DNA of 64,000 nucleotides from a virus, in IMG/VR virus record IMGVR_UViG_3300047554_000303, positions 1 to 64,000 of that record; one strand, 5' to 3'. The notes beneath the pieces are model-generated. The model did no database searches and had not been told where the DNA came from. It saw nothing but the letters and a program-made list of their open reading frames with translations. Position 1 is the first letter of the stretch. Every line of letters starts with the position of its first letter. Below are positions 1 through 64,000 of this stretch, one piece after another. Position numbers and translations under genes: made by a program.

Positions 1-1181
1 CCCGTAGACGAGTTAAGGGAGATACCTGCAGGCAGAGACCCTGCGCTAATGGTGTAGGTAGGGCTGTTAGTAGCGCTTACTGCGTCTGAGTACCCTCTTC
101 CCTGCAAGAAACTGCCGAGAGTTTGGTCTACCCAAACAGGAGGTGACCCTGTGTTTCCGCTGTACGAGACCGTTACTGCGCCATCGCCATTAGCCGCTCT
201 AATAGTGAATGAGTAGCCTTGCGGAGTAGTGGGGGTGCCTGTAATAGCTCCTGAAGATGAGTTCAAAGAGATACCCGCAGGCAAAGAGCCAGAGCTGATT
301 GAGTAGGTAGGGCTGTTTGTAGCCGAAACCGAGTCAGAGTAAGGAGTACCCACAGTAAAAGTGTTTGAAATTACGTTATCAATCCACACTGGAGGATTGA
401 AAGAGTAGATAGTAATAAATACTGTACTGCCTGATGAGACGCTAGTACCACCTGTAGGACTCTGCGATGCAACCGTGCCGTTATTTCCAGAGTTAGCTCC
501 AGAAGAGGTATAGCTAACGGACGCAACTAACCCTGCATTTTGAATGCTAGTTACCGCAGTAGACTGTGATTGACCCACAACGTTTGGAACAGTCGCTGGC
601 GGTGGAGGAGGGTCACTAATACTAATGCTAAATGACGCATCTGTAGACTGGTTAAAGTCGTCAGTTGCTCGTGCACTAAAGCCATACGTACCTGAGCTGG
701 TAGGAGTACCAGACAGAGTAAACCCAGTAGTTCCGTTGTAACTAAGGCTAAGCCCAGGGATACTTGGCGCTGTCAGGAAGCCCCAAGAACCACCGCTTGG
801 GAAAGTTGCGGTCGCACTACCTGAGTACCCGCTACCAACCTGACCAGAAGGAAAATTAGACGACCAGCTAGGAGGAGCAGGAGGAGGAGCAGCGTTTGTG
901 CTGGCCGTAATAGTACGGGTACCTAAAAGCTCGTAGTTACTAGCACGACGAATGGACATCACAAACGTGTAGCCAGTGCTAGGAGATAGTCCAGAGCTGA
1001 TTACAGTCCCGTTATCGTAGCCGCCATTTGCAGCAATGACCGTGCTACCCAAAATAGTAGCCCCAGTGCTTTCGTTCGCAATACTTACACGGACGTTGAA
1101 CGTTCCTGTGTTTTCAGCGTACCAATCGACATAAATAAAGTCGGTGCCTGTATAGGCTTGAGAAATAGAGTAGGTACTCAT
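1..1181 (-). CDS. Tail fibre/adhesin with PASTA and Ig-like (He_PIG-type) repeats, 3' end cut by window
   Basis: About 393 codons are visible and the frame stays open to the window edge. The N-terminal ~100 residues form a beta-rich unit, followed by a Pro-rich linker. Around residues 195-260 is a PASTA-type domain (VPNVVGQSQS, then an NAGL and an SGSTV motif). After it come at least two copies of a putative Ig-like repeat with the signature SLPAGISLNSS...TGTP, characteristic of He_PIG/cadherin-like bacterial surface domains. PASTA domains bind peptidoglycan/muropeptides and Ig-like repeats are common on phage appendages, so a cell-wall-binding fibre is the natural reading. It is the last visible gene of the fibre array and overlaps no neighbour; its start follows an AGGTAGGGG ribosome-binding region. 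Confidence 0.75.
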   Translation of the reverse strand, partial: MSTYSISQAYTGTDFIYVDWYAENTGTFNVRVSIANESTGATILGSTVIAANGGYDNGTVISSGLSPSTGYTFVMSIRRASNYELLGTRTITASTNAAPPPAPPSWSSNFPSGQVGSGYSGSATATFPSGGSWGFLTAPSIPGLSLSYNGTTGFTLSGTPTSSGTYGFSARATDDFNQSTDASFSISISDPPPPPATVPNVVGQSQSTAVTSIQNAGLVASVSYTSSGANSGNNGTVASQSPTGGTSVSSGSTVFITIYSFNPPVWIDNVISNTFTVGTPYSDSVSATNSPTYSISSGSLPAGISLNSSSGAITGTPTTPQGYSFTIRAANGDGAVTVSYSGNTGSPPVWVDQTLGSFLQGRGYSDAVSATNSPTYTISAGSLPAGISLNSST

Positions 1182-1189
1182 GCCCCTAC

Positions 1190-1459
1190 CTAAATCTTAA
1201 TCCAGAGGTCTCCCGACACCATACCTGAAGCAGGCGCTGAGGACTGCACATAGAGCTTGCGGTTATCAAACTTAGTCGCGTTCTCTGCAGTGCCAGCACC
1301 CACGTAAGAGAGGCTGTTCCAAGCGGTGCTTCCGTTTCCAAGCTTTAGCTTAAGGGTGTCAGTCTCTAACCCAAGCTCACCAGCTGCAAGGGTAGGGTTA
1401 GCTGAGGTCCAGTTAGCCGCAGTGTCTCTGCGGACCTGAATGTTTGCCAATCTAGGCAT
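1190..1459 (-). CDS. Small fibre-tip protein with Mtd_N-like domain
   Basis: 89 residues. Residues 1-55 (MPRLANIQVRRDT, then PTLAAGELGLETDT and KLGNGSTAWNSL) match the N-terminal domain of the Bordetella phage major tropism determinant (Mtd_N), a small beta module that begins many phage fibres. The C-terminus (SAPASGMVSGDLWIKI) is a short form of the SxTAPxxPxxGDxW module found in other fibre genes of this locus. The start follows GGAGG at ideal spacing. A paralogue lies at 11801-12103. No retroelement that would diversify it is visible. Confidence 0.75.
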   Translation of the reverse strand: MPRLANIQVRRDTAANWTSANPTLAAGELGLETDTLKLKLGNGSTAWNSLSYVGAGTAENATKFDNRKLYVQSSAPASGMVSGDLWIKI

Positions 1460-1506
1460 GGATACCTCCGAAAAGTCTTAGTACTAGTTTGCCTTATTTA
1501 TTAGGT

Positions 1507-2340
1507 TTAGACAGGGTAACGAACAATGACTATTCCAGAGCCACCTTGACCTGCTCCCTGGCCACCACCGCCACCGCCACCAGTGTTTGCCATACCCAGC
1601 GGCGCTCCTTGGTCATTACCACCGCCACCTAGTCCACCAGGACCAGTGTTGATTCCTCCTTGGCCAGCGCCACCTCCACCACCAGCAAACCAATAAGTTC
1701 CTGAAACATTGTGCCCGTAGCCAGTTGCCGCTCCCCAAGCAGAATAAGAAGAACTACCGTTTCCACCAGCTCCACCAGTCCACCCGTTATTATTTCCAGC
1801 GCCACCACCAGCTTGAGAAAAACCTCCACCACCACCGCCAGAGTAGCCTCCGCCAGTGTAGCCACCACCGCTGTTACCCTGACCAGAAGTTCCGCCACCA
1901 GCTCCAGTAGAGTAACCAGCACCTCCACCAGAACCACCAGACTGGCCACCGCCACCGAATAGGGTTCCACCACCACCACCTGCCACAGCAGCTGTTAGTG
2001 ATGCAAACTGAGAGTTGTTACCGTTACCACCAGCAGCACCTCCAGAACCGCTCGGGCTTGTGCTTCCTCCAGCGCCTACAGTCACGCTGTACGCAGCTGC
2101 TGTCAAGCTTTGGTTGGATAGGTACACCAAACCACCAGCTCCACCACCACCGCCATAGGTACGGCCAGAAGCACCACCACCAGCGACAGTGAGGATTTCA
2201 ACAGTTGTTGGGGCAAAAACAGTGAAAGTTCCAGAGCTAGCAAACGCGTGGTATCGGTATCCGCCACTAACGGCTATTGTTCCGCCCGTAGGCAGGGCTG
2301 GAGCACCAGCAGCTCCTACCATTCCTAGTGTAAAAGGCAT
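1507..2340 (-). CDS. Glycine-rich fibre/adhesin protein 1
   Basis: 277 residues. A short N-terminus leads into GYRYHAFASSGTFTVF and LTVAGGGASG, followed by a long body of glycine runs broken by single Ser, Tyr, Asn or Ala residues, and a closing cap GGSGIVIVRYPV. The layout is that of phage glycine-rich appendage domains; GGG-run packing resembles the polyglycine-II helices of the T-even S16 gp38 adhesin (inference by analogy). It is coupled to the upstream gene by a TAATG overlap. It is one of five paralogues in the array. Codon use is GGW/GGT-rich, so the plus strand reads as CCACCA repeats and generates long false frames. Confidence 0.75.
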   Translation of the reverse strand: MPFTLGMVGAAGAPALPTGGTIAVSGGYRYHAFASSGTFTVFAPTTVEILTVAGGGASGRTYGGGGGAGGLVYLSNQSLTAAAYSVTVGAGGSTSPSGSGGAAGGNGNNSQFASLTAAVAGGGGGTLFGGGGQSGGSGGGAGYSTGAGGGTSGQGNSGGGYTGGGYSGGGGGGFSQAGGGAGNNNGWTGGAGGNGSSSYSAWGAATGYGHNVSGTYWFAGGGGGAGQGGINTGPGGLGGGGNDQGAPLGMANTGGGGGGGQGAGQGGSGIVIVRYPV

Positions 2341-3026
2341 TATGCCGCCAAGTCTCCGACCAGCACGTAGCTGTTAGTTGCTACACACTTTACGGTTGCA
2401 GGAGAGTACTGGGCAGAAGTCTTACGGTTGTTGTTTTTGCTGTTTAAGGTAATCCCAGACCCTGGAGTAAACGTTATCTGAGCAGCATTTGTCTGAATAA
2501 AATCGACTTGCTCCCCAACAGCTAGCCCTTGAATCGTCACGGTTACTGCACCAGAGTTGGTGTAAAGCTTTCCCTTATCGGAGGACTGAAGAGTGTAGTT
2601 AGTTGAAAGAGAGGAAACGGTTTGAGCGGTGTTAAACCCGCCATCAGTGCCGTTAGTGCCGTTAGCTCCATCCGCACCTGCTGGTCCTTGAGGCCCTGAA
2701 GCAGTGCCAAACTCAACCCAGTAAGAGTCGTAGTAAATAAAGAACTTGCCAGTTCCAGAATCGAACCAGCCGTCTCCTGTAGTAGGGGAGCTAGGGGCTG
2801 TTTCTGACACGGAGTACTTACCTGAAGCACCATCTTCTCCCTGCAGAGAAGCTACCCACTCAGATTCAGTGCCTACAAAGCCGTTTTCAACAGCGATGTC
2901 ATAAGCAGACTTAGAGGCTGTTCTAGGGTTTAACACCCATACAGAGCCATTGTACGTCCAAGTCTTACCACTAGCACTGAAACTGGTGCCAGTACTTGGA
3001 CTATTAGGAAAGTCAATTGCTGTCAT
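2340..3026 (-). CDS. Modular fibre protein with collagen-like segment
   Basis: 228 residues. Modules in order: an N-terminal AIDFPNSPSTGTSF...WTYNGSVW unit (also in 4345-4503 and 5719-6048); a KSAYDIAVENGFVGTESEWVASL motif; a SETAPSSPTTGDGWF...YYDSYW unit (also in 12103-13179); a short collagen-like Gly-X-Y stretch (GPQGPAGADGANG); and a C-terminal beta domain ending in LVGDLAA. Collagen-like linkers are usual in trimeric phage fibres. It overlaps the next upstream gene by ATGA and the downstream glycine-rich gene by TAATG, so the trio is probably translated as a unit. Confidence 0.75.
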   Translation of the reverse strand: MTAIDFPNSPSTGTSFSASGKTWTYNGSVWVLNPRTASKSAYDIAVENGFVGTESEWVASLQGEDGASGKYSVSETAPSSPTTGDGWFDSGTGKFFIYYDSYWVEFGTASGPQGPAGADGANGTNGTDGGFNTAQTVSSLSTNYTLQSSDKGKLYTNSGAVTVTIQGLAVGEQVDFIQTNAAQITFTPGSGITLNSKNNNRKTSAQYSPATVKCVATNSYVLVGDLAA

Positions 3027-3982
3027 GCTGCATACCTTATGATTACGATACCTGAACCGCCAGCTCCAGACGGCTTAACCGAGCCTACTGGGGTAGAGCC
3101 AGCTGCTCCACCACCGCCACCACCAGTGTTGGTGCCTCCATTAGTTGGGGCAGAGTTGCTAGACGCATTAGCTCCAGTTCCACCACCGCCTAAACCACCA
3201 GCGCCACCTGCGCCACCAGCATTTCTAGGGTCTCCTGAAGCACCACCACCACCTGCGTAGTAGGTGCTCGTACCTGAGATAGAGCTTGCTAGACCTATAC
3301 CACCAGCACGAGCTGGGGTAATTCCATTAGAGCTGTTTCCATTACCACCAGGAGCGCCTGCACCACCACCGCCACCGTCACCAGGAGCGGTAGTAGCACC
3401 ACCGTTGTTACCCTGGCCAGCAGTCCCTGTACCTGAACCTCCTGAGTAGCCTCCACCACCACCACCAGAACCACCGTTCTGAGCTTGGCGACTAATGCTG
3501 GACTCGGAAGATGCGCTTCCTCCGCCAATAGCGGTCAGTGAAAACGCCGACGAATTGCTTCCATTATGGTTCGCTGGGTTATGACCTGATGCGCCAGAGG
3601 CATAAGAGGAGCCGCCAGCCCCAACAACTACCGACCACGTAGACGCTGCTACTGAGGAAAGGGTCCCTGTTAGAAGTCCTCCAGCTCCACCACCACCAGA
3701 GCCGTCGGTGCCACCAGCAGCACCACCACCACCACCGCCAGCAACAATTAAATACTGAACATCTGAAAGCGTCTGGGTAGGAACGAAATTGCCAGAAGTA
3801 GTAAAGGTGTGAACGTAAAACCCGTTAGTAAAAGTAATTGTCCCACCAGAAGCTTTAGGAGGAGGCACAATCCACCTACTACCTCTTACTGCTACGTAAT
3901 GCTCTTTCAGCGACCACATGCCGTTAGCAGATGAGTTAGAAGGCAAATTGTCAGGCCCAATAACTCCGCCGTTTATTGGCAT
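3023..3982 (-). CDS. Glycine-rich fibre/adhesin protein 2
   Basis: 319 residues. The N-terminus (MPINGGVIGPDNLPS...GMWSL) is a typical phage-fibre leader. It is followed by GFYVHTFTTSGNFVPTQTL and LIVAGGGGGGA, a ~200-residue glycine-run body, and the cap GGSGIVIIRYAA shared with the other four glycine-rich genes. Conserved cap and leader around a fast-varying middle suggest a common fold with variable surface loops. ATGA and TAATG overlaps join it to both neighbours. Confidence 0.75.
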   Translation of the reverse strand: MPINGGVIGPDNLPSNSSANGMWSLKEHYVAVRGSRWIVPPPKASGGTITFTNGFYVHTFTTSGNFVPTQTLSDVQYLIVAGGGGGGAAGGTDGSGGGGAGGLLTGTLSSVAASTWSVVVGAGGSSYASGASGHNPANHNGSNSSAFSLTAIGGGSASSESSISRQAQNGGSGGGGGGYSGGSGTGTAGQGNNGGATTAPGDGGGGGAGAPGGNGNSSNGITPARAGGIGLASSISGTSTYYAGGGGASGDPRNAGGAGGAGGLGGGGTGANASSNSAPTNGGTNTGGGGGGAAGSTPVGSVKPSGAGGSGIVIIRYAA

Positions 3983-4344
3983 TACGAAATCTCCTCGTAA
4001 GAAATTATCATAGAAAGCCTAGAGTTAGCCGAGGCCGATGCTCTGAGCCTCCAGTTTTCTGGGAGATACAACGAAGTACCTTTATCAATAATAGTTAGGG
4101 TCGATTTAGCTGGAACAGAGATGTCTTTAGCAAAAGCAATGTCGCTGCCACCAACCATGCCAATTTTAACGGTTACATCAGCAGCAACTGTACCGTCTAT
4201 GTTAGCTACAAGGATGCTGTTTACCTTAAGAATAGAGCCGCTTGACGCGTCGTTTTCTAGAACGTTAGTCTCAGTAGTTGTAGGAAGAGCGGTAACTACA
4301 CCGCCATAGATGCTAGTTACGTTTACGATATTTGGGTTAGCCAT
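3982..4344 (-). CDS. Small beta-sandwich virion protein (family with 5414-5719 and 11473-11799)
   Basis: 120 residues, rich in Thr, Ser, Val and Ile and predicted all-beta. It carries LPTTTETNVLENDASSG and a VPAKSTLTIIDKGTSLYLPE segment. The same pattern (threonine run, VxxIxVxNxSG, then SxxTIxxxxxL) is seen in the proteins at 5414-5719 and 11473-11799, so the three appear to be paralogues. Probably a fibre or collar component; exact role unknown. TAATG overlap with the downstream gene. Confidence 0.6.
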   Translation of the reverse strand: MANPNIVNVTSIYGGVVTALPTTTETNVLENDASSGSILKVNSILVANIDGTVAADVTVKIGMVGGSDIAFAKDISVPAKSTLTIIDKGTSLYLPENWRLRASASANSRLSMIISYEEIS

Positions 4345-4503
4345 TTATCCTCCAAAGACAATAGCCATGGCAATGGCTTTTCCAGTAGTAAAGGGAGCTG
4401 TGACTACAACTTCCCAACGGTTGTTGTTGTACTGCCAAGTGGTTCCGTTAGCAGTAAATGTTTGCCCATTAGTGGGGCTATTAGGGAAATCAAGTGCTGC
4501 CAT
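4345..4503 (-). CDS. 52-residue fibre leader-type protein (IDFPxSP module)
   Basis: Encodes 52 residues: MAALDFPNSPTNGQTF, then WQYNNNRW and a short tail ending VFGG. This is the free-standing form of the N-terminal module of the fibre proteins at 2340-3026 and 5719-6048. It starts inside a TAATG overlap with the upstream glycine-rich gene and its stop abuts the next start, so it fits the operon exactly. It may be an assembly or attachment leader, or the remnant of a longer fibre gene. Confidence 0.7.
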   Translation of the reverse strand: MAALDFPNSPTNGQTFTANGTTWQYNNNRWEVVVTAPFTTGKAIAMAIVFGG

Positions 4504-5414
4504 TATGCCGCGTACCTCACAATCACAATTCCAGAGCCACCAGCTTGTCCTGGGTCGCTGTAGCCACCACTGGCAGCTCCGCCGCCACCGCCAGTGTTTG
4601 CGGTACCCGCAGAGGACCCGTTACCGCTATAAGTTGCCTGACCACCAGTGTGGGCCCTACCGCCTGTACCGCCACCACCAGCACCTCCTGCAGCTGTAGC
4701 AGTGTCCCCACCACCAGCTCCACCAGCACCGCCGCCAGCGTAGAATGTGGCGGTTCCAGAAATAGAAGAAGAGATACCAGTTCCACCAGTGCGGTTGCTA
4801 CCAGCAGAGGCCCCACCTCCACCTCCGCCACCGTTTCTAGTGCCAGCTACTTTGGCAGAACCAGCGTTACCTTGACCAGAGGTACCCGAAGCACCTGCTG
4901 CTCCCGAGTCTCCACCAGCACCACCGCCAGAACCTCCAGAAAGTGGTCCGTTGGACTCTTCTCCACCTCCACCACCGCCACCAACAGAGGTTACACTGTG
5001 GAACGTAGAGCTGCTTCCACTGCTGCCTGATGCCGCGCTGGAGTTAAAGTAAGCAACTCCACCGCCGCCACCGCCAGCACCAATAGTAACCGTGTAACTC
5101 CCTGGTCCTAAGCTCACTGCGCCGCTAACTACTCCGCCAGCGCCACCACCGCCGCCGCCTCCGCCGCCACCGTTGGATGCCTCACTACCGCCACCGCCAC
5201 CGCCGCCAGACACAACGAGGTATTCTACGTTTGTAGTTCCAGAAGTAATCTGAAAAGTACCAGAAGAGGTAAACGTGTGGACTTTGTAGCCAGTGATGTT
5301 AGATACTGCTCCACCTGTGGCAACAATTGAGGAGATGTTATTTGCTCTAAAACTTTTCCTCAAAGTCCGAGCAGTGGTGAATGACCCCGCTTCAGAAAAC
5401 CTGTAGACGCCCAC
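4503..5414 (-). CDS. Glycine-rich fibre/adhesin protein 3
   Basis: 303 residues starting at GTG in a TAGTG overlap with the upstream gene. The leader MGVYRFSEAGSFTTARTL is followed by GYKVHTFTSSGTFQI, LVVSGGGGGGG, a glycine-run body (the densest of the five, with runs of 10 or more Gly), and the cap GGSGIVIVRYAA. Probable receptor-contact appendage. Confidence 0.73.
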   Translation of the reverse strand: MGVYRFSEAGSFTTARTLRKSFRANNISSIVATGGAVSNITGYKVHTFTSSGTFQITSGTTNVEYLVVSGGGGGGGSEASNGGGGGGGGGGAGGVVSGAVSLGPGSYTVTIGAGGGGGGVAYFNSSAASGSSGSSSTFHSVTSVGGGGGGGEESNGPLSGGSGGGAGGDSGAAGASGTSGQGNAGSAKVAGTRNGGGGGGGASAGSNRTGGTGISSSISGTATFYAGGGAGGAGGGDTATAAGGAGGGGTGGRAHTGGQATYSGNGSSAGTANTGGGGGAASGGYSDPGQAGGSGIVIVRYAA

Positions 5415-5719
5415 TACGCAATCTCCACTCCGCTAATGTGGAAGTTAATACTGGTGGCAGATGCTCCACCTTTAATGGTCTGTGCTGCAGTCAACACTTG
5501 CTTGATGTCTAACACGGTAGAGTCGTTTGCGCCTACAACAGTGGTGACCGCAAATGCGACGTCTGCCAAAGATAAAGTAAATGTACCCGAGCTTCCAGAA
5601 GTGTTAGTTACAACGATGTTTGTGACTACAGCAGTAGTGCTGGAGGGAACCGTGTACAACGTAGTAGAAGTAGTCGTTGTGGCTGCTCCACGAAACAGAG
5701 CTTTAGCAGTAGTAGGCAT
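5414..5719 (-). CDS. Small beta-sandwich virion protein
   Basis: 101 residues: KALFRGAATTTTSTTLYTVP, then VVTNIVVTNTSGSSGTF and a C-terminal SGVEIA. Domain pattern as in 11473-11799 (IYTVGASTETVISTIFVCN) and 3982-4344. Predicted single beta domain without signal or membrane segment. Coupled by TAATG and TAGTG overlaps to its neighbours. Fibre accessory or tip protein is inferred from context only. Confidence 0.6.
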   Translation of the reverse strand: MPTTAKALFRGAATTTTSTTLYTVPSSTTAVVTNIVVTNTSGSSGTFTLSLADVAFAVTTVVGANDSTVLDIKQVLTAAQTIKGGASATSINFHISGVEIA

Positions 5720-6048
5720 TAAATGGCTCCCATCAGAACTTCGACCTCAATATCTTGAGCAAAACTTAAGTTAATACCTACAGTCTGCGTTCCAGAGTTG
5801 TAAGTTATCGGGGATGTGGCGGACACTACGCCTGCAGGCCCTGTAGCGCCGTTAGCCCCATCAGCTCCTACGAGAGACGTAAGCCACTGAGACTCAGTGC
5901 CGACAAATCCGTTATCAACAGCAATAGCGTAAGCAGACTTGCCTGCGTTTATTTTGCGCCAAACAGTGCCGTTCCACTCCCACAAGAAGCCGCCAAGAGT
6001 CTCCTGCTGATTCAGCGTAGGAGAAGAAGGAAAGTCAATAGCAGCCAT
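5719..6048 (-). CDS. Modular fibre protein, IDFPxSP plus KSAY/GFVGTES modules
   Basis: 109 residues. It opens with AIDFPSSPTLNQQE...WEWNGTVW and continues with KSAYAIAVDNGFVGTESQWL, as in 2340-3026, then a collagen-like GADGANGATGPAG and a beta tail. There is no Shine-Dalgarno sequence; instead a TAAAAT box lies exactly 6 nt before ATG, so the gene may be leaderless and start a sub-operon of the fibre array. Confidence 0.68.
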   Translation of the reverse strand: MAAIDFPSSPTLNQQETLGGFLWEWNGTVWRKINAGKSAYAIAVDNGFVGTESQWLTSLVGADGANGATGPAGVVSATSPITYNSGTQTVGINLSFAQDIEVEVLMGAI

Positions 6049-6060
6049 AGGCTTATTTTA
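6049..6060 (-). promoter_or_regulatory. Candidate leaderless -10 box (TAAAAT, 6 nt, ATG)
   Basis: On the minus strand TAAAAT at 6060-6055 is followed by six bases and the ATG at 6048. Five of six bases match TATAAT and no ribosome-binding site exists. No good -35 element is visible. Confidence 0.45.
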
Positions 6061-6084
6061 CTTTCTAATAGAAGTAGTTACAGG

Positions 6085-7389
6085 CTAAGCAGGAGTTAGG
6101 TAACGGATGATGACGACACCAGAGCCACCAGCTCCACCGTTTCCTTGCGGGATGTTAGCGCCACCGCCACCGCCACCACCAGTGTTGGCAGTCCCAGCAG
6201 CACCAGCAGCACCGTTAGTATTTCCTCCAGAACCCCCTCCGCCAGTGCCCCCAGCACCACCACTCCTTGGAGAGCTAAAGTCCATAGCAGCACCGCCGCC
6301 ACCACCACCAGCATAGAAGGTTGCGTTTAACCATTGAAGACCAGCGCCACCAGCTCCGCCAACTCCATTATTAGCACCACCATTACCTCCCACTGCCCCT
6401 GCGCCACCACCACCACCAGAACCTCCAGTACCCGCTCCTGATGCTCCTCCGTTGTTTCCCTGCCCTACAGTTCCCGCTCCTCCAGCGAGTGGGCCGCTAC
6501 CACCAGACCCTGCACCTGAACCTGAGCCTCCAGAACGACCAGCACTGCCAACAACTCCAGAGCCACCACCAAGAGCTGTGAGTGTTGAAAAAACGGAGCT
6601 AGTTCCAGGAGTGTCTTGGTTATACCCAGTCTGGGAAGACCCACCTGCACCCACATTAACCAAGTAATTACCTGAAGATAAAGACATAGTTGAGGTAAGG
6701 TAACCACCTGCACCTCCGCCAGAGCCTCGGTCGTATCCTCCAGAGCCACCACCCGCTACTACAAGAACGTCAGCCTGTAGATTACGGTTCGCAACAAAAG
6801 TTCCAGAGGAGTTGAAAGTGTGGTAAGTGTACCCATTAGAAGTACTAACAGTTCCACCAGACGCTGCTTCTACTTGGCCAGAAGCTCCACGCTTAATGCC
6901 ATAAAGAGAGGCTGAAGAGTACTGGACAAAGCTACCTGATGCTGCCACTATACTAAGGCTCGTTATGGGGCTTGAGTTGCTCCAGAGAGCTTCAGTAATC
7001 GCGTTAATACCTGCAGCGTCATTGCGCTCAACCGTTGTTTCGGCGCTAATCCTTTTGTTACCTGAGGACGCGTACCCACAGAACACTACTGAAGAGCTAC
7101 TAAAGGTGTTAGACGTGTTGTTGCCACGAGAAGTTTGGTGGTAAATCACTGCGGGGTTGTTTACTCCGCTACCAGTATTTGAAGACCACCCAAATAAAAA
7201 TCTAGAAGCCATGTTTGCAGAAGAGTTATTGGGATAAATAAACGCATTTTCCCAGCCCGTGCTAGCTACGTTATCTCTCAGAGAAGTTACTAGCAGTAAG
7301 TCATCGTAAATCTGAGGGATGTTGTTGAAAACAATGTCGGTTGACCCTCCAGACCCGACTTTAATTGTTTGAATGTGATATTTAAGCAT
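6085..7389 (-). CDS. Fibre protein: SLYG beta domain fused to glycine-rich domain (4)
   Basis: 434 residues. Residues 1-170 form a beta domain (HIQTIKVGSGGSTDIVFNNIPQIYDDLLLV...SLYGIKRG) that also occurs alone in four neighbouring genes. Residues ~185-434 are the glycine-rich module (GYTYHTFNSSGTFVANRNL, DVLVVAGGGSGG, glycine body, cap GGSGVVIIRYLTPA). The same fusion is repeated at 9118-10407. The SLYG part probably anchors the adhesin and the glycine-rich part is the distal tip (inference). TAATG coupling to the upstream gene. Confidence 0.73.
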   Translation of the reverse strand: MLKYHIQTIKVGSGGSTDIVFNNIPQIYDDLLLVTSLRDNVASTGWENAFIYPNNSSANMASRFLFGWSSNTGSGVNNPAVIYHQTSRGNNTSNTFSSSSVVFCGYASSGNKRISAETTVERNDAAGINAITEALWSNSSPITSLSIVAASGSFVQYSSASLYGIKRGASGQVEAASGGTVSTSNGYTYHTFNSSGTFVANRNLQADVLVVAGGGSGGYDRGSGGGAGGYLTSTMSLSSGNYLVNVGAGGSSQTGYNQDTPGTSSVFSTLTALGGGSGVVGSAGRSGGSGSGAGSGGSGPLAGGAGTVGQGNNGGASGAGTGGSGGGGGAGAVGGNGGANNGVGGAGGAGLQWLNATFYAGGGGGGAAMDFSSPRSGGAGGTGGGGSGGNTNGAAGAAGTANTGGGGGGGANIPQGNGGAGGSGVVIIRYLTPA

Positions 7390-7895
7390 TACGCAATCAC
7401 CCCATAAAGACTAACGTTTGTCCCTGCAGCAAAGCCCGCTCCGCCACTCGTAATAACTGTTATTGAGGTAATTGCGGCCGTGTTAGCCCATCGCACAGCC
7501 TGAGCTTCAACGCCCGTTCCAGAGACGTTATTTCTTACCAGCATTGTTTTGCGCTTATCCGTTGCAGAATAGTCCATAATGTGCGCAATGGTAGAAAAGT
7601 TTGAAGAAGTAGCTGGGCCAATACCGTAAGCCTGTCCTAGGCTGGCGTAAGCAAGCGAGTTGTTGTTTCCAGCAGCTGCAGCTGACCCACTTCCAGTCAT
7701 ACCAACATAGGCGTAGTTATTACTGGTATCACCGTTAAAACGAAGTGCGTGAACAGGGTAAGAAGTATCTGCTGGCGTACCGTTCAGAACAACGACTAAG
7801 TCTCTAAAGGATGAAGGAATCCCGCTAAAAGTAACTTGCGCAGATACTGACTGCAACGTAATGTTTGCTAGAGCCGTAGTGGATTGAAGAGCCAT
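7389..7895 (-). CDS. Stand-alone SLYG-type beta-domain fibre protein
   Basis: 168 residues from the ATG at 7895, which overlaps the upstream stop as TAATG; a longer in-frame reading to 7997 only adds the antisense-like end of the upstream gene and is rejected. Sequence: MALQSTTALANITLQSVSAQ, then GIPSSFRDLVVVLNG, RFNGDTSNNYAYVG, KTMLVRNN and the end VSLYGVIA. The order FxxIPxxxxDLxxV, RFNGDxxNNY, K(R)xxxxRN and SLYG defines a family of six domains in this locus. Confidence 0.68.
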   Translation of the reverse strand: MALQSTTALANITLQSVSAQVTFSGIPSSFRDLVVVLNGTPADTSYPVHALRFNGDTSNNYAYVGMTGSGSAAAAGNNNSLAYASLGQAYGIGPATSSNFSTIAHIMDYSATDKRKTMLVRNNVSGTGVEAQAVRWANTAAITSITVITSGGAGFAAGTNVSLYGVIA

Positions 7896-8503
7896 TATGC
7901 TGTCACCCCATAAAGAGAAAAGCGAGAACCCGTGACCAATTGAGTGCCGAGCAACGGGGATATAGTGATGCTGGTTACTCCAGCGGTGTTCATCCAAAGA
8001 CCTGACCGCATGTCTACGCTACTCCATACGTCTTTCATACCAGCCAATGACCTGACCACTTTGTTTTTTGTAGTTTCAAACGGGTCAAGAATGTCTACAA
8101 CAATTGCGCCAAATGCAGTTGCAGTTGAACTGGCAACTGGCATAGCCTCTGTTAGGTATATTGACCCAATAGAAGTGCCGCTGTTAGACGCAATAGCTGT
8201 GGTGCTGCTAAAGTTATACCCAATCAAACCGTGCACGGCGTAGTTATTTCCAGTGTCACCATTGAATCTAAGGATTACGGGGTCACTGTCAGCGCCTGTT
8301 CTATTGGTCCTAGCGGTTACGCGCAACTGGAGGTGCTGATAAACCCCCGCGTATTGACCTAAATTAGAAAAAGTTACAGAGGCTGCATCTGAGCCAAGAA
8401 CACTGGTCTCAATAAGGTATTCGCTAGAAGGAACGTTAAACGTGTCTAGGTTGCGGTACTTGACATCGTTGGTAAGGCTAGACTGCGAAGCAGACTTAAT
8501 CAT
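7895..8503 (-). CDS. SLYG-type beta-domain fibre protein
   Basis: 202 residues. A 30-residue N-terminal extension (MIKSASQSSLTNDVKYRNLD) also found in 10898-11464 (SLAQSSLIQP...) precedes the family domain: SVTFSNLGQYAGVYQHLQLRV, RFNGDTGNNYAVHG, ILDPFETTKNKVVRSL and RFSLYGVTA. Strong AAGGAG site before ATG. Fibre or baseplate appendage of unknown receptor. Confidence 0.66.
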   Translation of the reverse strand: MIKSASQSSLTNDVKYRNLDTFNVPSSEYLIETSVLGSDAASVTFSNLGQYAGVYQHLQLRVTARTNRTGADSDPVILRFNGDTGNNYAVHGLIGYNFSSTTAIASNSGTSIGSIYLTEAMPVASSTATAFGAIVVDILDPFETTKNKVVRSLAGMKDVWSSVDMRSGLWMNTAGVTSITISPLLGTQLVTGSRFSLYGVTA

Positions 8504-8513
8504 GTTCTGCTCC

Positions 8514-8750
8514 TTAGAGAACTAGAAGCGCTGCCTCTTCTTCGGTTAGAGGCTGGCCTGAAATCAGCTTCTGACGAGCAGAAGCCTTAAGAGCTTCACG
8601 AGCTTCTTCAGCAGCTACACGCTCAGCTTCAGCTTCAGCAGCAGCAAGTGCGTCTGCCTCACGCTGGGCAATCTCTTCCTCAGTAAGAGGTACGTAGGTC
8701 TGTGCACCAGTGGCACAGTCAACAATCAGCTTCATAGGGGTGTCTGACAT
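8514..8750 (-). CDS. Small Ala/Glu-rich conserved fibre-locus protein
   Basis: 78 residues: a short beta N-terminus (MKLIVDCATGAQTYVPLT) then a long helical Ala/Glu stretch (EEIAQREADALAAAEAEAER...) and SGQPLTEEEAALLVL. The LIVDCxTGxQ...LTxEEIAQREAD pattern is seen next to fibre genes in many phages; it may be a fibre assembly factor or a structural linker. Coupled by TAATG to 8750-9103. Confidence 0.6.
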   Translation of the reverse strand: MSDTPMKLIVDCATGAQTYVPLTEEEIAQREADALAAAEAEAERVAAEEAREALKASARQKLISGQPLTEEEAALLVL

Positions 8751-9103
8751 TATTCTCCTTCAGGGGTTGGGGCAGGGGCCTCTACCCACGCTAGGGTTTC
8801 TTCGTCCCATAGATAGATACGACCATCTTGTGGGTAAGCGACAGGTGCTTGCCAGCGGCAAGTGGTCTCGTTAAGTTCCCAAGACTCAAACGGCTTAGGA
8901 GGAATGAAGGCATCACGCTCTTCGTCGTAAATGTAGCCGATACCTGCAAAGTTCTTGCGAATAGTAGCGTTGTACGAGGTCTGTACCCAACGGCCACCTA
9001 GGTTCTCTACAAACCAGTCGTAGCCCTCGTTAGGCAGGTTGTTGTCGCCTACAAGAACACGTAGGACAACGTTATTCTCATCAAGTTCTGCGAAATGTGA
9101 CAT
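8750..9103 (-). CDS. Conserved virion-associated protein (MSHFAELDENN family)
   Basis: 117 residues. MSHFAELDENNVVLRVLVGD, then WVQTSYNATIRKNFAGIGY, FIPPKPFESW and YLWDEETLAW are a pattern recurring in marine and freshwater phage structural regions. Function is unknown; Trp/Tyr-rich ends suggest a compact beta protein. No Shine-Dalgarno sequence; TAGAAT lies exactly 6 nt before ATG, so the gene looks leaderless. Confidence 0.65.
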   Translation of the reverse strand: MSHFAELDENNVVLRVLVGDNNLPNEGYDWFVENLGGRWVQTSYNATIRKNFAGIGYIYDEERDAFIPPKPFESWELNETTCRWQAPVAYPQDGRIYLWDEETLAWVEAPAPTPEGE

Positions 9104-9115
9104 GTCTTTATTCTA
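9104..9115 (-). promoter_or_regulatory. Candidate leaderless -10 box (TAGAAT, 6 nt, ATG)
   Basis: TAGAAT at 9115-9110 on the minus strand, then AAAGAC and the ATG at 9103. Five of six bases match the -10 consensus. This would place transcription start at or next to the start codon. Confidence 0.45.
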
Positions 9116-9117
9116 TC

Positions 9118-10407
9118 CTAATCTGCTCTGTATCTAATGATAACTACGCCTGAACCACCAGACGCACCGTTCTCTCCTCCACCAGCGCCACCGCCAGTAT
9201 TCGCGGTGCCATTTCCAGCGGGAAGTCCACTACCAAAGTTAGTTCCATTTCCTCCACCGCCAAGTCCACCAGCACCTGAGCTGTTTCCGCTGCTACCTCC
9301 GCCACCGCCAGCGTAGTAGGCTCCGCCCCAAAGTGCCCCCGCACCACCAGCACCACCAGCACCGAATGAGCCTGCGACACCTGCTGCACTTGCACCCCCA
9401 CCACCACCGCCAGCAGCTCTACCATCTCCGTAGGTGTAGCCATTCCCTCCAGAGTTACCTTGCCCCGTAGTTCCAGAACCAGCAGTTACGGTGTTACCGT
9501 TACCTCCGCCGCCGCCACCACCGCCAGAGCCTCCAGAGCCACCAGAAGCGGGAGTTAGTTGCCGAGTACCGCCATAGCCGCCGCCGATAGCAACGGACGA
9601 TAAAAAGGAACTGTTAGACCCAGACCTGCCTTGAGGAGAACCCTCAGTTGCGCCAGCAGCTCCTCCAGAGCCTACAATAACTGGAAAAGCGCCGCGTGAA
9701 AGCGGCACTCCTGAGACCGCTAGAAAACCGCCAGCTCCACCACCACCTGGAATGTGAAAGCCTGTTCCACCGCCACCAGCAACCACTAGGGCGTCTATCT
9801 CTAGTGGCTCCTGCGCAGAGAAGGTTCCTGAGCCAGTAAAAGTGTGTACCCAATAGCCATTTGCAAAGGTAATGTTGCCGCCAATAGCTTTAGGCTTTCC
9901 AATTGCAGCTGTACGATTAATCCCGTAAAGAGTTGCGGAGGAGCCTGCAGTGAAATTGGGACCTGTTAGCAAGTACAGAGTTAGGCTTGTAATAGCAGCA
10001 GTACTGCTCCATAATCCAGCTGTAATCTCTTGGTAAGAGTTAGTTGCGCTATTTTCCATTACAACATCAGCAGAGTAACTCTTGTTATTAGAGGATGTGT
10101 AATTAGGAATGTATACAGCTAAGTTACCAAACGTGGATGCAGTAGACGCCTCCGTAGGTACTGCGCCAATAAACCCAGCAGAGATTGTTCCAGAACCTGC
10201 ACTTTGGCCATTTCCATCTAAGTATCGGGTAGTCAAGTTAGCGTTACTACCGTTAAAATACAGCCTAATGTCGTCTACGTAAACAGACGGCCTGCTACTA
10301 CGGCCAGACACTACTAAGTACAAATCCGTAAATGTCTGTGGAATGTTACTGAAGGTAATGCTAGACGCCGCAGTTGGCAGTTCTCTATGCTCAATAAGTG
10401 TGTGCAT
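9118..10407 (-). CDS. Fibre protein: SLYG beta domain fused to glycine-rich domain (5)
   Basis: 429 residues. N-terminal domain (MHTLIEHRELPTAASSITFS, IPQTFTDLYLVVSG, SATLYGINRT) as in 6085-7389, then the glycine-rich module (GYWVHTFTGSGTFSAQEPL, DALVVAGGGGTG, long Gly body, cap GGSGVVIIRYRAD). The two fusions are similar in length and order, pointing to duplication of the whole unit followed by divergence of the glycine-rich body. TAATG coupling upstream. Confidence 0.73.
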   Translation of the reverse strand: MHTLIEHRELPTAASSITFSNIPQTFTDLYLVVSGRSSRPSVYVDDIRLYFNGSNANLTTRYLDGNGQSAGSGTISAGFIGAVPTEASTASTFGNLAVYIPNYTSSNNKSYSADVVMENSATNSYQEITAGLWSSTAAITSLTLYLLTGPNFTAGSSATLYGINRTAAIGKPKAIGGNITFANGYWVHTFTGSGTFSAQEPLEIDALVVAGGGGTGFHIPGGGGAGGFLAVSGVPLSRGAFPVIVGSGGAAGATEGSPQGRSGSNSSFLSSVAIGGGYGGTRQLTPASGGSGGSGGGGGGGGNGNTVTAGSGTTGQGNSGGNGYTYGDGRAAGGGGGGASAAGVAGSFGAGGAGGAGALWGGAYYAGGGGGSSGNSSGAGGLGGGGNGTNFGSGLPAGNGTANTGGGAGGGENGASGGSGVVIIRYRAD

Positions 10408-10895
10408 TAGGCGTGTACTCCGTACAAATAGAAGGTACTACCAGCTGCCCAAGTTCCTGTTTGAACAAAGTTAACAGTAGTAATTGGGTCATTACTGTTG
10501 AATTTGTTCACTTGAGCGTGAACGTATCCTGATGTACCTGCGTTGTTTACTCGTAAAAGACATAGCTTGTTTTTATCAGAACGCGCATAGTCCATGACCT
10601 GCCAGATTAAATTAACATTGGACCCATTAGGGTCACCTACGTTATTACTGGTATCTACTTGGGGAATTGTAAACTGATTGCTTCCCGTAGAACTACCAGT
10701 GCCGTACATAGTTACTGACGAATAGCTACTGCTTGAAACGTTGTTAAACCTAAGCTGTGTGTACCCAGAGGGTATGTAGTTAGCTACTAAAACTAAGTCA
10801 CCGTAAATCTGAGGAATGTTGGAGAAAGTAACGCTAGAACTACTGGTAGCTAAAGTTACTTGATTTAAAGGTATGTAGGTAGGAGTTATGGGCAT
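10407..10895 (-). CDS. Stand-alone SLYG-type beta-domain fibre protein
   Basis: 162 residues: MPITPTYIPLNQVTLATSSS, then FSNIPQIYGDLVLVANY, RFNNVSSSSYSSVTMYG, MDYARSDKNKLCLLRVNN and FYLYGVHA. Matches the six-member domain family of this locus. Start after GAGG at 5-nt spacing. It directly precedes, in transcription order, the fusion protein 9118-10407 that contains the same domain. Confidence 0.66.
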   Translation of the reverse strand: MPITPTYIPLNQVTLATSSSSVTFSNIPQIYGDLVLVANYIPSGYTQLRFNNVSSSSYSSVTMYGTGSSTGSNQFTIPQVDTSNNVGDPNGSNVNLIWQVMDYARSDKNKLCLLRVNNAGTSGYVHAQVNKFNSNDPITTVNFVQTGTWAAGSTFYLYGVHA

Positions 10896-10897
10896 AG

Positions 10898-11464
10898 TTA
10901 CCTCACCTTAAGACCGTAAAGAGAAAACCTAGACCCAGCCCCGTGATTCTGCCTAGTGTTGCTGTACGTGATAGACGTTATCGCTGCAGTGTTTTTCCAC
11001 AAAACTGAGCCAAAAAAGTTAGCTCCAGCTCCCGCAAGAGTGTTACCGCTTATTCCTTTAATAGTAGTAAATTTTCCTGTATTAAAGCAATCTAAAATGT
11101 CTATAACACTTACGTTGTCTCCAGCACTCCACTGGTAATTAATAGTCGGAGCAGCTGCGTTTCCTACACCGACTCCACCTCCAGTAGAGTACATGGAGTG
11201 AGAGTGGTAATTACTAGTAGTTGTGTCGCCATTTAACGTCAGGTAGTAGTCTCCGTAAGTGGAGTACCCAACCGCAGTAATTCGTAATTGAAAATGTTGG
11301 TAGTCCGAGTACCGAGATAGGTTAGTAAAGCTTACAGACGACGCAGCAGCGCCTAAACGCACAGTCTCTAGGTGGTGAAAGTAGTTGCTCTCGTAGTCAC
11401 CTAGAAGTGAAGTAACACTAGAAGGCTGGATGAGGCTAGATTGGGCAAGGCTTTTGACTGCCAT
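10898..11464 (-). CDS. SLYG-type beta-domain fibre protein
   Basis: 188 residues: an N-terminal SLAQSSLIQPSSV leader like 7895-8503, then VSFTNLSRYSDYQHFQLRI, TLNGDTTTSNYHSHSMYS, ILDCFNTGKFTTIKG and RFSLYGLKVR. Shares YQHxQLR and ILDxF with 7895-8503, so these two are the closest pair in the family. AGGGGG precedes the ATG. Confidence 0.65.
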   Translation of the reverse strand: MAVKSLAQSSLIQPSSVTSLLGDYESNYFHHLETVRLGAAASSVSFTNLSRYSDYQHFQLRITAVGYSTYGDYYLTLNGDTTTSNYHSHSMYSTGGGVGVGNAAAPTINYQWSAGDNVSVIDILDCFNTGKFTTIKGISGNTLAGAGANFFGSVLWKNTAAITSITYSNTRQNHGAGSRFSLYGLKVR

Positions 11465-11472
11465 TATGCCCC

Positions 11473-11799
11473 CTAAGCAGCGGTCTCTGAACCGAAGACG
11501 CTAAAGCTCAAGTTTGCAGTAGAGGCGTACACAGTGAGTACGTCAGAAGCGTCCATGGTGATGCCCGAAGTAATGGTGGTTGAGTCAGATGCACCGACAG
11601 TCACGTCATAAGCAATGTAGTGCTGGTTAGCTAGTGTCGCACCGTTAGGGCGCACTGCGATTCTGTAGGTCGCAGGGGCTGCTGAGCGGTTGCATACGAA
11701 GATGGTGGAGATTACCGTCTCAGTGCTGGCACCAACAGTGTAGATGTCGGTGTTGGTAGTGGCGCTCGGTGCGCTCTGTGCTAGTACTTTTACTGCCAT
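11473..11799 (-). CDS. Small beta-sandwich virion protein
   Basis: 108 residues: MAVKVLAQSAPSATTNTDIY, ETVISTIFVCNRSAAPATYR, ASDSTTITSGITMDASDVL and LSFSVFGSETAA. The opening VKVLAQS resembles the VKSLAQSSL leader of 10898-11464, linking the two families. Similar proteins in other phages sit next to fibre genes; role unknown. Confidence 0.63.
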   Translation of the reverse strand: MAVKVLAQSAPSATTNTDIYTVGASTETVISTIFVCNRSAAPATYRIAVRPNGATLANQHYIAYDVTVGASDSTTITSGITMDASDVLTVYASTANLSFSVFGSETAA

Positions 11800-11800
11800 T

Positions 11801-12103
11801 CTAAGCTCCCATCAAGAGAAAGATTTGTTTGGTTGGGTCAGCCGCTGCTGTGCCATTGACCCAGTTAGTTCCGTTGTAGGTAAGTACCTGGCCACTAGTA
11901 GCAGAGGTGATTACAACATCACCTACGTTATCAAGCGCCTCTAGGTTTCCGAAGTATGAAAGTGAGTTCCATGCGGTGGAACCATTCCCCAGCTTCACTT
12001 TGCCAGTGTTGGTCTCTAGACCCCACTCACCAGCTGCAAGGGTAGGGTTAGCGGTGGTCCACTGTGTGGCTGTACCACGTCTAATCTGAATTTTAGTTGG
12101 CAT
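11801..12103 (-). CDS. Fibre protein with Mtd_N-like domain
   Basis: 100 residues. MPTKIQIRRGTATQWTTANP, then LAAGEWGLETNTGKVKLGNG and AWNSLSY form the Mtd_N module (compare 1190-1459). The rest (NVGDVVITSATSGQVLTYNG...W) is a repeat common in phage long fibres, and the last residues IFLLMGA resemble the end of 5719-6048 (EVLMGAI). TAATG coupling to 12103-13179. Confidence 0.72.
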   Translation of the reverse strand: MPTKIQIRRGTATQWTTANPTLAAGEWGLETNTGKVKLGNGSTAWNSLSYFGNLEALDNVGDVVITSATSGQVLTYNGTNWVNGTAAADPTKQIFLLMGA

Positions 12104-13179
12104 TAGAAACTACTCGCATCTCCACCGTCAATTGCGTCCCCAGTATAGATAGAGCTAGGGTCGCCTCCGTCAATTGTACTAGTAACAGGGGCAGGTCCGT
12201 TTACCCAAAGTCCACTAGTTGATTCATAAACAAGAATCTCTCCGTCAGCCACGTTAGTGATTCCCACATTGTGCAGTTCTTCTAGCTCAAAGCCATTCTG
12301 CACATTGACGAAGATTTCTCCATTAATGGCGTTAACTCTGGTGACAACTCCAATAGATACCATGTGATTAGGAGCAACAGGTTTGTTTGCTACACCAAAT
12401 AGTAGCTGCCCTGAAGTTCCCAGCCAAACAGGGTCTCCTGCAGTTGCTGTAGAGGTATCTAAACCTGCAATAAGCCCCTCAGTAACCACGAACCCGATTG
12501 TGTTGTTCACTAGTTCTTGAGTAAGAACTCCTAGAGTTTTGCTAGCGGTTAACTCTCCGTCGTTAGAGGCATACGACACCAGCATGTTAGTGCCGTTTGC
12601 ACCTGAGACGTAAACTGCACGTCCCTTGGCCAGAGTGCTACCAGTAGAGTTTTTTACTAGGTGCTTTACCTGAGAGGTGTAGTTCTCAATCCAAGTGGTG
12701 TCGTAGTCGTCATCAGACGCCTTAGCAAGGATGTACCCCTCTAGACCACCCGTAGGAACACCTGCAGCGCCACCAGTAGTTGGGTCTACCCAAAAACCAT
12801 CGTAGTATACGTATATAACACCTTCGGCTGTACTAAACCATACGTCACCAACAGTGGGGTTAGCAGGAGCAGTCTCAGAGACGATGTAGCCGCCGCTGTT
12901 GTCTCCAACTTCTACCCAGAAGCTGTCGTAGTAGATGTAGCTTTTAGCTGTAGTTGAGTCAAACCAGTAAGTGCCTTCGTCAGGGTTTGCTGGGGCAGTG
13001 TCAGAGACAACTACGCCTCCGCCACCACCGCCAGAACCCTGTGCGATAACCCACGTCGTCCCATCATGAACGTAGATTTTCGACTCATCTGATTTAAAGA
13101 AGAGGTCACCAGCCGCTCCCGCAGATGGCAGGCTCGTGCCACTGGGGAGTCGGGGAGGGGTGAGGAATCTTCTTGACAA
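12103..13179 (-). CDS. Large modular fibre protein with SxTAP/GDxWF repeats
   Basis: 358 residues from a TTG start preceded by AAGGA (no nearby ATG). The N-terminus MSRRFLTPPRLPSGTSL is similar to the start of 13190-14623 (MARQFLTGLNL). Then come an AGDLFFKSDESKIYVHDGTTW unit and two copies of SxTAPANPxxGxxWF...YIYYDxFWV. The second half (VKNSTGSTLAKGRAVYVSGA, GVLTQELVNNTIGFVVTEG, GDPVWLGTSG, FVNVQNGFELEELHNV) is a beta domain widespread in phage fibres. Confidence 0.72.
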   Translation of the reverse strand: MSRRFLTPPRLPSGTSLPSAGAAGDLFFKSDESKIYVHDGTTWVIAQGSGGGGGGVVVSDTAPANPDEGTYWFDSTTAKSYIYYDSFWVEVGDNSGGYIVSETAPANPTVGDVWFSTAEGVIYVYYDGFWVDPTTGGAAGVPTGGLEGYILAKASDDDYDTTWIENYTSQVKHLVKNSTGSTLAKGRAVYVSGANGTNMLVSYASNDGELTASKTLGVLTQELVNNTIGFVVTEGLIAGLDTSTATAGDPVWLGTSGQLLFGVANKPVAPNHMVSIGVVTRVNAINGEIFVNVQNGFELEELHNVGITNVADGEILVYESTSGLWVNGPAPVTSTIDGGDPSSIYTGDAIDGGDASSF

Positions 13180-13189
13180 TTAACTATCC

Positions 13190-14623
13190 TTAGCCGATTA
13201 CTACTACTCGGTAGCTGTCTGCAGCTACGTTAGCGCCTGCTACCCATGAAAGGGTAACAACCGAGGTAGAAGTGCGAACTACATCGACCTCAACGTCAGC
13301 ATCGGTAGCTAGGTCGTAAACCTGTACGGTTACGTCCTTGGTGCCTAGGTTGTGGGTTACAGCCCAGGTAACGATGCCAGAAGAAGGTACTAGCAGCTCG
13401 TTGCTTGCTGCGTAGCGGGTCATGAATCCTAGGTTGGTCTTCGCACCAGCTGCAGTGGTAGCCCCAGTACCACCGTTGCCCACAGCAATAGTGGAACCAT
13501 TCCAGGTACCAGTAGTAATGGTTCCTAGAGTAGTGATAGAGGTCTGACCAACATAGGTAGAAGCAATGTCAATGCTGTCTGCGTTTACGGTGATGCGGTC
13601 TGCAGTGCCTACTGCGTTGAGGGTGTTACCAGTCTTGGTTAGACCGTCACCAGCGACAATCTGGCCAGCACCTGAGAACTGAGCAAAAGTAAGCGCAGTA
13701 GTTCCTAGGGTGATAGTGTCGTTGGTGGTTAGCACCCAGCCAGAGTCAGCGTTTACAGTACCCTCAGATACGAAGGTGAACATACCCGCAGTAACTTCAG
13801 CAGAGCTGTTGGCGTCATCTGTGCGAGTGAAGGTAAAGTACCCTCCAGAGCCTAGAGTGCCGTTAAGAACAGCTCGCCAGATACCGTTTTCTGAAGCCGT
13901 GGTCTGGTTTTTGACAAGGATACGGTCGCCATTAGCAAGAGTTACGCCATCAATCGTGTAGATTGAGGTACCAGAGCTAGTTAGGTTGTCTAGGTTTTCG
14001 GTAGTAGCTACACGAACAGACTGCTTGACGTCTAAACCAGACCGAGCTGCGTCAACATATGCCTTGGTAGCAGCGTCTTGTGGGTCTACTGGGTCAGCTA
14101 GGCTAACAATCTTCTGGCTGTTCATAGAGAACGACGCAGAAGGTGCAGTCAAGTCATTGACGCTATTGCTGTCAAGGATAATCTCGCCGTTAGCGTTTGG
14201 CACGGTGATGGTGTAGTTGCTTAGGGGGCTACCAAAGTCCAGAACAGTCTGTCCAAGAGGACCATTCAGGAACTTGATGTCTCCAGTTAGGCTGACATCA
14301 CCAGTAAAGCTTGGAGAAGACAGAGGGGCCTTCTCGCTTAGCTGAGTCTGAATGTTAGAGCTAACACCGTCTAGGTAGTTAAGCTCAGTGGTGCTGATGG
14401 TAGCGCCATCAAGGATGTTAATCTCATCTGCAGATGCAGTAACGCCGTTTAGACCAACAGCCTCAAAAGCAGTGCCGTTGTAGACGCGCATCTCATTGAG
14501 AGAAGTATTGAAGTAAATCTGACCCAGTACAGGGTTAGAAGGGTCATTCGCCAGATTCTGAATCCTGGCGTTTAGCAGCTCATTCTTGTTAAGATTGAGC
14601 CCAGTTAGAAACTGACGAGCCAT
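13190..14623 (-). CDS. Long tail fibre protein
   Basis: 477 residues. Leader MARQFLTGLNLNKNELLNAR, a GQIYFNTSLNEMRVYNGTAF module, the fibre motif EINILDGATISTTELNYLDG, a KAYVDAARSGLDVKQSVRVA segment, an RILVKNQTTASENGIW domain typical of phage long fibres, and a C-terminal domain WAVTHNLGTKDVTVQVYD found at the tips of many phage and pyocin fibres and repeated in 14633-14935. AAGGA at good spacing before ATG. As the largest fibre gene and nearest the head-connector gene it is a good candidate for the primary fibre. Confidence 0.8.
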   Translation of the reverse strand: MARQFLTGLNLNKNELLNARIQNLANDPSNPVLGQIYFNTSLNEMRVYNGTAFEAVGLNGVTASADEINILDGATISTTELNYLDGVSSNIQTQLSEKAPLSSPSFTGDVSLTGDIKFLNGPLGQTVLDFGSPLSNYTITVPNANGEIILDSNSVNDLTAPSASFSMNSQKIVSLADPVDPQDAATKAYVDAARSGLDVKQSVRVATTENLDNLTSSGTSIYTIDGVTLANGDRILVKNQTTASENGIWRAVLNGTLGSGGYFTFTRTDDANSSAEVTAGMFTFVSEGTVNADSGWVLTTNDTITLGTTALTFAQFSGAGQIVAGDGLTKTGNTLNAVGTADRITVNADSIDIASTYVGQTSITTLGTITTGTWNGSTIAVGNGGTGATTAAGAKTNLGFMTRYAASNELLVPSSGIVTWAVTHNLGTKDVTVQVYDLATDADVEVDVVRTSTSVVTLSWVAGANVAADSYRVVVIG

Positions 14624-14632
14624 TTAATTTCC

Positions 14633-14935
14633 TTAGGATAGTTGTGCAATGCCCGACATGGGGGACGAGAACTGCAGGGTTAGTTGGTTAATGCTGTTGT
14701 GGATAATGTGGCCTTCCACAACGTCGCCCGCACTGTCAAAGACAGTGACGTTTGGCTTGAACCCAAGATTGTGCGTAACTACCCACTGGTTAGAGGCTGC
14801 GCTCTGAGAGTGAGTGTATGAGACGAGTGGTATGATTTGTTTTGCGCTTACTCTCTGCGGAACCGCAGGGAGAAAATCTACATCTACTACAGGATACAGT
14901 GGGTCAACGTTAGTCTCGGGGTAAAAGCCACTCAT
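14633..14935 (-). CDS. Small fibre protein with VTHNLG C-terminal domain
   Basis: 100 residues: a Pro/Val-rich N-terminus (PETNVDPLYPVVDVDFLPAV) and QWVVTHNLGFKPNVTVFDSA...NSINQLTLQFSSP, the same domain as the end of 13190-14623. It overlaps the upstream connector-type gene by 4 nt, so it may encode an adaptor joining the fibre to the neck (inference). Confidence 0.65.
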   Translation of the reverse strand: MSGFYPETNVDPLYPVVDVDFLPAVPQRVSAKQIIPLVSYTHSQSAASNQWVVTHNLGFKPNVTVFDSAGDVVEGHIIHNSINQLTLQFSSPMSGIAQLS

Positions 14936-15993
14936 AGTACCGCTGTTCCTACTCTGTCGGTGAAGAAGTTTCCACCAAGAATCTCCGTTGGAGTGGTGTC
15001 GTCTTCGTCATCCTTAATTGCAATAGACCAGTATGTTCTACGTGCAATACGTCTGGTCTGGTCTTCAGTAAGCGACATCTCAATAGTGAACGTGCCATCT
15101 TCGTTGTCAGTTACTGTGAAGGTAAAGTTCTGAGCGACCATTACACTGCCACGCTGTGGAAGAAGGCGTACTGCAAAGAGGGCGTCCTCGTAGTCTCCAG
15201 TAACAGTGAGGGTGTGGGTAAACGCACGGCCTTGGTAAGCGGTGAGGTCTCCGCCTTCGGTAGGCCATGCAGTAGGGGCATCGCCGTAAGTAGGCATCGG
15301 CAATTCCACACGCTGTGGGTAAGACCTGTCGTCCACTTCTTGTGGGCGGTAAACAGGTACGTAACGGTTGGTGGTCTTGCTGATTCGACGGAAGGTGAAC
15401 ACGTCGATGCTGTACATACCGATGCCCAGCTGAGTACACAGCTCGCGGTACTGCTCCTTGCGGGAGTCAATCATCTCCATGAGCTGGCGGTAACGCTCAG
15501 AACGTGGGATAGTGACGCCGTCTGGGGCGAAAACGTTGATGTCGAAGGAAGCGTCAGTAGCAAGGGTGTAAAGAGCTAGGGTCGTTGCGTATAGCGCAAC
15601 AGGGTACTCTTCGATACTAGGCAAGTTAGCCACAGTAATCTTACGCCCTAGGGAGTCAGTGTCACGACCTGCGTGCTGCTCTAGAGCGCTAGTGACAATG
15701 TTCTCTAGCTCACGAGTGGTGAAATACCTGTAGTAGTTACCCGTTACCGTAAACTCATCGTCAATCTCAGGCAGGTCATCTAGAACCATTACGCCTGTCT
15801 GCTCTTCAATCTCCACAGTGTCGGAGATGTCCACACCGTTCTTAAATACGGTCACCTGAGGGGCGTCTACTGGGGCGTAGTTTAGGCGGTAACGGTTAGT
15901 TGAAATGTCAGACTGAAACTGAGTCACGAATGATTTGGGTAGGTCACCAAGCTCAAAGCGTACCCGCTCTACAAGCGAAGACAGAGTGGCCAC
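14932..15993 (-). CDS. Virion structural protein, probable neck/tail connector
   Basis: 353 residues from GTG after an ideal CGGAGG. N-terminal helical part (LSSLVERVRFELGD), a beta unit (VTVFKNGVDISDTVEIEEQTG), a central helical part (ELENIVTSALEQHAGRDTDS, RYRQLMEMIDSRKEQYRELC) and a C-terminal beta domain reading TLTVTGDYEDALFAVRLLPQ and FTVTDNEDGTFTIEMSL. It lies between the head genes and the fibres, where head-completion proteins usually sit. The family is not recognised with certainty. It is the first gene after a strong terminator. Confidence 0.55.
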   Translation of the reverse strand: MATLSSLVERVRFELGDLPKSFVTQFQSDISTNRYRLNYAPVDAPQVTVFKNGVDISDTVEIEEQTGVMVLDDLPEIDDEFTVTGNYYRYFTTRELENIVTSALEQHAGRDTDSLGRKITVANLPSIEEYPVALYATTLALYTLATDASFDINVFAPDGVTIPRSERYRQLMEMIDSRKEQYRELCTQLGIGMYSIDVFTFRRISKTTNRYVPVYRPQEVDDRSYPQRVELPMPTYGDAPTAWPTEGGDLTAYQGRAFTHTLTVTGDYEDALFAVRLLPQRGSVMVAQNFTFTVTDNEDGTFTIEMSLTEDQTRRIARRTYWSIAIKDDEDDTTPTEILGGNFFTDRVGTAVL

Positions 15994-16061
15994 AAAACCT
16001 CCGTAAAATTTCTATCTCTATGTTCCCTTATTATGAGGATAAATACAGCGCAAACGAGAAA

Positions 16062-16103
16062 GCCCGCTCCGCTGGGAGGAGGGCGGGAACCAGCGAAGCG
16101 GGC
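16062..16103 (-). terminator. Rho-independent terminator (minus strand)
   Basis: On the minus strand a 14-bp stem with one internal mismatch (GCCCGCTTCGCTGG with CCAGCGGAGCGGGC) closes a GC-rich loop and is followed by CTTTCTC. It separates the head module from the fibre array. Confidence 0.75.
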
Positions 16104-16118
16104 AGCTTATTGAGCGAC

Positions 16119-16493
16119 TTAGTTAGGTCGCCAAATGTAGCCGAGACCCTCTAGGTAGTCTGCGAGGTCTCGTGGGACGGAGTACTTAACACCGCTCTTA
16201 AAGGTGTAAGTGTTTCCGACGCCATAGGTCATGTCTTCGATGTCAGCGATGGTACGGATAACAACCATGTCGTTACCGTTTACTGATACACCGACCTCTT
16301 CAATCTCGTCAATGAGAAGGGGCTGGTCTGGCTTCTTCGGGTCAAATACCTGAGTCTCCAAAGCCTCTTGCTCAGCCTGACGAGTGAGAGAAATCTCTGC
16401 TTCACGCTTCTTTAGCTCAGCTGCGCGGGCCTTTGCAGCATCCTCTGCTGCCTTGCCAGTTGCGTCCAATGGACTTGTCTTTTGTGTTGCCAC
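16119..16493 (-). CDS. Small virion-region protein following the capsid gene
   Basis: 124 residues from a GTG that follows AGGAG at about 10 nt; a longer reading to 16565 runs through a hairpin and is rejected. The N-terminal third is a charged helix (GKAAEDAAKARAAELKKREA), then a short domain EEVGVSVNGNDMVVIRTIAD...YTFKSGVKYSVPRDLADYLE. Small proteins with an EVGV..NG...V.I...V.D.TYG...TY.F..G.. pattern and a similar position follow the capsid gene in several actinophages. Function unknown, possibly head completion. Confidence 0.6.
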   Translation of the reverse strand: MATQKTSPLDATGKAAEDAAKARAAELKKREAEISLTRQAEQEALETQVFDPKKPDQPLLIDEIEEVGVSVNGNDMVVIRTIADIEDMTYGVGNTYTFKSGVKYSVPRDLADYLEGLGYIWRPN

Positions 16494-16527
16494 GTTGTTT
16501 ATTCTCCTAGTGTTGGATGTTTGTGTT

Positions 16528-16567
16528 GGGTGGGGGCACAGCTCCGTCCGAAGCAACGCCCCCACCC
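16528..16567. terminator. GC-rich hairpin between capsid gene and 16493 gene
   Basis: A perfect 10-bp stem, GGGTGGGGGC with GCCCCCACCC, around a 20-nt loop. On the minus strand no U-tract follows, so it may attenuate transcription or protect the 3' end of capsid mRNA rather than terminate fully. Confidence 0.55.
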
Positions 16568-16581
16568 AAGGTTTTTAGCTA

Positions 16582-17694
16582 TTACGCGGTGTATACCTTG
16601 ACAATAGCCTGGTCGGTGATAACACCTAGACCCCAGATGGCGTACCATGCTAGTGCGTGCTCACGACCGAAGTCTAGAACACCACCGTCACGGAGCTCAA
16701 CTGGTAGGGAGATTGCGTGACCAAATGCGTTGTCACCAATCATGATGGACTCGTAAACGTCAGTTGCAGTGGTGCCAGTTGGGGCAGTTGCGCCTGGGTT
16801 CTCTGGGTTTCCACCAGAACCAGGAGCGGTGTTTGCCTTTACTGGAGCAGACCAGTAGTCGCTTGGAGCGCCTACCTGCGAGCTGTAGTTTACAGCGGTA
16901 CCCTGGGCAAGCTTCTTCACCTGAGTGGTCTCAATGAAGACTACGTCGTATAGACGACCAATCTCACCGAGCATGAAGTTACCTGGAGCAGCGTACTTGG
17001 TAACTTCGATGAACTCTGGGTTCGAACGAAGGTCACGAGACTGCTTAGGGTGGATGAACTGAACGTAGGTCTCACCTAGTCTTGGGATGTTCTTGGAAGC
17101 CAAGGTTAGAGCGGCATCCTTGATAGCACCAGTGGTGAGCTTGTGGTTGGCGGAAACGCCAGCGATAGAGGTAGCTGCGCTGCCCTCATCGTAGTTGGTG
17201 AACGCGCCACCAGAGATACCTGAGCGGTCGTAACCGAATACTGCAGAAGTTGCAGCAGACAGGGTGTTACGCGCCTGTAGGTCTAGGTACTGTGCCATGT
17301 GGCGTCCTAGAAGACGGGAAGCCGAAGCCATTACGTCGTCGAAGGAAGCGTTTAGCAGCAGCTCTGATACGGCAGTTGCGTAACCGTGCTCAGCAACGGT
17401 GATAGCAATCTGCTCTGCAGTCAGAGAGTTGGTGGTCATACGTACACCTTCGGTCAGTGGGGTTGGGTCCACTGCGAAGTTCTTGTAGCGAAGGAAGTTG
17501 ACACGAAGACCAGGAGCTACACCGAGCTCGGTCTTCTTGACAGCAAACTGCTCAAAGCGAAGAATTGGCATCGCCTGGAACAGAATTTCCTTCGACCAGA
17601 TGGTTTGAATAGCCTGGGACAGCTGGGTGTTAGAACCCGAGTACGCGGTAGGCGCGGACGCTAGCTGACCAGTACCAGTAATACCTGAAGCCAT
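16582..17694 (-). CDS. Major capsid protein, N4-gp56-like (HK97 fold)
   Basis: 370 residues. MASGITGTGQLASAPTAYSG, then SQAIQTIWSKEILFQAMPIL, FEQFAVKKTELGVAPGLRVN, PLTEGVRMTTNSLTAEQIAI and FIHPKQSRDLRSNPEFIEV follow the N4-gp56 capsid family: the LTEG and HP motifs and the length agree. It forms the icosahedral shell. It lies directly downstream of the scaffold gene and upstream of a GC-rich hairpin, as expected for a highly expressed late gene. Confidence 0.85.
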   Translation of the reverse strand: MASGITGTGQLASAPTAYSGSNTQLSQAIQTIWSKEILFQAMPILRFEQFAVKKTELGVAPGLRVNFLRYKNFAVDPTPLTEGVRMTTNSLTAEQIAITVAEHGYATAVSELLLNASFDDVMASASRLLGRHMAQYLDLQARNTLSAATSAVFGYDRSGISGGAFTNYDEGSAATSIAGVSANHKLTTGAIKDAALTLASKNIPRLGETYVQFIHPKQSRDLRSNPEFIEVTKYAAPGNFMLGEIGRLYDVVFIETTQVKKLAQGTAVNYSSQVGAPSDYWSAPVKANTAPGSGGNPENPGATAPTGTTATDVYESIMIGDNAFGHAISLPVELRDGGVLDFGREHALAWYAIWGLGVITDQAIVKVYTA

Positions 17695-17730
17695 AGTGGT
17701 TCAAGTCCTTTCGGTCGTTAGATTGGTTGA

Positions 17731-18528
17731 TTAGTTGTTGAACAAACCCTGTCCACGGTTGTTGCCTGTGCCAAGAAGTTTGGCTCTATTCTTCGCGTAG
17801 TCAGCCATTGACATGTCTTTAATACTGTCAGGGGTAAACGAACGTTGCTCCGAGTCATTATCCAGGGGTCCTGAGGCAGGTACGGTTACCCGTGCTCCTA
17901 CCATGTCTTTTCTAGTCTGCACACTAGCTTGTGCGACAGAGTCGAAAATCTTTGCAGATTTGTCTTTCAACGCCGAGATGCTCTGCTCAATCTCATCCTC
18001 GGAGTTGCCCTGAATCATGTCGATTAGTTCAGGGATGATGTTGTCGCGCTCCTGCTCCAGTCTTGCCTGGCGATACTGCATCAGGGCCTGGAAGCGACGC
18101 TCTTGCTCTAGGAGGGCAAATGCCTTTTCACGCTCAAGACGCTCGGCCTCAAGCTGGGACTGCCACTCTTGCTCCTTAAGTTGAAGCAGCTGGCGAACCT
18201 CTAGTTCTGCTTCTTCTTCTTCCTTCTTCTTCTTAGCTGCCTCGGCTTCGCGCTTCTTGCGCTCTTCCTTACGGCGAGCCTCTTCAGCTTCGCGTTCCTG
18301 CTCACGCTGCTTGAGAAGGGTTAGTTCCTCTTTTAGCTTCTCTACCTGTGGGTAAAGCTTCTCTTTCTCCTGCGCACGTGCCTTAGCAATGTCGTCTGCA
18401 GTGAAAAGGTTGCTTGCCACCTCAGGAGTCTCCGCCTCGTTGGTTGTGATTTCAGCCTCGTTAAGTTCTGGGGCCTGCGTAGTTTCGTCCATAAATGTAC
18501 TCTTTTCGTTGACTTGGTCGTTTTCCAT
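17731..18528 (-). CDS. Capsid scaffolding protein
   Basis: 265 residues, highly charged. Residues ~45-190 form a continuous coiled coil (AKARAQEKEKLYPQVEKLKE, KKREAEAAKKKKEEEEAELE, RLEREKAFALLEQERRFQAL). The C-terminus (SFTPDSIKDMSMADYAKNRA...NNRGQGLFNN) is a short basic helix typical of scaffold capsid-binding ends. Position between portal and major capsid gene supports the call. An AT-rich 100-bp gap lies upstream without a clear promoter. Confidence 0.8.
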   Translation of the reverse strand: MENDQVNEKSTFMDETTQAPELNEAEITTNEAETPEVASNLFTADDIAKARAQEKEKLYPQVEKLKEELTLLKQREQEREAEEARRKEERKKREAEAAKKKKEEEEAELEVRQLLQLKEQEWQSQLEAERLEREKAFALLEQERRFQALMQYRQARLEQERDNIIPELIDMIQGNSEDEIEQSISALKDKSAKIFDSVAQASVQTRKDMVGARVTVPASGPLDNDSEQRSFTPDSIKDMSMADYAKNRAKLLGTGNNRGQGLFNN

Positions 18529-18628
18529 ATAAGTAGCTCGTTGACCGTTCCTATTACGTAACTAGTTTTTAGTATTTTCAACTAATTCGGTATCTAAACC
18601 AAATTAATTCCACGAAATTCGTATAAAA

Positions 18629-20359
18629 CTAGTCTTTATCTATTGTAGAACGCACTGGCAACTCAGTGTTGTAAGCGTCATTCAACAAACCTTCTCTAAT
18701 CGCTACCTCTGCAGCGATGTTCTCCATTTGAGTCTGTGGGTCTGCGCCTGTTACTGGGTCTACTGGACCAGCCTGTCCATCACCTAGCACGTCACCACCG
18801 CCCATCATCATTGGGTCAATTGGAGTAGCAGTGCCGTCAGGACCAGCCATCATGCCAGTCATGTCCATAATCTGCTTCTGAATCTGTACACGCATCAAGT
18901 TGAGAGCGCCCTCAGCACGTGCTTCGTCAACAAGCTCCTGACGAATCTCACGTAGCTTCTCGTCTGGGAACTCCTCGCCAAGGGCACGTAGTGCACCGTG
19001 CTTGGACTCCAGACCCATCGATACCTTCTGTGCAAGCTCGTTAAGTAGAACAAGCTTGTCTAGAGGTAGTGGTGGAGGGAAGTGTGCGTAGTTGATGTAG
19101 GTGATTGGGTCGTCTGGGTCTAGACGCTCAACCTGACCTGGCTTAATAGGGCCGTTTACAGCAGGGTTGTATACAAGAGTCTCAGGCTCTTTTACAACGA
19201 GGTTGAGCATAACAAGCTCGTTAATACGCTGTAGACCTTCTTTATACTGAGCAACCTTGTGTGACCAACGGTTCATCAGAGGCTGGTACTGGATGGAAAG
19301 TGCAACACCTGAGGTGTTCGATACAGGCTGGGACTGACCAAGAGCAGACTCTGGCACGTTCATAAGCTCGTGCATTGAGCGCTTAATCATCTCTAGGTAC
19401 TGCAGAGCGCCCTGAATACCAGAGCCGCCGCCTTCTAGGTTGAAGACCTGTGCGTCCTTTGGCAGACCGCCCCAGACCTTCTTAGCGCCCTTCTCAAGGT
19501 TAGACGCCTTTGCACCCACGATAACAGTAACTGGAGCAGCGTGATAGTTAATAATATCCGCGATGTCAGTGGAGATTTCATTGTAGGAGCGGTTTAGGGC
19601 AATGATGTCATGAGCATCAGATAGGCCCCAAGGAGAACCAGATACAGGTGTGTTTGGTATGTGTACAACAGGGATAAGGCCCAGCGGGTTAGGGCGCGAA
19701 TCAATGAGCTCATCGTTAATGTACTCCTCAATAATGTCGTCCGTAAGAATCTCGGTGTAGGTGAATACCTGACGAGTACCCTCTAGTGAGGTTCCCCAGA
19801 AGCGGTACTTCTGCTTGAAACGGAGTAGACGAGTACGGTCGTGAGGGTGAAACTCTGGGAAACAGAAAGCTGAGTTTAGTGGGAGGATGCGCACACGGCC
19901 AGGGTGGAAGCGACCAATAGAGTCTTCCCATGCCTCTTCGTAAGCAATCTTGACAAAGCAGTCACCAGTGATTCCACCAATCTGTGCCATCTCTAGCAAA
20001 ATCTTGGTCTTGTCGTTATCTACTTCCCATACTCTTTCAAGTAGGTCAGGAACGATGTGCTCAGTGCTGGCTGGTGAGCGGAAGTGGACTCCGTGCCCAA
20101 AGGTAAAACGGGCTAGGTAGTCGATGAAAGCACGGTAGTAGTTTACCGAAATCTGCATTTCGCCCTGCTCACGGCGGTATCCCCAGTGGTGACCGAGGTA
20201 CATAGCCCAGTTGAGCGAGTAGCGGTTTAGGCGAGGGCCGTGGACTTCAAACTCTTCGTCAGCAAGCTCAACAAGTCCCAAAGGGGAAATGGAGATAGTA
20301 AGGTCAGATGACGCCGCTCTATAGCTAGGCGGAGAGAAATCGAAGTAGGAGCCACTCAT
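18629..20359 (-). CDS. Portal protein (SPP1 gp6-like)
   Basis: 576 residues, usual portal length. N-terminal wing (LNRYSLNWAMYLGHHWGYRR, SVNYYRAFIDYLARFTFGHG), EVDNDKTKILLEMAQIGGIT, clip/stem region (LSDAHDIIALNRSYNEISTD), the conserved MIKRSMHELMNVPESALGQ with SNTSGVALSIQYQPLMNRWS, and a helical crown (NELAQKVSMGLESKHGALRA). These follow Phage_portal_2 / SPP1 gp6. It forms the dodecameric DNA entry ring. It precedes the scaffold gene in the operon. Confidence 0.85.
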   Translation of the reverse strand: MSGSYFDFSPPSYRAASSDLTISISPLGLVELADEEFEVHGPRLNRYSLNWAMYLGHHWGYRREQGEMQISVNYYRAFIDYLARFTFGHGVHFRSPASTEHIVPDLLERVWEVDNDKTKILLEMAQIGGITGDCFVKIAYEEAWEDSIGRFHPGRVRILPLNSAFCFPEFHPHDRTRLLRFKQKYRFWGTSLEGTRQVFTYTEILTDDIIEEYINDELIDSRPNPLGLIPVVHIPNTPVSGSPWGLSDAHDIIALNRSYNEISTDIADIINYHAAPVTVIVGAKASNLEKGAKKVWGGLPKDAQVFNLEGGGSGIQGALQYLEMIKRSMHELMNVPESALGQSQPVSNTSGVALSIQYQPLMNRWSHKVAQYKEGLQRINELVMLNLVVKEPETLVYNPAVNGPIKPGQVERLDPDDPITYINYAHFPPPLPLDKLVLLNELAQKVSMGLESKHGALRALGEEFPDEKLREIRQELVDEARAEGALNLMRVQIQKQIMDMTGMMAGPDGTATPIDPMMMGGGDVLGDGQAGPVDPVTGADPQTQMENIAAEVAIREGLLNDAYNTELPVRSTIDKD

Positions 20360-20364
20360 ATTTT

Positions 20365-20631
20365 TTAGTGTTTCTTGTCTAGGCGGTGTCCGCGGTGCTT
20401 GAGGTCGCGGTCTTTCTCGTCAGGGTGGTGACCCTCACGTGCCTCTATCATATGTCTAATAACGCGTTTACGCTCATTTTCTACAACTGGGTCTATAAAC
20501 TTGCCGCCCAGTTCTAGATACCGCTTGTGCACCCAGTGAGATGCGCCAGGTGATGGATAAACACGGTACTTAGCCTTGGCTTGCATGACGACCATAGCGT
20601 AGAGCTTTTGGTTTGATGGGGTTTCAGCCAT
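20365..20631 (-). CDS. Small basic protein, DUF5872-like
   Basis: 88 residues. KLYAMVVMQAKAKYRVYPSP followed by GASHWVHKRYLELGGKF is the pattern of a small family (lysine-rich, VxxxAKxKYxVYPSxxASxWVxKxYxxxGG) found in phages and giant viruses. The C-terminus is very basic (KDRDLKHRGHRLDKKH). Function unknown; it may bind DNA or sit in the virion. It is 5 nt before the portal gene. Confidence 0.6.
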   Translation of the reverse strand: MAETPSNQKLYAMVVMQAKAKYRVYPSPGASHWVHKRYLELGGKFIDPVVENERKRVIRHMIEAREGHHPDEKDRDLKHRGHRLDKKH

Positions 20632-20646
20632 TGCAGTCCTAAAGGA

Positions 20647-20692
20647 CCTAGCCCCGTTCCCAGAAAGGGGAGAACTGGGAACGGAGGCTAGG
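20647..20692 (-). terminator. Hairpin between 21093 gene and portal operon
   Basis: A long imperfect stem, CCTAGCCTCCGTTCCCAG with CTGGGAACGGGGCTAGG on the minus strand, followed by TCCTTT. It probably reduces read-through from the terminase side. Confidence 0.6.
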
Positions 20693-20700
20693 AAGACGTA

Positions 20701-21093
20701 TTAGTCGTTTACTACGGTTGGGTTGACGCGCATGGTGCGACCCATGGACATCTTGGTCTCAATGACCTGCTCTGAGTTCTGGCTGTAAGAGCCGTGTGCG
20801 AACTCACCCAAGAAGGTAGGAGCCTCTACCCAAGCAGCCGAACCGACGTGTGCACGCTCTGAGAGAGTCTCAGCAGCTGGCTTCTGCCATACTGGTGCGT
20901 TACGGTTTGGACGACCTGGAGCAGTAGCAAAGCCAGAGGCCATGCCCTTCTGGAAGTCAGTTGGGACGTCGGTGTCAGTTGCGACACCCTCTTCGAAACG
21001 GAGTGGGCCACGACGCTCTGCGTTGCCTGACATCTTCATCTCGTAAGCCTGAGCACCACGCTCAGGGAATTGTGGATTTGGGGCGATACCCAT
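20701..21093 (-). CDS. Head-module protein of unknown function
   Basis: 130 residues from the ATG at 21093, chosen because AAGGAG lies 6 nt upstream; the longer form to 21132 lacks this. It reads MGIAPNPQFPERGAQAYEMK, then GPLRFEEGVATDTDVPTDFQ and WVEAPTFLGEFAHGSYSQ. Pro/Gly-rich, no membrane segment or recognised motif. The style resembles short virion proteins at 55-57 kb. Confidence 0.6.
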   Translation of the reverse strand: MGIAPNPQFPERGAQAYEMKMSGNAERRGPLRFEEGVATDTDVPTDFQKGMASGFATAPGRPNRNAPVWQKPAAETLSERAHVGSAAWVEAPTFLGEFAHGSYSQNSEQVIETKMSMGRTMRVNPTVVND

Positions 21094-21182
21094 AAGAAAC
21101 TCCTTAGTGATTGGAATAGTCGACTTTTCCACTTACAAGTTTGGCTTGTAATACCACTTTTGTAATACTCAACTCAAACTTT

Positions 21183-22799
21183 TTAATAGAACATGTTTGA
21201 GGTAGATTCAATCTCTGGCATCACTAGGTCTACAGTCATAGAACATGCGATAGCTAGGGAGTCTACGAAGTCATCGTGAGCGTAGTTTTCCTTAGGCGCT
21301 GCCACAGTGAAGTTAGGGCCCTTGTACACAACCTCAGCGTCAGTCATCTGCTGGTAGAACTGCTTCCAGATACGTAGGCGCTTAGTCTTAGCGTGGGCAG
21401 GGTACGACATCATTCCACGCTGGATTAGAGCCTGCAGGTGCTTGAATCGCTTGGACTGCTCGGTAGGGGAAGACGTAAGGGCGATTACCTCAGCACGAGG
21501 CATCAGTATCTTTAGTCTTTGGGCGACGGCGTCTCCGACACCGTTGGCGTCGACACCGATGGCGAGAACATCGTAGTTATTGAGGAAGTTAACAATCTGA
21601 AAATACTGCTCTTCCCAGTCGTCACCTTGTAGTTCCAGCCAGTTAAGTACTCGGTGGTCATAATAGCCAAATTCATCTGGACGGTCCCAGTCGACCCAGA
21701 CCACAGTGACAACAGTGGAGTCCATTTTTCTAGCAGGGTCGATTCCGACCACAACAGGGGTTTTATGCCAGACTTTGACGAGTTCTTGAGATTTGTCACC
21801 AAGCTCATCCAAGACGGAAGACGTAACAAACATGCCTCGTTCAAGAAGCCACTTGCAGTTGTAAGACATCTGGAACTCATCTGAGTCCTCTCCGATTCGT
21901 AGCATCTCTTTTTTGATGAACTTGGCATAGTTGTCATTTACCTTTGCGACGTCGCGCCAGTCCCATTGGTAGTGGTTCTGTCTAGCACCACGACCAGTTG
22001 CACGGCGTTTGTTTAGCTGAATAGACCTGTAGAAGTTGTTCTTACTGGTAGTTGGGGTACCAGTCTTAATCATTGTTCCTGCGTAGTACGCAAGCATCGG
22101 GGAAATAGACTTGGACACTACGAAGTCGTCAGCTTCTTGGCACTCGTCGATAACAATTACATGGAACGACTTAGACTCAATTTTCGCACGAGGGTTGGCG
22201 GTCATCATGGTAAGCGTAGAGCCAGCCTTCTTGAGGCGAATCATGCGGGTCACACCACCGACTTTGGCAGCTTGGTCGTCAATCTCTGGGTCGCCTAGAA
22301 CTTCTTGGGCACGCTCAGATGTAAGGCGAGTAACAGTTCTGGAGAACAGAGTTTCCGCCTGTGACTCGGTAGGAGCGAACATACCTACCCAAAGGCCATC
22401 CTTAAAACGCCCCAATAGGTCTGGGTAAAGCTTGGCTAGTAGAGGAAGCAGCACCATCAGCGTAGATAGTGTGTCTGACACGGTCTCTGTCTTACCTGAC
22501 TGACGAGATGCCAGGGCAGTGATTTCTTCACCGTCGTTTATAATAACGGACTCTATAATACGACGTGCCAGTGGTTTCTGATACGGGTGCAGGTCATGGC
22601 CTACTAGAACAACCATAAACTGCATAATCTTCTCAATGATGCGGTTTACAAATGCCTGGGATAGAGGGTCTTCCTCTTCAATCTCTTCGAACTGTTCTAG
22701 TTCTTCGTCGTGCTCTTCTTGGTAGTACTCAGGACTGATTTCTTCAAACTTGTCATCACCGTAGTACTCGTCTTCTTCAATTTCATCCATTGCGCTCAC
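21183..22799 (-). CDS. terL: Terminase large subunit
   Basis: 538 residues. ATPase: Walker A SRQSGKT at 98-104, Walker B VIVIDE at 214-219, coupling motif TGTPT at 246-250. RNase H-like nuclease: GIDPARKMDS with D354, GVDANGVGD with D417, and YAHDDFVDSLA with D509/D510/D513. It packages and cuts concatemeric DNA at the portal. The first 45 residues are a Glu/Asp-rich extension. Start is a GTG at 22799 or the ATG at 22790, which overlaps the upstream stop. No small subunit is recognised next to it. Confidence 0.93.
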   Translation of the reverse strand: MSAMDEIEEDEYYGDDKFEEISPEYYQEEHDEELEQFEEIEEEDPLSQAFVNRIIEKIMQFMVVLVGHDLHPYQKPLARRIIESVIINDGEEITALASRQSGKTETVSDTLSTLMVLLPLLAKLYPDLLGRFKDGLWVGMFAPTESQAETLFSRTVTRLTSERAQEVLGDPEIDDQAAKVGGVTRMIRLKKAGSTLTMMTANPRAKIESKSFHVIVIDECQEADDFVVSKSISPMLAYYAGTMIKTGTPTTSKNNFYRSIQLNKRRATGRGARQNHYQWDWRDVAKVNDNYAKFIKKEMLRIGEDSDEFQMSYNCKWLLERGMFVTSSVLDELGDKSQELVKVWHKTPVVVGIDPARKMDSTVVTVVWVDWDRPDEFGYYDHRVLNWLELQGDDWEEQYFQIVNFLNNYDVLAIGVDANGVGDAVAQRLKILMPRAEVIALTSSPTEQSKRFKHLQALIQRGMMSYPAHAKTKRLRIWKQFYQQMTDAEVVYKGPNFTVAAPKENYAHDDFVDSLAIACSMTVDLVMPEIESTSNMFY

Positions 22800-23025
22800 G
22801 GTTCTTTAGCTCGGTGGTAATTGCAAACAAGGCTTCTGCACCAAGGTGTGCCTCTTCAAGAAGCACAGGGTCTTGACTTCTAGACCACTGGGTTAGGCTT
22901 TTTCCAATAGCAAACAAGGCGTTCTCAGCCCAAAGGACTAGCTCAGTAGTCCCAATCTTCTCCACTCTCTTCTGGAGCTTGGTAGGCAGCTGGGGTCCAC
23001 CCTTTGTCTTTTGAAAAATCTTCAT
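22783..23025 (-). CDS. Hypothetical protein before terL
   Basis: 80 residues if the ATG at 23025 is used; a GTG 21 codons later is an alternative. Helical: ELVLWAENALFAIGKSLTQW and LLEEAHLGAEALFAITTELK. Its stop overlaps the terL start, a sign that it is translated. The long overlap (83 nt) with 22943-23269 suggests the shorter start may be correct. It could be a small terminase-like protein, but no DNA-binding motif is visible. Confidence 0.5.
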   Translation of the reverse strand: MKIFQKTKGGPQLPTKLQKRVEKIGTTELVLWAENALFAIGKSLTQWSRSQDPVLLEEAHLGAEALFAITTELKNRERNG

Positions 23026-23269
23026 CTTTTAGTACCCGTCCTTGAACTGCTCGGTTTAGTGCTTCTTCTTCACTGTCAATTTTACCTGTCCACTTACCCA
23101 CTACGAAGGCCTTGTGGTTAGGCATCCTAAAAATAAAAGGCTCAGAAGTTCTAAATGGCTCTGAGATTTCTTGAGTCCAACCTTTAACGTACAGCTTAGT
23201 CCCCCACTCAACAGGGAAGTCGATGTACTGAAAGAAGTGTTTTGGTCCGATGTTGTGAATCTTAGGCAT
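22943..23269 (-). CDS. Hypothetical protein
   Basis: 108 residues: MPKIHNIGPKHFFQYIDFPV, KLYVKGWTQEISEPF, NHKAFVVGKWTGKIDSEEEA, and an acidic Trp/Tyr end GEDWDY. Alpha/beta, no known motif. It begins in a TAATG overlap with 23269-24042, so it belongs to the head operon. Confidence 0.6.
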   Translation of the reverse strand: MPKIHNIGPKHFFQYIDFPVEWGTKLYVKGWTQEISEPFRTSEPFIFRMPNHKAFVVGKWTGKIDSEEEALNRAVQGRVLKDEDFSKDKGWTPAAYQAPEESGEDWDY

Positions 23270-24042
23270 TATTTCTGATTAGGGTTCTTTCCGAGTTTCT
23301 TCTGAGCAGACTTAGGAACAGCTCCAGGTTTGACCGTACGGCGCTCGCCAGTAGCCTTGTTAGTGTACTTGTACGCCCGCTTGGTTGAGAAGCGATACTG
23401 GCTTGCACGAGCAATCGTATAGATAAGCTGACGATTTTGTTCTGAAACTCTGGAGACATCTGCAGGGCCATTACGGTAGTTCCTAGTCAGGTCTGCAGAA
23501 GGCAAGTCTTTAGCGATGAACTCACCCTTAGAGATAGACGTGCGGAACTTCACCCAGAAAGAACGGTCTACGTCGTAGTAGTTCCACAGGGTGCCGTCAC
23601 GGAACAAAACAGTGAGAGTGCCAAGGTTATCTGACGAAGCACCTGACTGACGAGGGTATCTTTCCCAACCAGCGGCAACAGTGTAAGGGCGCTTGTAGTT
23701 CGTGCTACTTGTAGGAACAATCGTAAGAGCAGCTGGACGGGCGTTGTCAGGCCCTACGCTGTCGAAGTCTAAGGCGTTGTACTGAAGCTCTTCTTCGCCA
23801 GTCTCAGGGTTGACAGCCATGAAAGGCTGGCGCACTGGGGTTTCGTCGGTATTCTTAGGCTTGTAAAAGCGAGCCTCTAGCTCGCCCTCAGCGTTGTACC
23901 TGACTTCTTGGGAGTAGCCCTGCTCGTCTGCAAAGATGGGGTCTGTTAGGCGCGGTAGATTACGAGTGCCTGTGCCCTGACGGTATTGTTCTAGGAGCCG
24001 TCGACGGGCATCTGCGTCGTAGCCTTTAAAGTATTTCGCCAT
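23269..24042 (-). CDS. KTSC-domain-like virion protein
   Basis: 257 residues. A central segment GTLTVLFRDGTLWNYYDVDR...KFRTSISKGEFI resembles the KTSC domain (a small beta fold in phage and RNA-associated proteins). The N-terminus is charged (YFKGYDADARRRLLEQYRQG) and the C-terminus is basic (KYTNKATGERRTVKPG...KKLGKNPNQK). Probably a head or connector component; exact role unknown. First gene after a terminator, start preceded by AGGA. Confidence 0.6.
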   Translation of the reverse strand: MAKYFKGYDADARRRLLEQYRQGTGTRNLPRLTDPIFADEQGYSQEVRYNAEGELEARFYKPKNTDETPVRQPFMAVNPETGEEELQYNALDFDSVGPDNARPAALTIVPTSSTNYKRPYTVAAGWERYPRQSGASSDNLGTLTVLFRDGTLWNYYDVDRSFWVKFRTSISKGEFIAKDLPSADLTRNYRNGPADVSRVSEQNRQLIYTIARASQYRFSTKRAYKYTNKATGERRTVKPGAVPKSAQKKLGKNPNQK

Positions 24043-24059
24043 AATGTCCTAAAACTAAA

Positions 24060-24084
24060 CCCCTAGCAACAATGTTACTAGGGG
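24060..24084 (-). terminator. Rho-independent terminator (minus strand)
   Basis: CCCCTAGTAACA and TGTTGCTAGGGG pair across a short loop on the minus strand, followed by TTTAGTTTT. Confidence 0.75.
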
Positions 24085-24106
24085 CTTAGTAGTTACAGTC
24101 GCTAAA

Positions 24107-24790
24107 TTAGCTAGCTGCTGCGAAAGGGGTGATGGTGATGGCGTCGCCAACCTCAACCTCGTTAGCGCCTGCGGCGACTGACTGGGTCTTGATGGTTCCA
24201 GCTACACCGTGGATGTTGCCAGTCTCGTTGATGCCAGTGGTGTCTCCGACGGTGAATCCAGAACCAGCGATGGTTAGGGTGGTCGAAGTTGCTGCAGTTA
24301 CAGTCCAAGTACCAAGAGCGTACGAAGGTAGGTTAACTGGGCTAGAACCAGCTGGGGTACCAGCTAGTAGAGTTACCTTAGAACCTACTGGGTAAGCGGT
24401 ACTTGCAGAGGAGGTGTAAACCACAGCGACAGTTGCGCTAGTTGCGTTGAAGCGGGTTACGTCCTTCTTAGCGTTGGTAGCTGCAGTAGCTACGGTAACA
24501 ACTAGACCTGCATCCTCAAGGATGTCGGTTGCGTTGGCAGTGGTCTGACCGATAACGCTAGCTACGGTGATGTAGCCTGCGCCCTCTGGTCCTGCACTGT
24601 TAGGGGTGTATAGCGGATATCCGTTCCAACCAGTGTAAGCAACGTTGTGGTTGTCTAGGGCGGCGTTTAGCAGACCGCCACCGTTCTCTTCACGGACATC
24701 GTTTGGCTGCATGGGCATGTTACCCCATACGTGGTCAATGACGACGTTTCCAGCGTCGTCTAGTAGGTTGCCATTTTCATTTACGGCCAT
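24107..24790 (-). CDS. Virion protein with PASTA-like segment
   Basis: 227 residues. N-terminal DDAGNVVIDHVWGNMPMQPN, then ITVASVIGQTTANATDILED followed by AGLVV, which matches the first half of a PASTA domain, and Ser/Thr/Ala/Val-rich beta repeats (LTIAGSGFTVGDTTGINETG). The C-terminus EVEVGDAITITPFAAAS is typical of secreted or virion-surface proteins. It could be a capsid decoration or cell-wall-binding protein. Abundant product is likely: it ends at a strong terminator. Confidence 0.6.
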   Translation of the reverse strand: MAVNENGNLLDDAGNVVIDHVWGNMPMQPNDVREENGGGLLNAALDNHNVAYTGWNGYPLYTPNSAGPEGAGYITVASVIGQTTANATDILEDAGLVVTVATAATNAKKDVTRFNATSATVAVVYTSSASTAYPVGSKVTLLAGTPAGSSPVNLPSYALGTWTVTAATSTTLTIAGSGFTVGDTTGINETGNIHGVAGTIKTQSVAAGANEVEVGDAITITPFAAAS

Positions 24791-25026
24791 TAGTATTCTT
24801 CCTCACATTCATGAATGGGTAGTTCGTCCTCATAGAGTACCTCTCCGCAGTCCCTACAACGGAACATACGAACGTCGTCTAGTGCTTCATGTAAAGAGTC
24901 GGAGTGGGAGTCGTCGTACACTACCCGAGTTTGCGCAAGAATCTCGGGAGGGAACGGACCATGAGGTCTGTATGCAGATTTAGGGACCTCGTGTCCCTGA
25001 ACTGCAAACTTTCTAATCAGCGCCAT
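24790..25026 (-). CDS. Small zinc-finger-like protein
   Basis: 78 residues with a C-terminal RCRDCGEVLYEDELPIHECE: Cys-X2-Cys and His-X-Cys ligands for one metal. The N-terminus is ALIRKFAVQGHEVPKSAYRP. TAATG overlap with 24107-24790 and a 14-nt overlap with 25013-25243, so the three genes are co-translated. Function unknown. Confidence 0.6.
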   Translation of the reverse strand: MALIRKFAVQGHEVPKSAYRPHGPFPPEILAQTRVVYDDSHSDSLHEALDDVRMFRCRDCGEVLYEDELPIHECEEEY

Positions 25027-25243
25027 TTTCGTCTACTGGCTCTTCGGCAACTACAGGCTCTTCTGCAGGTGCGGACTTCTTCTTGGTAGACTTTGGTGCT
25101 TCTTCGACGAAAGGCTTTAGAGCGCCTGAAAACTTCGCACGGACTGTTCTAGGTACGTGCTTGTTGCAGTACACAATAGAGAAGCTAGGGGTTACTTCGT
25201 ACACCAGCTCAGCTGGTGACTCGCAGTTTGCACAAGTAGTCAT
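25013..25243 (-). CDS. Small zinc-ribbon-like protein
   Basis: 76 residues: CANCESPAELVYEV and YCNKHVPRTVRAKF give a CX2C...CX2H site, followed by an acidic/basic tail (APKSTKKKSAPAEEPVVAEE). The head resembles actinobacterial small CxxC proteins. Unknown role, coupled to both neighbours. Confidence 0.6.
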   Translation of the reverse strand: MTTCANCESPAELVYEVTPSFSIVYCNKHVPRTVRAKFSGALKPFVEEAPKSTKKKSAPAEEPVVAEEPVDENGAD

Positions 25244-25770
25244 TACTTAACCTTTTTTGCGGTTGGCTTAGGGGTAGCAGCAGGCTTTGCTGCAGGAGCC
25301 TTAGGAGTGGCTTTAGGGGTCGCAGCTGGTTTTGCCGCAGGGGTCTTTGCTGCAGGCTTAGAGGCTGGCCTAGAAGTCTTAGCAGGGGTAGCTGGCGCTG
25401 AAGTCTTCTTAGTGGTTAGGTCAAGACTGGTAGGAGTCATTCTGAACTTAGTGCCACCTTCAGTGACACCCTCGCCCTTTTTAGTCCCAGTTAGACGCTC
25501 AGCGGCCTTTACGTTAGTGTTGACCTGCTTCTTGTAGGTCTTACGCTCCTGCTTACCCGCAGTCTTTATTTCGCTCTCTTTTAAGCTGGACTTTAGGGTG
25601 TCCCTAACAGCGCCCTCACGGATGCGAATCTCAGAGTCAAGCATCTTGTCGTTTAAACGCTGCTTTTCCTTACGAAGGCCGCCAAAGGCTTCGCCAATCT
25701 TGGAAATGCTCTGGGCTAGGCTGCTTACGCCATTGCCGCCAAAGCTATAAGGACTCTTCTGATTACTCAT
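25243..25770 (-). CDS. Basic Ala/Lys/Pro-rich protein with histone H1-like tail
   Basis: 175 residues. Residues 1-105 are helical and charged (SLAQSISKIGEAFGGLRKEK, KQRLNDKMLDSEIRIREGAV). Residues 120-175 are PAAKPAATPKATPKAPAAKP-type repeats as in histone H1 tails of actinobacterial HupB/Hup2, so nucleic-acid binding is plausible. There is no Shine-Dalgarno sequence; TACACT lies 6 nt before ATG. Confidence 0.6.
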   Translation of the reverse strand: MSNQKSPYSFGGNGVSSLAQSISKIGEAFGGLRKEKQRLNDKMLDSEIRIREGAVRDTLKSSLKESEIKTAGKQERKTYKKQVNTNVKAAERLTGTKKGEGVTEGGTKFRMTPTSLDLTTKKTSAPATPAKTSRPASKPAAKTPAAKPAATPKATPKAPAAKPAATPKPTAKKVK

Positions 25771-25772
25771 GC

Positions 25773-26123
25773 TTAAAGTGTATCCTCTAACGCATTAACG
25801 CGACTGTATAAGTCGTCAAACTTTTTGTCGCCATCAATCAGGCGTTTTTCGATTCTGTTGACGGTGTCCTTGACGGATTTACCGCCGTTTCTGCTCAACT
25901 CACCGTCAAGGCGGTTGATACGCTCCATGACTCCAGGGACACGGTCTCTGCCTGGCTCTGCAGGAGTTCCGTCCCAGTCACGGAAGAAGTTGTCTAGTCT
26001 GGTCTGGGCTTTCTTCATGCTTCTAAACAGGGGCGCTAATAGTGCGCCTACTCCAAGAAGAGTGCCTGAAAAAGCACCAATAGCGGTCACAAGGTATAGA
26101 AAAGCGTCTACATTATTTGGCAT
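25773..26123 (-). CDS. Membrane protein with coiled coil, DUF2746/holin-like
   Basis: 116 residues. One N-terminal membrane segment (FLYLVTAIGAFSGTLLGVGA, continuing LLAPLF) and a cytoplasmic charged part with a coiled coil (VKDTVNRIEKRLIDGDKKFD, DLYSRVNALEDTL). The layout matches actinophage DUF2746 proteins found in lysis cassettes. It probably helps membrane permeabilisation or anchors a lysis complex. Confidence 0.6.
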   Translation of the reverse strand: MPNNVDAFLYLVTAIGAFSGTLLGVGALLAPLFRSMKKAQTRLDNFFRDWDGTPAEPGRDRVPGVMERINRLDGELSRNGGKSVKDTVNRIEKRLIDGDKKFDDLYSRVNALEDTL

Positions 26124-26135
26124 TGTGGTTTATTC

Positions 26136-26345
26136 CTAGTTGGCTCGGTACGTCCCTTTACGGATGTACGTCTGTTTGTTACTACCGCCTGTTACTGATT
26201 CTCCCTGCTGGCCTTTGCCAGGTGTTTTATGTGTCACAATGCTTGGTCGTTCTATGGATTTAGGGTAGCTGTAAGGGATAAGCTGAGGCCCCAACACAGC
26301 GGTCAGAACCTGCTGGTTGGGGCGCAAAGCCTTACGTGGTTGCAC
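26136..26345 (-). CDS. Hypothetical basic protein in lysis cassette
   Basis: 69 residues from GTG: QPRKALRPNQQVLTAVLGPQ, YSYPKSIERPSIVTHKTPGK. No membrane segment and no motif. The frame is supported by tight packing between 25773 and 26348, not by homology. Confidence 0.5.
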   Translation of the reverse strand: MQPRKALRPNQQVLTAVLGPQLIPYSYPKSIERPSIVTHKTPGKGQQGESVTGGSNKQTYIRKGTYRAN

Positions 26346-26347
26346 TG

Positions 26348-26719
26348 TTAGTCGTTACGGTCGTCTGGGTCGTCGCCGAACAACTCGTCGTCGTTGTCGT
26401 CAAACTCTACGTCGTCAAACGTGAAGTCGCCGTCTTCTTCGACCTTCAAAGCTGCTTCTAAGTTCTCGTTGCTTTCAGCGGCCTTAGCTACTGCGGCACG
26501 AAATGCGTTGGCCACGTCTTGGCCGTCAATCTTTCCTTGCCACGTGAGTGAAACACCCAACATAGTCGCCACAGCCGCGAAAGCGGTTCCGACACCAATG
26601 ATGGAACCGAGCCACCAGTCACCATTGGTTGCGATAGAACCTACACCAGTACCTGCGAAAAAGGTCGCCAAGAAGAGACCTGCAGCACGAGCGAGGATTT
26701 GCTTGATGATGTCCTTCAT
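26348..26719 (-). CDS. Holin-like membrane protein (r1t-type)
   Basis: 123 residues. Two membrane segments (AAGLFLATFFAGTGVGSIAT and GSIIGVGTAFAAVATMLGVS), then DGQDVANAFRAAVAKA and an extremely acidic tail (FDDVEFDDNDDELFGDDPDD). The arrangement, including the GK(I/L)xxxxxNxAF segment, matches r1t-type holins and is repeated in 29472-29741. TAATG coupling with the M23 endolysin makes a holin-endolysin pair. Confidence 0.7.
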   Translation of the reverse strand: MKDIIKQILARAAGLFLATFFAGTGVGSIATNGDWWLGSIIGVGTAFAAVATMLGVSLTWQGKIDGQDVANAFRAAVAKAAESNENLEAALKVEEDGDFTFDDVEFDDNDDELFGDDPDDRND

Positions 26720-27159
26720 TATGCGTTCTCCTTAATAGCCTTGTATAGGTCTGCCTTGTCAGCAGTAGCCCCGAATACACCCTTTACCTTTTTCGATAGA
26801 GTGGCATGAAGGTGCGGACCGCTTGAGGCGCTGCCAGTGTTACCGACTAGGCCCACTACGTCGCCTAGGGCAACCTTGTCGCCTACCTTTAGGGTTGGGG
26901 CTGCCTTTAGGTGGCAGTAACCGATGAACCAAATCTTGCCGTCTTTATCAGCGGCAGACTGTACGATGACGTGACCAAGAACCTTGGACTCGCCTACAAA
27001 CTTGATGGTGCCTTTTGCAATTGCGGGAATCTTAGTTCCCTCTGGCATTGCCCAGTCGGTACCGCTGTGGGCTTGTAGCCCGTTCTTCTTGCGGAACTCC
27101 GACATAGTGCCGTAGTGCCCAGTAATCTTCTTATCTGGGAAGGGCGACTTCCAACTCAT
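26719..27159 (-). CDS. Endolysin, M23 (LytM) peptidase
   Basis: 146 residues; single domain without signal peptide. Zinc ligands and catalytic residues: HSGTD with H31 and D35, a YCHLK motif with H83, and GPHLHA with H116/H118. M23 enzymes cut peptide cross-bridges of peptidoglycan. At this size it is a minimal catalytic domain without a separate binding domain. AAGGA precedes the ATG; the product needs the holin encoded directly after it to reach the wall. Confidence 0.85.
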   Translation of the reverse strand: MSWKSPFPDKKITGHYGTMSEFRKKNGLQAHSGTDWAMPEGTKIPAIAKGTIKFVGESKVLGHVIVQSAADKDGKIWFIGYCHLKAAPTLKVGDKVALGDVVGLVGNTGSASSGPHLHATLSKKVKGVFGATADKADLYKAIKENA

Positions 27160-27201
27160 AATAGTCCTTAAATACTAATTGCCCTCACCAACAATTGTGA
27201 C

Positions 27202-27381
27202 TTATTCGAACGGATTTGGGGGTCTAAGCTCTGGGGTATAGCGCAGGCTTTTCATGTACCAGTAGACAAACTCTGAGTACTCGTCAGAAGAGAGCTGTCG
27301 CCCTATGCGCTTCTCTGTCTGACGAGCCTCAAAGTCTGCTTTAGCAAACAGCTCTTCGTTACTCAGTATCGTCTCGTTCAT
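27202..27381 (-). CDS. Small hypothetical protein in lysis cassette
   Basis: 59 residues: MNETILSNEELFAKADFEAR, QTEKRIGRQLSSDEYSEFVY, WYMKSLRYTPELRPPNPFE. Charged helices, no membrane segment. It overlaps the upstream membrane-protein gene by 23 nt in another frame. Coding-like composition and operon fit support it; no function can be given. Confidence 0.6.
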   Translation of the reverse strand: MNETILSNEELFAKADFEARQTEKRIGRQLSSDEYSEFVYWYMKSLRYTPELRPPNPFE

Positions 27382-27547
27382 AACGTAGCGGGAAGGTAAT
27401 GACCCACACTCCTAGGGTCACCCAGATTAGCATACCTACGACTTCTTTTGCTGAGCCTTCTAGTACGACCCACGCCACGAACATACCGAGCAAAGTCCAT
27501 GCCTGGTCGATAATGTCCTTGAGTAGGGCCTTAATGAACTTCAACAT
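27359..27547 (-). CDS. Small membrane protein, holin-like
   Basis: 62 residues with two hydrophobic segments (WTLLGMFVAWVVLEGSA and VVGMLIWVTLGVWVITF) and a charged end (RYERDDTE). TAATG overlap with the large secreted protein gene. A holin or holin partner is likely given its place among lysis genes. Confidence 0.6.
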   Translation of the reverse strand: MLKFIKALLKDIIDQAWTLLGMFVAWVVLEGSAKEVVGMLIWVTLGVWVITFPLRYERDDTE

Positions 27548-29475
27548 TATGGTCTCCTTGCTGCGACTGACGCCGCACTAGTTGCGGAAGCTACTGCGGT
27601 CATCGCTACTTGTCCAACGATGACGGCTGCAATAACAACCTTTTCTGATTGTTCACGGACCTGAGGGGACATGTCTGCTCCCGCATTTCCAAGGGCGTTG
27701 AATACTTCAACTGCTGCTCCAGCTACGTTTCCAATAAGCGGTATAGCCGCTAGTTCCTCGTCTAATACGATGTCGTCTGCCTGAGCCGCTACTAATAGCA
27801 AGTCCAAAGCAGCCTCATACTCTTCAGAGCCTTGCTCTGCAGTCTCAAATGTTTCCAGAGCGATACTTACCAAGACACCAACCTGCTCCTCAGTTAGAGT
27901 GGTCGGATTGATGTTTTCTATAACGGCTACAACATCTTCGATTGGAGTATCAGATGTTAAATCTTCTGGAGTTTCTGGAGCAGGCTCAGGCTTGGGTTCG
28001 GGACGTGGTTCTGGTGTCGGGTCTACTGTGGGGGCTGGTTCTGGCTCTTCAGGAACTGGCTCAGGAGTAGGCGATGGTTGAGGCGTTTCTGTGGGTTCTG
28101 ATTCTGGGGTATCTACTGGGGTGGGGGTTGGAGTCGTGGTCGGAGAAGGTTCTGGCTCGGGACTCGGCGTCGGTTCTGGCTCAACGGGCACTGATTCTGT
28201 CACGGGTTCTGGGGTCGTTTCTGGACTCGGCTCTACTGGCTGCGGCACTACTGGTTCTGGCGCTGGTGTTGGTTCAGGGTCTGGGGTAGGCTCAGGTGTT
28301 TGTATGGGGGTAGGTTCGGGGGATACAGTCACGACTGACGATTGAGTAGGCTCAAACTGTCTAGCCCAGTCATTTGCATCTTGTAAAGCTCTGTCTGTCT
28401 CTGCTTGAGCTTGTTGGGCTTGCTCTTCGGGGCTTAATACTGGAGGAGGAGTAGGCTCCACAGGTATTGGAGTAACAATAGCCTGTGCGTATTCAAAGTC
28501 CACTACAAGCTTCTTGTACCATCCAGGACAAGGGTCTCCGAACGTTCCGTTATCCGAACTTAGAACTCCTGATGTTTGACCTATAACGGCGGTTGCTACA
28601 ATCGTGGACACTTCTACTCCACAGTCACTATCATGAGCCACATACCTAGCCACTACTCCAGAAACCACCATGCCCTCTGGCGCTTGAAACTCAAGTGTGT
28701 TACCCTCATTAATTACGTAATCCCACACAGGAGGCAAAGGTGTACTTGGTTCTGGTGAAGAAGTTGGTTCTGTGGAAGGTGACTCTGTCACTTCTTCTGA
28801 CACTGACGGCAATTCTGGCTGTGGCTCTGGCGAGCTGGTGGACTCAGGAGTTGGCGATAGGGTTTCTGACTCTGATGCTTCTGGGCTCACAGATGGGTCT
28901 TCTGTGGGACTGGGGCTCTCAGAAGGCACTTCGGGAGATTCGGATAGTTCAGTAGATGGGGAAGACGTTTCTGAGCTGGTTGATGACAAATCAGGTGACG
29001 AAGTGGGTTCTGGTGATGCCGACTCTGATGTTGGCTCTGGGGTTGGTGTATTTGTGGGTTCGGGCGCAGGAGTTCCTGTCACGACCACGTTCATAATCGG
29101 TCCGTAGAAACCTCCCCAAAATCCTCGGTCAATGCCTTCTAAACGAACAGTCTGTGTTCCAGTAATCGTGTAGGTGTAAGTTCTAGCAGTGTGCTTCTCT
29201 GTGATTTCAAGAGTGTCTGAACCTACGGTAATCTTGTAGGTGTCAATTACTTCACCATTTCCACCAATCTTGTTGGTGATGTCGTTAGTAACTGTGATAG
29301 CAATAGTTACGTCAGTAAACTCACGCTGAGCGTAGCCCCATGAGTAGCTGAACTGCATAGTGTCGCCAGATAAGGCAACGTTGTAAGATGCTTGCCAAGA
29401 GGCTTGTGCTGGGGATGCTAAGAATAAAGAGCCGAATGCTAGGAATAGTGCTGCGAATATGCGCAGGTTTCTCAC
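27547..29475 (-). CDS. Secreted Pro/Thr/Ser/Glu-rich protein
   Basis: 642 residues from GTG. A signal peptide (MRNLRIFAALFLAFGSLFLA then SPAQA-S) is followed by a beta domain (~30-130), a first PTSE-rich linker (~130-245), a beta domain with two Cys (GVVARYVAHDSDCGVEVS, DPCPGWYKKLVVDFEY), a second long PEPTP-type linker (~335-520), and a C-terminal helical domain ending in a hydrophobic segment (VIAAVIVGQVAMTAVASATS). The build is that of a wall-spanning surface protein. A phage product of this kind could act on the outer envelope, in superinfection exclusion or lysis; this is inference. Confidence 0.7.
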   Translation of the reverse strand: MRNLRIFAALFLAFGSLFLASPAQASWQASYNVALSGDTMQFSYSWGYAQREFTDVTIAITVTNDITNKIGGNGEVIDTYKITVGSDTLEITEKHTARTYTYTITGTQTVRLEGIDRGFWGGFYGPIMNVVVTGTPAPEPTNTPTPEPTSESASPEPTSSPDLSSTSSETSSPSTELSESPEVPSESPSPTEDPSVSPEASESETLSPTPESTSSPEPQPELPSVSEEVTESPSTEPTSSPEPSTPLPPVWDYVINEGNTLEFQAPEGMVVSGVVARYVAHDSDCGVEVSTIVATAVIGQTSGVLSSDNGTFGDPCPGWYKKLVVDFEYAQAIVTPIPVEPTPPPVLSPEEQAQQAQAETDRALQDANDWARQFEPTQSSVVTVSPEPTPIQTPEPTPDPEPTPAPEPVVPQPVEPSPETTPEPVTESVPVEPEPTPSPEPEPSPTTTPTPTPVDTPESEPTETPQPSPTPEPVPEEPEPAPTVDPTPEPRPEPKPEPAPETPEDLTSDTPIEDVVAVIENINPTTLTEEQVGVLVSIALETFETAEQGSEEYEAALDLLLVAAQADDIVLDEELAAIPLIGNVAGAAVEVFNALGNAGADMSPQVREQSEKVVIAAVIVGQVAMTAVASATSAASVAARRP

Positions 29476-29741
29476 TTCTTCTCGGCGGCTCCTTGCTCAT
29501 CTAAGCCCTTGAGTTTCACCGTCTGCCTAAATGCAGCATTGATTTCGTCTAGTGTGAGTTTTCCATCTTCTAAGAAGGCTAGAGCAAGTAGCTCCACTAC
29601 CTTAAATACTGCGAGGATACCGCCCATAGCGGCTGCAACCCACAGTTCTACGCCCATAATTGAGCCTGCACCGATAACGCCCAGTGCAGATGCGACAAAT
29701 GTAGCTACAACGCGTAGCATTACATTTCCAAAAAGTTTCAT
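29472..29741 (-). CDS. Holin-like membrane protein (r1t-type)
   Basis: 89 residues. Two membrane segments (VVATFVASALGVIGAGSIMG and VAAAMGGILAVFKVVELLAL) followed by EDGKLTLDEINAAFRQTVKL. It is a short paralogue of 26348-26719. GGAGAGAG lies before ATG, and the GTGA overlap couples it to the secreted protein gene. Confidence 0.68.
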   Translation of the reverse strand: MKLFGNVMLRVVATFVASALGVIGAGSIMGVELWVAAAMGGILAVFKVVELLALAFLEDGKLTLDEINAAFRQTVKLKGLDEQGAAEKK

Positions 29742-29789
29742 TCTCTCTCCTAAGTAATTGCACCGAGTTGTATTACTTATTAGAGAAAG

Positions 29790-30041
29790 TTACTGCTGAA
29801 AGCCCCCGAAGCCAGCGTCTGCCACTACGTTGCCCGCGGTAGTGTCTGCAGCTGGTTGATTGTTTGTGTTGGTGGCTGTACTCATTGCCCCGTAGTTAGT
29901 TGTCGAAGAGTACATCACTGGGTACTGCTGCCACCAAGGACTGTTAGGAACGTTGTTCCCACGAGTCTTTCCAGGTACCGCATTAAGCTCTAGCAAATAC
30001 GGGACGAGCTGGTTATCTTCCCATGAAGGTCCAGGCATCAT
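29790..30041 (-). CDS. Hypothetical Asn/Thr-rich protein
   Basis: 83 residues: MMPGPSWEDNQLVPYLLELN, GKTRGNNVPNSPWWQQYPVM, then an Asn/Thr/Ala tail. No motif. It starts inside the end of the 47-residue gene upstream (TGATG). Confidence 0.55.
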   Translation of the reverse strand: MMPGPSWEDNQLVPYLLELNAVPGKTRGNNVPNSPWWQQYPVMYSSTTNYGAMSTATNTNNQPAADTTAGNVVADAGFGGFQQ

Positions 30042-30181
30042 TCTTCGTCATCCCAAGTCTCGTACTCTTCTGCATCGAAGAGAGCATAGAGGAGGTCATC
30101 ATCTAAGTCATCTCCGTCGAAATAGAAATCGTCGTAGTCATCTTCGAAGTCGAAGGGGTCCAAGGCGTCATTCCTACCCAT
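30038..30181 (-). CDS. Very acidic 47-residue protein
   Basis: Encodes MGRNDALDPFDFEDDYDDFY, FDGDDLDDDLLYALFDAEEY, ETWDDEE. More than a third of the residues are Asp/Glu. Such DNA-mimic-like composition is seen in some phage anti-host proteins, but there is no other support. TGATG overlap with the next gene. Confidence 0.55.
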   Translation of the reverse strand: MGRNDALDPFDFEDDYDDFYFDGDDLDDDLLYALFDAEEYETWDDEE

Positions 30182-30223
30182 GATGGTAGTTTCTCACGAT
30201 TTATAGGGTATTACACTCTAAAG

Positions 30224-30296
30224 TCCCTGCGGTCAGATTCGAACTGACACTTTTACGATTTTAAGTCGCTTGCCTCTACCGTTGGGCTACGCAGGG
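30224..30296 (-). tRNA. tRNA with UAA anticodon (Leu UUA), short variable loop
   Basis: 73 nt on the minus strand. Acceptor stem CCCTGCG/CGCAGGG is perfect; D stem GCC/GGC; anticodon stem 28-31/39-42 with a mismatch at 27-43; loop CTTAAAA gives U33, anticodon TAA, A37; T arm GTCAG-TTCGAAT-CTGAC is perfect; discriminator A73. Canonical numbering fits throughout. CCA is not encoded. Leu tRNAs of bacteria normally have a long variable arm, but this one has five bases only. Confidence 0.85.
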
Positions 30297-30302
30297 TGCT
30301 AC

Positions 30303-30932
30303 CTAGTCTATGTCTAGATAGCGTCGAATAGTGGACTTGTAGGTGACCAAGCTTGGGTGGTCTAGAGGCAGAACCTCAGTCGACCTTCCAGGCTTGAAGC
30401 CTGCGTGGACAATTAGTCCATCACCTACGTAAATACTGGAGTGAAAGTATCCAGATGAATTACCAAATACGATGATGTCTCCTATTTGGGGCTTTTCCAC
30501 CTCAGTGCCTAGCTTGGCTTGCTTAGCGGCAGAGTGGGGTAGTTCTACGCCCATTTCTCCGTAAGCCCAAGTGACTAGGCCTGAGCAGTCCCATCCAAGT
30601 GGCGTAGAGCCACTGAAGACGTATCTGGTCTTTCCTACACGGTCTAGTACTGCTGTAACCATTGCTTCTAGTTCAGCTCTGTTAGAGACCTTCTGCTGCT
30701 CATACACCGCAGCTAGTTTGTTCTTCCTAACAACAGTTAGGGCGTCTGCCTCCGCTTTCGCAGAAGCTAGCTTTGCATCTTGTTCTAGTTGTGTTACTGC
30801 AGTCTTCGTTCCTAGCGGAGTGCTGTACTCCACCACTGGAAGTTCAACTGTTGTTCTTGTTTCCTGGGCGATTGCCGCTCCCGAAAGCGCCAGCAGGGAT
30901 GAAACAGTAATGATTATTACTGACCTCTTCAT
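30303..30932 (-). CDS. Secreted NlpC/P60 peptidoglycan hydrolase
   Basis: 209 residues. Signal peptide (MKRSVIIITVSSLLALSGAA then IAQ). A charged helical linker (DAKLASAKAEADALTVVRKN) leads to the NlpC/P60 domain: YVFSGSTPLGWDCSGLVTWA with catalytic C116, GDIIVFGNSSGYFHSSIYVG with H164, and H176 as the third polar residue. It would cut within stem peptides after export by the host Sec system, unlike the cytoplasmic M23 enzyme. It shares the transcript with the UAA tRNA. Confidence 0.83.
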   Translation of the reverse strand: MKRSVIIITVSSLLALSGAAIAQETRTTVELPVVEYSTPLGTKTAVTQLEQDAKLASAKAEADALTVVRKNKLAAVYEQQKVSNRAELEAMVTAVLDRVGKTRYVFSGSTPLGWDCSGLVTWAYGEMGVELPHSAAKQAKLGTEVEKPQIGDIIVFGNSSGYFHSSIYVGDGLIVHAGFKPGRSTEVLPLDHPSLVTYKSTIRRYLDID

Positions 30933-31037
30933 TTAGCGACCTACCTTTCCTTGCGTTAGTACTTGGTCGTTTATTGTTGAGCGATATTAAGTTGTGAGGC
31001 CCTAGCCTAGTAGAAATTAACCTGCAGTTCAACTAGA

Positions 31038-31073
31038 CAAAAAGAAACCCCGCTAGTTTTAGTAGCGGGGTCT
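31038..31073 (-). terminator. Rho-independent terminator (minus strand)
   Basis: GACCCCGCTA and TAGCGGGGTTTC on the minus strand form an 8-bp GC-rich stem with an ACTAAAAC-type loop, followed by TTTCTTTTTG. Confidence 0.85.
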
Positions 31074-31092
31074 TAGGGGTAGAAACAGGCTG

Positions 31093-31263
31093 TTAGGCGT
31101 CTTTGCCCCAGCCTCCGCCCTTAAAAGTAACGGCTCCAACAGAGAACTTCTTACGACGAGCTATTGCACAAGTAGCGCAGATGATTACTGGGGAATCGGT
31201 AATTGGGTGCGAAATCTCAACGACTGATTTGCACGTAGGACACTCATACTCGTAGCTAGCCAC
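31093..31263 (-). CDS. FmdB-like zinc-ribbon protein
   Basis: 56 residues from GTG with AAAGGAG 4 nt upstream. ASYEYECPTCKSVVEISHPI then PVIICATC gives CX2C...CX2C, and the end KKFSVGAVTFKGGGWGKDA is the hallmark of FmdB/CxxC-CxxC-SSSS regulators, which bind nucleic acid in actinobacteria and phages. Monocistronic before a strong terminator. Confidence 0.75.
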   Translation of the reverse strand: MASYEYECPTCKSVVEISHPITDSPVIICATCAIARRKKFSVGAVTFKGGGWGKDA

Positions 31264-31279
31264 ATTTCTCCTTTGCACG

Positions 31280-31345
31280 TGGACTGTGTAGGAGTCGAAC
31301 CTACAACTGGTTGAAAGGAAACAAAAGACCCAGCACCCTCAGCCC
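31280..31345 (-). tRNA. tRNA-like element, degenerate or D-arm-reduced (amino acid not assignable)
   Basis: On the minus strand a perfect T arm (GTAGG-TTCGACT-CCTAC) is followed by ACAGTCC, which pairs six of seven bases with GGGCTGA 66 nt upstream. Between them are 34 nt that do not form a standard D arm plus anticodon arm; TTGTT/AACCA can pair but U33 would be C. Either a tRNA relic or an unusual compact tRNA. Confidence 0.35.
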
Positions 31346-31349
31346 TAGT

Positions 31350-31442
31350 AAATAGAGGCAGGGACAAGACCGAAGACGTAATCGAAGTTTTTGTTAGATT
31401 AATAGGTTAGTTATTAATTTAACCTTGTCCCTACCGCTATTT
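31350..31442. repeat. 19-bp imperfect inverted repeat with 55-nt loop
   Basis: AAATAGAGGCAGGGACAAG (31350-31368) and the complement of 31424-31442 agree at 17 of 19 positions. The loop holds a smaller repeat, ATTAATAG with TTATTAAT. It lies just downstream of the 31446-31670 stop codon, so in RNA it would form a long terminal stem. Confidence 0.7.
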
Positions 31443-31445
31443 AGT

Positions 31446-31670
31446 TTACTTTACTTCCTCCTCGGCCACATCAACCGATTCAGAAGTGTACCCAGAATAC
31501 TCCAAAGCGCAGAGAGCGTGATACGACACGCTGAAAAACTCTGACGCTTGTGGAAGCAGGTCTAGGACGTAAGCCCCCTCCTTGCCGTAGGTCTGACCCA
31601 AGTATTCCTCTAGAGCTGGACCGAACACCTCTAGGAAACGGCTTGGGGTCATGGCTTTGTTAATGTCCAT
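31446..31670 (-). CDS. Hypothetical protein after hsp20
   Basis: 74 residues: MDINKAMTPSRFLEVFGPAL, EEYLGQTYGKEGAYVLDLLP, FSVSYHALCALEYSGYTSES. Mostly helical. It starts right at the hsp20 stop codon, so the two are translated together. No recognised family. Confidence 0.6.
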   Translation of the reverse strand: MDINKAMTPSRFLEVFGPALEEYLGQTYGKEGAYVLDLLPQASEFFSVSYHALCALEYSGYTSESVDVAEEEVK

Positions 31671-32197
31671 TAGCTAATCTCAATCTGCTTAGGCTTCTTC
31701 TCCTCAGGGAGCTCAAGCTCTAGCTTAATGGTTAGTAGTCCGTCTTCAAGCTTGGCGCTCTTTACCTCAATGTACTCTGCAATAGCAAAGGTAGTGGTGA
31801 AGTTACGCTGAGCGATGCCGTGGTGGATTACCTGACCGTACTGTCCCTCTTCAGGGATGTCGTTGCGGTCTTCGATGTCTGAGCGCACCGTGAGTACACG
31901 GTCCTTTACAAACACCTCTACTTCTTCCTTCTTGAACCCAGCAAGCGCCATGGTGATGGTGTAGCTGTCACCAGACTTAGTTAGGTTGTATGGAGGGAAG
32001 GAAGGCTTGTGCTGTGCTAGCTCTGTAAGGGTGTTGAACACAGAGTCATAGCCGATACCCCAACGGTCAATGTTGGGAAATAGGGAGTAAATAGTGGCAG
32101 GCTTCTGGTCTACTTTAGGTAAAGTTTTGTAAGGCTGCTTGTTTGGGTAGTGGGCATCCTTGTCCCACGGCTGGATTTCAAATGGATTTCTGGACAT
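31670..32197 (-). CDS. Small heat shock protein (Hsp20/IbpA-like)
   Basis: 175 residues. Alpha-crystallin domain from ~65: PPYNLTKSGDSYTITMALAG, FKKEEVEVFVKDRVLTVRSD, then GIAQRNFTTTFAIAEYIEVK and the GLLTIKL strand, ending with KKPKQIEIS. The N-terminal arm (IYSLFPNIDRWGIGYDSVFN) is the IbpA/cyanophage Hsp20 type. A holdase that may protect host or virion proteins late in infection. GAG motif before ATG. Confidence 0.85.
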   Translation of the reverse strand: MSRNPFEIQPWDKDAHYPNKQPYKTLPKVDQKPATIYSLFPNIDRWGIGYDSVFNTLTELAQHKPSFPPYNLTKSGDSYTITMALAGFKKEEVEVFVKDRVLTVRSDIEDRNDIPEEGQYGQVIHHGIAQRNFTTTFAIAEYIEVKSAKLEDGLLTIKLELELPEEKKPKQIEIS

Positions 32198-32258
32198 AGT
32201 ATCTCTTTCTAGACGATACGTGCCTCAAGCATCCCTGCCCGAAGCACAGGTTGTGTAT

Positions 32259-32279
32259 GAACACCCAGTTGGCGTGTTC
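32259..32279. promoter_or_regulatory. Candidate operator upstream of hsp20
   Basis: GAACAC and GTGTTC, separated by nine bases, form an inverted repeat about 65 bp before hsp20 and just downstream (minus strand) of the possible TATACT -10 box. Further GTATAC/GTGTATA units surround it. Regulator unknown. Confidence 0.35.
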
Positions 32280-32335
32280 GATAACAGTATACACAACTTT
32301 CAATAAATGGTGTATAAAGTCTGTTTAATGAAAAT

Positions 32336-32370
32336 GGGGCCAGACCTGCCGCAGCAATGGGTCTGGCCCC
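32336..32370 (-). terminator. Strong rho-independent terminator (minus strand)
   Basis: GGGGCCAGACC pairs with GGTCTGGCCCC around a 13-nt loop; on the minus strand ATTTTCATT follows. It ends the transcript from 36.8-32.4 kb before hsp20 begins. Confidence 0.85.
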
Positions 32371-32562
32371 CAGCCGTTAGGTCTTGCGGTTACTCGGATT
32401 GCTCTCTGCATAGCCGTAAACGGGTTTGTTAGTTCTATCTTACAACTTAATCTCTTGCGAGGTGCTGAACAATTACGAACCGCAGGTGTAAGTCTAGGAA
32501 GCAATCCCGTGGTTGGCCTAATGCCTGTAATCAGGTTTAACCAACCAAGTGCGGTTGCTTCG

Positions 32563-32630
32563 CACCCCGACTAAGAATCGAACTTAGCAAGACAAGTTTT
32601 GGAGGCTCGTCCGTACCCAGTACTCAAGGC
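32563..32630 (-). tRNA. Compact tRNA-like gene, CCA anticodon (Trp)
   Basis: 68 nt on the minus strand. Acceptor GCCTTGA pairs with TCGGGGT (three G-U pairs); discriminator G73, the Trp identity base; T arm CTAAG-TTCGATT-CTTAG is perfect; anticodon loop C-CTCCAAA-A has U33, CCA and A37 on an ACGAG/CTTGT stem. The D arm is only GTAC-TGG-GTAC. The short D arm makes standard scanners likely to score it low. Confidence 0.55.
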
Positions 32631-32638
32631 GTAGTATG

Positions 32639-32674
32639 ACTCAGGGCCCGACTGTTACGTCTGCGGCCCTGAGT
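32639..32674. ncRNA. Hairpin upstream of the Trp-type tRNA
   Basis: A perfect 10-bp stem, ACTCAGGGCC with GGCCCTGAGT, capped by a 16-nt loop that can pair internally. It may be a processing signal for the adjacent tRNA. Confidence 0.5.
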
Positions 32675-32722
32675 GCTCACATTAGTTAGTGTAGCAAACC
32701 GAGTGGACTAAGTGTGTAGTTT

Positions 32723-32852
32723 CCCACACGCCGTGTTCGGCTTTGCCGTGGGCAGTCAGGCGACGAAACCTGAATTACGCCCTCGTCTAGGCCTGCCCTA
32801 TTCCGATACGCACCTCGGAAAAACAGTGTCAGGTTATCTGCAGTTCGCCTGA
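32723..32852 (-). ncRNA. Candidate structured RNA with four successive stems
   Basis: Successive stems: CCCAC/GTGGG (32723-32752), GGGCAG/CTGCCC (32750-32798, with GACGA/TCGTC inside), CCGA/TCGG (32803-32818) and TCAGG/CCTGA (32829-32852). Lack of coding, dense complementary segments and position in the 3' end of a minus-strand transcript suggest an RNA gene; strand is inferred from the operon. Confidence 0.4.
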
Positions 32853-32919
32853 ACGGATATGTGACCTACACCAAAAGGGGAAAAGGTGTTATCATGGATA
32901 ACCCCGTCGTTCATACCTT

Positions 32920-33018
32920 TTATTTTACTTCTTTATTGTGGCACCTGCAACTGCAAAGTGCAGTACTGCCCTCACCAGGGCAATTCTTGTGGTCGTTCTC
33001 TGAGCACCATCCAAACAT
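32920..33018 (-). CDS. 32-residue Cys-rich (zinc-binding) protein
   Basis: MFGWCSENDHKNCPGEGSTA then LCSCRCHNKEVK: the C...H..C...C.C.CH arrangement recurs in small actinophage proteins. Start taken at ATG 33018 (AAAGG 8 nt upstream); GTG at 33027 is an alternative. Longer readings overlap 33044-33268 and have unnatural composition. Confidence 0.55.
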   Translation of the reverse strand: MFGWCSENDHKNCPGEGSTALCSCRCHNKEVK

Positions 33019-33043
33019 TCCAGTCACCTTTACTCCAGACCAC

Positions 33044-33268
33044 TCACTGGTTCTGGAGCCTCTTGATTTCGTCGTTGATGTAGAAGATGGCTTTTTCAAG
33101 GTCTTGGATGTGGGTGTCTTCATTCTTTATACCTGCCCTCCACAGATACTTCATAGCATTACCGATGTTGTAGTTACGGTGGCGTAGCACCGTAATAGCC
33201 TCTACGCCTGAGGGGTCGCTGGTGTAGTGAGGCGGGTGGTTTACCATGTCAGTCACTTCTGCGCTCAT
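33044..33268 (-). CDS. DUF3310 protein
   Basis: 74 residues. VNHPPHYTSDPSGVEAITVL, NIGNAMKYLWRAGIKNEDTH and DLEKAIFYINDEI are the complete DUF3310 signature (HPxHY, GNAxKYxWRAGxK, DLxKAxxYI), a small helical family common in phages and sometimes labelled nucleotide-kinase-like. ATGA overlap with the upstream gene; an internal GTG or ATG (MVNHPPHY) is a possible start. Confidence 0.85.
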   Translation of the reverse strand: MSAEVTDMVNHPPHYTSDPSGVEAITVLRHRNYNIGNAMKYLWRAGIKNEDTHIQDLEKAIFYINDEIKRLQNQ

Positions 33269-33387
33269 TTGTTAAACGACCACCAAATCAAAGCACGAAC
33301 GGCAAGCCAACCTACGACTAGATAAAGCCAACCGCCATCTAGTGCCCAATCAGTAAACCCAATCATGATGGGTCTCAAGTCAATCAC
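33265..33387 (-). CDS. 40-residue membrane protein
   Basis: GTG start with GGAGAG upstream: IDLRPIMIGFTDWALDGG, then WLYLVVGWLAVRALIWW, one membrane helix. It is linked by GTGA to 33384-33689 and by ATGA to 33044-33268, strong evidence for translation. Confidence 0.65.
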   Translation of the reverse strand: MIDLRPIMIGFTDWALDGGWLYLVVGWLAVRALIWWSFNK

Positions 33388-33689
33388 TTCTGCTCTCCTT
33401 TGATTAGTGCGATTAGCAACCCTAAGTGGTGCGGGGAAGTGCAGAGGTTTTCTGAATGGTGAGAGCCATCTAATACGCAGTTATGTTTCTCTAGCAGCTT
33501 GATAATGCGCTCTTCAGTGCGCTTCTCTGCCTGAATCTCAGCCCTAGCAATTTTGGTCTCAATCATCGCAATTAGTGCGTGGGGTGCATCTAGCAGGTCA
33601 TTAGCCCAGTGCTCAGCGAGAGCCTTATCCTCAGCTTCAGATAGTTCTGCGTATTCGTCTGAGTGCATCCACTCAAGCCACTTGTTCAT
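33384..33689 (-). CDS. Hypothetical protein, EERIIKLLEK family
   Basis: 101 residues, helical: KWLEWMHSDEYAELSEAEDK, IETKIARAEIQAEKRTEERI, IKLLEKHNCVLDGSHHSENL and the end ALIKGEQK. EERIIKLLEK...KGEQK recurs in the early gene 47012-47230, and the 3' end DNA including the ribosome-binding site for the next gene is identical to that one over 18 bp. Confidence 0.65.
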   Translation of the reverse strand: MNKWLEWMHSDEYAELSEAEDKALAEHWANDLLDAPHALIAMIETKIARAEIQAEKRTEERIIKLLEKHNCVLDGSHHSENLCTSPHHLGLLIALIKGEQK

Positions 33690-33697
33690 TCCCGCTC

Positions 33698-33844
33698 CTA
33701 ATCAAAGTCCCAGATGAAATCCTCTGGGTTGCCTACGGTGCGAGTATAGTCAGAGCCTCCGTCAATAGCAATTGCGCGACACCTGCACTCCACGAAGTCG
33801 TGTCGGTGCTGTGAGAAGATGACGTCAAGACATCTGGCGCACAT
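33698..33844 (-). CDS. 48-residue zinc-binding protein of a phage-wide family
   Basis: MCARCLDVIFSQHRHDFVEC, RCRAIAIDGGSDYTRTVGNP, EDFIWDFD. The pattern CxxC..I.S.HRHDF..C.C..I.(V/I)DGG.DY.R..G is shared by small proteins in many phages of Gram-positive hosts. Metal site CX2C and CXC. Function unknown. Confidence 0.75.
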   Translation of the reverse strand: MCARCLDVIFSQHRHDFVECRCRAIAIDGGSDYTRTVGNPEDFIWDFD

Positions 33845-33848
33845 TACC

Positions 33849-34355
33849 TTAGGCCCCGACTTCACTCTTCAGCCTCTCTACGAAAGCGTCTAGTCGCATC
33901 ATGTGCTCTTTGGGGACTACGTACCAGGTGTCGGTAAACCCACGCACATGGTCGAATGTAGTGGTGGTCTGCCAGTGCTCTCGGCTCTCAGGGGGGATAA
34001 CCATAATCTTGCCAGTCTGCTGGCTCACTAGCAGCACAGCCAGGGGCTTCTCTAGCTTCTGCTCCCACCCGCTGACTGTGTCAACAAATGCAGTCTCAAA
34101 AGGGTAGGTGAAAGGATGGTAATGAAAATTGAGTCGTCTGGACTTAACTTCGAAGTGCCCTGAGCCATCTAGCAAGACAACATCGCGGTCGTGCTCAGTG
34201 AACTCTTTGATTTCGGCCTCAGTTTGGGCGACACGCATTTCAGTGGCTTCGCAGGGGATTCCCATAGCGTTTAGCTCTGCTGCAACGTGCTCAGCCCACT
34301 TACTACCTATAGCTAGTTCTTGGAGGAACAGTTCTCGGCGCATTGTAAATGTCAT
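33849..34355 (-). CDS. PD-(D/E)XK-type nuclease-like protein
   Basis: 168 residues. RDVVLLDGSGHFEVKSRRL with D58, E69 and K71 fits the catalytic D-Xn-E-X-K of PD-(D/E)XK enzymes; flanking helix ELAIGSKWAEHVAAELN fits the fold. Possibly a resolvase or repair nuclease. No Shine-Dalgarno sequence; TATAGT lies exactly 6 nt before the ATG, so probably leaderless. Confidence 0.6.
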   Translation of the reverse strand: MTFTMRRELFLQELAIGSKWAEHVAAELNAMGIPCEATEMRVAQTEAEIKEFTEHDRDVVLLDGSGHFEVKSRRLNFHYHPFTYPFETAFVDTVSGWEQKLEKPLAVLLVSQQTGKIMVIPPESREHWQTTTTFDHVRGFTDTWYVVPKEHMMRLDAFVERLKSEVGA

Positions 34356-34367
34356 GCGCCCACTATA
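34356..34367 (-). promoter_or_regulatory. Candidate leaderless -10 box (TATAGT, 6 nt, ATG)
   Basis: TATAGT at 34367-34362 on the minus strand, then GGGCGC and ATG at 34355. Five of six bases match TATAAT. Confidence 0.5.
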
Positions 34368-34370
34368 GCA

Positions 34371-34592
34371 CTATGCCCAGTGAGAAGGGTTTACTGGATT
34401 GCCGTCGTTGTCGTATGCAGCTAGGTCTGGATTCTTAGCAGCCCACTTAGCAGAAGTAGACCATTGAGCTGGGTTGAGGTTCTGGTTACGCTTCGCAGCT
34501 TCTTTACCAGCAGTTGTTCCGAGGGCCGCCAATTTTTTGTCACGCTTACGGATGTTAGAAACCGCTTTACGGTATCGACCTTCAAGACCCAT
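34371..34592 (-). CDS. Small basic hypothetical protein
   Basis: 73 residues from the ATG at 34592 (AAAGAG upstream): MGLEGRYRKAVSNIRKRDKK, AGKEAAKRNQNLNPAQWSTS, KWAAKNPDLAAYDNDGNPVN. Basic N-terminus. Its start is 2 nt after the stop of the 29-residue gene upstream. Confidence 0.6.
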   Translation of the reverse strand: MGLEGRYRKAVSNIRKRDKKLAALGTTAGKEAAKRNQNLNPAQWSTSAKWAAKNPDLAAYDNDGNPVNPSHWA

Positions 34593-34594
34593 GG

Positions 34595-34684
34595 TCACTC
34601 TTTCTCATGTTTGGACTCACAATCCCGTGCCAAAGATTCGACTGGATATGACTTTTTGCAGATTGCACACTGTCCAATATTCAT
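34595..34684 (-). CDS. 29-residue zinc-finger micro-protein
   Basis: MNIGQCAICKKSYPVESLAR, DCESKHEKE. C6, C9, C22 and H26 form a C2CH metal site. No clear ribosome-binding site, but it ends directly before the next start and the metal-binding pattern is unlikely by chance. Confidence 0.45.
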   Translation of the reverse strand: MNIGQCAICKKSYPVESLARDCESKHEKE

Positions 34685-34786
34685 TTGAGTCAATTTTCGC
34701 ACGCAAAAGTCGCTCGTGCGTCTTATTTGCAATTTTTAGCGATTTTGGCGAAAAAGTGGTGTCACAGAAGGCGCGTAGACGGCCTA

Positions 34787-34798
34787 ACTCAATTGAGT
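34787..34798. repeat. Perfect 12-bp palindrome ACTCAATTGAGT
   Basis: Lies in the 210-bp non-coding gap 34685-34894, which otherwise holds only AT-rich sequence and one copy of the TAGGGGCG element at its upper edge. Possible operator. Confidence 0.4.
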
Positions 34799-34894
34799 AT
34801 GAGTGATTGTATTAAAATGGGGTGTAATGCCCTTAAAATCGACTACAGGGCTGATTTAGCCACCCTGAGCCAGGTTAGCGTTAAAACGCCCCTA

Positions 34895-35116
34895 CTATCT
34901 AGCTACTCCGAACATTTCGGGGTCAAAATCGTTGCGCTTCTTGCTTGGAGTGCCAGTTGGGTACGTTTCAGCGAACTGTCTGTCGTCAAGATTGGAGTTA
35001 CGACCGCGGTGCTCAATCAGACGGTACTCCAACTCACCCTTCATGTCAGGAGTTCCGACTAGAGGGTCGTGGTAGTGCTTCTTCTGGTAAGCAGCGTCGA
35101 CGAAGTGGTCAGACAT
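34895..35116 (-). CDS. Hypothetical protein
   Basis: 73 residues, polar: MSDHFVDAAYQKKHYHDPLV, GTPDMKGELEYRLIEHRGRN, SNLDDRQFAETYPTGTPSKK. The GTPDMKGELEYRLIEHRGRN segment resembles the short Arg/Asn/Pro-rich proteins at 51.8-52.1 kb. GGAG lies 9 nt before ATG. Function unknown. Confidence 0.6.
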   Translation of the reverse strand: MSDHFVDAAYQKKHYHDPLVGTPDMKGELEYRLIEHRGRNSNLDDRQFAETYPTGTPSKKRNDFDPEMFGVAR

Positions 35117-35119
35117 TAC

Positions 35120-35404
35120 TTAGTCTCCAAACTGCCAAGAGTTTAAACCTGTGTGTCGGTTGAACTCGGCTCTGCGGTGCTGTGCATCCCCAGCCTCGTA
35201 CACAGGGTACGGAGTGCGTCCTTTTGCTAGCTCACTTTGATTGAAGCGCTTGTTGCTCTTTTGTTCGGCCTTACCACCTTTGGTAGTAGTGTCGTACTTA
35301 ACAATCGCGGCTTTCTTAGCGCCCTGGTTGTTAGCTGAAATCGATGATGTAGAACGAAGCTTCTTATCTGCCTTTTTAAAAGCTGGGCGGTTTGGGTTAG
35401 GCAT
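35120..35404 (-). CDS. Basic hypothetical protein
   Basis: 94 residues, Lys/Arg/Asn-rich: MPNPNRPAFKKADKKLRSTS, KYDTTTKGGKAEQKSNKRFN, YEAGDAQHRRAEFNRHTGLN. Likely nucleic-acid associated from charge alone. TAATG coupling to 35404-35697. Confidence 0.58.
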   Translation of the reverse strand: MPNPNRPAFKKADKKLRSTSSISANNQGAKKAAIVKYDTTTKGGKAEQKSNKRFNQSELAKGRTPYPVYEAGDAQHRRAEFNRHTGLNSWQFGD

Positions 35405-35697
35405 TACTTAGCCTTCTTAGCCTCACGAAGCTGGTTCTTCACGCCTTCAGCTGCTGCACGGCTCTTTAGCTCTTCGTGTGCGCCTAGTAGCCCTACGTGC
35501 TGACGGTTGGTTAGCTCTGGCATAGTGCGGCTCTTGTCGCTCATGCTGTCACCAAGCCCAGCAACGTTGCTAGGAAGGTCGGCCTCACCGTGCTCGCCTG
35601 CGTGCTTCTTGTAAAAAGCAACGGCTGAGTCTACAGGGAGAATATCAGAGTGGTCGATTGAGACTAGGCTGCCTGACTTACGGTCGTGAAATAACAT
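35404..35697 (-). CDS. Hypothetical protein
   Basis: 97 residues: MLFHDRKSGSLVSIDHSDIL, PVDSAVAFYKKHAGEHGEAD, ELTNRQHVGLLGAHEELKSR. Alpha/beta, mixed charge, no known motif. AAGGA before ATG. Confidence 0.58.
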   Translation of the reverse strand: MLFHDRKSGSLVSIDHSDILPVDSAVAFYKKHAGEHGEADLPSNVAGLGDSMSDKSRTMPELTNRQHVGLLGAHEELKSRAAAEGVKNQLREAKKAK

Positions 35698-35706
35698 GGC
35701 GTATCC

Positions 35707-35907
35707 TTACTTGAATTGCTTGGTGTTTAGGGCGCGGTGCTTGCCCTCAGCTTTTTCTTCCTTATGTGCGTCATAGGCTGCGCCAAAAGCACGACCAGCT
35801 AGATAGGTGGCTAGACCTACGCCTGCGCTGTGGGTGACCATAGCTGCACCAGTAGCAGCAACTGCTGCGGGAATGTGTCCAGTAGACGTTAGAAGCTGCT
35901 TCATCAT
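35707..35907 (-). CDS. Small Ala/Gly-rich, weakly hydrophobic protein
   Basis: 66 residues from the ATG pair at 35907; a GTG at 35943 would add 12 residues. A hydrophobic helix PAAVAATGAAMVTHSAGVGL continues to ATYLAGRAFGAAYDAHKEEK, so it may associate with membrane. Upstream is one copy of the TAGGGGCG element. Start uncertain. Confidence 0.5.
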   Translation of the reverse strand: MMKQLLTSTGHIPAAVAATGAAMVTHSAGVGLATYLAGRAFGAAYDAHKEEKAEGKHRALNTKQFK

Positions 35908-35983
35908 GGAACTAGTTTCCCACGCCTCGGCCTTTTTTCGCACGGTAAACTTTTTTTGCCTGCAGGCTACCCCTAAAACGCCC

Positions 35984-36547
35984 CTACACTACGTTATGCG
36001 TGACACTTCGCAGGTAGTTGAAGCAAACTAAGTGCCTGGCGCTGTCCCAACCTGCGTCGTGAGGCTTGTAGTCAGTCAGGTTCATCTTGGCGTAATCAAG
36101 CGCCATCGACTTCCAAGTCTCAAATGACTTGTTGTTTTTACCGTGTAATAGCCATAACATGCCATTTAGGTCTGCCATGCGCCTAGAAAACAGTGAATAG
36201 GTCTTCGGTAGGGTCGCCTTAACAAACGGCATGTCAAAACCAATGATGTTAAACCCTACTGGGATGGTCTTGGCCCTCTTTTTCGGGTTAGCGCCGCGTT
36301 CGATTAGCCACTCGTACAGTATCTCGTCCACCTCATCGGGGTGCAAGGCTCCCTTAAGAGCCTCCTGGGGGATTTTGTGGACTTGGGCGGCCTCTTCTGA
36401 CCACTGCATCTCACCGACAGGGCGAATTAGGTAGTCAATCGTCTCAATACCGTCGGGGCCTTCTACGGATAGCCCAATCTGGATGAGCTTGCCCCCAGTC
36501 TGGAGGTCAGTGGAGCTCATCTCGCCGTCAATACCTACGAATAACAC
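35984..36547 (-). CDS. DEDDh 3'-5' exonuclease (DnaQ/RNase T-like)
   Basis: 187 residues from GTG. Exo I GIDGEMS with D7/E9, Exo II GFNIIGFDMPF with D105, Exo III KPHDAGWDSARH with H163 and D168. Complete DEDDh set on a minimal domain. It could proofread for the phage polymerase, process RNA (oligoribonuclease-like) or degrade host nucleic acid. No ribosome-binding site; TACCCT lies 6 nt before the start codon. Confidence 0.83.
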   Translation of the reverse strand: MLFVGIDGEMSSTDLQTGGKLIQIGLSVEGPDGIETIDYLIRPVGEMQWSEEAAQVHKIPQEALKGALHPDEVDEILYEWLIERGANPKKRAKTIPVGFNIIGFDMPFVKATLPKTYSLFSRRMADLNGMLWLLHGKNNKSFETWKSMALDYAKMNLTDYKPHDAGWDSARHLVCFNYLRSVTHNVV

Positions 36548-36583
36548 CCGACTAGGGTATCAGAATGATAGGGGCGATTTAGA

Positions 36584-36793
36584 TTAAGCCTGAGCTAGGT
36601 GTCCCCAGAGGGCAATAAAGCCTATCTCTGCTGCAGTTGGGTCGTCATACTCGGCAGATAGGTCGTCAATCAGCTCCAAGATACCCTCTTCGCTACCCAG
36701 CTGAACCCTCCACCATAGCTGAATCATGTGGTCGTGGAGCATGTGGGTGCCCTCTTTCTCAACGAATGAGGCGAATACTTGGTCAACTGTCAT
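36584..36793 (-). CDS. Small hypothetical protein, first gene of the minus block
   Basis: 69 residues: MTVDQVFASFVEKEGTHMLH, DHMIQLWWRVQLGSEEGILE, AEYDDPTAAEIGFIALWGHL. Helical, acidic. It faces the divergent early region and lacks a Shine-Dalgarno site. Confidence 0.6.
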   Translation of the reverse strand: MTVDQVFASFVEKEGTHMLHDHMIQLWWRVQLGSEEGILELIDDLSAEYDDPTAAEIGFIALWGHLAQA

Positions 36794-36828
36794 GCGGATA
36801 GCTTACTACAGGGGCGAATCAGGCGCAA
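36794..36828 (-). promoter_or_regulatory. Candidate leaderless promoter of the minus block
   Basis: TTGCGC at 36828-36823, a 17-bp spacer, TAAGCT at 36805-36800, then six bases to the ATG at 36793. Spacing is ideal although both boxes are imperfect; one TAGGGGCG-like element overlaps the spacer. Confidence 0.45.
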
Positions 36829-37291
36829 CCTGCGAATTTCGAAGTGATTAGGGGGGTCAAACCAATGCTTTTCGTTGTTTTAGGCTACTGCCTCAACTGA
36901 AAACCCCTCAACCGTGTGTGAGACCTGGCGCTTACCTGACCGATTTTGCGCCTAACCTTGTCGCTCGTGATAGTTTCGGATTAGCACCGATTCAGTTCGC
37001 TCAGTTGGTGTCCCGTGTAACGCCACCGCCCGCCACGCCTATGCGTGTCGGGTTGCGTGTGAATTGTTCGCAAACACTTGCGTGTGTGTTCTTACGGCAC
37101 ACGCCCACTAACCATGCCCTAATCGCTCTCATGCGTGTTAGGCATTGGGTTACGCCTACTCTACGGGGTATGGCGGTATGTGGGTGTGTGCTGTCCCGTA
37201 TGCCTAGGGGGGCAACCCCCCTAAAACCCCCCTAGGTGTATGGGGCAGACAATCCCGTATGCCCACTAAACACACACAAAAGGAGACATTT
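36829..37291. other. Divergent regulatory gap before the early operon
   Basis: About 460 bp without credible coding. It contains several GCGTGT units (37041-37140), the hairpin-switch element at 37203-37236, and the direct repeat CCCGTATGCC at 37196 and 37254. The early-operon promoter should lie here, but I see no unambiguous -35/-10 pair. Confidence 0.5.
37203..37236 (+). repeat. G6/C6/C6 alternative-hairpin element, copy 1
   Basis: CCTAGGGGGG is followed by two separate C6 partners (37216-37221 and 37227-37232, the second inside CCCCCCTAGG). The G-tract can pair with either, giving two exclusive hairpins. A second copy is at 38024-38056. Confidence 0.65.
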
Positions 37292-37609
37292 ATGTCCGCT
37301 CTACTATCCGCATCGGCTATTGCTTCGGCACTATCCGAGTCACCTGAATACAAGGCACTTGTCCTAGCGTTTGAGGCTAAGGCAGCGAAGGCACTTACCG
37401 AGGAGTTTCAGGTGAAGTCCCTAGGTGTCAAGATGACCCTAGCCCGTATTGCTGTCACCTACCAGGTATACAAGGCAGCACCGAAGGCACTAGGCGAGTC
37501 AGCACGTGCCTACACCGAGTCCGTCTCACGTGAGTGCCTAGCCATCATCAAGGCTAACGGCTACAAGGCAGACTGGAACAGCATCGTAGCCCTAGCCCAG
37601 CACGCATAA
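37292..37609 (+). CDS. Small early protein, first gene of plus block
   Basis: 105 residues from the ATG at 37292 (AAAGGAG 6 nt upstream). Helical, Ala-rich: MSALLSASAIASALSESPEY, KALVLAFEAKAAKALTEEFQ, VYKAAPKALGESARAYTESV, and a final NGYKADWNSIVALAQHA. No recognised family. It stands alone between two hairpins, so it is probably expressed at a level of its own. Confidence 0.65.
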   Translation: MSALLSASAIASALSESPEYKALVLAFEAKAAKALTEEFQVKSLGVKMTLARIAVTYQVYKAAPKALGESARAYTESVSRECLAIIKANGYKADWNSIVALAQHA

Positions 37610-37639
37610 GGCTACTGCCCCACACACAAGTGAGCCTAA

Positions 37640-37668
37640 CCCCCTGTATGACCAGCTCATACGGGGGG
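37640..37668 (+). terminator. Hairpin after first early gene
   Basis: CCCCC-T-GTATGA and TCATAC-G-GGGGG pair around CCAGC with one T-G wobble. GTGGGCTTGCTGTT follows, so there is no proper U-tract; partial terminator or 3' stabiliser. Confidence 0.5.
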
Positions 37669-37768
37669 TGGGCTTGCTGTTATCAGGTGTAAGAGCACTA
37701 CGGGCACCCCCTAGTCCGTAGTGTTCTTAGGCTTGATAGCCCTACACACAGGAGAGAAAGGAAGAACT

Positions 37769-37975
37769 ATGTCCCAAATGTCCCTAACCGAGCAGATTGA
37801 GATGCTCACCCGTCACAGGGAAGAACTTCACCAGATGCTTGTGGGAGAGCATGACCTATCCCTAGAGGAAGTCAACAGGGCACTAGTGTCTATGAGAGCC
37901 CTTACTAGGGCAATACAGGTAAGAGAAGCCCGTATGCCCCTAGCAGCGTGGGAGAAAGAGCTACTAGGTATCTAG
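37769..37975 (+). CDS. Small helical early protein
   Basis: 68 residues from the ATG at 37769 (AAAGGAAG upstream): MSQMSLTEQIEMLTRHREEL, HQMLVGEHDLSLEEVNRALV, SMRALTRAIQVREARMPLAA. Likely helix pair or coiled coil. Flanked on both sides by hairpin elements. Unknown function. Confidence 0.62.
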   Translation: MSQMSLTEQIEMLTRHREELHQMLVGEHDLSLEEVNRALVSMRALTRAIQVREARMPLAAWEKELLGI

Positions 37976-38023
37976 TCTCTCTCTATGTAAGTAACACATA
38001 AGACCTCCCCCATAGCCAAAGAG

Positions 38024-38056
38024 CTAGGGGGGACAAGCCCCCCTAAGACCCCCCAG
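38024..38056 (+). repeat. G6/C6/C6 alternative-hairpin element, copy 2
   Basis: CTAGGGGGG-ACAAG-CCCCCCTAAG-ACCCCCC repeats copy 1 (CTAGGGGGG-CAA-CCCCCCTAAA-ACCCCCC). Located immediately before the main early operon. Confidence 0.65.
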
Positions 38057-38095
38057 TGATAGGGGCGTTCTTAGGACAACCCGAAAGGATAAGCA

Positions 38096-38260
38096 ATGAC
38101 AGTCACAGTCACCATAGTCACAAGGTATGAGATAGACATACCTGAGCTAGATAACAACACCCGTAAGTACATCACCGATAACTATGAAGCAGCAAGCCTG
38201 CCTTACGAGTATCAAGATGCCGAGTATGTAGACGGCAGTATCACCTATGAGGAGAACTAA
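38096..38260 (+). CDS. 54-residue early protein
   Basis: MTVTVTIVTRYEIDIPELDN, NTRKYITDNYEAASLPYEYQ, DAEYVDGSITYEEN. Beta start, acidic. The TVTxxYEIDIPEL...A pattern resembles 42868-43044 and 46424-46618. AAAGGAT before ATG; stop overlaps the next ATG. Confidence 0.6.
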   Translation: MTVTVTIVTRYEIDIPELDNNTRKYITDNYEAASLPYEYQDAEYVDGSITYEEN

Positions 38261-38391
38261 TGACCGTAGATAAGAACGCCGAAGGTGCGTGGCGTGTAAG
38301 TGACATCATCGGTGGCTATCTAGTTACCAAGGTGTACTACGAGTACACCAAGCGTGAAGCAATCAAGCGATTCAAGGAGGAATACAAGTGA
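38260..38391 (+). CDS. 43-residue early protein
   Basis: MTVDKNAEGAWRVSDIIGGY, LVTKVYYEYTKREAIKRFKE, EYK. It starts in a TAATG overlap and ends in a GTGA overlap, so it is almost certainly translated. A YEYTKREAIKRFK helix suggests a small alpha/beta fold. Confidence 0.62.
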   Translation: MTVDKNAEGAWRVSDIIGGYLVTKVYYEYTKREAIKRFKEEYK

Positions 38392-38675
38392 GAGTAAGAG
38401 GCGAGATTCAGTGTGATGCGTGTAGCACATACTGTGACCAAGACCCTATCGCAGTTATGGGAGCCTATTCCATACCTGAGAAGGTGGTAAGCGAGAAGGT
38501 AAAGGCAGAACTTGCGTGGTTCTGGCTATGTAGCGACTGTAAAGAAGACGTTACAGGTATTGAAGATTGGTTTACCCACGAGTATCTAACAAGTGTTCCA
38601 TGCGATGAGTGTGGAGACCCTGGCATGTATGACGAAGACGCAGGTAAGAACCTGTGTGATGACTGCTGGGCATAA
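38388..38675 (+). CDS. Early zinc-binding protein
   Basis: 95 residues from GTG after AAGGAGG. Three CX2C pairs: CDACSTYC, LCSDCKE, and CDECGDPG...CDDCWA, enough for two metal sites. Central AELAWFWLCSDC is hydrophobic. Probably a protein-protein or nucleic-acid adaptor; family not recognised. Confidence 0.65.
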   Translation: MRVRGEIQCDACSTYCDQDPIAVMGAYSIPEKVVSEKVKAELAWFWLCSDCKEDVTGIEDWFTHEYLTSVPCDECGDPGMYDEDAGKNLCDDCWA

Positions 38676-38688
38676 GAAAGGAAAACAA

Positions 38689-38904
38689 ATGAACAAGCTA
38701 TACAAGCGTATTATGAACCGCCTAGCTGATGACCTTATCTCTAAGGCATACCTAGAAGGCTACAACCTAGGGCTAGCAAGAGGGGCGAACAGCGAGCGTA
38801 ACCGCCTAGCTAACAAGCTAGAGAACCTAGAGATTGAGAAGTTCAACAACACAGGTGTAACCCTTGGGTATTACACCGCATTAGAGCTAGTCAAGGAGGA
38901 CTAA
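38689..38904 (+). CDS. 71-residue early protein
   Basis: Start at ATG 38689 with AAAGGAAAA upstream; the longer frame overlaps the Cys-rich gene and is rejected. MNKLYKRIMNRLADDLISKA, YLEGYNLGLARGANSERNRL, ANKLENLEIEKFNNTGVTLG. Helical. Confidence 0.6.
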   Translation: MNKLYKRIMNRLADDLISKAYLEGYNLGLARGANSERNRLANKLENLEIEKFNNTGVTLGYYTALELVKED

Positions 38905-39198
38905 GTGATACCAAAGAGCGTGTTCATTCACACTAAGCGTTGGCGTGACAAAGTAAATGGGCAGAGTTATTTCGCATCCCGTATTGAAGTAGGCACAGCT
39001 AACTACCTGTTCGTGCCGTTTCAGTATGGGTATGAGAGTGCTGACCTAGACGCAGCAGTCAAAGTATTACAGCAGGCAGGGTATGAGGTAGAGCGTAAGC
39101 ACTTCAACACTAGCCAAGCACCGTTTGACCACTACTACGCCAGTGAGTGGACAACCAAGAGAGAAACCAAGCGTTTCGGAGAGGACTTCAGCGGATGA
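38905..39198 (+). CDS. 97-residue early protein
   Basis: GTG start directly after the preceding stop, with AAGGAGG. Alpha/beta: FIHTKRWRDKVNGQSYFASR, IEVGTANYLFVPFQYGYESA, KVLQQAGYEVERKHFNTSQA. The pattern occurs in actinophage and cyanophage early genes of unknown role. ATGA overlap with the next gene. Confidence 0.62.
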   Translation: MIPKSVFIHTKRWRDKVNGQSYFASRIEVGTANYLFVPFQYGYESADLDAAVKVLQQAGYEVERKHFNTSQAPFDHYYASEWTTKRETKRFGEDFSG

Positions 39199-39287
39199 TT
39201 TTCTATAACGGGTTCAACCTACTAGTAGACCTAGTGCTAGTAGCAATCACAGCAGTAATCGCATACAAGATGGGAGCAAGCAGATGA
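39195..39287 (+). CDS. 30-residue membrane micro-protein
   Basis: MIFYNGFNLLVDLVLVAITA followed by VIAYKMGASR: one membrane helix. Linked by ATGA overlaps on both sides. Confidence 0.6.
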   Translation: MIFYNGFNLLVDLVLVAITAVIAYKMGASR

Positions 39288-39445
39288 GCACGAACGAATA
39301 CCGTCTGACTACTGAGCAGGAGGAAGTATTACAGGATGTAATAGCCGAGAAGCTAGAGGAAGACTACGCCAAGCACAGTGTGCTACACCCTGTGTTTGAA
39401 GCAATCATTGGCAGATGGAAGCCAACGTATGAGGAGGATAACTAA
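39284..39445 (+). CDS. 53-residue early protein
   Basis: MSTNEYRLTTEQEEVLQDVI, AEKLEEDYAKHSVLHPVFEA, IIGRWKPTYEEDN. Acidic helices. ATGA overlap before, TAATG overlap after. Confidence 0.6.
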   Translation: MSTNEYRLTTEQEEVLQDVIAEKLEEDYAKHSVLHPVFEAIIGRWKPTYEEDN

Positions 39446-39651
39446 TGGGTAGAGAAGTTCACTTTGTTATCGCAGTAGATGTAGATAACAACACCGTGTC
39501 CATAGATGATGACACTTACGCAGCTAAGTTTGATTACTCCCAAGGTTATTACGACACCGACAAAGAGCAATGGTTTGAAGATGAAGACCGCATCTTGTAT
39601 GACTTAGCACTAGGCATACTCAACAACAAAGCACAACTAGAAAGGGAATAA
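39445..39651 (+). CDS. 68-residue early protein
   Basis: MGREVHFVIAVDVDNNTVSI, DDDTYAAKFDYSQGYYDTDK, EQWFEDEDRILYDLALGILN. Beta hairpin then acidic helix. No known family. Starts within TAATG overlap. Confidence 0.6.
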   Translation: MGREVHFVIAVDVDNNTVSIDDDTYAAKFDYSQGYYDTDKEQWFEDEDRILYDLALGILNNKAQLERE

Positions 39652-39654
39652 CAA

Positions 39655-39858
39655 GTGGCATACGGACCAAGAGTTCTAGAGGAACTCACTAGGCAGTACA
39701 CATACCTACACGACAAGACCTTTAGCAAAGGTGTGAACCTTTGGTATGGGGAAGCAGGCAGTGACTTCAAGGTAGCAGAGATGATACTTGAGGGTAACAA
39801 CCTAAGTGTTGTAGAGCAGTACTTGATTGACAACTATGGAGAGGGAGACGATGACTAG
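39655..39858 (+). CDS. 67-residue early protein
   Basis: GTG start after AAAGGGA. AYGPRVLEELTRQYTYLHDK, TFSKGVNLWYGEAGSDFKVA, EMILEGNNLSVVEQYLIDNY. Helical, acidic end GEGDDD overlaps the next start by 8 nt. Confidence 0.6.
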   Translation: MAYGPRVLEELTRQYTYLHDKTFSKGVNLWYGEAGSDFKVAEMILEGNNLSVVEQYLIDNYGEGDDD

Positions 39859-40174
39859 CATTACCGACAAGCTCAGTGAGCTTGATGAATACCTAGAAGA
39901 AGCAAAAGGTATCGCTTGGGATAACTGCCACAAGATTTACATCATGATGGATAACCAAGAGGTAGAACAGATGCGTAAGTATGGGTATGACCCACTTATT
40001 ACATCAGACGAGATGACACCAGCAGAGATGCTAGGCACAGTACTCAAGTGGTACAACGATTCATGTGGACTCAAGTTCATAGATATAACAAGCACTACGG
40101 ATACAGGTACTGAGTTCTATGCCCTAGTGCCGCAGTTCTTTGCTGATGAAGATGAGGAGGAAGACGATGAGTGA
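39851..40174 (+). CDS. 107-residue early protein
   Basis: ATG at 39851 with GGGAG upstream. MTSITDKLSELDEYLEEAKG, AWDNCHKIYIMMDNQEVEQM, EMTPAEMLGTVLKWYNDSCG and an acidic tail. A KIYIxMDxxE..QM...GYD segment is a recurrent small-phage-protein motif. Function unknown. Confidence 0.62.
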   Translation: MTSITDKLSELDEYLEEAKGIAWDNCHKIYIMMDNQEVEQMRKYGYDPLITSDEMTPAEMLGTVLKWYNDSCGLKFIDITSTTDTGTEFYALVPQFFADEDEEEDDE

Positions 40175-40310
40175 AGCAGTTTACAGCGTGTGGGTAGGTG
40201 GGGTAGAAGCTAACGATTACTACCTGACTGAAGAGTTTGCTAAGCAGTTGGCAGACCTGTTCATACATGACGGCTACATAGATGTACTAGTAACTAAGGA
40301 AACCAAATGA
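40167..40310 (+). CDS. 47-residue early protein
   Basis: MSEAVYSVWVGGVEANDYYL, TEEFAKQLADLFIHDGYIDV, LVTKETK. It resembles small phage proteins with the form YxVWVGG.E.ND..LT...A..LA..F...GY.DV. Overlaps both neighbours. Confidence 0.63.
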   Translation: MSEAVYSVWVGGVEANDYYLTEEFAKQLADLFIHDGYIDVLVTKETK

Positions 40311-40540
40311 GTGAGCGTGTTACATACGTTGATTACCAATGGAAAGACTCAGATGTACCAGGTGACACCAGTGCGTTGGTAGTGATACTCAATGACTGTG
40401 GTAAGTATGAGCAGATGGTAGAAGACGAAGCTTATGATGCACGTGTCTGGTTCTACTTCCAAGATGAAGCAGAGTTTCAACGTGCCTTTGACCCAAGCTC
40501 AGATGAGTTTGAGTTCGTACTAACAAATGAGAGGAAATAA
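40307..40540 (+). CDS. 77-residue early protein
   Basis: MSERVTYVDYQWKDSDVPGD, TSALVVILNDCGKYEQMVED, VWFYFQDEAEFQRAFDPSSD. Acidic alpha/beta. ATGA overlap. Confidence 0.6.
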   Translation: MSERVTYVDYQWKDSDVPGDTSALVVILNDCGKYEQMVEDEAYDARVWFYFQDEAEFQRAFDPSSDEFEFVLTNERK

Positions 40541-40542
40541 CA

Positions 40543-41070
40543 ATGGGAACAAGAGGGCTGACAGTAGTCACCTATAACAATGAAGTACGTGTAGCACAGT
40601 ATGGACAGTGGGACCACTACCCTGCTGGACAAGGTGTTACAGCTCTAGAGTTCTTGCGTAACCCTGAGAACGTAGAGCAACTACGCAAGAACATGGACAA
40701 GTGCTACTGGATTCCACAAGACAGACACGAAGCTCTTATTGGTGAGTTCTCTAGCTCAGACAAGTCGGGGTGGATGACCTTTGAAGAGGGCAAAGCATTT
40801 GGGGAAGCATACCCAAGCCTTACTCGTGACACTGGTGCAGAGATTCTGTATGTAATTGCAGAAGCAACTGAGCCTGTGCCACTAGTCAACGAGTATGAGT
40901 TCAGTAAAGATGAGCTGATGTGTGAGGGCATCTACTCAGTAGACCTTGACCGCAACACGTTCATCAGTGAGTACGCCCCGTATCCAACAAAGGTGTATGA
41001 CCTAGACAACCTGCCTACAAGGGAAGACTACCTTGCAGCGTTCAAAGAAGAGGAAGAAGTAAATGCCTAA
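40543..41070 (+). CDS. Conserved phage protein, MGTRGLTVV family
   Basis: 175 residues. MGTRGLTVVTYNNEVRVAQY, GQWDHYPAGQGVTALEFLRN and EYAPYPTKVYDLDNLP are the hallmark of a family found in very diverse phages and prophages (GxRGxxxVxxxGxxxVxQYGxWDGYPxGQG). No biochemical function is established that I know of. GAGAGGAA upstream; overlaps the next gene by 8 nt. Confidence 0.75.
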   Translation: MGTRGLTVVTYNNEVRVAQYGQWDHYPAGQGVTALEFLRNPENVEQLRKNMDKCYWIPQDRHEALIGEFSSSDKSGWMTFEEGKAFGEAYPSLTRDTGAEILYVIAEATEPVPLVNEYEFSKDELMCEGIYSVDLDRNTFISEYAPYPTKVYDLDNLPTREDYLAAFKEEEEVNA

Positions 41071-41638
41071 CTGGTGTGAGAATGAGGTAGAGATTACCTT
41101 TGAGAGTAAAGCAGAGTATGACAAGTTCATTACACAAGCTGGGGTAGATGAAAGCACTAGCCCTTACCTTGAGTATGACAACGAGAAGAATGGCTATGGG
41201 TTCTTCGACAGGTTCTTGCCTACCCCACCTGAGATGCTAGAAGGTGAGGGCTGGTGGAGCTGGCGCATCAGTAACTGGGGCACCAAGTGGAACCCTAACT
41301 TCAACAAGTTTGAGACGGATGATGATGCCCTAACGATAAGCATGGACATGTCTACGGCATGGGCACCACCCATTGAGTTCTTCACTACGTTCACTGAGCT
41401 CTTCTCTAGTGCAATCGTAAAGCTTGCGTACCTAGAAGAAGGCATGGGCTTCTGTGGTAAAGCAGAGTTCTATCAAGGGTCAGTTGAAGACAACTACCTC
41501 AACGAGATACCTACCTCCATGTACGTAGCAGCAGGTGCCACACTCAATGCTGATGGAGAGATTGACTGGGATGAAGACCAGAACTATAACCTGTGGGAAG
41601 TTATCAACGACTCAGAACGATTCGACGAGTTCGTGTAA
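41063..41638 (+). CDS. Api92/YubB-like ferredoxin-fold protein (DUF1281-type)
   Basis: 191 residues. MPNWCENEVEITFESKAEYD, FDRFLPTPPEMLEG and WWSWRISNWGTKWNPN match the DUF1281 / Api92-like family carried by phages and plasmids: MPNWC.N, FLP.P..., NWG.KW. It has a ferredoxin-like alpha/beta fold; role unknown. Last gene before a hairpin. Confidence 0.78.
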   Translation: MPNWCENEVEITFESKAEYDKFITQAGVDESTSPYLEYDNEKNGYGFFDRFLPTPPEMLEGEGWWSWRISNWGTKWNPNFNKFETDDDALTISMDMSTAWAPPIEFFTTFTELFSSAIVKLAYLEEGMGFCGKAEFYQGSVEDNYLNEIPTSMYVAAGATLNADGEIDWDEDQNYNLWEVINDSERFDEFV

Positions 41639-41667
41639 CAGACACCAACAAGCGTGACATGAGAGTG

Positions 41668-41744
41668 GAGAGGCTCTCCTGATTACGAAACAAAGCCTAG
41701 GTCAGTGTGTGTACCTAGGCTTTGTCGTAGGGTAATGACCCTAC
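41668..41744 (+). terminator. Three successive hairpins, probable terminator/attenuator
   Basis: GGAGAG-G-CTCTCC (41668-41680), the 13-bp ACAAAGCCTAGGT with ACCTAGGCTTTGT (41690-41725), and GTAGGG with CCCTAC (41727-41744). The middle stem is perfect but followed by CG, not a U-tract. It divides the early operon. Confidence 0.6.
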
Positions 41745-41766
41745 CTGATGAGTAAAGGAAAGCAGT

Positions 41767-42102
41767 ATGGAAACAGTAACCATTACCCGTACGATTGATG
41801 CCGTTGAGTTCTGGTCAAGCATCATGGGTAGCACAGAGTTCATGGGTGAACAATGGCTCAAGGTCAAGTACCACGGTGAGTCTGACTGGGATAAGCCAGG
41901 CAGCGTAACTATCACCGCTGACAATGGTGAGGAAGAAATATCCAAGACACTAACCATTGAAGACCTAGTACAGGCATACGAAGCTGTAATAGCTAAGCCG
42001 TACTACCACTGTGGTGGCACAGTTGACATCGACAACATGGATGAGTGTGCGAGTGACATCGTGCTACAGCAGGCGGTGTTCGGAGATGTTATCTATGGGT
42101 AA
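41767..42102 (+). CDS. 111-residue early protein
   Basis: METVTITRTIDAVEFWSSIM, GEQWLKVKYHGESDWDKPGS, TIEDLVQAYEAVIAKPYYHC, ASDIVLQQAVFGDVIYG. The pattern (DVLxxWxxxxxxD, LxxAYxxxxxxxYxHCGG, DxCxxDxxLQxAxxGxxxYG) matches a small phage family of unknown function. AAAGGAAA upstream. Confidence 0.65.
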   Translation: METVTITRTIDAVEFWSSIMGSTEFMGEQWLKVKYHGESDWDKPGSVTITADNGEEEISKTLTIEDLVQAYEAVIAKPYYHCGGTVDIDNMDECASDIVLQQAVFGDVIYG

Positions 42103-42286
42103 GCGATGGCTCAAGCTAGTGCCGAGTCGCTGGGCAGGGCGTGGCCAACACAAACAAAACAACGATGAACACGTAACGATTAGGGTAAGCACCTTGCACC
42201 TAATCATTCGTGAGACATACAACATGGGCAGAGAGGATGAACGTAATGAGTCGCAAAGTAACAGTGACCTACACAGTCACGTATGA
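42095..42286 (+). CDS. 63-residue basic early protein
   Basis: MGKRWLKLVPSRWAGRGQHK, TIRVSTLHLIIRETYNMGRE. It starts in the end of the previous gene (GGAG 9 nt upstream) but overlaps the next gene by 41 nt, so its 3' part is uncertain. It contains one copy of the CCAACACAAACAAA element. Confidence 0.45.
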   Translation: MGKRWLKLVPSRWAGRGQHKQNNDEHVTIRVSTLHLIIRETYNMGREDERNESQSNSDLHSHV

Positions 42287-42449
42287 CCTACGCAAAGGTG
42301 ATGTAGGTAGAGATTACGTAGAGTGGCTAGACGGCTACAGAGACAATAAGGGACTTCGTAGTTGGTTTGTAATAGACCGTTTCGTTGGTCACGACAACCT
42401 ACAACTGTTTGACCCTAAGGCTAAGCTCCGCATAACAGAGGAGAAGTAA
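42246..42449 (+). CDS. 67-residue early protein
   Basis: MSRKVTVTYTVTYDLRKGDV, GRDYVEWLDGYRDNKGLRSW, FVIDRFVGHDNLQLFDPKAK. Beta-rich start like 42868-43044. GAGAGG about 8 nt upstream; an ATG two codons earlier is possible. TAATG overlap with the next gene. Confidence 0.6.
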   Translation: MSRKVTVTYTVTYDLRKGDVGRDYVEWLDGYRDNKGLRSWFVIDRFVGHDNLQLFDPKAKLRITEEK

Positions 42450-42706
42450 TGACACATGCACACACAGAGACACGAACAACCGAAAGCTCACGTGGCTGGT
42501 CACTGCACTGTACTGAGTGTAACGAGTACCTAGGCTTTGAAGATAAACCACCTGTGTACTCAGTGTTCGTAAATGGTTGGGAAGGTTCAATGAGGGTGTG
42601 GTATGCACCTGAGTTTGAGACACCAGAAGAAGCACAGACTTGGCTAGACAACCAAGGCGAATGGGACGAAGGCCGTCCTTACGTTGAAGAGGTATACAAC
42701 TACTAG
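42449..42706 (+). CDS. 85-residue early protein with CX2C
   Basis: WSLHCTECNEYLGFEDKPPV is followed by WYAPEFETPEEAQTWLDNQG and EWDEGRPYVEEVYNY. One CX2C pair plus conserved aromatic residues. Unknown function; starts in TAATG overlap. Confidence 0.6.
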   Translation: MTHAHTETRTTESSRGWSLHCTECNEYLGFEDKPPVYSVFVNGWEGSMRVWYAPEFETPEEAQTWLDNQGEWDEGRPYVEEVYNY

Positions 42707-42718
42707 AAAGGAAACACC

Positions 42719-42868
42719 ATGTACCACGCAGATGATGACATGAATGACCTTTACGAGTTCATGCGAGAAGAAGCTACGGCTCGTGAAGAGGATGCCAATT
42801 ACGAAAGTGACTCATCCGATACGGAAGAACTAGCAACCGCCAAAAGCATGCACCGAGAGGACTACTAA
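42719..42868 (+). CDS. 49-residue acidic early protein
   Basis: MYHADDDMNDLYEFMREEAT, AREEDANYESDSSDTEELAT, AKSMHREDY. AAAGGAAAC upstream and TAATG overlap after. Acidic helix; no family. Confidence 0.58.
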   Translation: MYHADDDMNDLYEFMREEATAREEDANYESDSSDTEELATAKSMHREDY

Positions 42869-43044
42869 TGAACACCTATGAAGTAACCGTAGTAGAGAAG
42901 ATTAAACACACTGTTGAGGTAGAAGCACTCAACGAAGACGAAGCCTTGACCAAAGGCTATGACATTGTCATGAACGGCCCTGAGGATGAGTATGACTCAG
43001 AGTCCCAAGGCAGTGCCGAATCATACGTACTAAGAATCAACTAA
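42868..43044 (+). CDS. 58-residue early protein
   Basis: MNTYEVTVVEKIKHTVEVEA, LNEDEALTKGYDIVMNGPED, SAESYVLRIN. YEVxVxxxxxxxVEAxxxDEAxxKxxD resembles a small beta-alpha-beta family also seen at 46424-46618. It directly precedes the AAA+ gene. Confidence 0.62.
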   Translation: MNTYEVTVVEKIKHTVEVEALNEDEALTKGYDIVMNGPEDEYDSESQGSAESYVLRIN

Positions 43045-43065
43045 CACGAAAGAAAAGGAAACCAC

Positions 43066-44466
43066 ATGTACGCAACACTAATCCTTAGCCAGTCCCCGTA
43101 CGGTGTACGCCAGACTGCTATCATCCCTACCACCAACAACGGTGTACGTATCTTGCACAGATGCGGCTTCGGTCGTGGCCTAGCTGCAACTTGGAGCGAA
43201 GCTTACCCAGATGCAGAAGCACTACAAGAGTATGTACTCAATGCACCTGTGTCACTAGCTATGACTCCAGCTCATGTACGTGACGCTGATGTCATGGCTC
43301 GTACTCCTAACAACGTACTGCAAGCACTAGGTAAGCGACTAGCCACAGCGTTCGTCCCTAGCAACTCCACTCTAGGTGAGCTATTAGACAATGTACTAGC
43401 CGCTTGTTCTACTAACCCTGCATCACTAGCCAAGTATGCACACAAGCAGTCAGTGACTGTGACTGTCCCTTCAGTAGCACCTGCACCACACCCTGTGACA
43501 GTGAGCGTCCACTACCCACAGACTAATGAGGTAGTACAAGAGCAGCTCACTCCGACTGCACCTGTAACCGAAGAGGTAATCAACATGGCTACACCTGCAC
43601 CACAGCCAGCCACAGTTACTGTGACTAACCGCTCGCTCAACACCTTGAACATCCCAGACGTTGAGCCGTACTTTGAGCGTTCGTTCGAAGACATCTCTGA
43701 GTCACGTATCTATGACTCTGCACGTAAGAACCAGTGGAATGTACTACTGACTGGTGATGCTGGTACAGGCAAGACATCATCTGCCCGTAACTATGCAGCA
43801 CAGCGCAAGCTCCCATTCGTAGTCATCGAATGTACTCAACAGATTGACAACAGCATTACTCAGGGTCGCTTCGTACCTGCTGAGGACGGCACGTCTATCA
43901 AGTGGGTGTACTCACAGCTAGCCACTGCTATCCAGCAGCCTTCGGTCATCTTGCTCAATGAGTTGACCCGTATGTCTCCCAAGTCATCCTCACTGTTCCT
44001 TCGCCTCATCTGGGAGCGTGAGCTATTGATTGAGCCATTCAACGAGGTTATCAAGGTACACCCAGAGTGCTTGTTCATTGCTGATGCCAACGTAGGTAAC
44101 AACTACAGCGGTACCATGCGACAGGACGGCGCACTGCTTGACCGCTTTGCTATCAAGCTTCCGTTCAGTTACGACGCTGAGCTTGAGGCCAAGTTCATCC
44201 CGTACCCTGCACTGCTAGGCTTTGCCACTGGTATCCGTACTGCGACCGAGCTAGGTCAGGAAGACTTCACTGTCCCACTGTCCACTCGTTTGCTACAGAC
44301 CTTCGTAGCACAAGTCAAGGAGTTCAGTTGGAGCTTCGCTGTCCAACGTCTGCTGTCCAACTTCCCTACCGACACTGGTGAGCGTGACGCTATCAAGCTT
44401 CGTATCGATGCTGACGCACCACGTATTGCTCGTGAGTTCGGTGTTGACTTAGCACCTACTGCCTAA
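43066..44466 (+). CDS. AAA+ ATPase, MoxR/CobS-like
   Basis: 466 residues. Residues 1-200 are an N-terminal region with a Val/Pro/Thr-rich linker. AAA+ module: Walker A GDAGTGKT at 230-237, Walker B VILLNE at 294-299 (Asn where Asp is usual, as in some MoxR proteins), sensor-1 ADANVGNNYSG near 340, arginine finger LLDRF near 357. MoxR/CobS ATPases act with a VWA partner to insert metals or remodel complexes; the next gene encodes such a partner. AAAAGGAAA before ATG. Confidence 0.8.
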   Translation: MYATLILSQSPYGVRQTAIIPTTNNGVRILHRCGFGRGLAATWSEAYPDAEALQEYVLNAPVSLAMTPAHVRDADVMARTPNNVLQALGKRLATAFVPSNSTLGELLDNVLAACSTNPASLAKYAHKQSVTVTVPSVAPAPHPVTVSVHYPQTNEVVQEQLTPTAPVTEEVINMATPAPQPATVTVTNRSLNTLNIPDVEPYFERSFEDISESRIYDSARKNQWNVLLTGDAGTGKTSSARNYAAQRKLPFVVIECTQQIDNSITQGRFVPAEDGTSIKWVYSQLATAIQQPSVILLNELTRMSPKSSSLFLRLIWERELLIEPFNEVIKVHPECLFIADANVGNNYSGTMRQDGALLDRFAIKLPFSYDAELEAKFIPYPALLGFATGIRTATELGQEDFTVPLSTRLLQTFVAQVKEFSWSFAVQRLLSNFPTDTGERDAIKLRIDADAPRIAREFGVDLAPTA

Positions 44467-44492
44467 TCTAGAATAAACCTGAGGAGGTTATT

Positions 44493-46268
44493 GTGGCTAT
44501 CACCGTATACAACAATCAAGTAGACAAAGAATCTGTGCAGCGCATCTACGCTGCCAAGTTGCAGCAGAGCTTTGGCAAGTTTGCTCGTGCAATTGCTTTG
44601 CGAGACATCTCTGTGTCTATCGTCCCGCAACAGAGAGGGCTTCAGCCAGCACCTGCATGGAGCACAGACAACGGTCTGGTAGTTACTTACGACCAGAGCA
44701 AAGGGAGTGTGCTTGCTGCAAACAACCTGCTGCGACTCAAGGGCTTGGTCATTCATGAGCTATCTCACCTATTGTTTACGCCACGTAGTTTGACTGGTCT
44801 AGTCAAGTGGGTGCACGCACAGAACTACGGCTCCTCGTTCAACATTCTTGAGGACAATCGTATTGAGAACATGATGGTAGCCAAGATGTCTGGTATTGCA
44901 CCATGGCTAGTACACACTGTTGCAACAGAGTTACTGGCTGCCAGCAACCCAGACTTGCTTCCGCTTGTATGGGGTCGCAAGTATCTTGACTCCAACATCC
45001 GACTGCTTGCTCGTGATGAGTGGGCTAAGAAGTATGGTGCTGAGAATGCTGCTGAGGTGTGCAAGTATCTGGACAGATACGTACAGCTCAACCTTGGTGA
45101 CACTAAGAACTACACAGAAGCACAGGAGATTATTGCTGCGTTCCACACACTGTGTCAGTTGGCTGCTCCCACCTCTTCCCTTCATGGTCAGTCTTCATCT
45201 GCTCCTGAGAGCAATGGTGAGAAGCCTGAGTCACGTAGTGAGCAAGGCAAGCTACTCAAGCAGGTCGACATGTCTGAGCCTGAAGAAGATGAGTCAACTG
45301 CTGTGCACACATCCTCTGACTCGGAAGACACAGAGGACACTCCATCGTTGACTAAGCAACTACAGCGTGTTGCTGACGAGGCTTATACTGAGGTGTTAGA
45401 GGATGTAAAGAACACCATTGCTAACGTACGTAATGATGACGGTGTTGGCGAGGTACATGACCACGACAATGACAGGGGCAAAGGTAGGAGTGTGGTCAAC
45501 ATGCCGAGCTGGTCTTGGAGAAAGATTTACCCTTCTGCCGTTAGCATTCAAGCATCACGTAGGTTTGCTAATGAGCTTATCAATCTCAAGGCTGAGCATG
45601 ACCCAGGTTGGTTGCGCAAGACCAGCCAAGGCAAGGTCAATGTTCGACAGTTCATGCAGGGTGCTGACTTTGACGAGATGTTTGACCAGTGGTCTGAGGG
45701 CAACCAAGATGTCAGTGACATTGAGTGTGTGGTTCTTGTAGACAGCTCTGGTTCAATGCACGACATGCTGACCCCTGCTTACGAAGCTATGTGGACAATC
45801 AAGCGTGCACTAGATAGCATCAACGCTAGTACAACTGTTATACAGTTTGCTGACATGGGTGGTTGGCTATACAAAGCTGACGAGCGTGCACAGACATACA
45901 TCAAGACTGCGCCTAGTGGTGTCGGCGGCTCTACCTACCCGTTCTCTAGTCTCAAAGCTGCCAAAGAAATCCTGACTAACTCTCCACGTGCAATCAAGCT
46001 GCTGCTTGTTGTTACTGACGGTGCATGGGGTAGCCCACAAGCATGCGACCAGTTGATTACTGGTATGCGTACATCGGGAGTACTGACAAGCCTCGTGTTC
46101 TTGACTGAACCTTCTGAGAACATTCCTTACTACCTCCGCTCAGTTGATGGCGGCATAGCTGTTGACGGACACAAGTGTGAGTTCGTACAACACCTTACCA
46201 ACCCACTAGAGATTGTTGACGTAGCCAAAGCGATTACCAAGCGTGCACAACGTGCGCTTCTTGTATAG
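44493..46268 (+). CDS. Zincin-VWA protein (CobT/DUF2201-like)
   Basis: 591 residues from GTG after GAGGAGG. N-terminal domain has VIHELSHLLFTPRS (HELSH at 88-92) and NILEDNRIENMM (E120, E125), an HEXXH plus downstream acidic motif as in zincins. A low-complexity acidic/Ser linker spans ~225-330. The C-terminal VWA domain has VVLVDSSGSM (MIDAS at 417-421), GGSTY (T481) and VVTDGAWG (508-510), a full MIDAS set. Paired with the AAA+ gene upstream it resembles CobS-CobT and MoxR-VWA modules. Confidence 0.8.
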   Translation: MAITVYNNQVDKESVQRIYAAKLQQSFGKFARAIALRDISVSIVPQQRGLQPAPAWSTDNGLVVTYDQSKGSVLAANNLLRLKGLVIHELSHLLFTPRSLTGLVKWVHAQNYGSSFNILEDNRIENMMVAKMSGIAPWLVHTVATELLAASNPDLLPLVWGRKYLDSNIRLLARDEWAKKYGAENAAEVCKYLDRYVQLNLGDTKNYTEAQEIIAAFHTLCQLAAPTSSLHGQSSSAPESNGEKPESRSEQGKLLKQVDMSEPEEDESTAVHTSSDSEDTEDTPSLTKQLQRVADEAYTEVLEDVKNTIANVRNDDGVGEVHDHDNDRGKGRSVVNMPSWSWRKIYPSAVSIQASRRFANELINLKAEHDPGWLRKTSQGKVNVRQFMQGADFDEMFDQWSEGNQDVSDIECVVLVDSSGSMHDMLTPAYEAMWTIKRALDSINASTTVIQFADMGGWLYKADERAQTYIKTAPSGVGGSTYPFSSLKAAKEILTNSPRAIKLLLVVTDGAWGSPQACDQLITGMRTSGVLTSLVFLTEPSENIPYYLRSVDGGIAVDGHKCEFVQHLTNPLEIVDVAKAITKRAQRALLV

Positions 46269-46280
46269 AGAGGAATACAA

Positions 46281-46424
46281 ATGAATACAGAGCCAGAATA
46301 CTATTGCATCTTCTGTGAAGACTATGTAATGAACATCGACATGGCTATGAAGTGCTTACAATGTGGTGAGTACAAAGGGCTGGTCAAGGTCGGCCCAACA
46401 CAAACAAATGGAGAGGATAACTAA
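46281..46424 (+). CDS. 47-residue zinc-ribbon protein
   Basis: MNTEPEYYCIFCEDYVMNID, MAMKCLQCGEYKGLVKVGPT, QTNGEDN. Two CX2C pairs form one zinc ribbon. It ends in a TAATG overlap. Its 3' end carries a CCAACACAAACAAA element copy. Confidence 0.65.
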   Translation: MNTEPEYYCIFCEDYVMNIDMAMKCLQCGEYKGLVKVGPTQTNGEDN

Positions 46425-46618
46425 TGAACCGCTATGAAGTACACGTACACGTTGTCTACAAGATAGACGCCGCATCGCTAGAGGATGCCTACCGCAAGAT
46501 TAACGAGGGTGCCGAGTTCCCTGTCTTGCCTTACGACGATAATACTTATTGTGACGCTGTTGTTATTACAGACATTAAACAGTTGAGTGAAGCAGAACTA
46601 TCAGAGGAGACAGTGTGA
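46424..46618 (+). CDS. 64-residue early protein
   Basis: MNRYEVHVHVVYKIDAASLE, DAYRKINEGAEFPVLPYDDN, VVITDIKQLSEAELSEETV. Beta-alpha-beta like 42868-43044. Linked by GTGA to the next gene. Confidence 0.6.
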   Translation: MNRYEVHVHVVYKIDAASLEDAYRKINEGAEFPVLPYDDNTYCDAVVITDIKQLSEAELSEETV

Positions 46619-46908
46619 GCCTGTATTACGGAGTCAATGGAGAACCAATCACCTTAGAACAATGGGGTGAGATTATGGAGGATGTTGAGCAGAAAGTAGT
46701 TAAGCAAGACAGAGTAAATGGATTACTGGTGTCTACAGTTTGGCTTGGCATGAACCACAACTTCGGAGAAGGAGAGCCTCTTATTTACGAGACCATGGTT
46801 TTCCCAGAAGGTAGTTGGGAAGAGATGTACATGGAAAGGTACACCACCCGTGAGCAAGCAATCGCTGGGCATGAGGTAGCGTTGGAATGGACAAAGGAGC
46901 AGAAGTGA
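46615..46908 (+). CDS. 97-residue conserved early protein
   Basis: GTG start. LYYGVNGEPITLEQWGEIME, RVNGLLVSTVWLGMNHNFGE, IYETMVFPEGSWEEMYMERY, TTREQAIAGHEVALEW. The STVWLGxxHxFGxGxPLIFETMVF...RYxTxxxAxxGH pattern is a family widespread in actinophages. Function unknown. Confidence 0.72.
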   Translation: MSLYYGVNGEPITLEQWGEIMEDVEQKVVKQDRVNGLLVSTVWLGMNHNFGEGEPLIYETMVFPEGSWEEMYMERYTTREQAIAGHEVALEWTKEQK

Positions 46909-47015
46909 GTGAGGCAACTCAAATGTCAGACGGTCAAGACTGGACTGAACCAATCAAGTTGACCGCCGCTGAGTGGGAGCAGTTGAACGAAGCGTTAGAG
47001 GGAGAGCAGAAGTGA
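46905..47015 (+). CDS. 36-residue early protein
   Basis: GTG start in a GTGA overlap: SEATQMSDGQDWTEPIKLTA, AEWEQLNEALEGEQK. The KLTAAEWEQLNEAL helix is typical of very small phage proteins. It ends in the GGAGAGCAGAAGTGA junction. Confidence 0.6.
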   Translation: MSEATQMSDGQDWTEPIKLTAAEWEQLNEALEGEQK

Positions 47016-47230
47016 GTGTAGAGAGCATTATCAACAACCCACCAAAGGTATTTACAGAGCCTTGCGAGGCTTGCGGAGTAAGTGAGTTTCAGCTAGGCGT
47101 CAGCCACGCAGAAGAACGCATTATCAAGTTGCTAGAAAAAGAAGCAAAAGGCTTCAACTTCATTAGAAATTTTTATGCGGAAGCCATAACTAGCGAACTA
47201 ATTGGCAAAATCAAAGGAGAGCAGAAGTGA
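47012..47230 (+). CDS. 72-residue early protein, EERIIKLLEK family
   Basis: GTG start in a GTGA overlap (a longer frame upstream lies inside the previous gene). SVESIINNPPKVFTEPCEAC, GVSEFQLGVSHAEERIIKLL, EITSELIGKIKGEQK-like end. CX2C near residue 20. Paralogue of 33384-33689. Confidence 0.65.
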   Translation: MSVESIINNPPKVFTEPCEACGVSEFQLGVSHAEERIIKLLEKEAKGFNFIRNFYAEAITSELIGKIKGEQK

Positions 47231-47412
47231 GAGAGACATGGATGGGGTCAGGGGTCAACAGTACAATAAAGCTGTTTCACGTTACCTGCCCAAATTGTGA
47301 TACCGAATGGGCAGATGATTTTTATGTAGACGATTGGGGCAATGTAGAAGAAGAGATTAAATGCTACAAATGCAATGAGCCGTTTACGTTTACACATTAC
47401 AAAGGAGAGTAA
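47227..47412 (+). CDS. 61-residue zinc-ribbon protein
   Basis: GTG start. FHVTCPNCDTEWADDFYVDD, WGNVEEEIKCYKCNEPFTFT. CPNC and CYKC form a zinc ribbon. AAAGGAGAG inside its upstream neighbour is its ribosome-binding site. Confidence 0.65.
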   Translation: MRETWMGSGVNSTIKLFHVTCPNCDTEWADDFYVDDWGNVEEEIKCYKCNEPFTFTHYKGE

Positions 47413-47414
47413 GA

Positions 47415-47729
47415 ATGGCAAGAACGAAAAAACCAGTTGACCGTCAAGCAGTCACTATCATCCAGGTGAAAGACCCTCTGTGTGCTCAGACTGACCCTGA
47501 GATGTTCTTCCCGTCCGACAGCAAGGGAGACGGGTACACCACCACCAAGTACGCAAAGGACATTTGCGCCCAGTGCGATTACACAGTGCAGTGCCTTATT
47601 ACAGCAATAATGAATAAAGAAGAGTATGGCATTTGGGGAGGCTCTAGCCCAAGAGACCGCCGAGCTATCAAGACTAGAACTCAGGCAATAACCTTCGTGA
47701 AGAAGTTAAAAGACGAACGCAAGAAGTAG
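47415..47729 (+). CDS. WhiB-like iron-sulfur transcription factor
   Basis: 104 residues. CAQTDPEMFFPSDSKGDGYT, KDICAQCDYTVQCLITAI, EYGIWGGSSPRDRR. Four cluster cysteines C23, C51, C54 and C60, and the GIWGG turn, define the WhiB family, which is restricted to actinobacteria and their phages. Basic C-terminus for DNA contact. Last gene of the plus operon; may reprogram host sigma-factor output. AAAGGAGAG upstream. Confidence 0.88.
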   Translation: MARTKKPVDRQAVTIIQVKDPLCAQTDPEMFFPSDSKGDGYTTTKYAKDICAQCDYTVQCLITAIMNKEEYGIWGGSSPRDRRAIKTRTQAITFVKKLKDERKK

Positions 47730-47744
47730 CCCAACACAAACAAA

Positions 47745-47785
47745 ATGCGGGTCCATATGCTTCCATGCTATGGGCCCGCATTGTT
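47745..47785. terminator. Bidirectional terminator between convergent operons
   Basis: AATGCGGG-T-CCATA pairs with TATGG-G-CCCGCATT around an 11-nt loop. GTTATCT follows on the plus strand and TTTGTTTGTG on the minus strand, so it can stop both operons. Confidence 0.82.
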
Positions 47786-47793
47786 ATCTGCTA

Positions 47794-49281
47794 TTAGTCT
47801 TCTATAGAAGTCTTTATAATTCGGGTGGTTTGCTCCTCATTTAGAGGCTGTTCCATCTCCTTTAAGACGCTTGCTCGGTCACCGAAAATAGCGCTCAAAA
47901 CACCTCCGCTAGTCTCTCTACTAGCAGTGATTTGGACGAACTCTTTATTACTCTCCAAGTCCTTCATGTTTGCTATGAGCTTGAACAATCTGTCCACCTC
48001 TTGCGACACGTTCGGGTCAGCGTAGCCACCGTTCAATTCCTCTGCATACCGCATAAACATTACCCTCTGGCCTTGCATCTCTATTACAGATGTCAATAGG
48101 TCTTTGAGCTGTTCCTTAGTCTTTACCTCTACTGGCAAGTTAAATGCGCACATGTTATCTGGCTTAAATGCAGGGCAATTTGCGGCCACAAAACAGGTAT
48201 TACACTGCCTTAACGACGCTTGTTGCGAACGCACTACGGGCACATCTCTGAGGGTATCGTCAGCGTCTACAATCGTCTTAGATTCGAACCCAAAAACAGG
48301 TAGATTAACCTTTTCGGAGGGGTCTCTAGGTTCTACTTTTTTCCGCACTTCCATGTCCCTGTTATTAGAAGGGGTAGTGTCGAAATCCATCAAACCCGTA
48401 TATAGGGGTCCCTCGTTGTTATCTGCTAACATCTCCTCTAATGAGGGCAGTCCACCTTTTATAACACGTAGGTCTGGCTTATTCTTATCCATTTTTGCCT
48501 CTAACTGTAGGTACGACCAGACTGCAACTTTGGTCGCCTCTGTCGTATCGTCGTTTACGAACTTATCAAAATCTAACCCTGCTTGTGCTACTACGTTCTT
48601 ATACCGTAGACGAGCTTGGTCTTTCATTTTCTTTGGGTATCGAACTAGCTTCGTGCCGTCCCATACAATCGTCTCTCCTCGTCGCATGGGCGATGTCCAC
48701 GCCAGTGTGCTGGCAGTATCAAATGGAATCTGGCGTAGGTTATCTGGCTTGGCTGTGGCTAGGGCATGAAACTTTACGTCATTCTGCGCCTTGGCATTAC
48801 GAACTAATCCTGACAACGACGTTACCTTTTCTATGGCATCGCCAGGTATCGCTACGTTTGCGTACTCCTGCGCCCAGTCTCTCAATAACAACGTGTTATA
48901 CGTTTGGTGCCATACAACCCACATCTTTGGGTCATTCTGGAATGCGGCTCTGTTCTGGATTATCTTGGGCAGTCCCCAGACTTGGGAATCGAACTCTACC
49001 CAACCCTCTATTCTGTCGTAGTTTAGGGCTACGAACTCCTCGTAGTTTGCGGCATACTCCTCCAGCTCACGCTGTGATAATCCTGCTTTGTCTGCTTGGG
49101 TTGCTCCGCTGTCTACCCACACTTTCATGTGGGGCAAAAAATGCTCACCGATTAAATACGCCTTGGTCTTTGGTAAACCTCGTTTACACAATCCCCAGTA
49201 ATTCAACATCACGTTGGTAACACCACTGCGCTCCAACATGGTGCGGTTACTTGGAATCTCTACGCCACCGAAAATAATCAA
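47794..49281 (-). CDS. TGT/DpdA-like protein with C-terminal Cys cluster
   Basis: 495 residues. TIM-barrel signatures in order: KVWVDSGATQ (D57), GWVEFDSQVWG, MWVVWHQTYN, ANVAIPGDAI, KFHALATAKPDNLRQIPFDT with D188, and STLAW. They follow the tRNA-guanine transglycosylase superfamily (nucleophile after DSGA, HxxG, SVDSSSW), used in tRNA or, for DpdA, in DNA base exchange. A linker leads to CNTCFVAANCPAF...CAF (C360, C363, C369, C378), a probable metal/Fe-S site. A TTG start in GGAGATTG is used. Confidence 0.6.
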   Translation of the reverse strand: MIIFGGVEIPSNRTMLERSGVTNVMLNYWGLCKRGLPKTKAYLIGEHFLPHMKVWVDSGATQADKAGLSQRELEEYAANYEEFVALNYDRIEGWVEFDSQVWGLPKIIQNRAAFQNDPKMWVVWHQTYNTLLLRDWAQEYANVAIPGDAIEKVTSLSGLVRNAKAQNDVKFHALATAKPDNLRQIPFDTASTLAWTSPMRRGETIVWDGTKLVRYPKKMKDQARLRYKNVVAQAGLDFDKFVNDDTTEATKVAVWSYLQLEAKMDKNKPDLRVIKGGLPSLEEMLADNNEGPLYTGLMDFDTTPSNNRDMEVRKKVEPRDPSEKVNLPVFGFESKTIVDADDTLRDVPVVRSQQASLRQCNTCFVAANCPAFKPDNMCAFNLPVEVKTKEQLKDLLTSVIEMQGQRVMFMRYAEELNGGYADPNVSQEVDRLFKLIANMKDLESNKEFVQITASRETSGGVLSAIFGDRASVLKEMEQPLNEEQTTRIIKTSIED

Positions 49282-49769
49282 TCTCCGAACCTCACTGTCT
49301 CGGTTCGAATCAACCTCTTATCCTGTGTCATCAACGCATTTTGTTTAGAAATGGCTTCTTCAATCTCTGTCCAGGCTCTTACCTTCTTGGGGGCGTCTGG
49401 CCTGAACTCTGGCCTTAAATACGTTGGTACACCAAACATCATGCTTGGAATACCCTGCTCAAATGCAAATGCCCATAATGAGGGGTTTGCGGTGATTAAT
49501 AAATCAATTGGCCCACGGGCTCTTGCGTGACGAATCTGCCGCTTCTTCAGCTCTTCGCCTTCTAATCCGACTGAACTGTCGATGATGTTATCGAAATCTA
49601 CTACCTTGTTCTCATCCAACCACTGCTTTACACGTGCTGGTGACAACTCTGTAATGAATGTAATTTGGTTATACGCACTCAGTGCGCCCGTGACTAACGC
49701 ACCCGCGGCAATCGGTTCATCATTTCTGAACCCGCGTAGTACTCCGTCTAAATCAACAACAATGTGCAT
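49278..49769 (-). CDS. HAD-like hydrolase/nucleotidase
   Basis: 163 residues. MHIVVDLDGVLRGF gives the D6-X-D8 nucleophile pair of HAD phosphatases; ITFITELSPARVKQWLDENK and DLLITANPSLWAFAFEQGIP fit the second and third HAD motifs loosely. It may dephosphorylate nucleotides. ATTGATT overlap with the TGT-like gene couples the two. Confidence 0.65.
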   Translation of the reverse strand: MHIVVDLDGVLRGFRNDEPIAAGALVTGALSAYNQITFITELSPARVKQWLDENKVVDFDNIIDSSVGLEGEELKKRQIRHARARGPIDLLITANPSLWAFAFEQGIPSMMFGVPTYLRPEFRPDAPKKVRAWTEIEEAISKQNALMTQDKRLIRTETVRFGD

Positions 49770-49772
49770 AAA

Positions 49773-50660
49773 TTAAATACTATTACGGTATAACGCTGCT
49801 CGTCGTATTAATGTGCTTGTATCTGGCAACTCAACACCATACTGCTTGGTGTCATCCTGGAACTCTTTTATCTTACGCAAAATGTCGATGGCACCGCTGC
49901 GCTTGTTGGCTTGCCATCTGTAATTATTGAAATCATAATAACCTGCACCACCGCTAGAAAACGCTTCTCTACGGTTGCCATGAATCTCCTCAAACAACGC
50001 TTCTGCTTGTTGCTTGGCTGCAGTCATCTTGACCTCTGCATTGCGGCGGTAGGCGTCTGCGTGTGAGTTTTTAACGTCCTGTAATGCGCTGGTAAACCGC
50101 ATGTGAATCTGGTTTGCGGTCTTGGCGTCATTATCTGCCACAACATCCCACTCTGGGTTGGACGGGGCGTGCTGTGTAGGGTCTGGAGGAACTGTCCACT
50201 CATCGTACTTCAGGTCATACGCTGCGTACGGGTTTATACTACGGATGTCTGTAGCGCCTGGATTAACGTAAAATGTCAACTCATACCCGTGCCAGTTGCT
50301 GGTCTTTGGCTGCAACTCAGCACGGAACTTCTCGTTGATGTCCTGTGCAATCTCTTTATCGGTTAAACCAGCGTATTCTGGGTTGGCTTTACGGAATTGA
50401 ACGGCGTCTACACCAACCAAACAATCTAAATCACCTGGACTGCGATGAGCTGACCACTGGTAACTTACTCCTGAACCAGCCAACCATGGGTGTGACCATA
50501 ATTCAGAATGACGATAATAGTTTTGGAAAAACGTCTGCAATAACTCTAAAATACTTTGACGAACCCAGTTCTTAATCTTGCGATTTTCAAACAGGGTTGG
50601 GTCAAGTGTTGATGACGGCTCGCTAAAATACGACGTCGAATACTCACCCAGACCAGACAT
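49773..50660 (-). CDS. Nucleotidyltransferase-like protein
   Basis: 295 residues. GSGVSYQWSAHRSPGDLDCL contains GS at 62-63 and D77-X-D79, the NTase-fold signature; HGYELTFYVNPGATD supplies a third strand. The helical C-terminal part (RRNAEVKMTAAKQQAEALFE) may bind nucleic acid. No Shine-Dalgarno sequence; TAAACT lies 6 nt before ATG. Forms a three-gene unit with the HAD and TGT-like genes. Confidence 0.6.
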   Translation of the reverse strand: MSGLGEYSTSYFSEPSSTLDPTLFENRKIKNWVRQSILELLQTFFQNYYRHSELWSHPWLAGSGVSYQWSAHRSPGDLDCLVGVDAVQFRKANPEYAGLTDKEIAQDINEKFRAELQPKTSNWHGYELTFYVNPGATDIRSINPYAAYDLKYDEWTVPPDPTQHAPSNPEWDVVADNDAKTANQIHMRFTSALQDVKNSHADAYRRNAEVKMTAAKQQAEALFEEIHGNRREAFSSGGAGYYDFNNYRWQANKRSGAIDILRKIKEFQDDTKQYGVELPDTSTLIRRAALYRNSI

Positions 50661-50672
50661 ATGTCTAGTTTA
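50661..50672 (-). promoter_or_regulatory. Candidate leaderless -10 box (TAAACT, 6 nt, ATG)
   Basis: TAAACT at 50672-50667 on the minus strand, then AGACAT and ATG at 50660. It would give the NTase/HAD/TGT genes their own transcript. Confidence 0.4.
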
Positions 50673-50687
50673 TAGAGTTATTAGATA

Positions 50688-50972
50688 CTATTCAGTCTTA
50701 AAACCACGTTCCTTTAGGGCGTCTTTTACCCTATCGGACACGCTTGGCTCTGTTGGGTTGATGGCACGCAGCACTGTCTCTGCTACTTTCTGCGCCAAGA
50801 TGGATGACTCAAACTCATCGACAACCTGCTTTGCAGTGGTATACACATCATAGTTATTTACTGGACGCTTAGCCTCAATACCCTCTTTTGGCATCTCTGG
50901 GAACGTCAGAATCTTTCCTTCTTCATCAATAACTGCAATGAAATAGGTCTCTGCTTTAATCGGATTAGTCAT
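50688..50972 (-). CDS. Hypothetical protein
   Basis: 94 residues: ETYFIAVIDEEGKILTFPEM, YDVYTTAKQVVDEFESSILA, SVSDRVKDALKERGFKTE. Alpha/beta. The N-terminus looks like a small beta hairpin found in actinophage proteins. 8-nt overlap with 50965-51525. Confidence 0.58.
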   Translation of the reverse strand: MTNPIKAETYFIAVIDEEGKILTFPEMPKEGIEAKRPVNNYDVYTTAKQVVDEFESSILAQKVAETVLRAINPTEPSVSDRVKDALKERGFKTE

Positions 50973-51525
50973 ACATGCCTCTCATGGCTCGCTTCTTAGT
51001 AACTGCTACAGTGTGGAATGGGCAGAAATGGCACAAATAAACCTTTGGAGCTCCTGAACTTGCGGGGTCTGGTAGTCCCAGCTCCATGCGCTCCTTGGCA
51101 GTCTTTGGCAACAACCTCTTGGCTTCCGACTCGTAGTCAGAACATCCAGGGTCTTTGGGGTATAGGTGGTACTTCCAGCACTCCATGGCGTCTTCTGCAA
51201 ACGTCATTTTGGTGTCGTAGAATGACTTGTCTGGGTCTAGCTCGTCAAGTCCAGCGGAACCGCCGCCCTTTAACTGCTTAATAATCTCTTTACGGTGGGC
51301 TAGGTTACCCCATGTCTTTACAGGGAGTAGAAACATCTTTCCCATGTGACGCTCACCGCTTGGGAACTCATGCTTCTCAAGGGTCAGCTCTAACAGAACG
51401 TCAGTCTCTGGAGGCCCGTCGTGTGGGGGCAGCTCATCAATGGTGTTACATACTAGGCATAAAACCAGTCTAATAACTGGCCCGTCCTTTATGTCTCTAG
51501 AACCAATTAGTGGTGCGTCAGACAT
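50965..51525 (-). CDS. Conserved Cys/His-containing actinophage-type protein
   Basis: 186 residues. VIRLVLCLVCNTIDELPPHD, then DVLLELTLEKHEFPSGERHM, WKYHLYPKDPGCSDYESEAK and YLCHFCPFHTVAVTKKRA. CX2C pairs at each end plus HxxxxxxxxC suggest a metal-binding fold. Function unknown; coupled to 51525-51818. Confidence 0.6.
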   Translation of the reverse strand: MSDAPLIGSRDIKDGPVIRLVLCLVCNTIDELPPHDGPPETDVLLELTLEKHEFPSGERHMGKMFLLPVKTWGNLAHRKEIIKQLKGGGSAGLDELDPDKSFYDTKMTFAEDAMECWKYHLYPKDPGCSDYESEAKRLLPKTAKERMELGLPDPASSGAPKVYLCHFCPFHTVAVTKKRAMRGMYD

Positions 51526-51818
51526 CAGTTCTTCTTGGCCTTGTTTGCTGCACGAGTAGCGGCGGCTTTCTTAGCGGCCTCAGAACGCTTACGCTTCTTC
51601 TCTTCTAGGGCGTCTGCCTCAGACTTCTCTGCCTCGTAGGTCTCAATTGCACCTGGAAACAGGTCACGCAGTAGGTCTTCTACCTGCTTTTCAACCTCTT
51701 CAATGGTTAAAACAGGTGCCACTGGTGTTGGGACAACCACTGGGGTTGCCTCTGTGTCGATGTCCATGTCAAGTAAGTCGGGCTTTTTCTTGCCGAACAA
51801 GTTTCTCCAAAATCCCAT
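51525..51818 (-). CDS. Small protein with acidic middle and basic tail
   Basis: 97 residues: MGFWRNLFGKKKPDLLDMDI, VEKQVEDLLRDLFPGAIETY, SEAAKKAAATRAANKAKKN. The amphipathic start may touch membrane; the KKAAATRAANKAKK tail is DNA-binding-like. GGAG before ATG. Confidence 0.58.
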   Translation of the reverse strand: MGFWRNLFGKKKPDLLDMDIDTEATPVVVPTPVAPVLTIEEVEKQVEDLLRDLFPGAIETYEAEKSEADALEEKKRKRSEAAKKAAATRAANKAKKN

Positions 51819-51855
51819 GTTATGCTCCTTGTTAGTGGTGGGGTTTTATTCTAGC

Positions 51856-52071
51856 TTACTTTCCTGGGTTTACCTTCTGTGCGTCTGGGAACTCAGATGT
51901 TACAAACCCGTATCCGTAGAATGGGTGTAGGGACTGACGGTTGTCAAGGGTCAGCTCGTTGCCCTTTACATCTGAACCTAGCTCAGTGTCTGGGCGCATC
52001 TTGCGGTACTTACCGTCGGTAGAACCTTCGTTTAATCCTGCGTTCATGGAACGGCTGGTGTTTACTGCCAT
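51856..52071 (-). CDS. Small polar protein
   Basis: 71 residues: MAVNTSRSMNAGLNEGSTDG, KYRKMRPDTELGSDVKGNEL, TLDNRQSLHPFYGYGFVTSE. Low complexity, polar. TAATG overlap with 52071-52274. Confidence 0.55.
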   Translation of the reverse strand: MAVNTSRSMNAGLNEGSTDGKYRKMRPDTELGSDVKGNELTLDNRQSLHPFYGYGFVTSEFPDAQKVNPGK

Positions 52072-52274
52072 TAGGCCATCTTGCCTTTCACTCGTCGTGC
52101 ATTTCTGTCGTTCTTACAACTATTACAGATGCCTGCGTTGTACATCGCTTGTACAGGGTCCATGACTATTCCACACTGTGGACATGCGCTAGAACCTCTA
52201 TACAGTGTAGCATTCTGCATAACCTTGTATGCCTGTAACTCCATGGTCTCTGAACCGTCACCATCACCGAACAT
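52071..52274 (-). CDS. Zinc-ribbon protein
   Basis: 67 residues: SACPQCGIVMDPVQAMYNAG, ICNSCKNDRNARRVKGKMA. CX2C pairs 19 residues apart, then a basic tail. Possible nucleic-acid binder. TAATG overlap at both ends. Confidence 0.6.
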   Translation of the reverse strand: MFGDGDGSETMELQAYKVMQNATLYRGSSACPQCGIVMDPVQAMYNAGICNSCKNDRNARRVKGKMA

Positions 52275-53347
52275 TACTTGACCTCTCTGTCTCTAATGGC
52301 TGGGCTTGGGGCAGTTCTTGACATCTTGCTGCCAGCCTTGGCAGGGTTTGGAACACCAGTAGTTTCGTATAAATAATTTAGAACATTGGTTCCGTCTTTA
52401 GTGGTCTTGCCACGAAGAGCTTCTAGTTGGTCTTTGTGAATCTTGCCCTTGGTTTCTAGGTCTGAACGGGCTTTGTTATAGTGCGCCTGTGCACTCATCT
52501 TTGGTGCCTTTGGAGGCAGGCTTGCCAACTTTTCTTCAGCAGGACTTAGGGCTCGTACTGCATTCGTGTTGGTTGGTCCCTTTTCCCTTAAGGCAGCTGG
52601 GAGGGTGTGGGGCTGTGGGTACTGTATTTCACTTAGGTGAGTAACCCGCCCACGTACGGTTGCTTCAGGAGAAGTGTCTAGCTTTTCTAAGTTACCTGTA
52701 GCGCTCTTAGCGGCGGCTAGTTCTTGGTCAGCTTTATTTGGACCAAGCCTGTAGTTATCCTCAGTCTGGAAACGAGACTTGCCTGCTTTTGGAATAGCGG
52801 TTGGCCCGTTTATACCTGCTACCTTTATCCGATAGTGGTTAGCCAAGGTATCAGCGTGGGACTTTAAGAATCCCAATGGGTACTGCTGGTTGTCCCCTAG
52901 GTGAGTAACGTGGCTTCCCAGTTTGTTGTTTAGAGTGGAACCTACAGCTTTGAGTTCTTTTGCGGCTAGCTCTAAATGCCCTGCTGCTTGTCCGTAGTCA
53001 CCGTTGCGGTGAGCGTCAACGTGTGCGTTCAGGTGCAGCGAGGCCCTGTGCAGCCCACCGTGCAACTCTGCAATGTCTTTTCTAGGGTGGTCTCCACGGT
53101 CTTCCAGCGCATTTACACCGTGAGACATAACGTCTAGAATATGGTGCATGTGAGTGTCGTGAGGGCTCCACTCATCAGGCTTGGTAGTCAACCTCTTAAT
53201 ACGGTTCATTGCCATAGTGTCTTCAACAGACTTCGGCTTTAGCGCCGTTGCTTCTCTACGGTCTACCTTAGGGGTTGTTGACTTTGGTTCTGGACGGGGC
53301 TTGGCTGTTGCCGCACCTTTACCAGTACCTAACATGTTGTACGCCAT
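52274..53347 (-). CDS. Basic helical protein, possibly virion-internal
   Basis: 357 residues. A His/Ala-rich helical bundle spans ~65-160 (HMHHILDVMSHGVNALEDRG, LHGGLHRASLHLNAHVDAHR, AGHLELAAKELKAVGS). The rest is basic and Pro-rich. A comparable bundle occurs in 53833-55167, so they look like distant paralogues. Two large basic low-complexity proteins side by side suggest packaged or capsid-associated proteins (inference). Confidence 0.55.
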   Translation of the reverse strand: MAYNMLGTGKGAATAKPRPEPKSTTPKVDRREATALKPKSVEDTMAMNRIKRLTTKPDEWSPHDTHMHHILDVMSHGVNALEDRGDHPRKDIAELHGGLHRASLHLNAHVDAHRNGDYGQAAGHLELAAKELKAVGSTLNNKLGSHVTHLGDNQQYPLGFLKSHADTLANHYRIKVAGINGPTAIPKAGKSRFQTEDNYRLGPNKADQELAAAKSATGNLEKLDTSPEATVRGRVTHLSEIQYPQPHTLPAALREKGPTNTNAVRALSPAEEKLASLPPKAPKMSAQAHYNKARSDLETKGKIHKDQLEALRGKTTKDGTNVLNYLYETTGVPNPAKAGSKMSRTAPSPAIRDREVK

Positions 53348-53833
53348 TTATTCTCCTTTAAAACGTAGCTGCGGAGTTGACGCCTTCTTCATTCGCTTTG
53401 GCTTTGATGGCTTAGGCTTCTTGGTGGGGGCAGGCGCAATCTGCGAGGAGTCCATTACTAACTCAGGAATAGCGGGCTTGGCCTTTACTCTTTTCTCTCC
53501 CTGACGCACCTTATTTACGTGGCCGACAATCTTCTCAGGGGTTAGAACATTTCCTCTAGTAGTTGTTCTACTTTCGATATCTGTACGAGTCCTGACCTGA
53601 CGAGCCTTTTCTACAGCTGCGTTTAGTTCTTCTTGTCTAAATCCACGGCCTTTTACAGCGCGAGGGTGCTCAGGAGCAGCAGCTTCAGCTTTCTCGCGAG
53701 AGTTAAGGGTAAATGACTTTAGCTTTTGGGCTGGAGTAAGTGGTGCTGGGGCTTCAGCTTTAGGGGCTGGAGCTGCGGACATCTCAACAGACTCTTTAAT
53801 GGCCTGTTCTACTTTGCGCTTACGGTCTGCCAT
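53348..53833 (-). CDS. Basic Ala/Pro/Lys-rich protein
   Basis: 161 residues: AAPAPKAEAPAPLTPAQKLK, RGFRQEELNAAVEKARQVRT, PTKKPKPSKPKRMKKASTPQ. Very basic. Shares PKPPK-type linkers with 53833-55167. It sits between the two helical-bundle genes, coupled by TAATG. Confidence 0.55.
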   Translation of the reverse strand: MADRKRKVEQAIKESVEMSAAPAPKAEAPAPLTPAQKLKSFTLNSREKAEAAAPEHPRAVKGRGFRQEELNAAVEKARQVRTRTDIESRTTTRGNVLTPEKIVGHVNKVRQGEKRVKAKPAIPELVMDSSQIAPAPTKKPKPSKPKRMKKASTPQLRFKGE

Positions 53834-55167
53834 TACTTCTTATCCTTAGCATTTTTGCGGGATGAGATAAGGGCACGCTTTGCACCTGCGTCGGTGCGCT
53901 TTGCAAATGCCCCACGACCAGGCTTACCCGAAGGAATGTCTGCTGCACGAGGCTTGCCCTCTGGGGCAGGCAATCTGCGAAGACTTGGTCCAGCGTTATC
54001 TACTCCTGGACCACCAGTTCCTTCAGAGCGCTTAGTTGGACCTGTAATGTCTCCCTTAATAGTGCCTGAAGTACGTGTCTCACCGAAACCTGGGGTGCGT
54101 CCAATCTTGTTTGCATCAGATGAGAACCTAGTGTCAATACGAACACCACGGCCTCTACGCTTAGGGTTGACTGGGGCGTCCTTATCGATACCTGAGATTT
54201 GGCCACCTACACCAGTTGGCAGCTTGTTAATAGGAGCTGCACCCTTTGGTACAATAACCTTATTAATCTGCTCAATAGCGGCATTACGCTTCTTTCTACG
54301 GTTAGGGTCACGTAGAGTTCCCTGTCCTGCCTCAAGCTTCTGAACACCGACATTTTGTCTGCCGCCTACTTCACGTGCTCGGTCAATCAAGTCGTCGTCA
54401 ATTAAGTGGCCTGGAAGGGTTCCTCGTCCAAACTTAATCTCTTTAAATGGCTTCTTAGCGCCTGCAACACCCTCTACACCAGTACGAGGTAGCTGGTAAG
54501 CCTTGCTTGCTAAGTCAGCAATAGCGGAGTCACTTGGGACTTCACCGTTTAAGTGGTGCTTAGCTAGCTCCGTGTGCACTCCTGAGCCAACGATGGCCTC
54601 GTGTGCCGAAGCGAGGTGCTGAGCAGCATCCTGCAAATGTCCGTGAACAGCATTACGGTCTAGAGTATTGCTCCACTTGTATGGGTTTGGCTCATCTTCA
54701 CGACCAACCTTGGCTGCTGCAATTGCGTTTCTGTGAGAGGCTAGTGCGTTGCTCAAGTGGAAACGAGCAGTGTCAATTGCTGCCTTGTGGTCTTCCGACA
54801 GGCTCTTTACTGATGCAGCATTGTTTAGAAGGGTTTGATACTTTGTAATGTGACCTTCTAGTTGCATACCTACTTGCTGAGAAGAAGGGCGAGGTCCCTC
54901 AGCAGCACCACGTGCTGCAGTTGGGATGACAGACTCTCGCTTTGGAGGCTTTGGAGCCTTGACCTTTGCTGGCTTACCAGGGGCTTCGCTCTCTACGATA
55001 GTCTCTTTAGCCATGATGCCCTGTTCCCGCTCTTTGTCGGTAACACTGTCTGCCGCTGTGACTCTGCGGACTGGCATGATTCTAGGCTCTGGACCTGCGC
55101 TCGGCTGAATGATTCCAATGTCTTTGTTACCCTCGGTTCGGCCTGTTTCGAAGTGCTCTACACCCAT
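53833..55167 (-). CDS. Large basic helical protein, possibly virion-internal
   Basis: 444 residues. Residues ~95-215 are helical (LEGHITKYQTLLNNAASVKS, DTARFHLSNALASHRNAIAA, VHGHLQDAAQHLASAHEAIV), the rest basic, Gly/Arg/Pro-rich and disordered (VNPKRRGRGVRIDTRFSSDA). The HLxxAxxHLxxAHxA pattern is repeated in 52274-53347. Start after AAGGA. Confidence 0.55.
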   Translation of the reverse strand: MGVEHFETGRTEGNKDIGIIQPSAGPEPRIMPVRRVTAADSVTDKEREQGIMAKETIVESEAPGKPAKVKAPKPPKRESVIPTAARGAAEGPRPSSQQVGMQLEGHITKYQTLLNNAASVKSLSEDHKAAIDTARFHLSNALASHRNAIAAAKVGREDEPNPYKWSNTLDRNAVHGHLQDAAQHLASAHEAIVGSGVHTELAKHHLNGEVPSDSAIADLASKAYQLPRTGVEGVAGAKKPFKEIKFGRGTLPGHLIDDDLIDRAREVGGRQNVGVQKLEAGQGTLRDPNRRKKRNAAIEQINKVIVPKGAAPINKLPTGVGGQISGIDKDAPVNPKRRGRGVRIDTRFSSDANKIGRTPGFGETRTSGTIKGDITGPTKRSEGTGGPGVDNAGPSLRRLPAPEGKPRAADIPSGKPGRGAFAKRTDAGAKRALISSRKNAKDKK

Positions 55168-55176
55168 GTTCTATCC

Positions 55177-55539
55177 TTAAATATCCTGAAGACTATTGCG
55201 AGAAGCCCCTGAGTAGCCGCCAACTCCTCCTGAATACCAAGAAACTCTTGGTTCAGTGTACACTCTGTCGACGCTTACCACATCGTCAATTGTGGGCTGC
55301 GTGCGCTCTCCAAACCCGAATCGACCAGGGAACAAACGGATTTGAGGAAGCGGAGGGCGTACCTTTTCCTGTAATACTTTTCCAGGCATAGTGGCGACCA
55401 TTAGCGCCTGTTGAGTTAACCTGGACTCGTTACTGGCCCAAGGGCCATCGTAAGTCCAGCGAGGCTGTACTACATCGCTTGGCTCACCTGTGCGCCAAGG
55501 CTTCGTGTAGTCGTATACGCCATCAACATTCTGTGGCAT
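55177..55539 (-). CDS. Hypothetical protein
   Basis: 120 residues: MPQNVDGVYDYTKPWRTGEP, SRLTQQALMVATMPGKVLQE, SVDRVYTEPRVSWYSGGVGG. Pro/Trp/Tyr-rich, no motif. GGAGG 5 nt before ATG indicates strong translation. Confidence 0.58.
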   Translation of the reverse strand: MPQNVDGVYDYTKPWRTGEPSDVVQPRWTYDGPWASNESRLTQQALMVATMPGKVLQEKVRPPLPQIRLFPGRFGFGERTQPTIDDVVSVDRVYTEPRVSWYSGGVGGYSGASRNSLQDI

Positions 55540-55540
55540 A

Positions 55541-56068
55541 CTACCTCCAAACAGGCTTTAAATACGAGAGTTGGTCTGCTCTGCGGACGTTGATAGTGCC
55601 TGGAGAGTCAGACCTCATGTTGGCCTTACCGTCGTTTACAAGGTGAGGCGCTGGAGTTAGCTGCCACTGTGGGGACTGACGTAGAGCACGGTATACACCT
55701 GCTTTATCATCGTATACAGCTCTCATCTGACGCTTTAGGCCCATCTGGTCATTGAACTCTGGGGACCAGAAGTACGACGACGCCTCAATGCGCTCACCTT
55801 TGTGGACACCACGTTGGTAAGACTTTTGACCTACTCTTGACTTGATGCTATCCAACAGGCGGTCATCACGACGCGAGCGGATAGTGCCCAAATACCCGTC
55901 TGGATATTCGGCTGACGGTACCCTACCTGTTCCGATACGGATAGCATCAAGGTCTGAGCGTGCGACACCGCCACCGTAGCCACCTTGGTTGTTATAGCCG
56001 TTTAGACCATTAGCACCAAGGGACTGCCAGTTTTGGTTGGGGGCAAAAGAGTTGTAATCTCCAGGCAT
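55541..56068 (-). CDS. Hypothetical protein
   Basis: 175 residues: MPGDYNSFAPNQNWQSLGAN, a Gly/Asn-rich linker, RRDDRLLDSIKSRVGQKSYQ, GLKRQMRAVYDDKAGVYRAL. Arg-rich C-terminal half. Member of the run of small polar proteins at 55-57 kb. Confidence 0.57.
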   Translation of the reverse strand: MPGDYNSFAPNQNWQSLGANGLNGYNNQGGYGGGVARSDLDAIRIGTGRVPSAEYPDGYLGTIRSRRDDRLLDSIKSRVGQKSYQRGVHKGERIEASSYFWSPEFNDQMGLKRQMRAVYDDKAGVYRALRQSPQWQLTPAPHLVNDGKANMRSDSPGTINVRRADQLSYLKPVWR

Positions 56069-56334
56069 TAGACCTCCATACCAGGCAAACGGCCCATCTC
56101 AGAGCGAGCTCCAAGAAGGCTAGTGCCTGTGTCAGAGCTAAGCGCTAGTGGCTTGTCTGGGGACAGTGCCTTCGATTCAAACACGAACGATGTTGAACTG
56201 CGGTTACCCGACTGCAAACCAGCGCCACCACTGGTTGGACCAGAGTGGTGCTGCATTCCGTCAATAGCGGAGAAGTCAGGCTGCGAAGTTACTCCGTAGC
56301 GCTGAGCTAGTGAAAAGGCTGAGTGCCCATTCAT
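56068..56334 (-). CDS. Small Gly/Ser-rich protein
   Basis: 88 residues: MNGHSAFSLAQRYGVTSQPD, GGAGLQSGNRSSTSFVFESK, TGTSLLGARSEMGRLPGMEV. No recognised domain. Coupled to its downstream neighbour. Confidence 0.55.
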   Translation of the reverse strand: MNGHSAFSLAQRYGVTSQPDFSAIDGMQHHSGPTSGGAGLQSGNRSSTSFVFESKALSPDKPLALSSDTGTSLLGARSEMGRLPGMEV

Positions 56335-56342
56335 GGCGACTC

Positions 56343-56798
56343 CTAGTACTGGTCGCTAATTGCGCCTCGGAAGTCAGGGTTCTGACGGCCCTGTACTGAT
56401 GGAATGACACGAGCGTTAGCCATGGTTGGGCCTGCTACTGGGTCAACAGTTGGGGTGTAAGGAACCGAGACACGGTAAGAAGCACCTAGGGTCTCCTGAG
56501 AAACGTTGGAACGGACAGCCTGACCACCTGCGGTAGGGTCACCTGCCTGTACGTTCTTCTTGGAAACTAGAGTGCCCTTCTGTGGGGCGTTCTGCTCTGG
56601 GGACATCACCTCGTGAGGAGTGTCGATTGCACCCTCACCTAGGGCGATTCGTGGGCTGTTCTGGCCTTTTGCCATGTCGTACTGCTCCTCAGCGGTATCG
56701 TGGTCTCTTCCTGTTGACGGACCTGCCGACTCTAGGTGGTTGGATGGGGCTCCAAGGCGACGACGCATTGCGTGTCCCATGTCAGTCCACTTACCCAT
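56343..56798 (-). CDS. Hypothetical protein
   Basis: 151 residues: MGKWTDMGHAMRRRLGAPSN, STGRDHDTAEEQYDMAKGQN, YRVSVPYTPTVDPVAGPTMA. Polar, Pro-rich. The DPVAGPTMANARVIPSVQGR segment resembles the polar segment of 20701-21093, which hints that this run is also virion-related (weak). Confidence 0.55.
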   Translation of the reverse strand: MGKWTDMGHAMRRRLGAPSNHLESAGPSTGRDHDTAEEQYDMAKGQNSPRIALGEGAIDTPHEVMSPEQNAPQKGTLVSKKNVQAGDPTAGGQAVRSNVSQETLGASYRVSVPYTPTVDPVAGPTMANARVIPSVQGRQNPDFRGAISDQY

Positions 56799-56841
56799 AA
56801 AGACTCCTTAAAATAATTTGTAATACCAGAATACGGCGAAT

Positions 56842-57135
56842 TTAGCTCGCTGTAATGGTAAAGATGATTGCGCTAATCTCGCCATCGTGGGACGTGATTG
56901 TAGTGAATCCAGGCTTGCAAGTGAGGTCTAGACCACGAGGAGCGGCATATCCACGAGCAATTGCGATAGCTTTTACAGCCTGGTTTACTGCGCCTGCACC
57001 TACGGCACGTAGCTTGACAATCCTGTTGTCGTAAACTGCGTGTGCAATAGCGGATGCTACGGATTGTGGGTTAGAGCCTGCGGATACCCTTAGGAATGGT
57101 TCTTCGGCTGAGGGAGTTGTTTCGATGTCAGTCAA
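56842..57135 (-). CDS. SpoVS-like (Alba-superfamily) protein
   Basis: 97 residues from TTG with AAAGG upstream. LRVSAGSNPQSVASAIAHAV, LRAVGAGAVNQAVKAIAIAR and GYAAPRGLDLTCKPGFTTI are near-complete SpoVS signatures (SxxSNPxxVAxA, IGAGAxNQAVKAxAIARG). SpoVS is a small Alba-like protein required for sporulation in Bacillus. In a phage it probably binds nucleic acid; its target is unknown. Confidence 0.88.
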   Translation of the reverse strand: MTDIETTPSAEEPFLRVSAGSNPQSVASAIAHAVYDNRIVKLRAVGAGAVNQAVKAIAIARGYAAPRGLDLTCKPGFTTITSHDGEISAIIFTITAS

Positions 57136-57198
57136 TTTGTGTACCTTTGTTGTCGTATTAGTGTGCCGTCCTCAACAACAATGGTGACAGAAAAAGGT

Positions 57199-57798
57199 CT
57201 AGTTGTCCCGATATTTAGGGTCTTTTATTTGTTCTACGATAGTTTTCTCTACGGCGTCTGTGGCAATACCTGCAGCCAGACGAGCTAGGGCGTAAGAGTC
57301 TGCGGCGTTGTCATCATTGAACTCAATCCCCCAGCGCTTATAAATCTGCATCAGCATCTCTTGCTTCTTAGCAGTGCCTTTGCCTGTTGCGTACTTCTTT
57401 AAGGTCATTGGGGGAATCTGCAGCGGAGTCCTAAGGTGCTCCTCGTAGGGAATGGCACTGTACAGGTTGCCATCAAAATAGTCCCAGATAGTCAGCTTTA
57501 CTAACCCAGCCAGCTCTCCAAGCTTCAGGGCGGAATGAGATGCAAGAACAGTGCCTTCCATGGCAATGCCTGTTACTCTGCAACTTTGCTTATCTAAAAA
57601 GTCAAACTTATCCATCATCCACCAGCGGATGTCTGCCAACCTTTTGACTCCGTGCTTTGGGGACTTATAAACCCACGTCTCATAACACTCTGGTTTATCT
57701 GTGTTTAGGGCGGTCATAGCAAACCCAGTTAGCGACTGGTCAATCCCCACCGCAACTTTTCCTGGGAGCAACCCACCGTCAAACACTTTCTCAGACAC
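57199..57798 (-). CDS. RuvC-like Holliday-junction resolvase
   Basis: 199 residues. RNase H-fold catalytic set: VGIDQSLTGFAM with D20, GIAMEGTV with E81, and FNDDNAADSYALARLA with D163 and D167. Complete RuvC order and spacing. It would resolve branched DNA before packaging. GTG start, overlapping the upstream nuclease gene by 8 nt. Confidence 0.82.
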   Translation of the reverse strand: MSEKVFDGGLLPGKVAVGIDQSLTGFAMTALNTDKPECYETWVYKSPKHGVKRLADIRWWMMDKFDFLDKQSCRVTGIAMEGTVLASHSALKLGELAGLVKLTIWDYFDGNLYSAIPYEEHLRTPLQIPPMTLKKYATGKGTAKKQEMLMQIYKRWGIEFNDDNAADSYALARLAAGIATDAVEKTIVEQIKDPKYRDN

Positions 57799-58339
57799 GC
57801 GCTACCTCTGGTAACTTAGACATCTCATTCAACCCAGCTATAGGCACACTGTAATTGTTAACTCCATAAGGGGCTTTGTACTTCTCTTGTATACAGTCTT
57901 TCCCGTACGCCCAGCCCACCGCTCTGAAGGGAGGGGTGCGGTAGCCTTCGCTGGCACTTCTTCGGGTCTTCTGCTCTGGCCCACCAACAATCAAAATGTA
58001 AATTTGGTCTGGGTCATCGACGCCGTCTTTATACCTCAGAGTGTACTTAGGGAGTTCTGGGTCACGCTTAGAAAAGGAGTACCTAATCTCATAGCCAGGA
58101 ATGTCTAGCTTGTTTTTAAAGGTATTAACGTGTGGAACAAAGTCAGTTAGCCCAAACATACGAGCAGCGGCTAGCTCGGAAGCAGCCGCAATCATGTGCT
58201 GCCATGCCTCCCAGATGTCGCCTTCGGAGTAGTTGCGGTTACGCTCTGGCTGTCCCAACATAGGAAGCTGGCGCTCCCAGCCTACCCGTGCTGCAATAGC
58301 CTCTTCTTGAGGCGTAAGGGAGTATACCCAAGTATTAAT
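57791..58339 (-). CDS. PD-(D/E)XK-like endonuclease, probable ATT start
   Basis: 182 residues if translation begins at the ATT at 58339, which is 5 nt after GGAGG; the first ATG is at 58261. The extension TWVYSLTPQEEAIAARVGWE reads as protein and is the usual N-terminal helix of this family (LTxxEExxAxxVGxxR). Core: ASELAAARMFGL, NTFKNKLDIPGYEIRYS, YILIVGG and FRAVGWAYGKD, matching phage nuclease-like proteins with GAxGExAxAxxLG, VNxFxxxDVGxxEVR and GWI motifs. Confidence 0.6.
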   Translation of the reverse strand: MNTWVYSLTPQEEAIAARVGWERQLPMLGQPERNRNYSEGDIWEAWQHMIAAASELAAARMFGLTDFVPHVNTFKNKLDIPGYEIRYSFSKRDPELPKYTLRYKDGVDDPDQIYILIVGGPEQKTRRSASEGYRTPPFRAVGWAYGKDCIQEKYKAPYGVNNYSVPIAGLNEMSKLPEVARV

Positions 58340-58357
58340 AGTGCCCTCCTATTTACT

Positions 58358-58627
58358 TTAAGCAGCGGCTGCTGACTTCTTAGCTTCGTCGCCGTGAATC
58401 TGCTTGACTAGGTTCTGGATAGCGCCTAGACGGAATCCCGACCAGTGCTGGTCACCTGCCACCACAACAGGAGCTGCACTGTAACCTAGCTCTTTAGTAA
58501 CGTACTCCATAGCCTCTGCGTCTGCGGAAAGGTCTACGATGTCGTAGTTAATCTTGCCTCTAGTCAGGGTCTTCTTGGTCATATCGCACTGTGGACATGT
58601 TGGCGTGGTGTATACAGTAACCTGCAT
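58358..58627 (-). CDS. Glutaredoxin-like NrdH redoxin
   Basis: 89 residues from the ATG at 58627 (AGGAG 7 nt upstream); a longer frame to 58681 runs into the next gene and is rejected. MQVTVYTTPTCPQCDMTKKT has the CPQC active site; GYSAAPVVVAGDQHWSGFR gives the cis-Pro loop and WSGFR motif of NrdH. It supplies electrons to ribonucleotide reductase, which may lie outside the window. Confidence 0.85.
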   Translation of the reverse strand: MQVTVYTTPTCPQCDMTKKTLTRGKINYDIVDLSADAEAMEYVTKELGYSAAPVVVAGDQHWSGFRLGAIQNLVKQIHGDEAKKSAAAA

Positions 58628-58668
58628 TTGGGGTCTCCTAGAGGGAAAAATGGACAATGAGTTCTCCA

Positions 58669-59133
58669 TTATAGAGACCATTCTTTTCTAGTTGACCTCA
58701 AATCATTTGACCTTCTGGTCAGTTCTCTGCTAACAAGGGCAATGTCACGCTCATAGTTAGCCAGCATCATCTCTACTAGCTTTCTATAAGCGTACTTATC
58801 CTCATAATCTTGCGCTAAGTCCAGCACATCTTGGTCAGTAGCAATCTGTGCCTTGACTAAAGTGATGCGCTCGCCTTTAACAGCAGTGCCCATTTTACGG
58901 ACTAATAGAGTGTTCTCTAGCAGGTCTAGCTTACGCTGGGCAGAGCGTTCTTCAATCTGAGCTACAGCCAACTGAGTTGCTGCGTAGTCTGCCCATGCTG
59001 TTAGAACGGTAAACTTTTCGCCCAACTGTTCGCTGGACAAAGCGGTGATGTCGCTTGGCAGTGACCCTACGTCCATGGTTGGACGATTGATGCTAAGCCC
59101 AAGCTCTTGTAGTTTAGAGACTGCGTCTGACAT
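58669..59133 (-). CDS. Helical protein adjacent to Cas4-like gene
   Basis: 154 residues, almost all helix: LGEKFTVLTAWADYAATQLA, RSAQRKLDLLENTLLVRKMG, YAYRKLVEMMLANYERDIAL, VSRELTRRSNDLRSTRKEWS. Similar helical proteins lie between Cas4-like exonuclease and redoxin genes in actinophages. It may be a recombination accessory; no motif proves it. Confidence 0.58.
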   Translation of the reverse strand: MSDAVSKLQELGLSINRPTMDVGSLPSDITALSSEQLGEKFTVLTAWADYAATQLAVAQIEERSAQRKLDLLENTLLVRKMGTAVKGERITLVKAQIATDQDVLDLAQDYEDKYAYRKLVEMMLANYERDIALVSRELTRRSNDLRSTRKEWSL

Positions 59134-59976
59134 TTATTCCTCGTATCCCTCACACTGCTTGCAGGTTCCGCCTACGTTGTTGTTGCAACGAGGTGCTACA
59201 CCTTCTTCTACAGAGTTTATAACCTTCTCGGCCTTTTCAAAGATGTGCTTTACCAGCTCATAGTCAGCTCTGATGGTGAACTCTTTGTAGTCTTGGTCAG
59301 CCTTCAGCTCATACAAGAACACAATCTCATTTACTTCGTGCCCCATGCGCTTCATCAGCTCTAGGTACATCTGGCCCTGCAGCAAGTGAGAGCGGAATGG
59401 ACGGCGCACGTTTCTCCATGCAGCCATGAAGTCCTGCCCTGCCTCAAACAAGTCTGGTGCTTCGGAACGAATCGTTCCTGGACCAATTGACTTAATCTCA
59501 ATCAGACAGTCGTCGCCAATTCCCTTAATCCAACCGTCAGTGTGCCCTGCAATACGTAGGTCTTCATCTACCAGAGTTACTTCAGCGTATTCTAGGTCGT
59601 TGTGGTTGCAGTGCTCACAGTTGCTAGGGGAAGTTCCCCAGGTAATCTGACCGCAGGATAGGCACTTAAACTTGCCGTGCAAGTTGCCCATCTCGTAAAA
59701 CCAGTTCTGCCACTTAGCGTGAATAGCGTGGCCTTCGTCAAAGATAGACTGCAAGCGAAGGTTTGGCTTCTCTTGAATCTTCTTGTGACCACGTAGAAGG
59801 AAGTAAGAAGCACGAAGGCACCAGTCCTTCTTGATAATCTCAGAAGGGTGTAACACGTCTGTACGACGGTCTCCCACAGGTCTTGATAATAGGTGACGCT
59901 CAATGTGCCCCACAAGGCGGTGCTTCTGCCTTGTTGCGTCCAAGAATTTCTTTAGGTCTGACTTTACTACACTCAT
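59134..59976 (-). CDS. Cas4-like PD-(D/E)XK exonuclease with Fe-S and zinc sites
   Basis: 280 residues. IAGHTDGWI with H145/D147 and CLIEIKS with E160/K162 form the active site. C53 (KKDWCLR) with C264, C272 and C275 fit the four-cysteine Fe-S cluster of Cas4/AddB-type nucleases. An inserted zinc ribbon KCLSCGQ...NCEHC (C105, C108, C120, C123) is extra. Probably trims DNA ends for RecA-dependent recombination. Confidence 0.85.
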   Translation of the reverse strand: MSVVKSDLKKFLDATRQKHRLVGHIERHLLSRPVGDRRTDVLHPSEIIKKDWCLRASYFLLRGHKKIQEKPNLRLQSIFDEGHAIHAKWQNWFYEMGNLHGKFKCLSCGQITWGTSPSNCEHCNHNDLEYAEVTLVDEDLRIAGHTDGWIKGIGDDCLIEIKSIGPGTIRSEAPDLFEAGQDFMAAWRNVRRPFRSHLLQGQMYLELMKRMGHEVNEIVFLYELKADQDYKEFTIRADYELVKHIFEKAEKVINSVEEGVAPRCNNNVGGTCKQCEGYEE

Positions 59977-60314
59977 ACTGCCCTCTCCCGCTCTTTAAAG
60001 ATGAAGTCCTTTAACGACATCTTATGCCTATATTCCTTTTGATACTTTCGTACCAAGGCGTTTCGTTCTCTGTGGGATAGCCCTCCCCAGATACCGTGCT
60101 GCTCTTCAGTTATTACGGCTTCCCACAGACAGTGCGCTCTAACAGGGCAAGGGTTGTTTCCCTTAGGACCATTACAGTACTCTTTGGCTGAAGCCGCTAT
60201 TTTGTTGTATAAATCTTTGTCACGTGGTGGGTAGAAGATTTCGGTGTCTGCATCGGCGCACCTTGCTTCCGCCCTCCATTCCGTACTTAAACGGTAAGGC
60301 TCGTTAATTATCAC
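59973..60314 (-). CDS. WhiB-like protein with expanded cysteine spacing
   Basis: 113 residues from GTG. EARCADADTEIFYPPRDKDL, KEYCNGPKGNNPCPVRAHCL, HGIWGGLSHRERNALVRKY. Cluster cysteines C19, C47, C56 and C62: the usual CX2C is CX8C here, due to a six-residue insertion. The GIWGG turn and basic tail are intact. Its 4-nt overlap with the Cas4-like gene places it in the replication operon. Confidence 0.82.
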   Translation of the reverse strand: MIINEPYRLSTEWRAEARCADADTEIFYPPRDKDLYNKIAASAKEYCNGPKGNNPCPVRAHCLWEAVITEEQHGIWGGLSHRERNALVRKYQKEYRHKMSLKDFIFKERERAV

Positions 60315-60618
60315 GTTTCTGAACTAGCTCCAACAGGTCGGTCTCTAACATAACTACGTAGTCCTCCCCGTCCAAGTGCAGTCCAAATACAGGCATACGC
60401 CCATCCATGATTGCCTCAGTCGTTATCTTTTTGAGTTCTGCTGATTGAATTGTCTTGGACTTTTTGCCCGTCCACTTGTGTTCAATCAATAACTCTTCTG
60501 ACCTCACATCGCCTTTGCGCGACCAGAACGCTCCAGAAGCCGCAGTACGAGAACCGCCAATAGCTTTCGCTAGACGATTCTCGTGCTTGCGGGATTCCTT
60601 CTGACCTTCAGACCTCAT
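60304..60618 (-). CDS. Small PD-(D/E)XK nuclease (resolvase/VRR-like)
   Basis: 104 residues. HENRLAKAIGGSRTAASGAF, WSRKGDVRSEELLIEHKWT gives D37, E46 and K48, then AELKKIT and PVFGLHLDGEDYVVML. A compact nuclease family found in phage replication modules. TAATG overlap with 60618-60833. Confidence 0.75.
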   Translation of the reverse strand: MRSEGQKESRKHENRLAKAIGGSRTAASGAFWSRKGDVRSEELLIEHKWTGKKSKTIQSAELKKITTEAIMDGRMPVFGLHLDGEDYVVMLETDLLELVQKRDN

Positions 60619-60833
60619 TACCGAGTAGCTTTCTCCACTACGACCATGGCAATTTGAAGACCAAATGCTTGTGGGCTAGTAACAGCCCTGCTCTTCTGAA
60701 CTTCTAGCTCACGAAGAATCTCAATGCGCAGCTCTTCTGCGCCTTCCTTGCGAAGCTCCTCTTTCTGAGCCTCTACAAACTCGTCGTATAGAGCTTCCTG
60801 CTCAGCTAATGACAGCTCGTTCATCTTAGCCAT
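60618..60833 (-). CDS. Small helical protein between nuclease and RecA
   Basis: 71 residues: MAKMNELSLAEQEALYDEFV, EAQKEELRKEGAEELRIEIL, TSPQAFGLQIAMVVVEKATR. Coiled-coil start. GGAGGAG lies very close to ATG 60833, so the ATG at 60824 may be the true start. Confidence 0.58.
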   Translation of the reverse strand: MAKMNELSLAEQEALYDEFVEAQKEELRKEGAEELRIEILRELEVQKSRAVTSPQAFGLQIAMVVVEKATR

Positions 60834-61872
60834 CTCCTCCTCCTACAAATGAATCAGGTGTTGATAATACCTTAGCACGGAGTTCGTCTACTAAGTCAAC
60901 CTCTTCACGTAGTGAGGCAACAAATGACTCTTGACCCTGCCACTTGCGGTCTGCATAATAAATCCAGCCACCCTTACGGTCGACTATCTGCTTCACAATT
61001 GCCATGGCAGCAACTTCCTTAGCGAAGTCAAAGTCACCAGCTGAGTAAATGCCAGAGTCTTGGAAGTAGAAGTCGACATAAGCTACACGCTGTGGTGGGG
61101 CAGTCTTGTTCTTAATAGTGCGAATCTTGATGCGCTGGCCTACACGAACCTTGTTAGTTCCTGAGCCTTCCTCAATCCACTCGTCACGGCGAACCTCTGA
61201 GCGAGTAAAGAAGGCGTAGTTCTTACCCTCACCACCAGGAGTGGTGCGTGGGTCTCCGTGCATTACACCAATCTTCATACGGTACTGGTTAATAACCAGA
61301 CCTAGAATAGGTCGCTCGTCTTCTACTAGGGAACGCTTCATTGCAGACCCTACGACACGGAAGAACTTGTTAGTTAGCAGCGCACCCTTACCCACAGTCA
61401 TTTCGTCCATGGTCTTCTCCATTTCTGGAGCAGGGGATAGTGCTGGCAAGGAGTCGATGACGATTGCATCTACGGACTTAGACTCTGCAAAAGCAATTAC
61501 AGCGTCGTATGCCTGCTCCATAATGTTGGTCTCAACCACAATGACACGGCTGGTGTCAACGCCACACATCTCGGCGTACTCTGGAACCCACTGCTCGGCA
61601 GCTACCCACACAGTGATGTGTGCTGGGTTTGCTTGCTGGTTAGCAGCAATGGTCTTCAAAGCGATTGCGGTCTTGCCGTGGGATGGCTCACCAATTAGCT
61701 CGTTCCACTGGTTGGCAGGGAACCCGCCACCTAGAACGTAGTCAAAAGTAGTAGAGCCTGTACTAATTCTTTGAATCAGGTCTGTGCGAATGTTCTCGCC
61801 GATTACTACGGTGTTCTCACCGAATCGTTTGTTGATTTGTGCCATGACTTTCATGGCTTCTGGACTAATCAT
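60826..61872 (-). CDS. recA: RecA-family recombinase
   Basis: 348 residues from the ATG at 61872 (AAAGGA 5 nt upstream). Walker A GEPSHGKT at 61-68, catalytic Glu in WVAAEQW near 93, Walker B DAIVID ending at 140, NQYRMKIGVMHGDPRTTPGG with the L2-like loop. The core matches RecA; the C-terminal DNA-gathering domain is shorter. It catalyses strand exchange, in a module with polymerase, Cas4-like and RuvC-like genes. Confidence 0.88.
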   Translation of the reverse strand: MISPEAMKVMAQINKRFGENTVVIGENIRTDLIQRISTGSTTFDYVLGGGFPANQWNELIGEPSHGKTAIALKTIAANQQANPAHITVWVAAEQWVPEYAEMCGVDTSRVIVVETNIMEQAYDAVIAFAESKSVDAIVIDSLPALSPAPEMEKTMDEMTVGKGALLTNKFFRVVGSAMKRSLVEDERPILGLVINQYRMKIGVMHGDPRTTPGGEGKNYAFFTRSEVRRDEWIEEGSGTNKVRVGQRIKIRTIKNKTAPPQRVAYVDFYFQDSGIYSAGDFDFAKEVAAMAIVKQIVDRKGGWIYYADRKWQGQESFVASLREEVDLVDELRAKVLSTPDSFVGGGDG

Positions 61873-62038
61873 CAAGTTCCTTTCCTCCTCTAATCAGGTC
61901 TTGAATCCTGGGTTTTACACTGTCTGGTAGAAGCAAGTCTAGCTTAATAACAGTCAGAATCCTATCCTGCTCGTCGGCTCGCCCCATGTAATAGCCGTCA
62001 AAGTACTCTTTGCTCACGCCTTCTTTTGAGATGCCCAT
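61865..62038 (-). CDS. 57-residue protein before recA
   Basis: MGISKEGVSKEYFDGYYMGR, ADEQDRILTVIKLDLLLPDS, VKPRIQDLIRGGKELDD. The YxxGRxxEQxRI helix is a motif of small actinophage proteins in replication modules. Its last codons hold the recA ribosome-binding site. Confidence 0.65.
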   Translation of the reverse strand: MGISKEGVSKEYFDGYYMGRADEQDRILTVIKLDLLLPDSVKPRIQDLIRGGKELDD

Positions 62039-62220
62039 ATTGGTGCTTTCGTTTCATTCTTCTTCAAGGTCAGTACAGCGTCGTAGTGACCGTTCTTCTT
62101 TAGCAACTCTAGAATACGTAGGTACTCAGAGTGCTTCCCTGCAGTTGCTCCTCTGGTCATGGCAGCAGCGTAGTGCTCAGCTGCGATGTCTAGCGGAACT
62201 AGTTGTTCAAGTGTGCTCAT
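62014..62220 (-). CDS. Small hypothetical protein
   Basis: 68 residues: MSTLEQLVPLDIAAEHYAAA, GKHSEYLRILELLKKNGHYD, AVLTLKKNETKAPIWASQKK. Helical. 25-nt overlap with 61865-62038. Function unknown. Confidence 0.6.
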   Translation of the reverse strand: MSTLEQLVPLDIAAEHYAAAMTRGATAGKHSEYLRILELLKKNGHYDAVLTLKKNETKAPIWASQKKA

Positions 62221-62597
62221 TAGTTAACCCTCCCGATAATCCCTTGCGGGTTGTAGTTGTTTGTTGCATCATTTCCACGAGCGCCCTTGGTGTCACCAAC
62301 TACTCGTGCTCCTGTTAGGGAACCGTACTTGCTGCCTGACTGCTCCATAGGGTAGCCACATTCGTAGCAACGTGGCTTGGAGCCATTAAATCCGAAGTAA
62401 TTGTCAGAACCACAGTCAGGACATGCAGCGGTCTGAGAGGCGCTCTGAGCCTTCACGGTAGGCTGCTGAGGTGCTGGGGCCTGGTAAGCAGTCATAGGCA
62501 CCTGAGAGGGTGCCTGAGGGACGCTCTGGGTCCTTGCTGGGGGTGGGGTAGGCTGTTGTTGCTGGAGCTTCTTTGCCCACCAGTCTGAGTTTGTCAT
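62220..62597 (-). CDS. Zinc-ribbon protein with Pro/Gln-rich linker
   Basis: 125 residues. MTNSDWWAKKLQQQQPTPPP, a Pro/Gln linker, ACPDCGSDNYFGFNGSKPRC, YECGYPMEQSGSKYGS. CX2C twice. WWAKKL...CPxCGSxNY...RCYxCGYP is common in actinophage replication regions; perhaps binds single-stranded DNA or polymerase. GAGG upstream. Confidence 0.68.
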   Translation of the reverse strand: MTNSDWWAKKLQQQQPTPPPARTQSVPQAPSQVPMTAYQAPAPQQPTVKAQSASQTAACPDCGSDNYFGFNGSKPRCYECGYPMEQSGSKYGSLTGARVVGDTKGARGNDATNNYNPQGIIGRVN

Positions 62598-63004
62598 TTG
62601 TACCTCTTTGGTATCTCTAGTAGTCCCATGTCTACAAGCTGGGAGATTGCTCCTAAAAGAGCCGCCACCGACACTTGTTCAAGTAACTTTCTACTATCCC
62701 ACCATACAGCATCTGGGAGTTTTGCCATGGAGCTGGGCAGGTTTGTCCGCTGATACTCAACTGCCCCCTGAGATAACGATTGTGCGTGAGCATAAAGAAG
62801 TGGAATAAGGTGAGAGATACGCTCTAGACGCTTTTCGCTCTCTTCCTCTTCTTTCTCCATAAGCTCGTCGCTCTCTGCAGCGCACCCTAGAATCATACTA
62901 ATCTCGTGAGCGTTGTTTATCTGGGAGTCCAGAAGGAAGCCCCGCATACGAGTGCTAATCTCAGCCATAGTAAGGTCAGCCTTTGGCTTTTTAAATAGTC
63001 TCAC
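62594..63004 (-). CDS. Helical hypothetical protein before polymerase gene
   Basis: 136 residues from GTG: MRLFKKPKADLTMAEISTRM, HEISMILGCAAESDELMEKE, RISHLIPLLYAHAQSLSQGA, SRKLLEQVSVAALLGAISQL. Recurs in actinophages next to DNA polymerase I. 4-nt overlap with the polymerase gene. Confidence 0.62.
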   Translation of the reverse strand: MRLFKKPKADLTMAEISTRMRGFLLDSQINNAHEISMILGCAAESDELMEKEEEESEKRLERISHLIPLLYAHAQSLSQGAVEYQRTNLPSSMAKLPDAVWWDSRKLLEQVSVAALLGAISQLVDMGLLEIPKRYK

Positions 63005-64000
63005 TTAGCTTCGCCCCACTTGTCTACAATCTTGACGTCTGCAACCAACGGCACTGTGATAGCTCCCAACTTAATTCCTTCCATGGACTTTCGGATAGCT
63101 TCTGCTGTTTCCTCTGCCCTATCTTCTGGAGTAATGGTCACGAGTTCGTCGTGCACCGTTAGAATCAAGTTTATATCAGGCTCATTTACAAAGCACGAGT
63201 GGGCACGCACCAGGGCGAGTTTCATAATGTCAGCAGCTGAACCCTGAATCACAGTGTTAAAGGCTTGACGCTCTGCACGTGCTAGAAGTCCCTGCTCTTT
63301 ACTCTTTAGGTCTGGGATGTAACGACGACGACCAAACAGAGTTTCTACGTAAGGAATTGGAGCCTGCTGCTTTGCTAAACGCACGACCTTAGCCTTGTAC
63401 TTATCAATCGACGAGAACTTCTTCTCAAAGTTAGTCAAAAGGTCTTTGGCTTCTTTCAGAGTACAACCGATGCTTGCAGCAATCTTGTCTGGACCTACTC
63501 CATAAGATATAGCTAATACAAGAACCTTACCAGCCTTGCGGTCTACACCCATAGTGTCACCGATAGCGGTGTAGATGTCACCGCCTGTTCGATAGTTCTC
63601 CACCATAACTGGGTCGTTTGAGAACGACGCAATAACACGTGGCTCAATCTGAGAGTAGTCAGCAACAACCAGCTTGTGTCCTGGAGGTGCAATGAATAGG
63701 TTACGAACTAGCTTTCCGTAGTCACCAGAAGACGGAATGTTCTGGAGGTTAGGCTCTGACGAAGAAAAGCGCCCAGTCTCAGCACCGTGTGCCTTGAAGT
63801 TGGTGTGGACTCGTCCGTTGATTAGCAGAGAAGACTTCTGAATAATCTTCTTCTTGCCGTTAGTCTCACGCTCTACTTCTCCACCTTTATAGGGTGTTAC
63901 ATATGTCGTCATGAGCTTGTTTAGGTCTTGGTACTCCAACAGAGTGTCTACCAGCGGGTCTTTACCGCGGTAGAACTCCAGCGCCTCTGCTGAAACAGAG
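63001..64000 (-). CDS. polA: DNA polymerase I (family A), 5' end cut by window
   Basis: 333 codons visible; the frame continues to the window edge (SAEALEFYRGKDPLVDTLLE). Motif A VADYSQIEPRVIASFS, O-helix/motif B RKAGKVLVLAISYGVGPDKI, and motif C ILTVHDELV are intact, with TGRFSSSEPNLQNIPS upstream. This is the palm and fingers of a replicative family A polymerase. Whether it has a 3'-5' exonuclease domain cannot be seen here. Confidence 0.93.
   Translation of the reverse strand, partial: SVSAEALEFYRGKDPLVDTLLEYQDLNKLMTTYVTPYKGGEVERETNGKKKIIQKSSLLINGRVHTNFKAHGAETGRFSSSEPNLQNIPSSGDYGKLVRNLFIAPPGHKLVVADYSQIEPRVIASFSNDPVMVENYRTGGDIYTAIGDTMGVDRKAGKVLVLAISYGVGPDKIAASIGCTLKEAKDLLTNFEKKFSSIDKYKAKVVRLAKQQAPIPYVETLFGRRRYIPDLKSKEQGLLARAERQAFNTVIQGSAADIMKLALVRAHSCFVNEPDINLILTVHDELVTITPEDRAEETAEAIRKSMEGIKLGAITVPLVADVKIVDKWGEAK

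Follow-up and report, generated by a model that had tools for sequence, protein, structure and literature searches.

Why does this phage carry six genes for one and the same domain in a single run of fibre genes? The stretch of DNA analysed here (the window, 64 kb) is the first part of a 91,620-base viral record. Because the record encodes a contractile-tail sheath, a gp19-like tail tube and a baseplate J protein, we assign the virus to the myophages. A minus-strand run of fibre genes extends from the start of the record up to the major capsid gene (16582-17694). The six genes occupy positions 6085-11464, all on the minus strand, and each encodes a domain of about 165 residues that ends in (S/T/Y)LYG, which we refer to as the SLYG domain. 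A sequence-only reading of the window had listed these six genes, and all of them are present with homology well above chance.

Profiles built from any five of the copies recovered the sixth among the window ORFs with E-values of 1e-20 to 1e-28 in leave-one-out searches. With these five-copy profiles no other ORF in the window fell below E 0.05, the best unrelated ORF reaching E 0.079. The sequence-only reading had let its case depend on an HMM from one copy finding the others, and the case passes this profile search. When single sequences were run with phmmer against all 326 window ORFs, most copies recovered most others at E 1e-4 to 1e-20. The misses always fell between copies of different types, as defined below, and concerned some cross-type pairs (one pair at E 0.34-0.38, another at about 0.007); one copy used as query missed two others. 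Only M1, F21, N54, K112, T143 and L162-Y163-G164 are invariant in the six copies. The motifs are thus looser than described earlier, and in the genes at 6085 and 9118 the second motif is without its "...NY". A degenerate-motif scan derived from the six-copy alignment was dropped because the alignment was too diverse to search with.

Searches of Pfam, NCBIfam and PHROGs with the four domain-only copies of the window returned no match for the SLYG domain, except that one of these copies gave hints (E 0.026 and 0.3). A family search of 59 type 1 relatives yielded isolated matches only, in one member each, and no PDB sequence family covers the domain. Relative to the libraries searched, the SLYG domain is a new family that annotation now leaves as "hypothetical protein". 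The two remaining genes are fusions to a glycine-rich tip, as had been suspected: in 6085-7389 and 9118-10407 the C-terminal half matches Gly_rich_2 (PF21722), at 61.8 and 53.6 bits, respectively, with a cut-off of 24.3, and the Gly_rich_2 match does not extend over the SLYG domain. Three stand-alone Gly_rich_2 proteins are also encoded in the fibre region of this phage.

We modelled the type 1 domain of 7895-8503 from 59 sequences. The model (mean pLDDT 93.8, pTM 0.89) is all beta with one short helix and, together with the family searches, upholds the earlier description of an undescribed beta domain. Among predicted viral structures it had 111 matches with E-values of 1e-3 or lower and TM-scores of up to 0.89; most were unnamed phage proteins, and some were named glycine-rich, tail fibre, Stf-repeat or collagen-repeat proteins. 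The best solved structure found by Foldseek in the PDB was the CBM40 of NanA sialidase, with a probability of 1.00 but a weak superposition (TM 0.42, rmsd 8.6). Matches to the TNF-like lectins BC2L-C and PLTL were weak (probability 0.21-0.63, TM at most 0.32), L-type lectins also scored low, and a three-domain model gave weak matches to LamG and galectin (TM below 0.3). The modelled domain is likely a jelly-roll-like beta-sandwich, which may belong on either the concanavalin-like or the TNF-like side. A firm TNF-like assignment, an idea taken from the Pam3 fibre discussed below, was not confirmed by Foldseek.

The six genes make up a fixed cassette, present twice, in which type 1 is followed by type 2 and then type 3. 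Relatives were first fetched with a type 1 query, and more copies lay beside the match, mostly in multiples of three. We then assigned copies to types by per-type profiles, making no use of position, at 255 non-redundant loci. Among typed neighbours at these loci, type 1 was followed by type 2 in 238 cases, type 2 by type 3 in 226 and type 3 by type 1 in 22. Clearly typed pairs broke this order three times, once each as 3-2, 2-1 and 1-3. The same 1-2-3 order emerged when type 2 or type 3 served as the query, and the cassette recurs at about 200 other non-redundant phage loci. We regard the SLYG family and its three-gene cassette as practically certain.

Trees point in the same direction. In a tree of 206 domains, 180 of them labelled by position modulo three, the labels changed 6 times, compared with 75-95 changes when they were permuted within each locus. 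An IQ-TREE mixture-model sample of 75 rows required 4 label changes, where shuffling gave a mean of 41.4, and recovered type 3 as one group with 96% SH-aLRT support and type 2 with 78%. Judged from these trees, the types form separate groups that had split before the cassettes were duplicated. The two cassettes in the window are 35-37% identical, which is about as divergent as cassettes from different phages. We reject local tandem duplication as the source of the six copies, since each window cassette is scarcely nearer to the other than to those of foreign phages. The earlier picture of six equivalent copies spread by duplication thus gives way to three ancient types in two fixed 1-2-3 cassettes.

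Cassette I consists of type 1 at 10898-11464 (188 aa, with the N-terminal extension MAVKSLAQSSL... ahead of the SLYG domain), type 2 at 10407-10895 (162 aa, SLYG domain only, with its ATG at 10895) and type 3 at 9118-10407 (429 aa, with the SLYG domain at about residues 1-164 and the Gly_rich_2 tip at 193-427). Cassette II consists of type 1 at 7895-8503 (202 aa, extension plus the SLYG domain modelled above), type 2 at 7389-7895 (168 aa, SLYG domain only) and type 3 at 6085-7389 (434 aa, SLYG domain plus Gly_rich_2 tip at 196-430). For 7389-7895 we take the ATG at 7895 as the start; the program-made ORF list has a longer TTG start. The genes are tightly packed. Three of the window junctions (p2/p3 of cassette I, and p1/p2 and p2/p3 of cassette II, where p1 to p3 are the genes of types 1 to 3) are TAATG stop/start overlaps of 1 nt, and the p1-p2 junction of cassette I is a 2-nt gap. 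Across cassettes, such 1-nt overlaps are the commonest junction (35/90 and 32/90), with the remainder mostly within 12 nt.

All three types share a core of F18, I21, Y27, L30, N50, Y99, K105, W128 and LYG154-156 (domain numbering). At least 95% of type 1 domains carry H29, Q31, R33, H61, D94, D97 and K103, residues that are absent or rarer in types 2 and 3, and R108 and S126 are found in 92-94% of them. Y97 and P99 are seen in type 3 only. These type-specific residue sets are compatible with chains that would each have fixed, different neighbours, which they do not prove.

The types also differ in what is attached to them. N-terminal extensions have a median length of 22 aa in type 1 and of about 4 aa in types 2 and 3. 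The motif S-(L/M)-(L/V)-(A/V)-G-N occurs in this N-terminus in 16/264 type 1 proteins and in 10/50 stand-alone glycine-rich proteins; proteins of types 2 and 3 all lack it, and 1/14,881 other ORFs has it. We consider it a putative docking peptide. At the C-terminus, 191 of 223 complete cassettes bear no long extension; type 3 alone has one in 20 and types 2 and 3 both have one in 12, with none of the 223 carrying a tip on type 1 or on type 2 alone. The extensions that we looked at are rich in glycine, and GGSG(I/V)VI(I/V)RY, or something close to it, forms the end of most of them. Both cassettes in the window belong to the class with a tip on type 3 only. The proposal that the domain is an "interchangeable adaptor" can be kept only insofar as the putative docking peptide of type 1 sometimes sits on stand-alone tip proteins, but the types themselves are not interchangeable.

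On balance, we think it probable that each type contributes one chain to a heterotrimeric jelly-roll head in which type 1 docks and type 3 displays the tip. Three adjacent genes would produce three diverged, paralogous jelly-rolls that assemble 1:1:1 into a head on a tail appendage. The N-terminal peptide of type 1 would anchor this head to the virion, and the C-terminal glycine-rich tip of type 3, or of types 2 and 3 in other phages, would contact the host. In cassettes without a fused tip, contact may be made by the head itself or by separate tip proteins. A phage with two cassettes, such as this one, would have two different heads. What speaks for this reading is indirect: the strict order and tight packing of the genes, the separate types with their own residues, the placing of extensions and tips, the confident model of one domain and, as described below, the tethered model of all three, the collagen-like stalks of single-copy relatives, the correlated divergence and a covariation hint.

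We also considered that the three proteins might be separate adhesins or decorations that never form a joint complex and cluster because of shared expression and joint transfer. Phage fibre regions commonly encode several adhesins, the three stand-alone Gly_rich_2 proteins here being further examples, and relatives with a single copy and no partners indicate that the domain can work alone. However, the order of the cassette is almost never broken and its members are seldom missing. In addition, the restriction of the extension to type 1 would leave types 2 and 3 without a visible attachment of their own. We consider this explanation quite improbable.

Tail fibre assembly proteins act as chaperones, and type 1 or type 2 could in principle assist the assembly of type 3 and be absent from the mature virion. 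A relevant example is the glycine-rich fibre gp24 of phage Pam3, which requires a separate chaperone, gp25 (PMC9608196). Yet Pam3 gp25 is made of a beta-sandwich and a helical domain, whereas the three SLYG types are built on a common domain and share its conserved core, and type 1 bears a docking-type N-terminus that is also present on tip proteins. A chaperone role is therefore very hard to credit.

The remaining alternative is a serial stack of three homotrimers along one fibre, with type 1 proximal to the virion and type 3 distal. The T4 long tail fibre is built of successive segments in this manner. Gene order would then mirror the order from proximal to distal, and the docking extension on type 1 only and the tips mostly on type 3 would fall at the two ends. 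Divergence is correlated between types, and the Mantel rho is higher for types 1-2 (0.67) and 2-3 (0.53) than for types 1-3 (0.44), as a stack would have it. Mutual-information covariation between types 1 and 2 and between types 2 and 3 was largely kept when partners were shuffled within lineages. The correlated divergence and most of the inter-chain covariation can thus be attributed to the shared ancestry of the cassette.

Two observations fit poorly with a stack. Tips on both types 2 and 3, as in the 12 cassettes mentioned above, are hard to reconcile with a type 2 buried in the middle. Furthermore, the only clear case of covariation above the within-lineage shuffles links the terminal strands of type 3 to position 26 of type 1, and these two chains would not be neighbours in a stack. 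Changes on independent branches occurred together with type 1 position 26 at a concordant:discordant ratio of about 6:0 for position 159 and about 4.5:0.3 for position 3. Sign tests for p3-p1 gave a median p of 0.03-0.13 depending on direction, for a signal that was picked after seeing the data. As a hint only, covariation between p3 and p1 would close a ring, a contact that a linear stack does not need. These data lead us to view the stack as unlikely, although not so improbable as separate adhesins.

Some relatives bear on the heterotrimer. At one locus (L008) the three genes share one frame and can be read as one chain, with the two stops read as glycine. We modelled such a tethered cassette from an alignment of 36 rows that comprised three-in-one and type 1-2 rows only; single-domain rows were left out since MAFFT aligned them all with the third domain, irrespective of type. 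The 536-residue model reached a pLDDT of 81.7 and a pTM of 0.68, values to which the tether may itself contribute by pushing the domains together. Compared with a pTM of about 0.4, our estimate for unrelated domains, the model predicts some relation between the domains. One relative (L059) carries three SLYG domains in one chain; we sought relatives of this fusion for a deeper model and found none.

Two single-copy relatives (L091 and L109) have the SLYG domain at the C-terminus, preceded by a collagen-like run of G-x-x, and collagen is built from three chains. A similar layout is known from complement C1q, where three paralogous chains from adjacent genes form a heterotrimeric jelly-roll head on a collagen-like stalk. 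The likeness lies in three paralogous chains encoded by adjacent genes, in the proposed heterotrimeric head and, for these two relatives, in the stalk below the head. The cassettes differ in having no such stalk (no collagen-like repeat was found in cassette genes), and the heterotrimer is a proposal here.

Heterotrimers encoded by three neighbouring genes have already been reported in viruses. In mycobacteriophage Mysterious, gp35, gp36 and gp37 form a heterotrimer on the baseplate, according to a cryo-EM preprint (PMC13252515). As far as the available description goes, these are likewise three consecutively numbered beta-sandwich proteins in a fibre-like heterotrimer; all three of them help to dock, whereas the extension here is on type 1 only, and the description mentions no recurring cassette that bears a glycine-rich tip. 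A tblastn search of 50,697 phage records with copies from the window as queries matched no mycobacteriophage. In virophage DSLV2, three consecutive tail genes of similar size encode a 1:1:1 heterotrimer, and the trio is found in 45 virophages (PMC12724248). By description, the cassette shares with both systems three adjacent genes of similar size that stay together. The DSLV2 fibre looks like the tip of T4 gp37 (a collar and a needle) and not like the jelly-roll of this family. Since the general design has these precedents, the cassette is not wholly new in kind; set beside the published accounts of Mysterious and DSLV2, as far as available, it is a widespread addition to them.

The tail fibre gp24 of the freshwater phage Pam3 is a homotrimer with TNF-like and glycine-rich domains that docks through a helical bundle (PMC9608196). 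Like the type 3 proteins, gp24 places a beta-sandwich beside a glycine-rich tip with a presumed role in receptor binding, and it is a trimeric fibre. It differs in being a homotrimer of one protein and in having a TNF-like part that is continuous with the glycine-rich part. By analogy, the TNF-like/glycine-rich unit of Pam3 probably corresponds to Gly_rich_2, and the SLYG domain would be an additional module.

It is about an even call whether the cassettes represent a large, hitherto undescribed class of fibre heads: obligate heterotrimers in which one chain docks and one or two bear an exchangeable tip. On this view an ancient triplication would have given rise to them from homotrimers encoded by one gene, and the three genes would pass together, by inheritance or by exchange. 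The phage fibres described so far are for the most part homotrimers. If the proposal is true, an asymmetric fibre head would be common in environmental phages and could carry a single tip or two instead of three. The single-copy relatives and the three-type cassettes would then offer a testable case of the passage from homotrimer to obligate heterotrimer. The breadth of the cassette and its strict order make a structure worthwhile, and the family gives a name to a domain that had none.

No known phage matched the region at the DNA level. As a clue to the host, bacterial genomes gave only two weak matches, to Planctomycetota and Patescibacteria MAG contigs. Between cassettes I and II, the minus strand encodes a phrog_7759 protein of unknown function (8750-9103). 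Caudovirales ct2KA10 has one intact cassette, and a phrog_7759-like gene also follows the cassette there.

Two relatives carry several SLYG domains in one natural chain, three at positions 4866-6743 of sequence locus L059 and two at 7101-10139 of L068. Because both chains group with single-copy relatives, these domains look like separate internal repeats. Locus L130 shows a rare departure from the fixed gene order, running type 2, type 1, type 3 and then a normal cassette.

A single SLYG copy in a fibre-type gene was found in two cultured phages. These are Streptomyces phage Microdon, where the gene is gp29 (L088, 8440-9627) and is annotated as a hypothetical protein, and Erythrobacter phage vB_EliS-L02 (L089, 6793-9792), where it is annotated as a tail fiber protein. 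Both phages could serve as bench models.

Small minus-strand genes accompany the cassettes. A phrog_7759 protein (8750-9103) sits between the two cassettes, and Caudovirales ct2KA10 (L090) encodes a similar protein downstream of its cassette (9696-10082). A small protein with tail-fibre PHROG matches (11473-11799) begins MAVKVLAQS, resembling the MAVKSLAQS of the type 1 protein at 10898-11464; ct2KA10 has a near relative ahead of its cassette region (5810-6136). The small protein at 11801-12103 has a match to Mtd_N, the N-terminal domain of the major tropism determinant, and its N-terminal sequence is like that of another small protein at 1190-1459.

Three more stand-alone proteins with Pfam matches to Gly_rich_2 lie on the minus strand (1507-2340, 3023-3982 and 4503-5414), so the phage codes for at least five glycine-rich tips. 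Fibre-like genes, present at 1-1459, run on at the record's far end (L003, 10995-11600), which suggests that the genome is circularly permuted and was cut within its stretch of fibre genes.

Elsewhere, on the plus strand, an AAA_5 ATPase gene (43066-44466) is followed by one whose protein has a weak VWA/CoxE match (44493-46268); the two form a MoxR-VWA-like pair in a phage.
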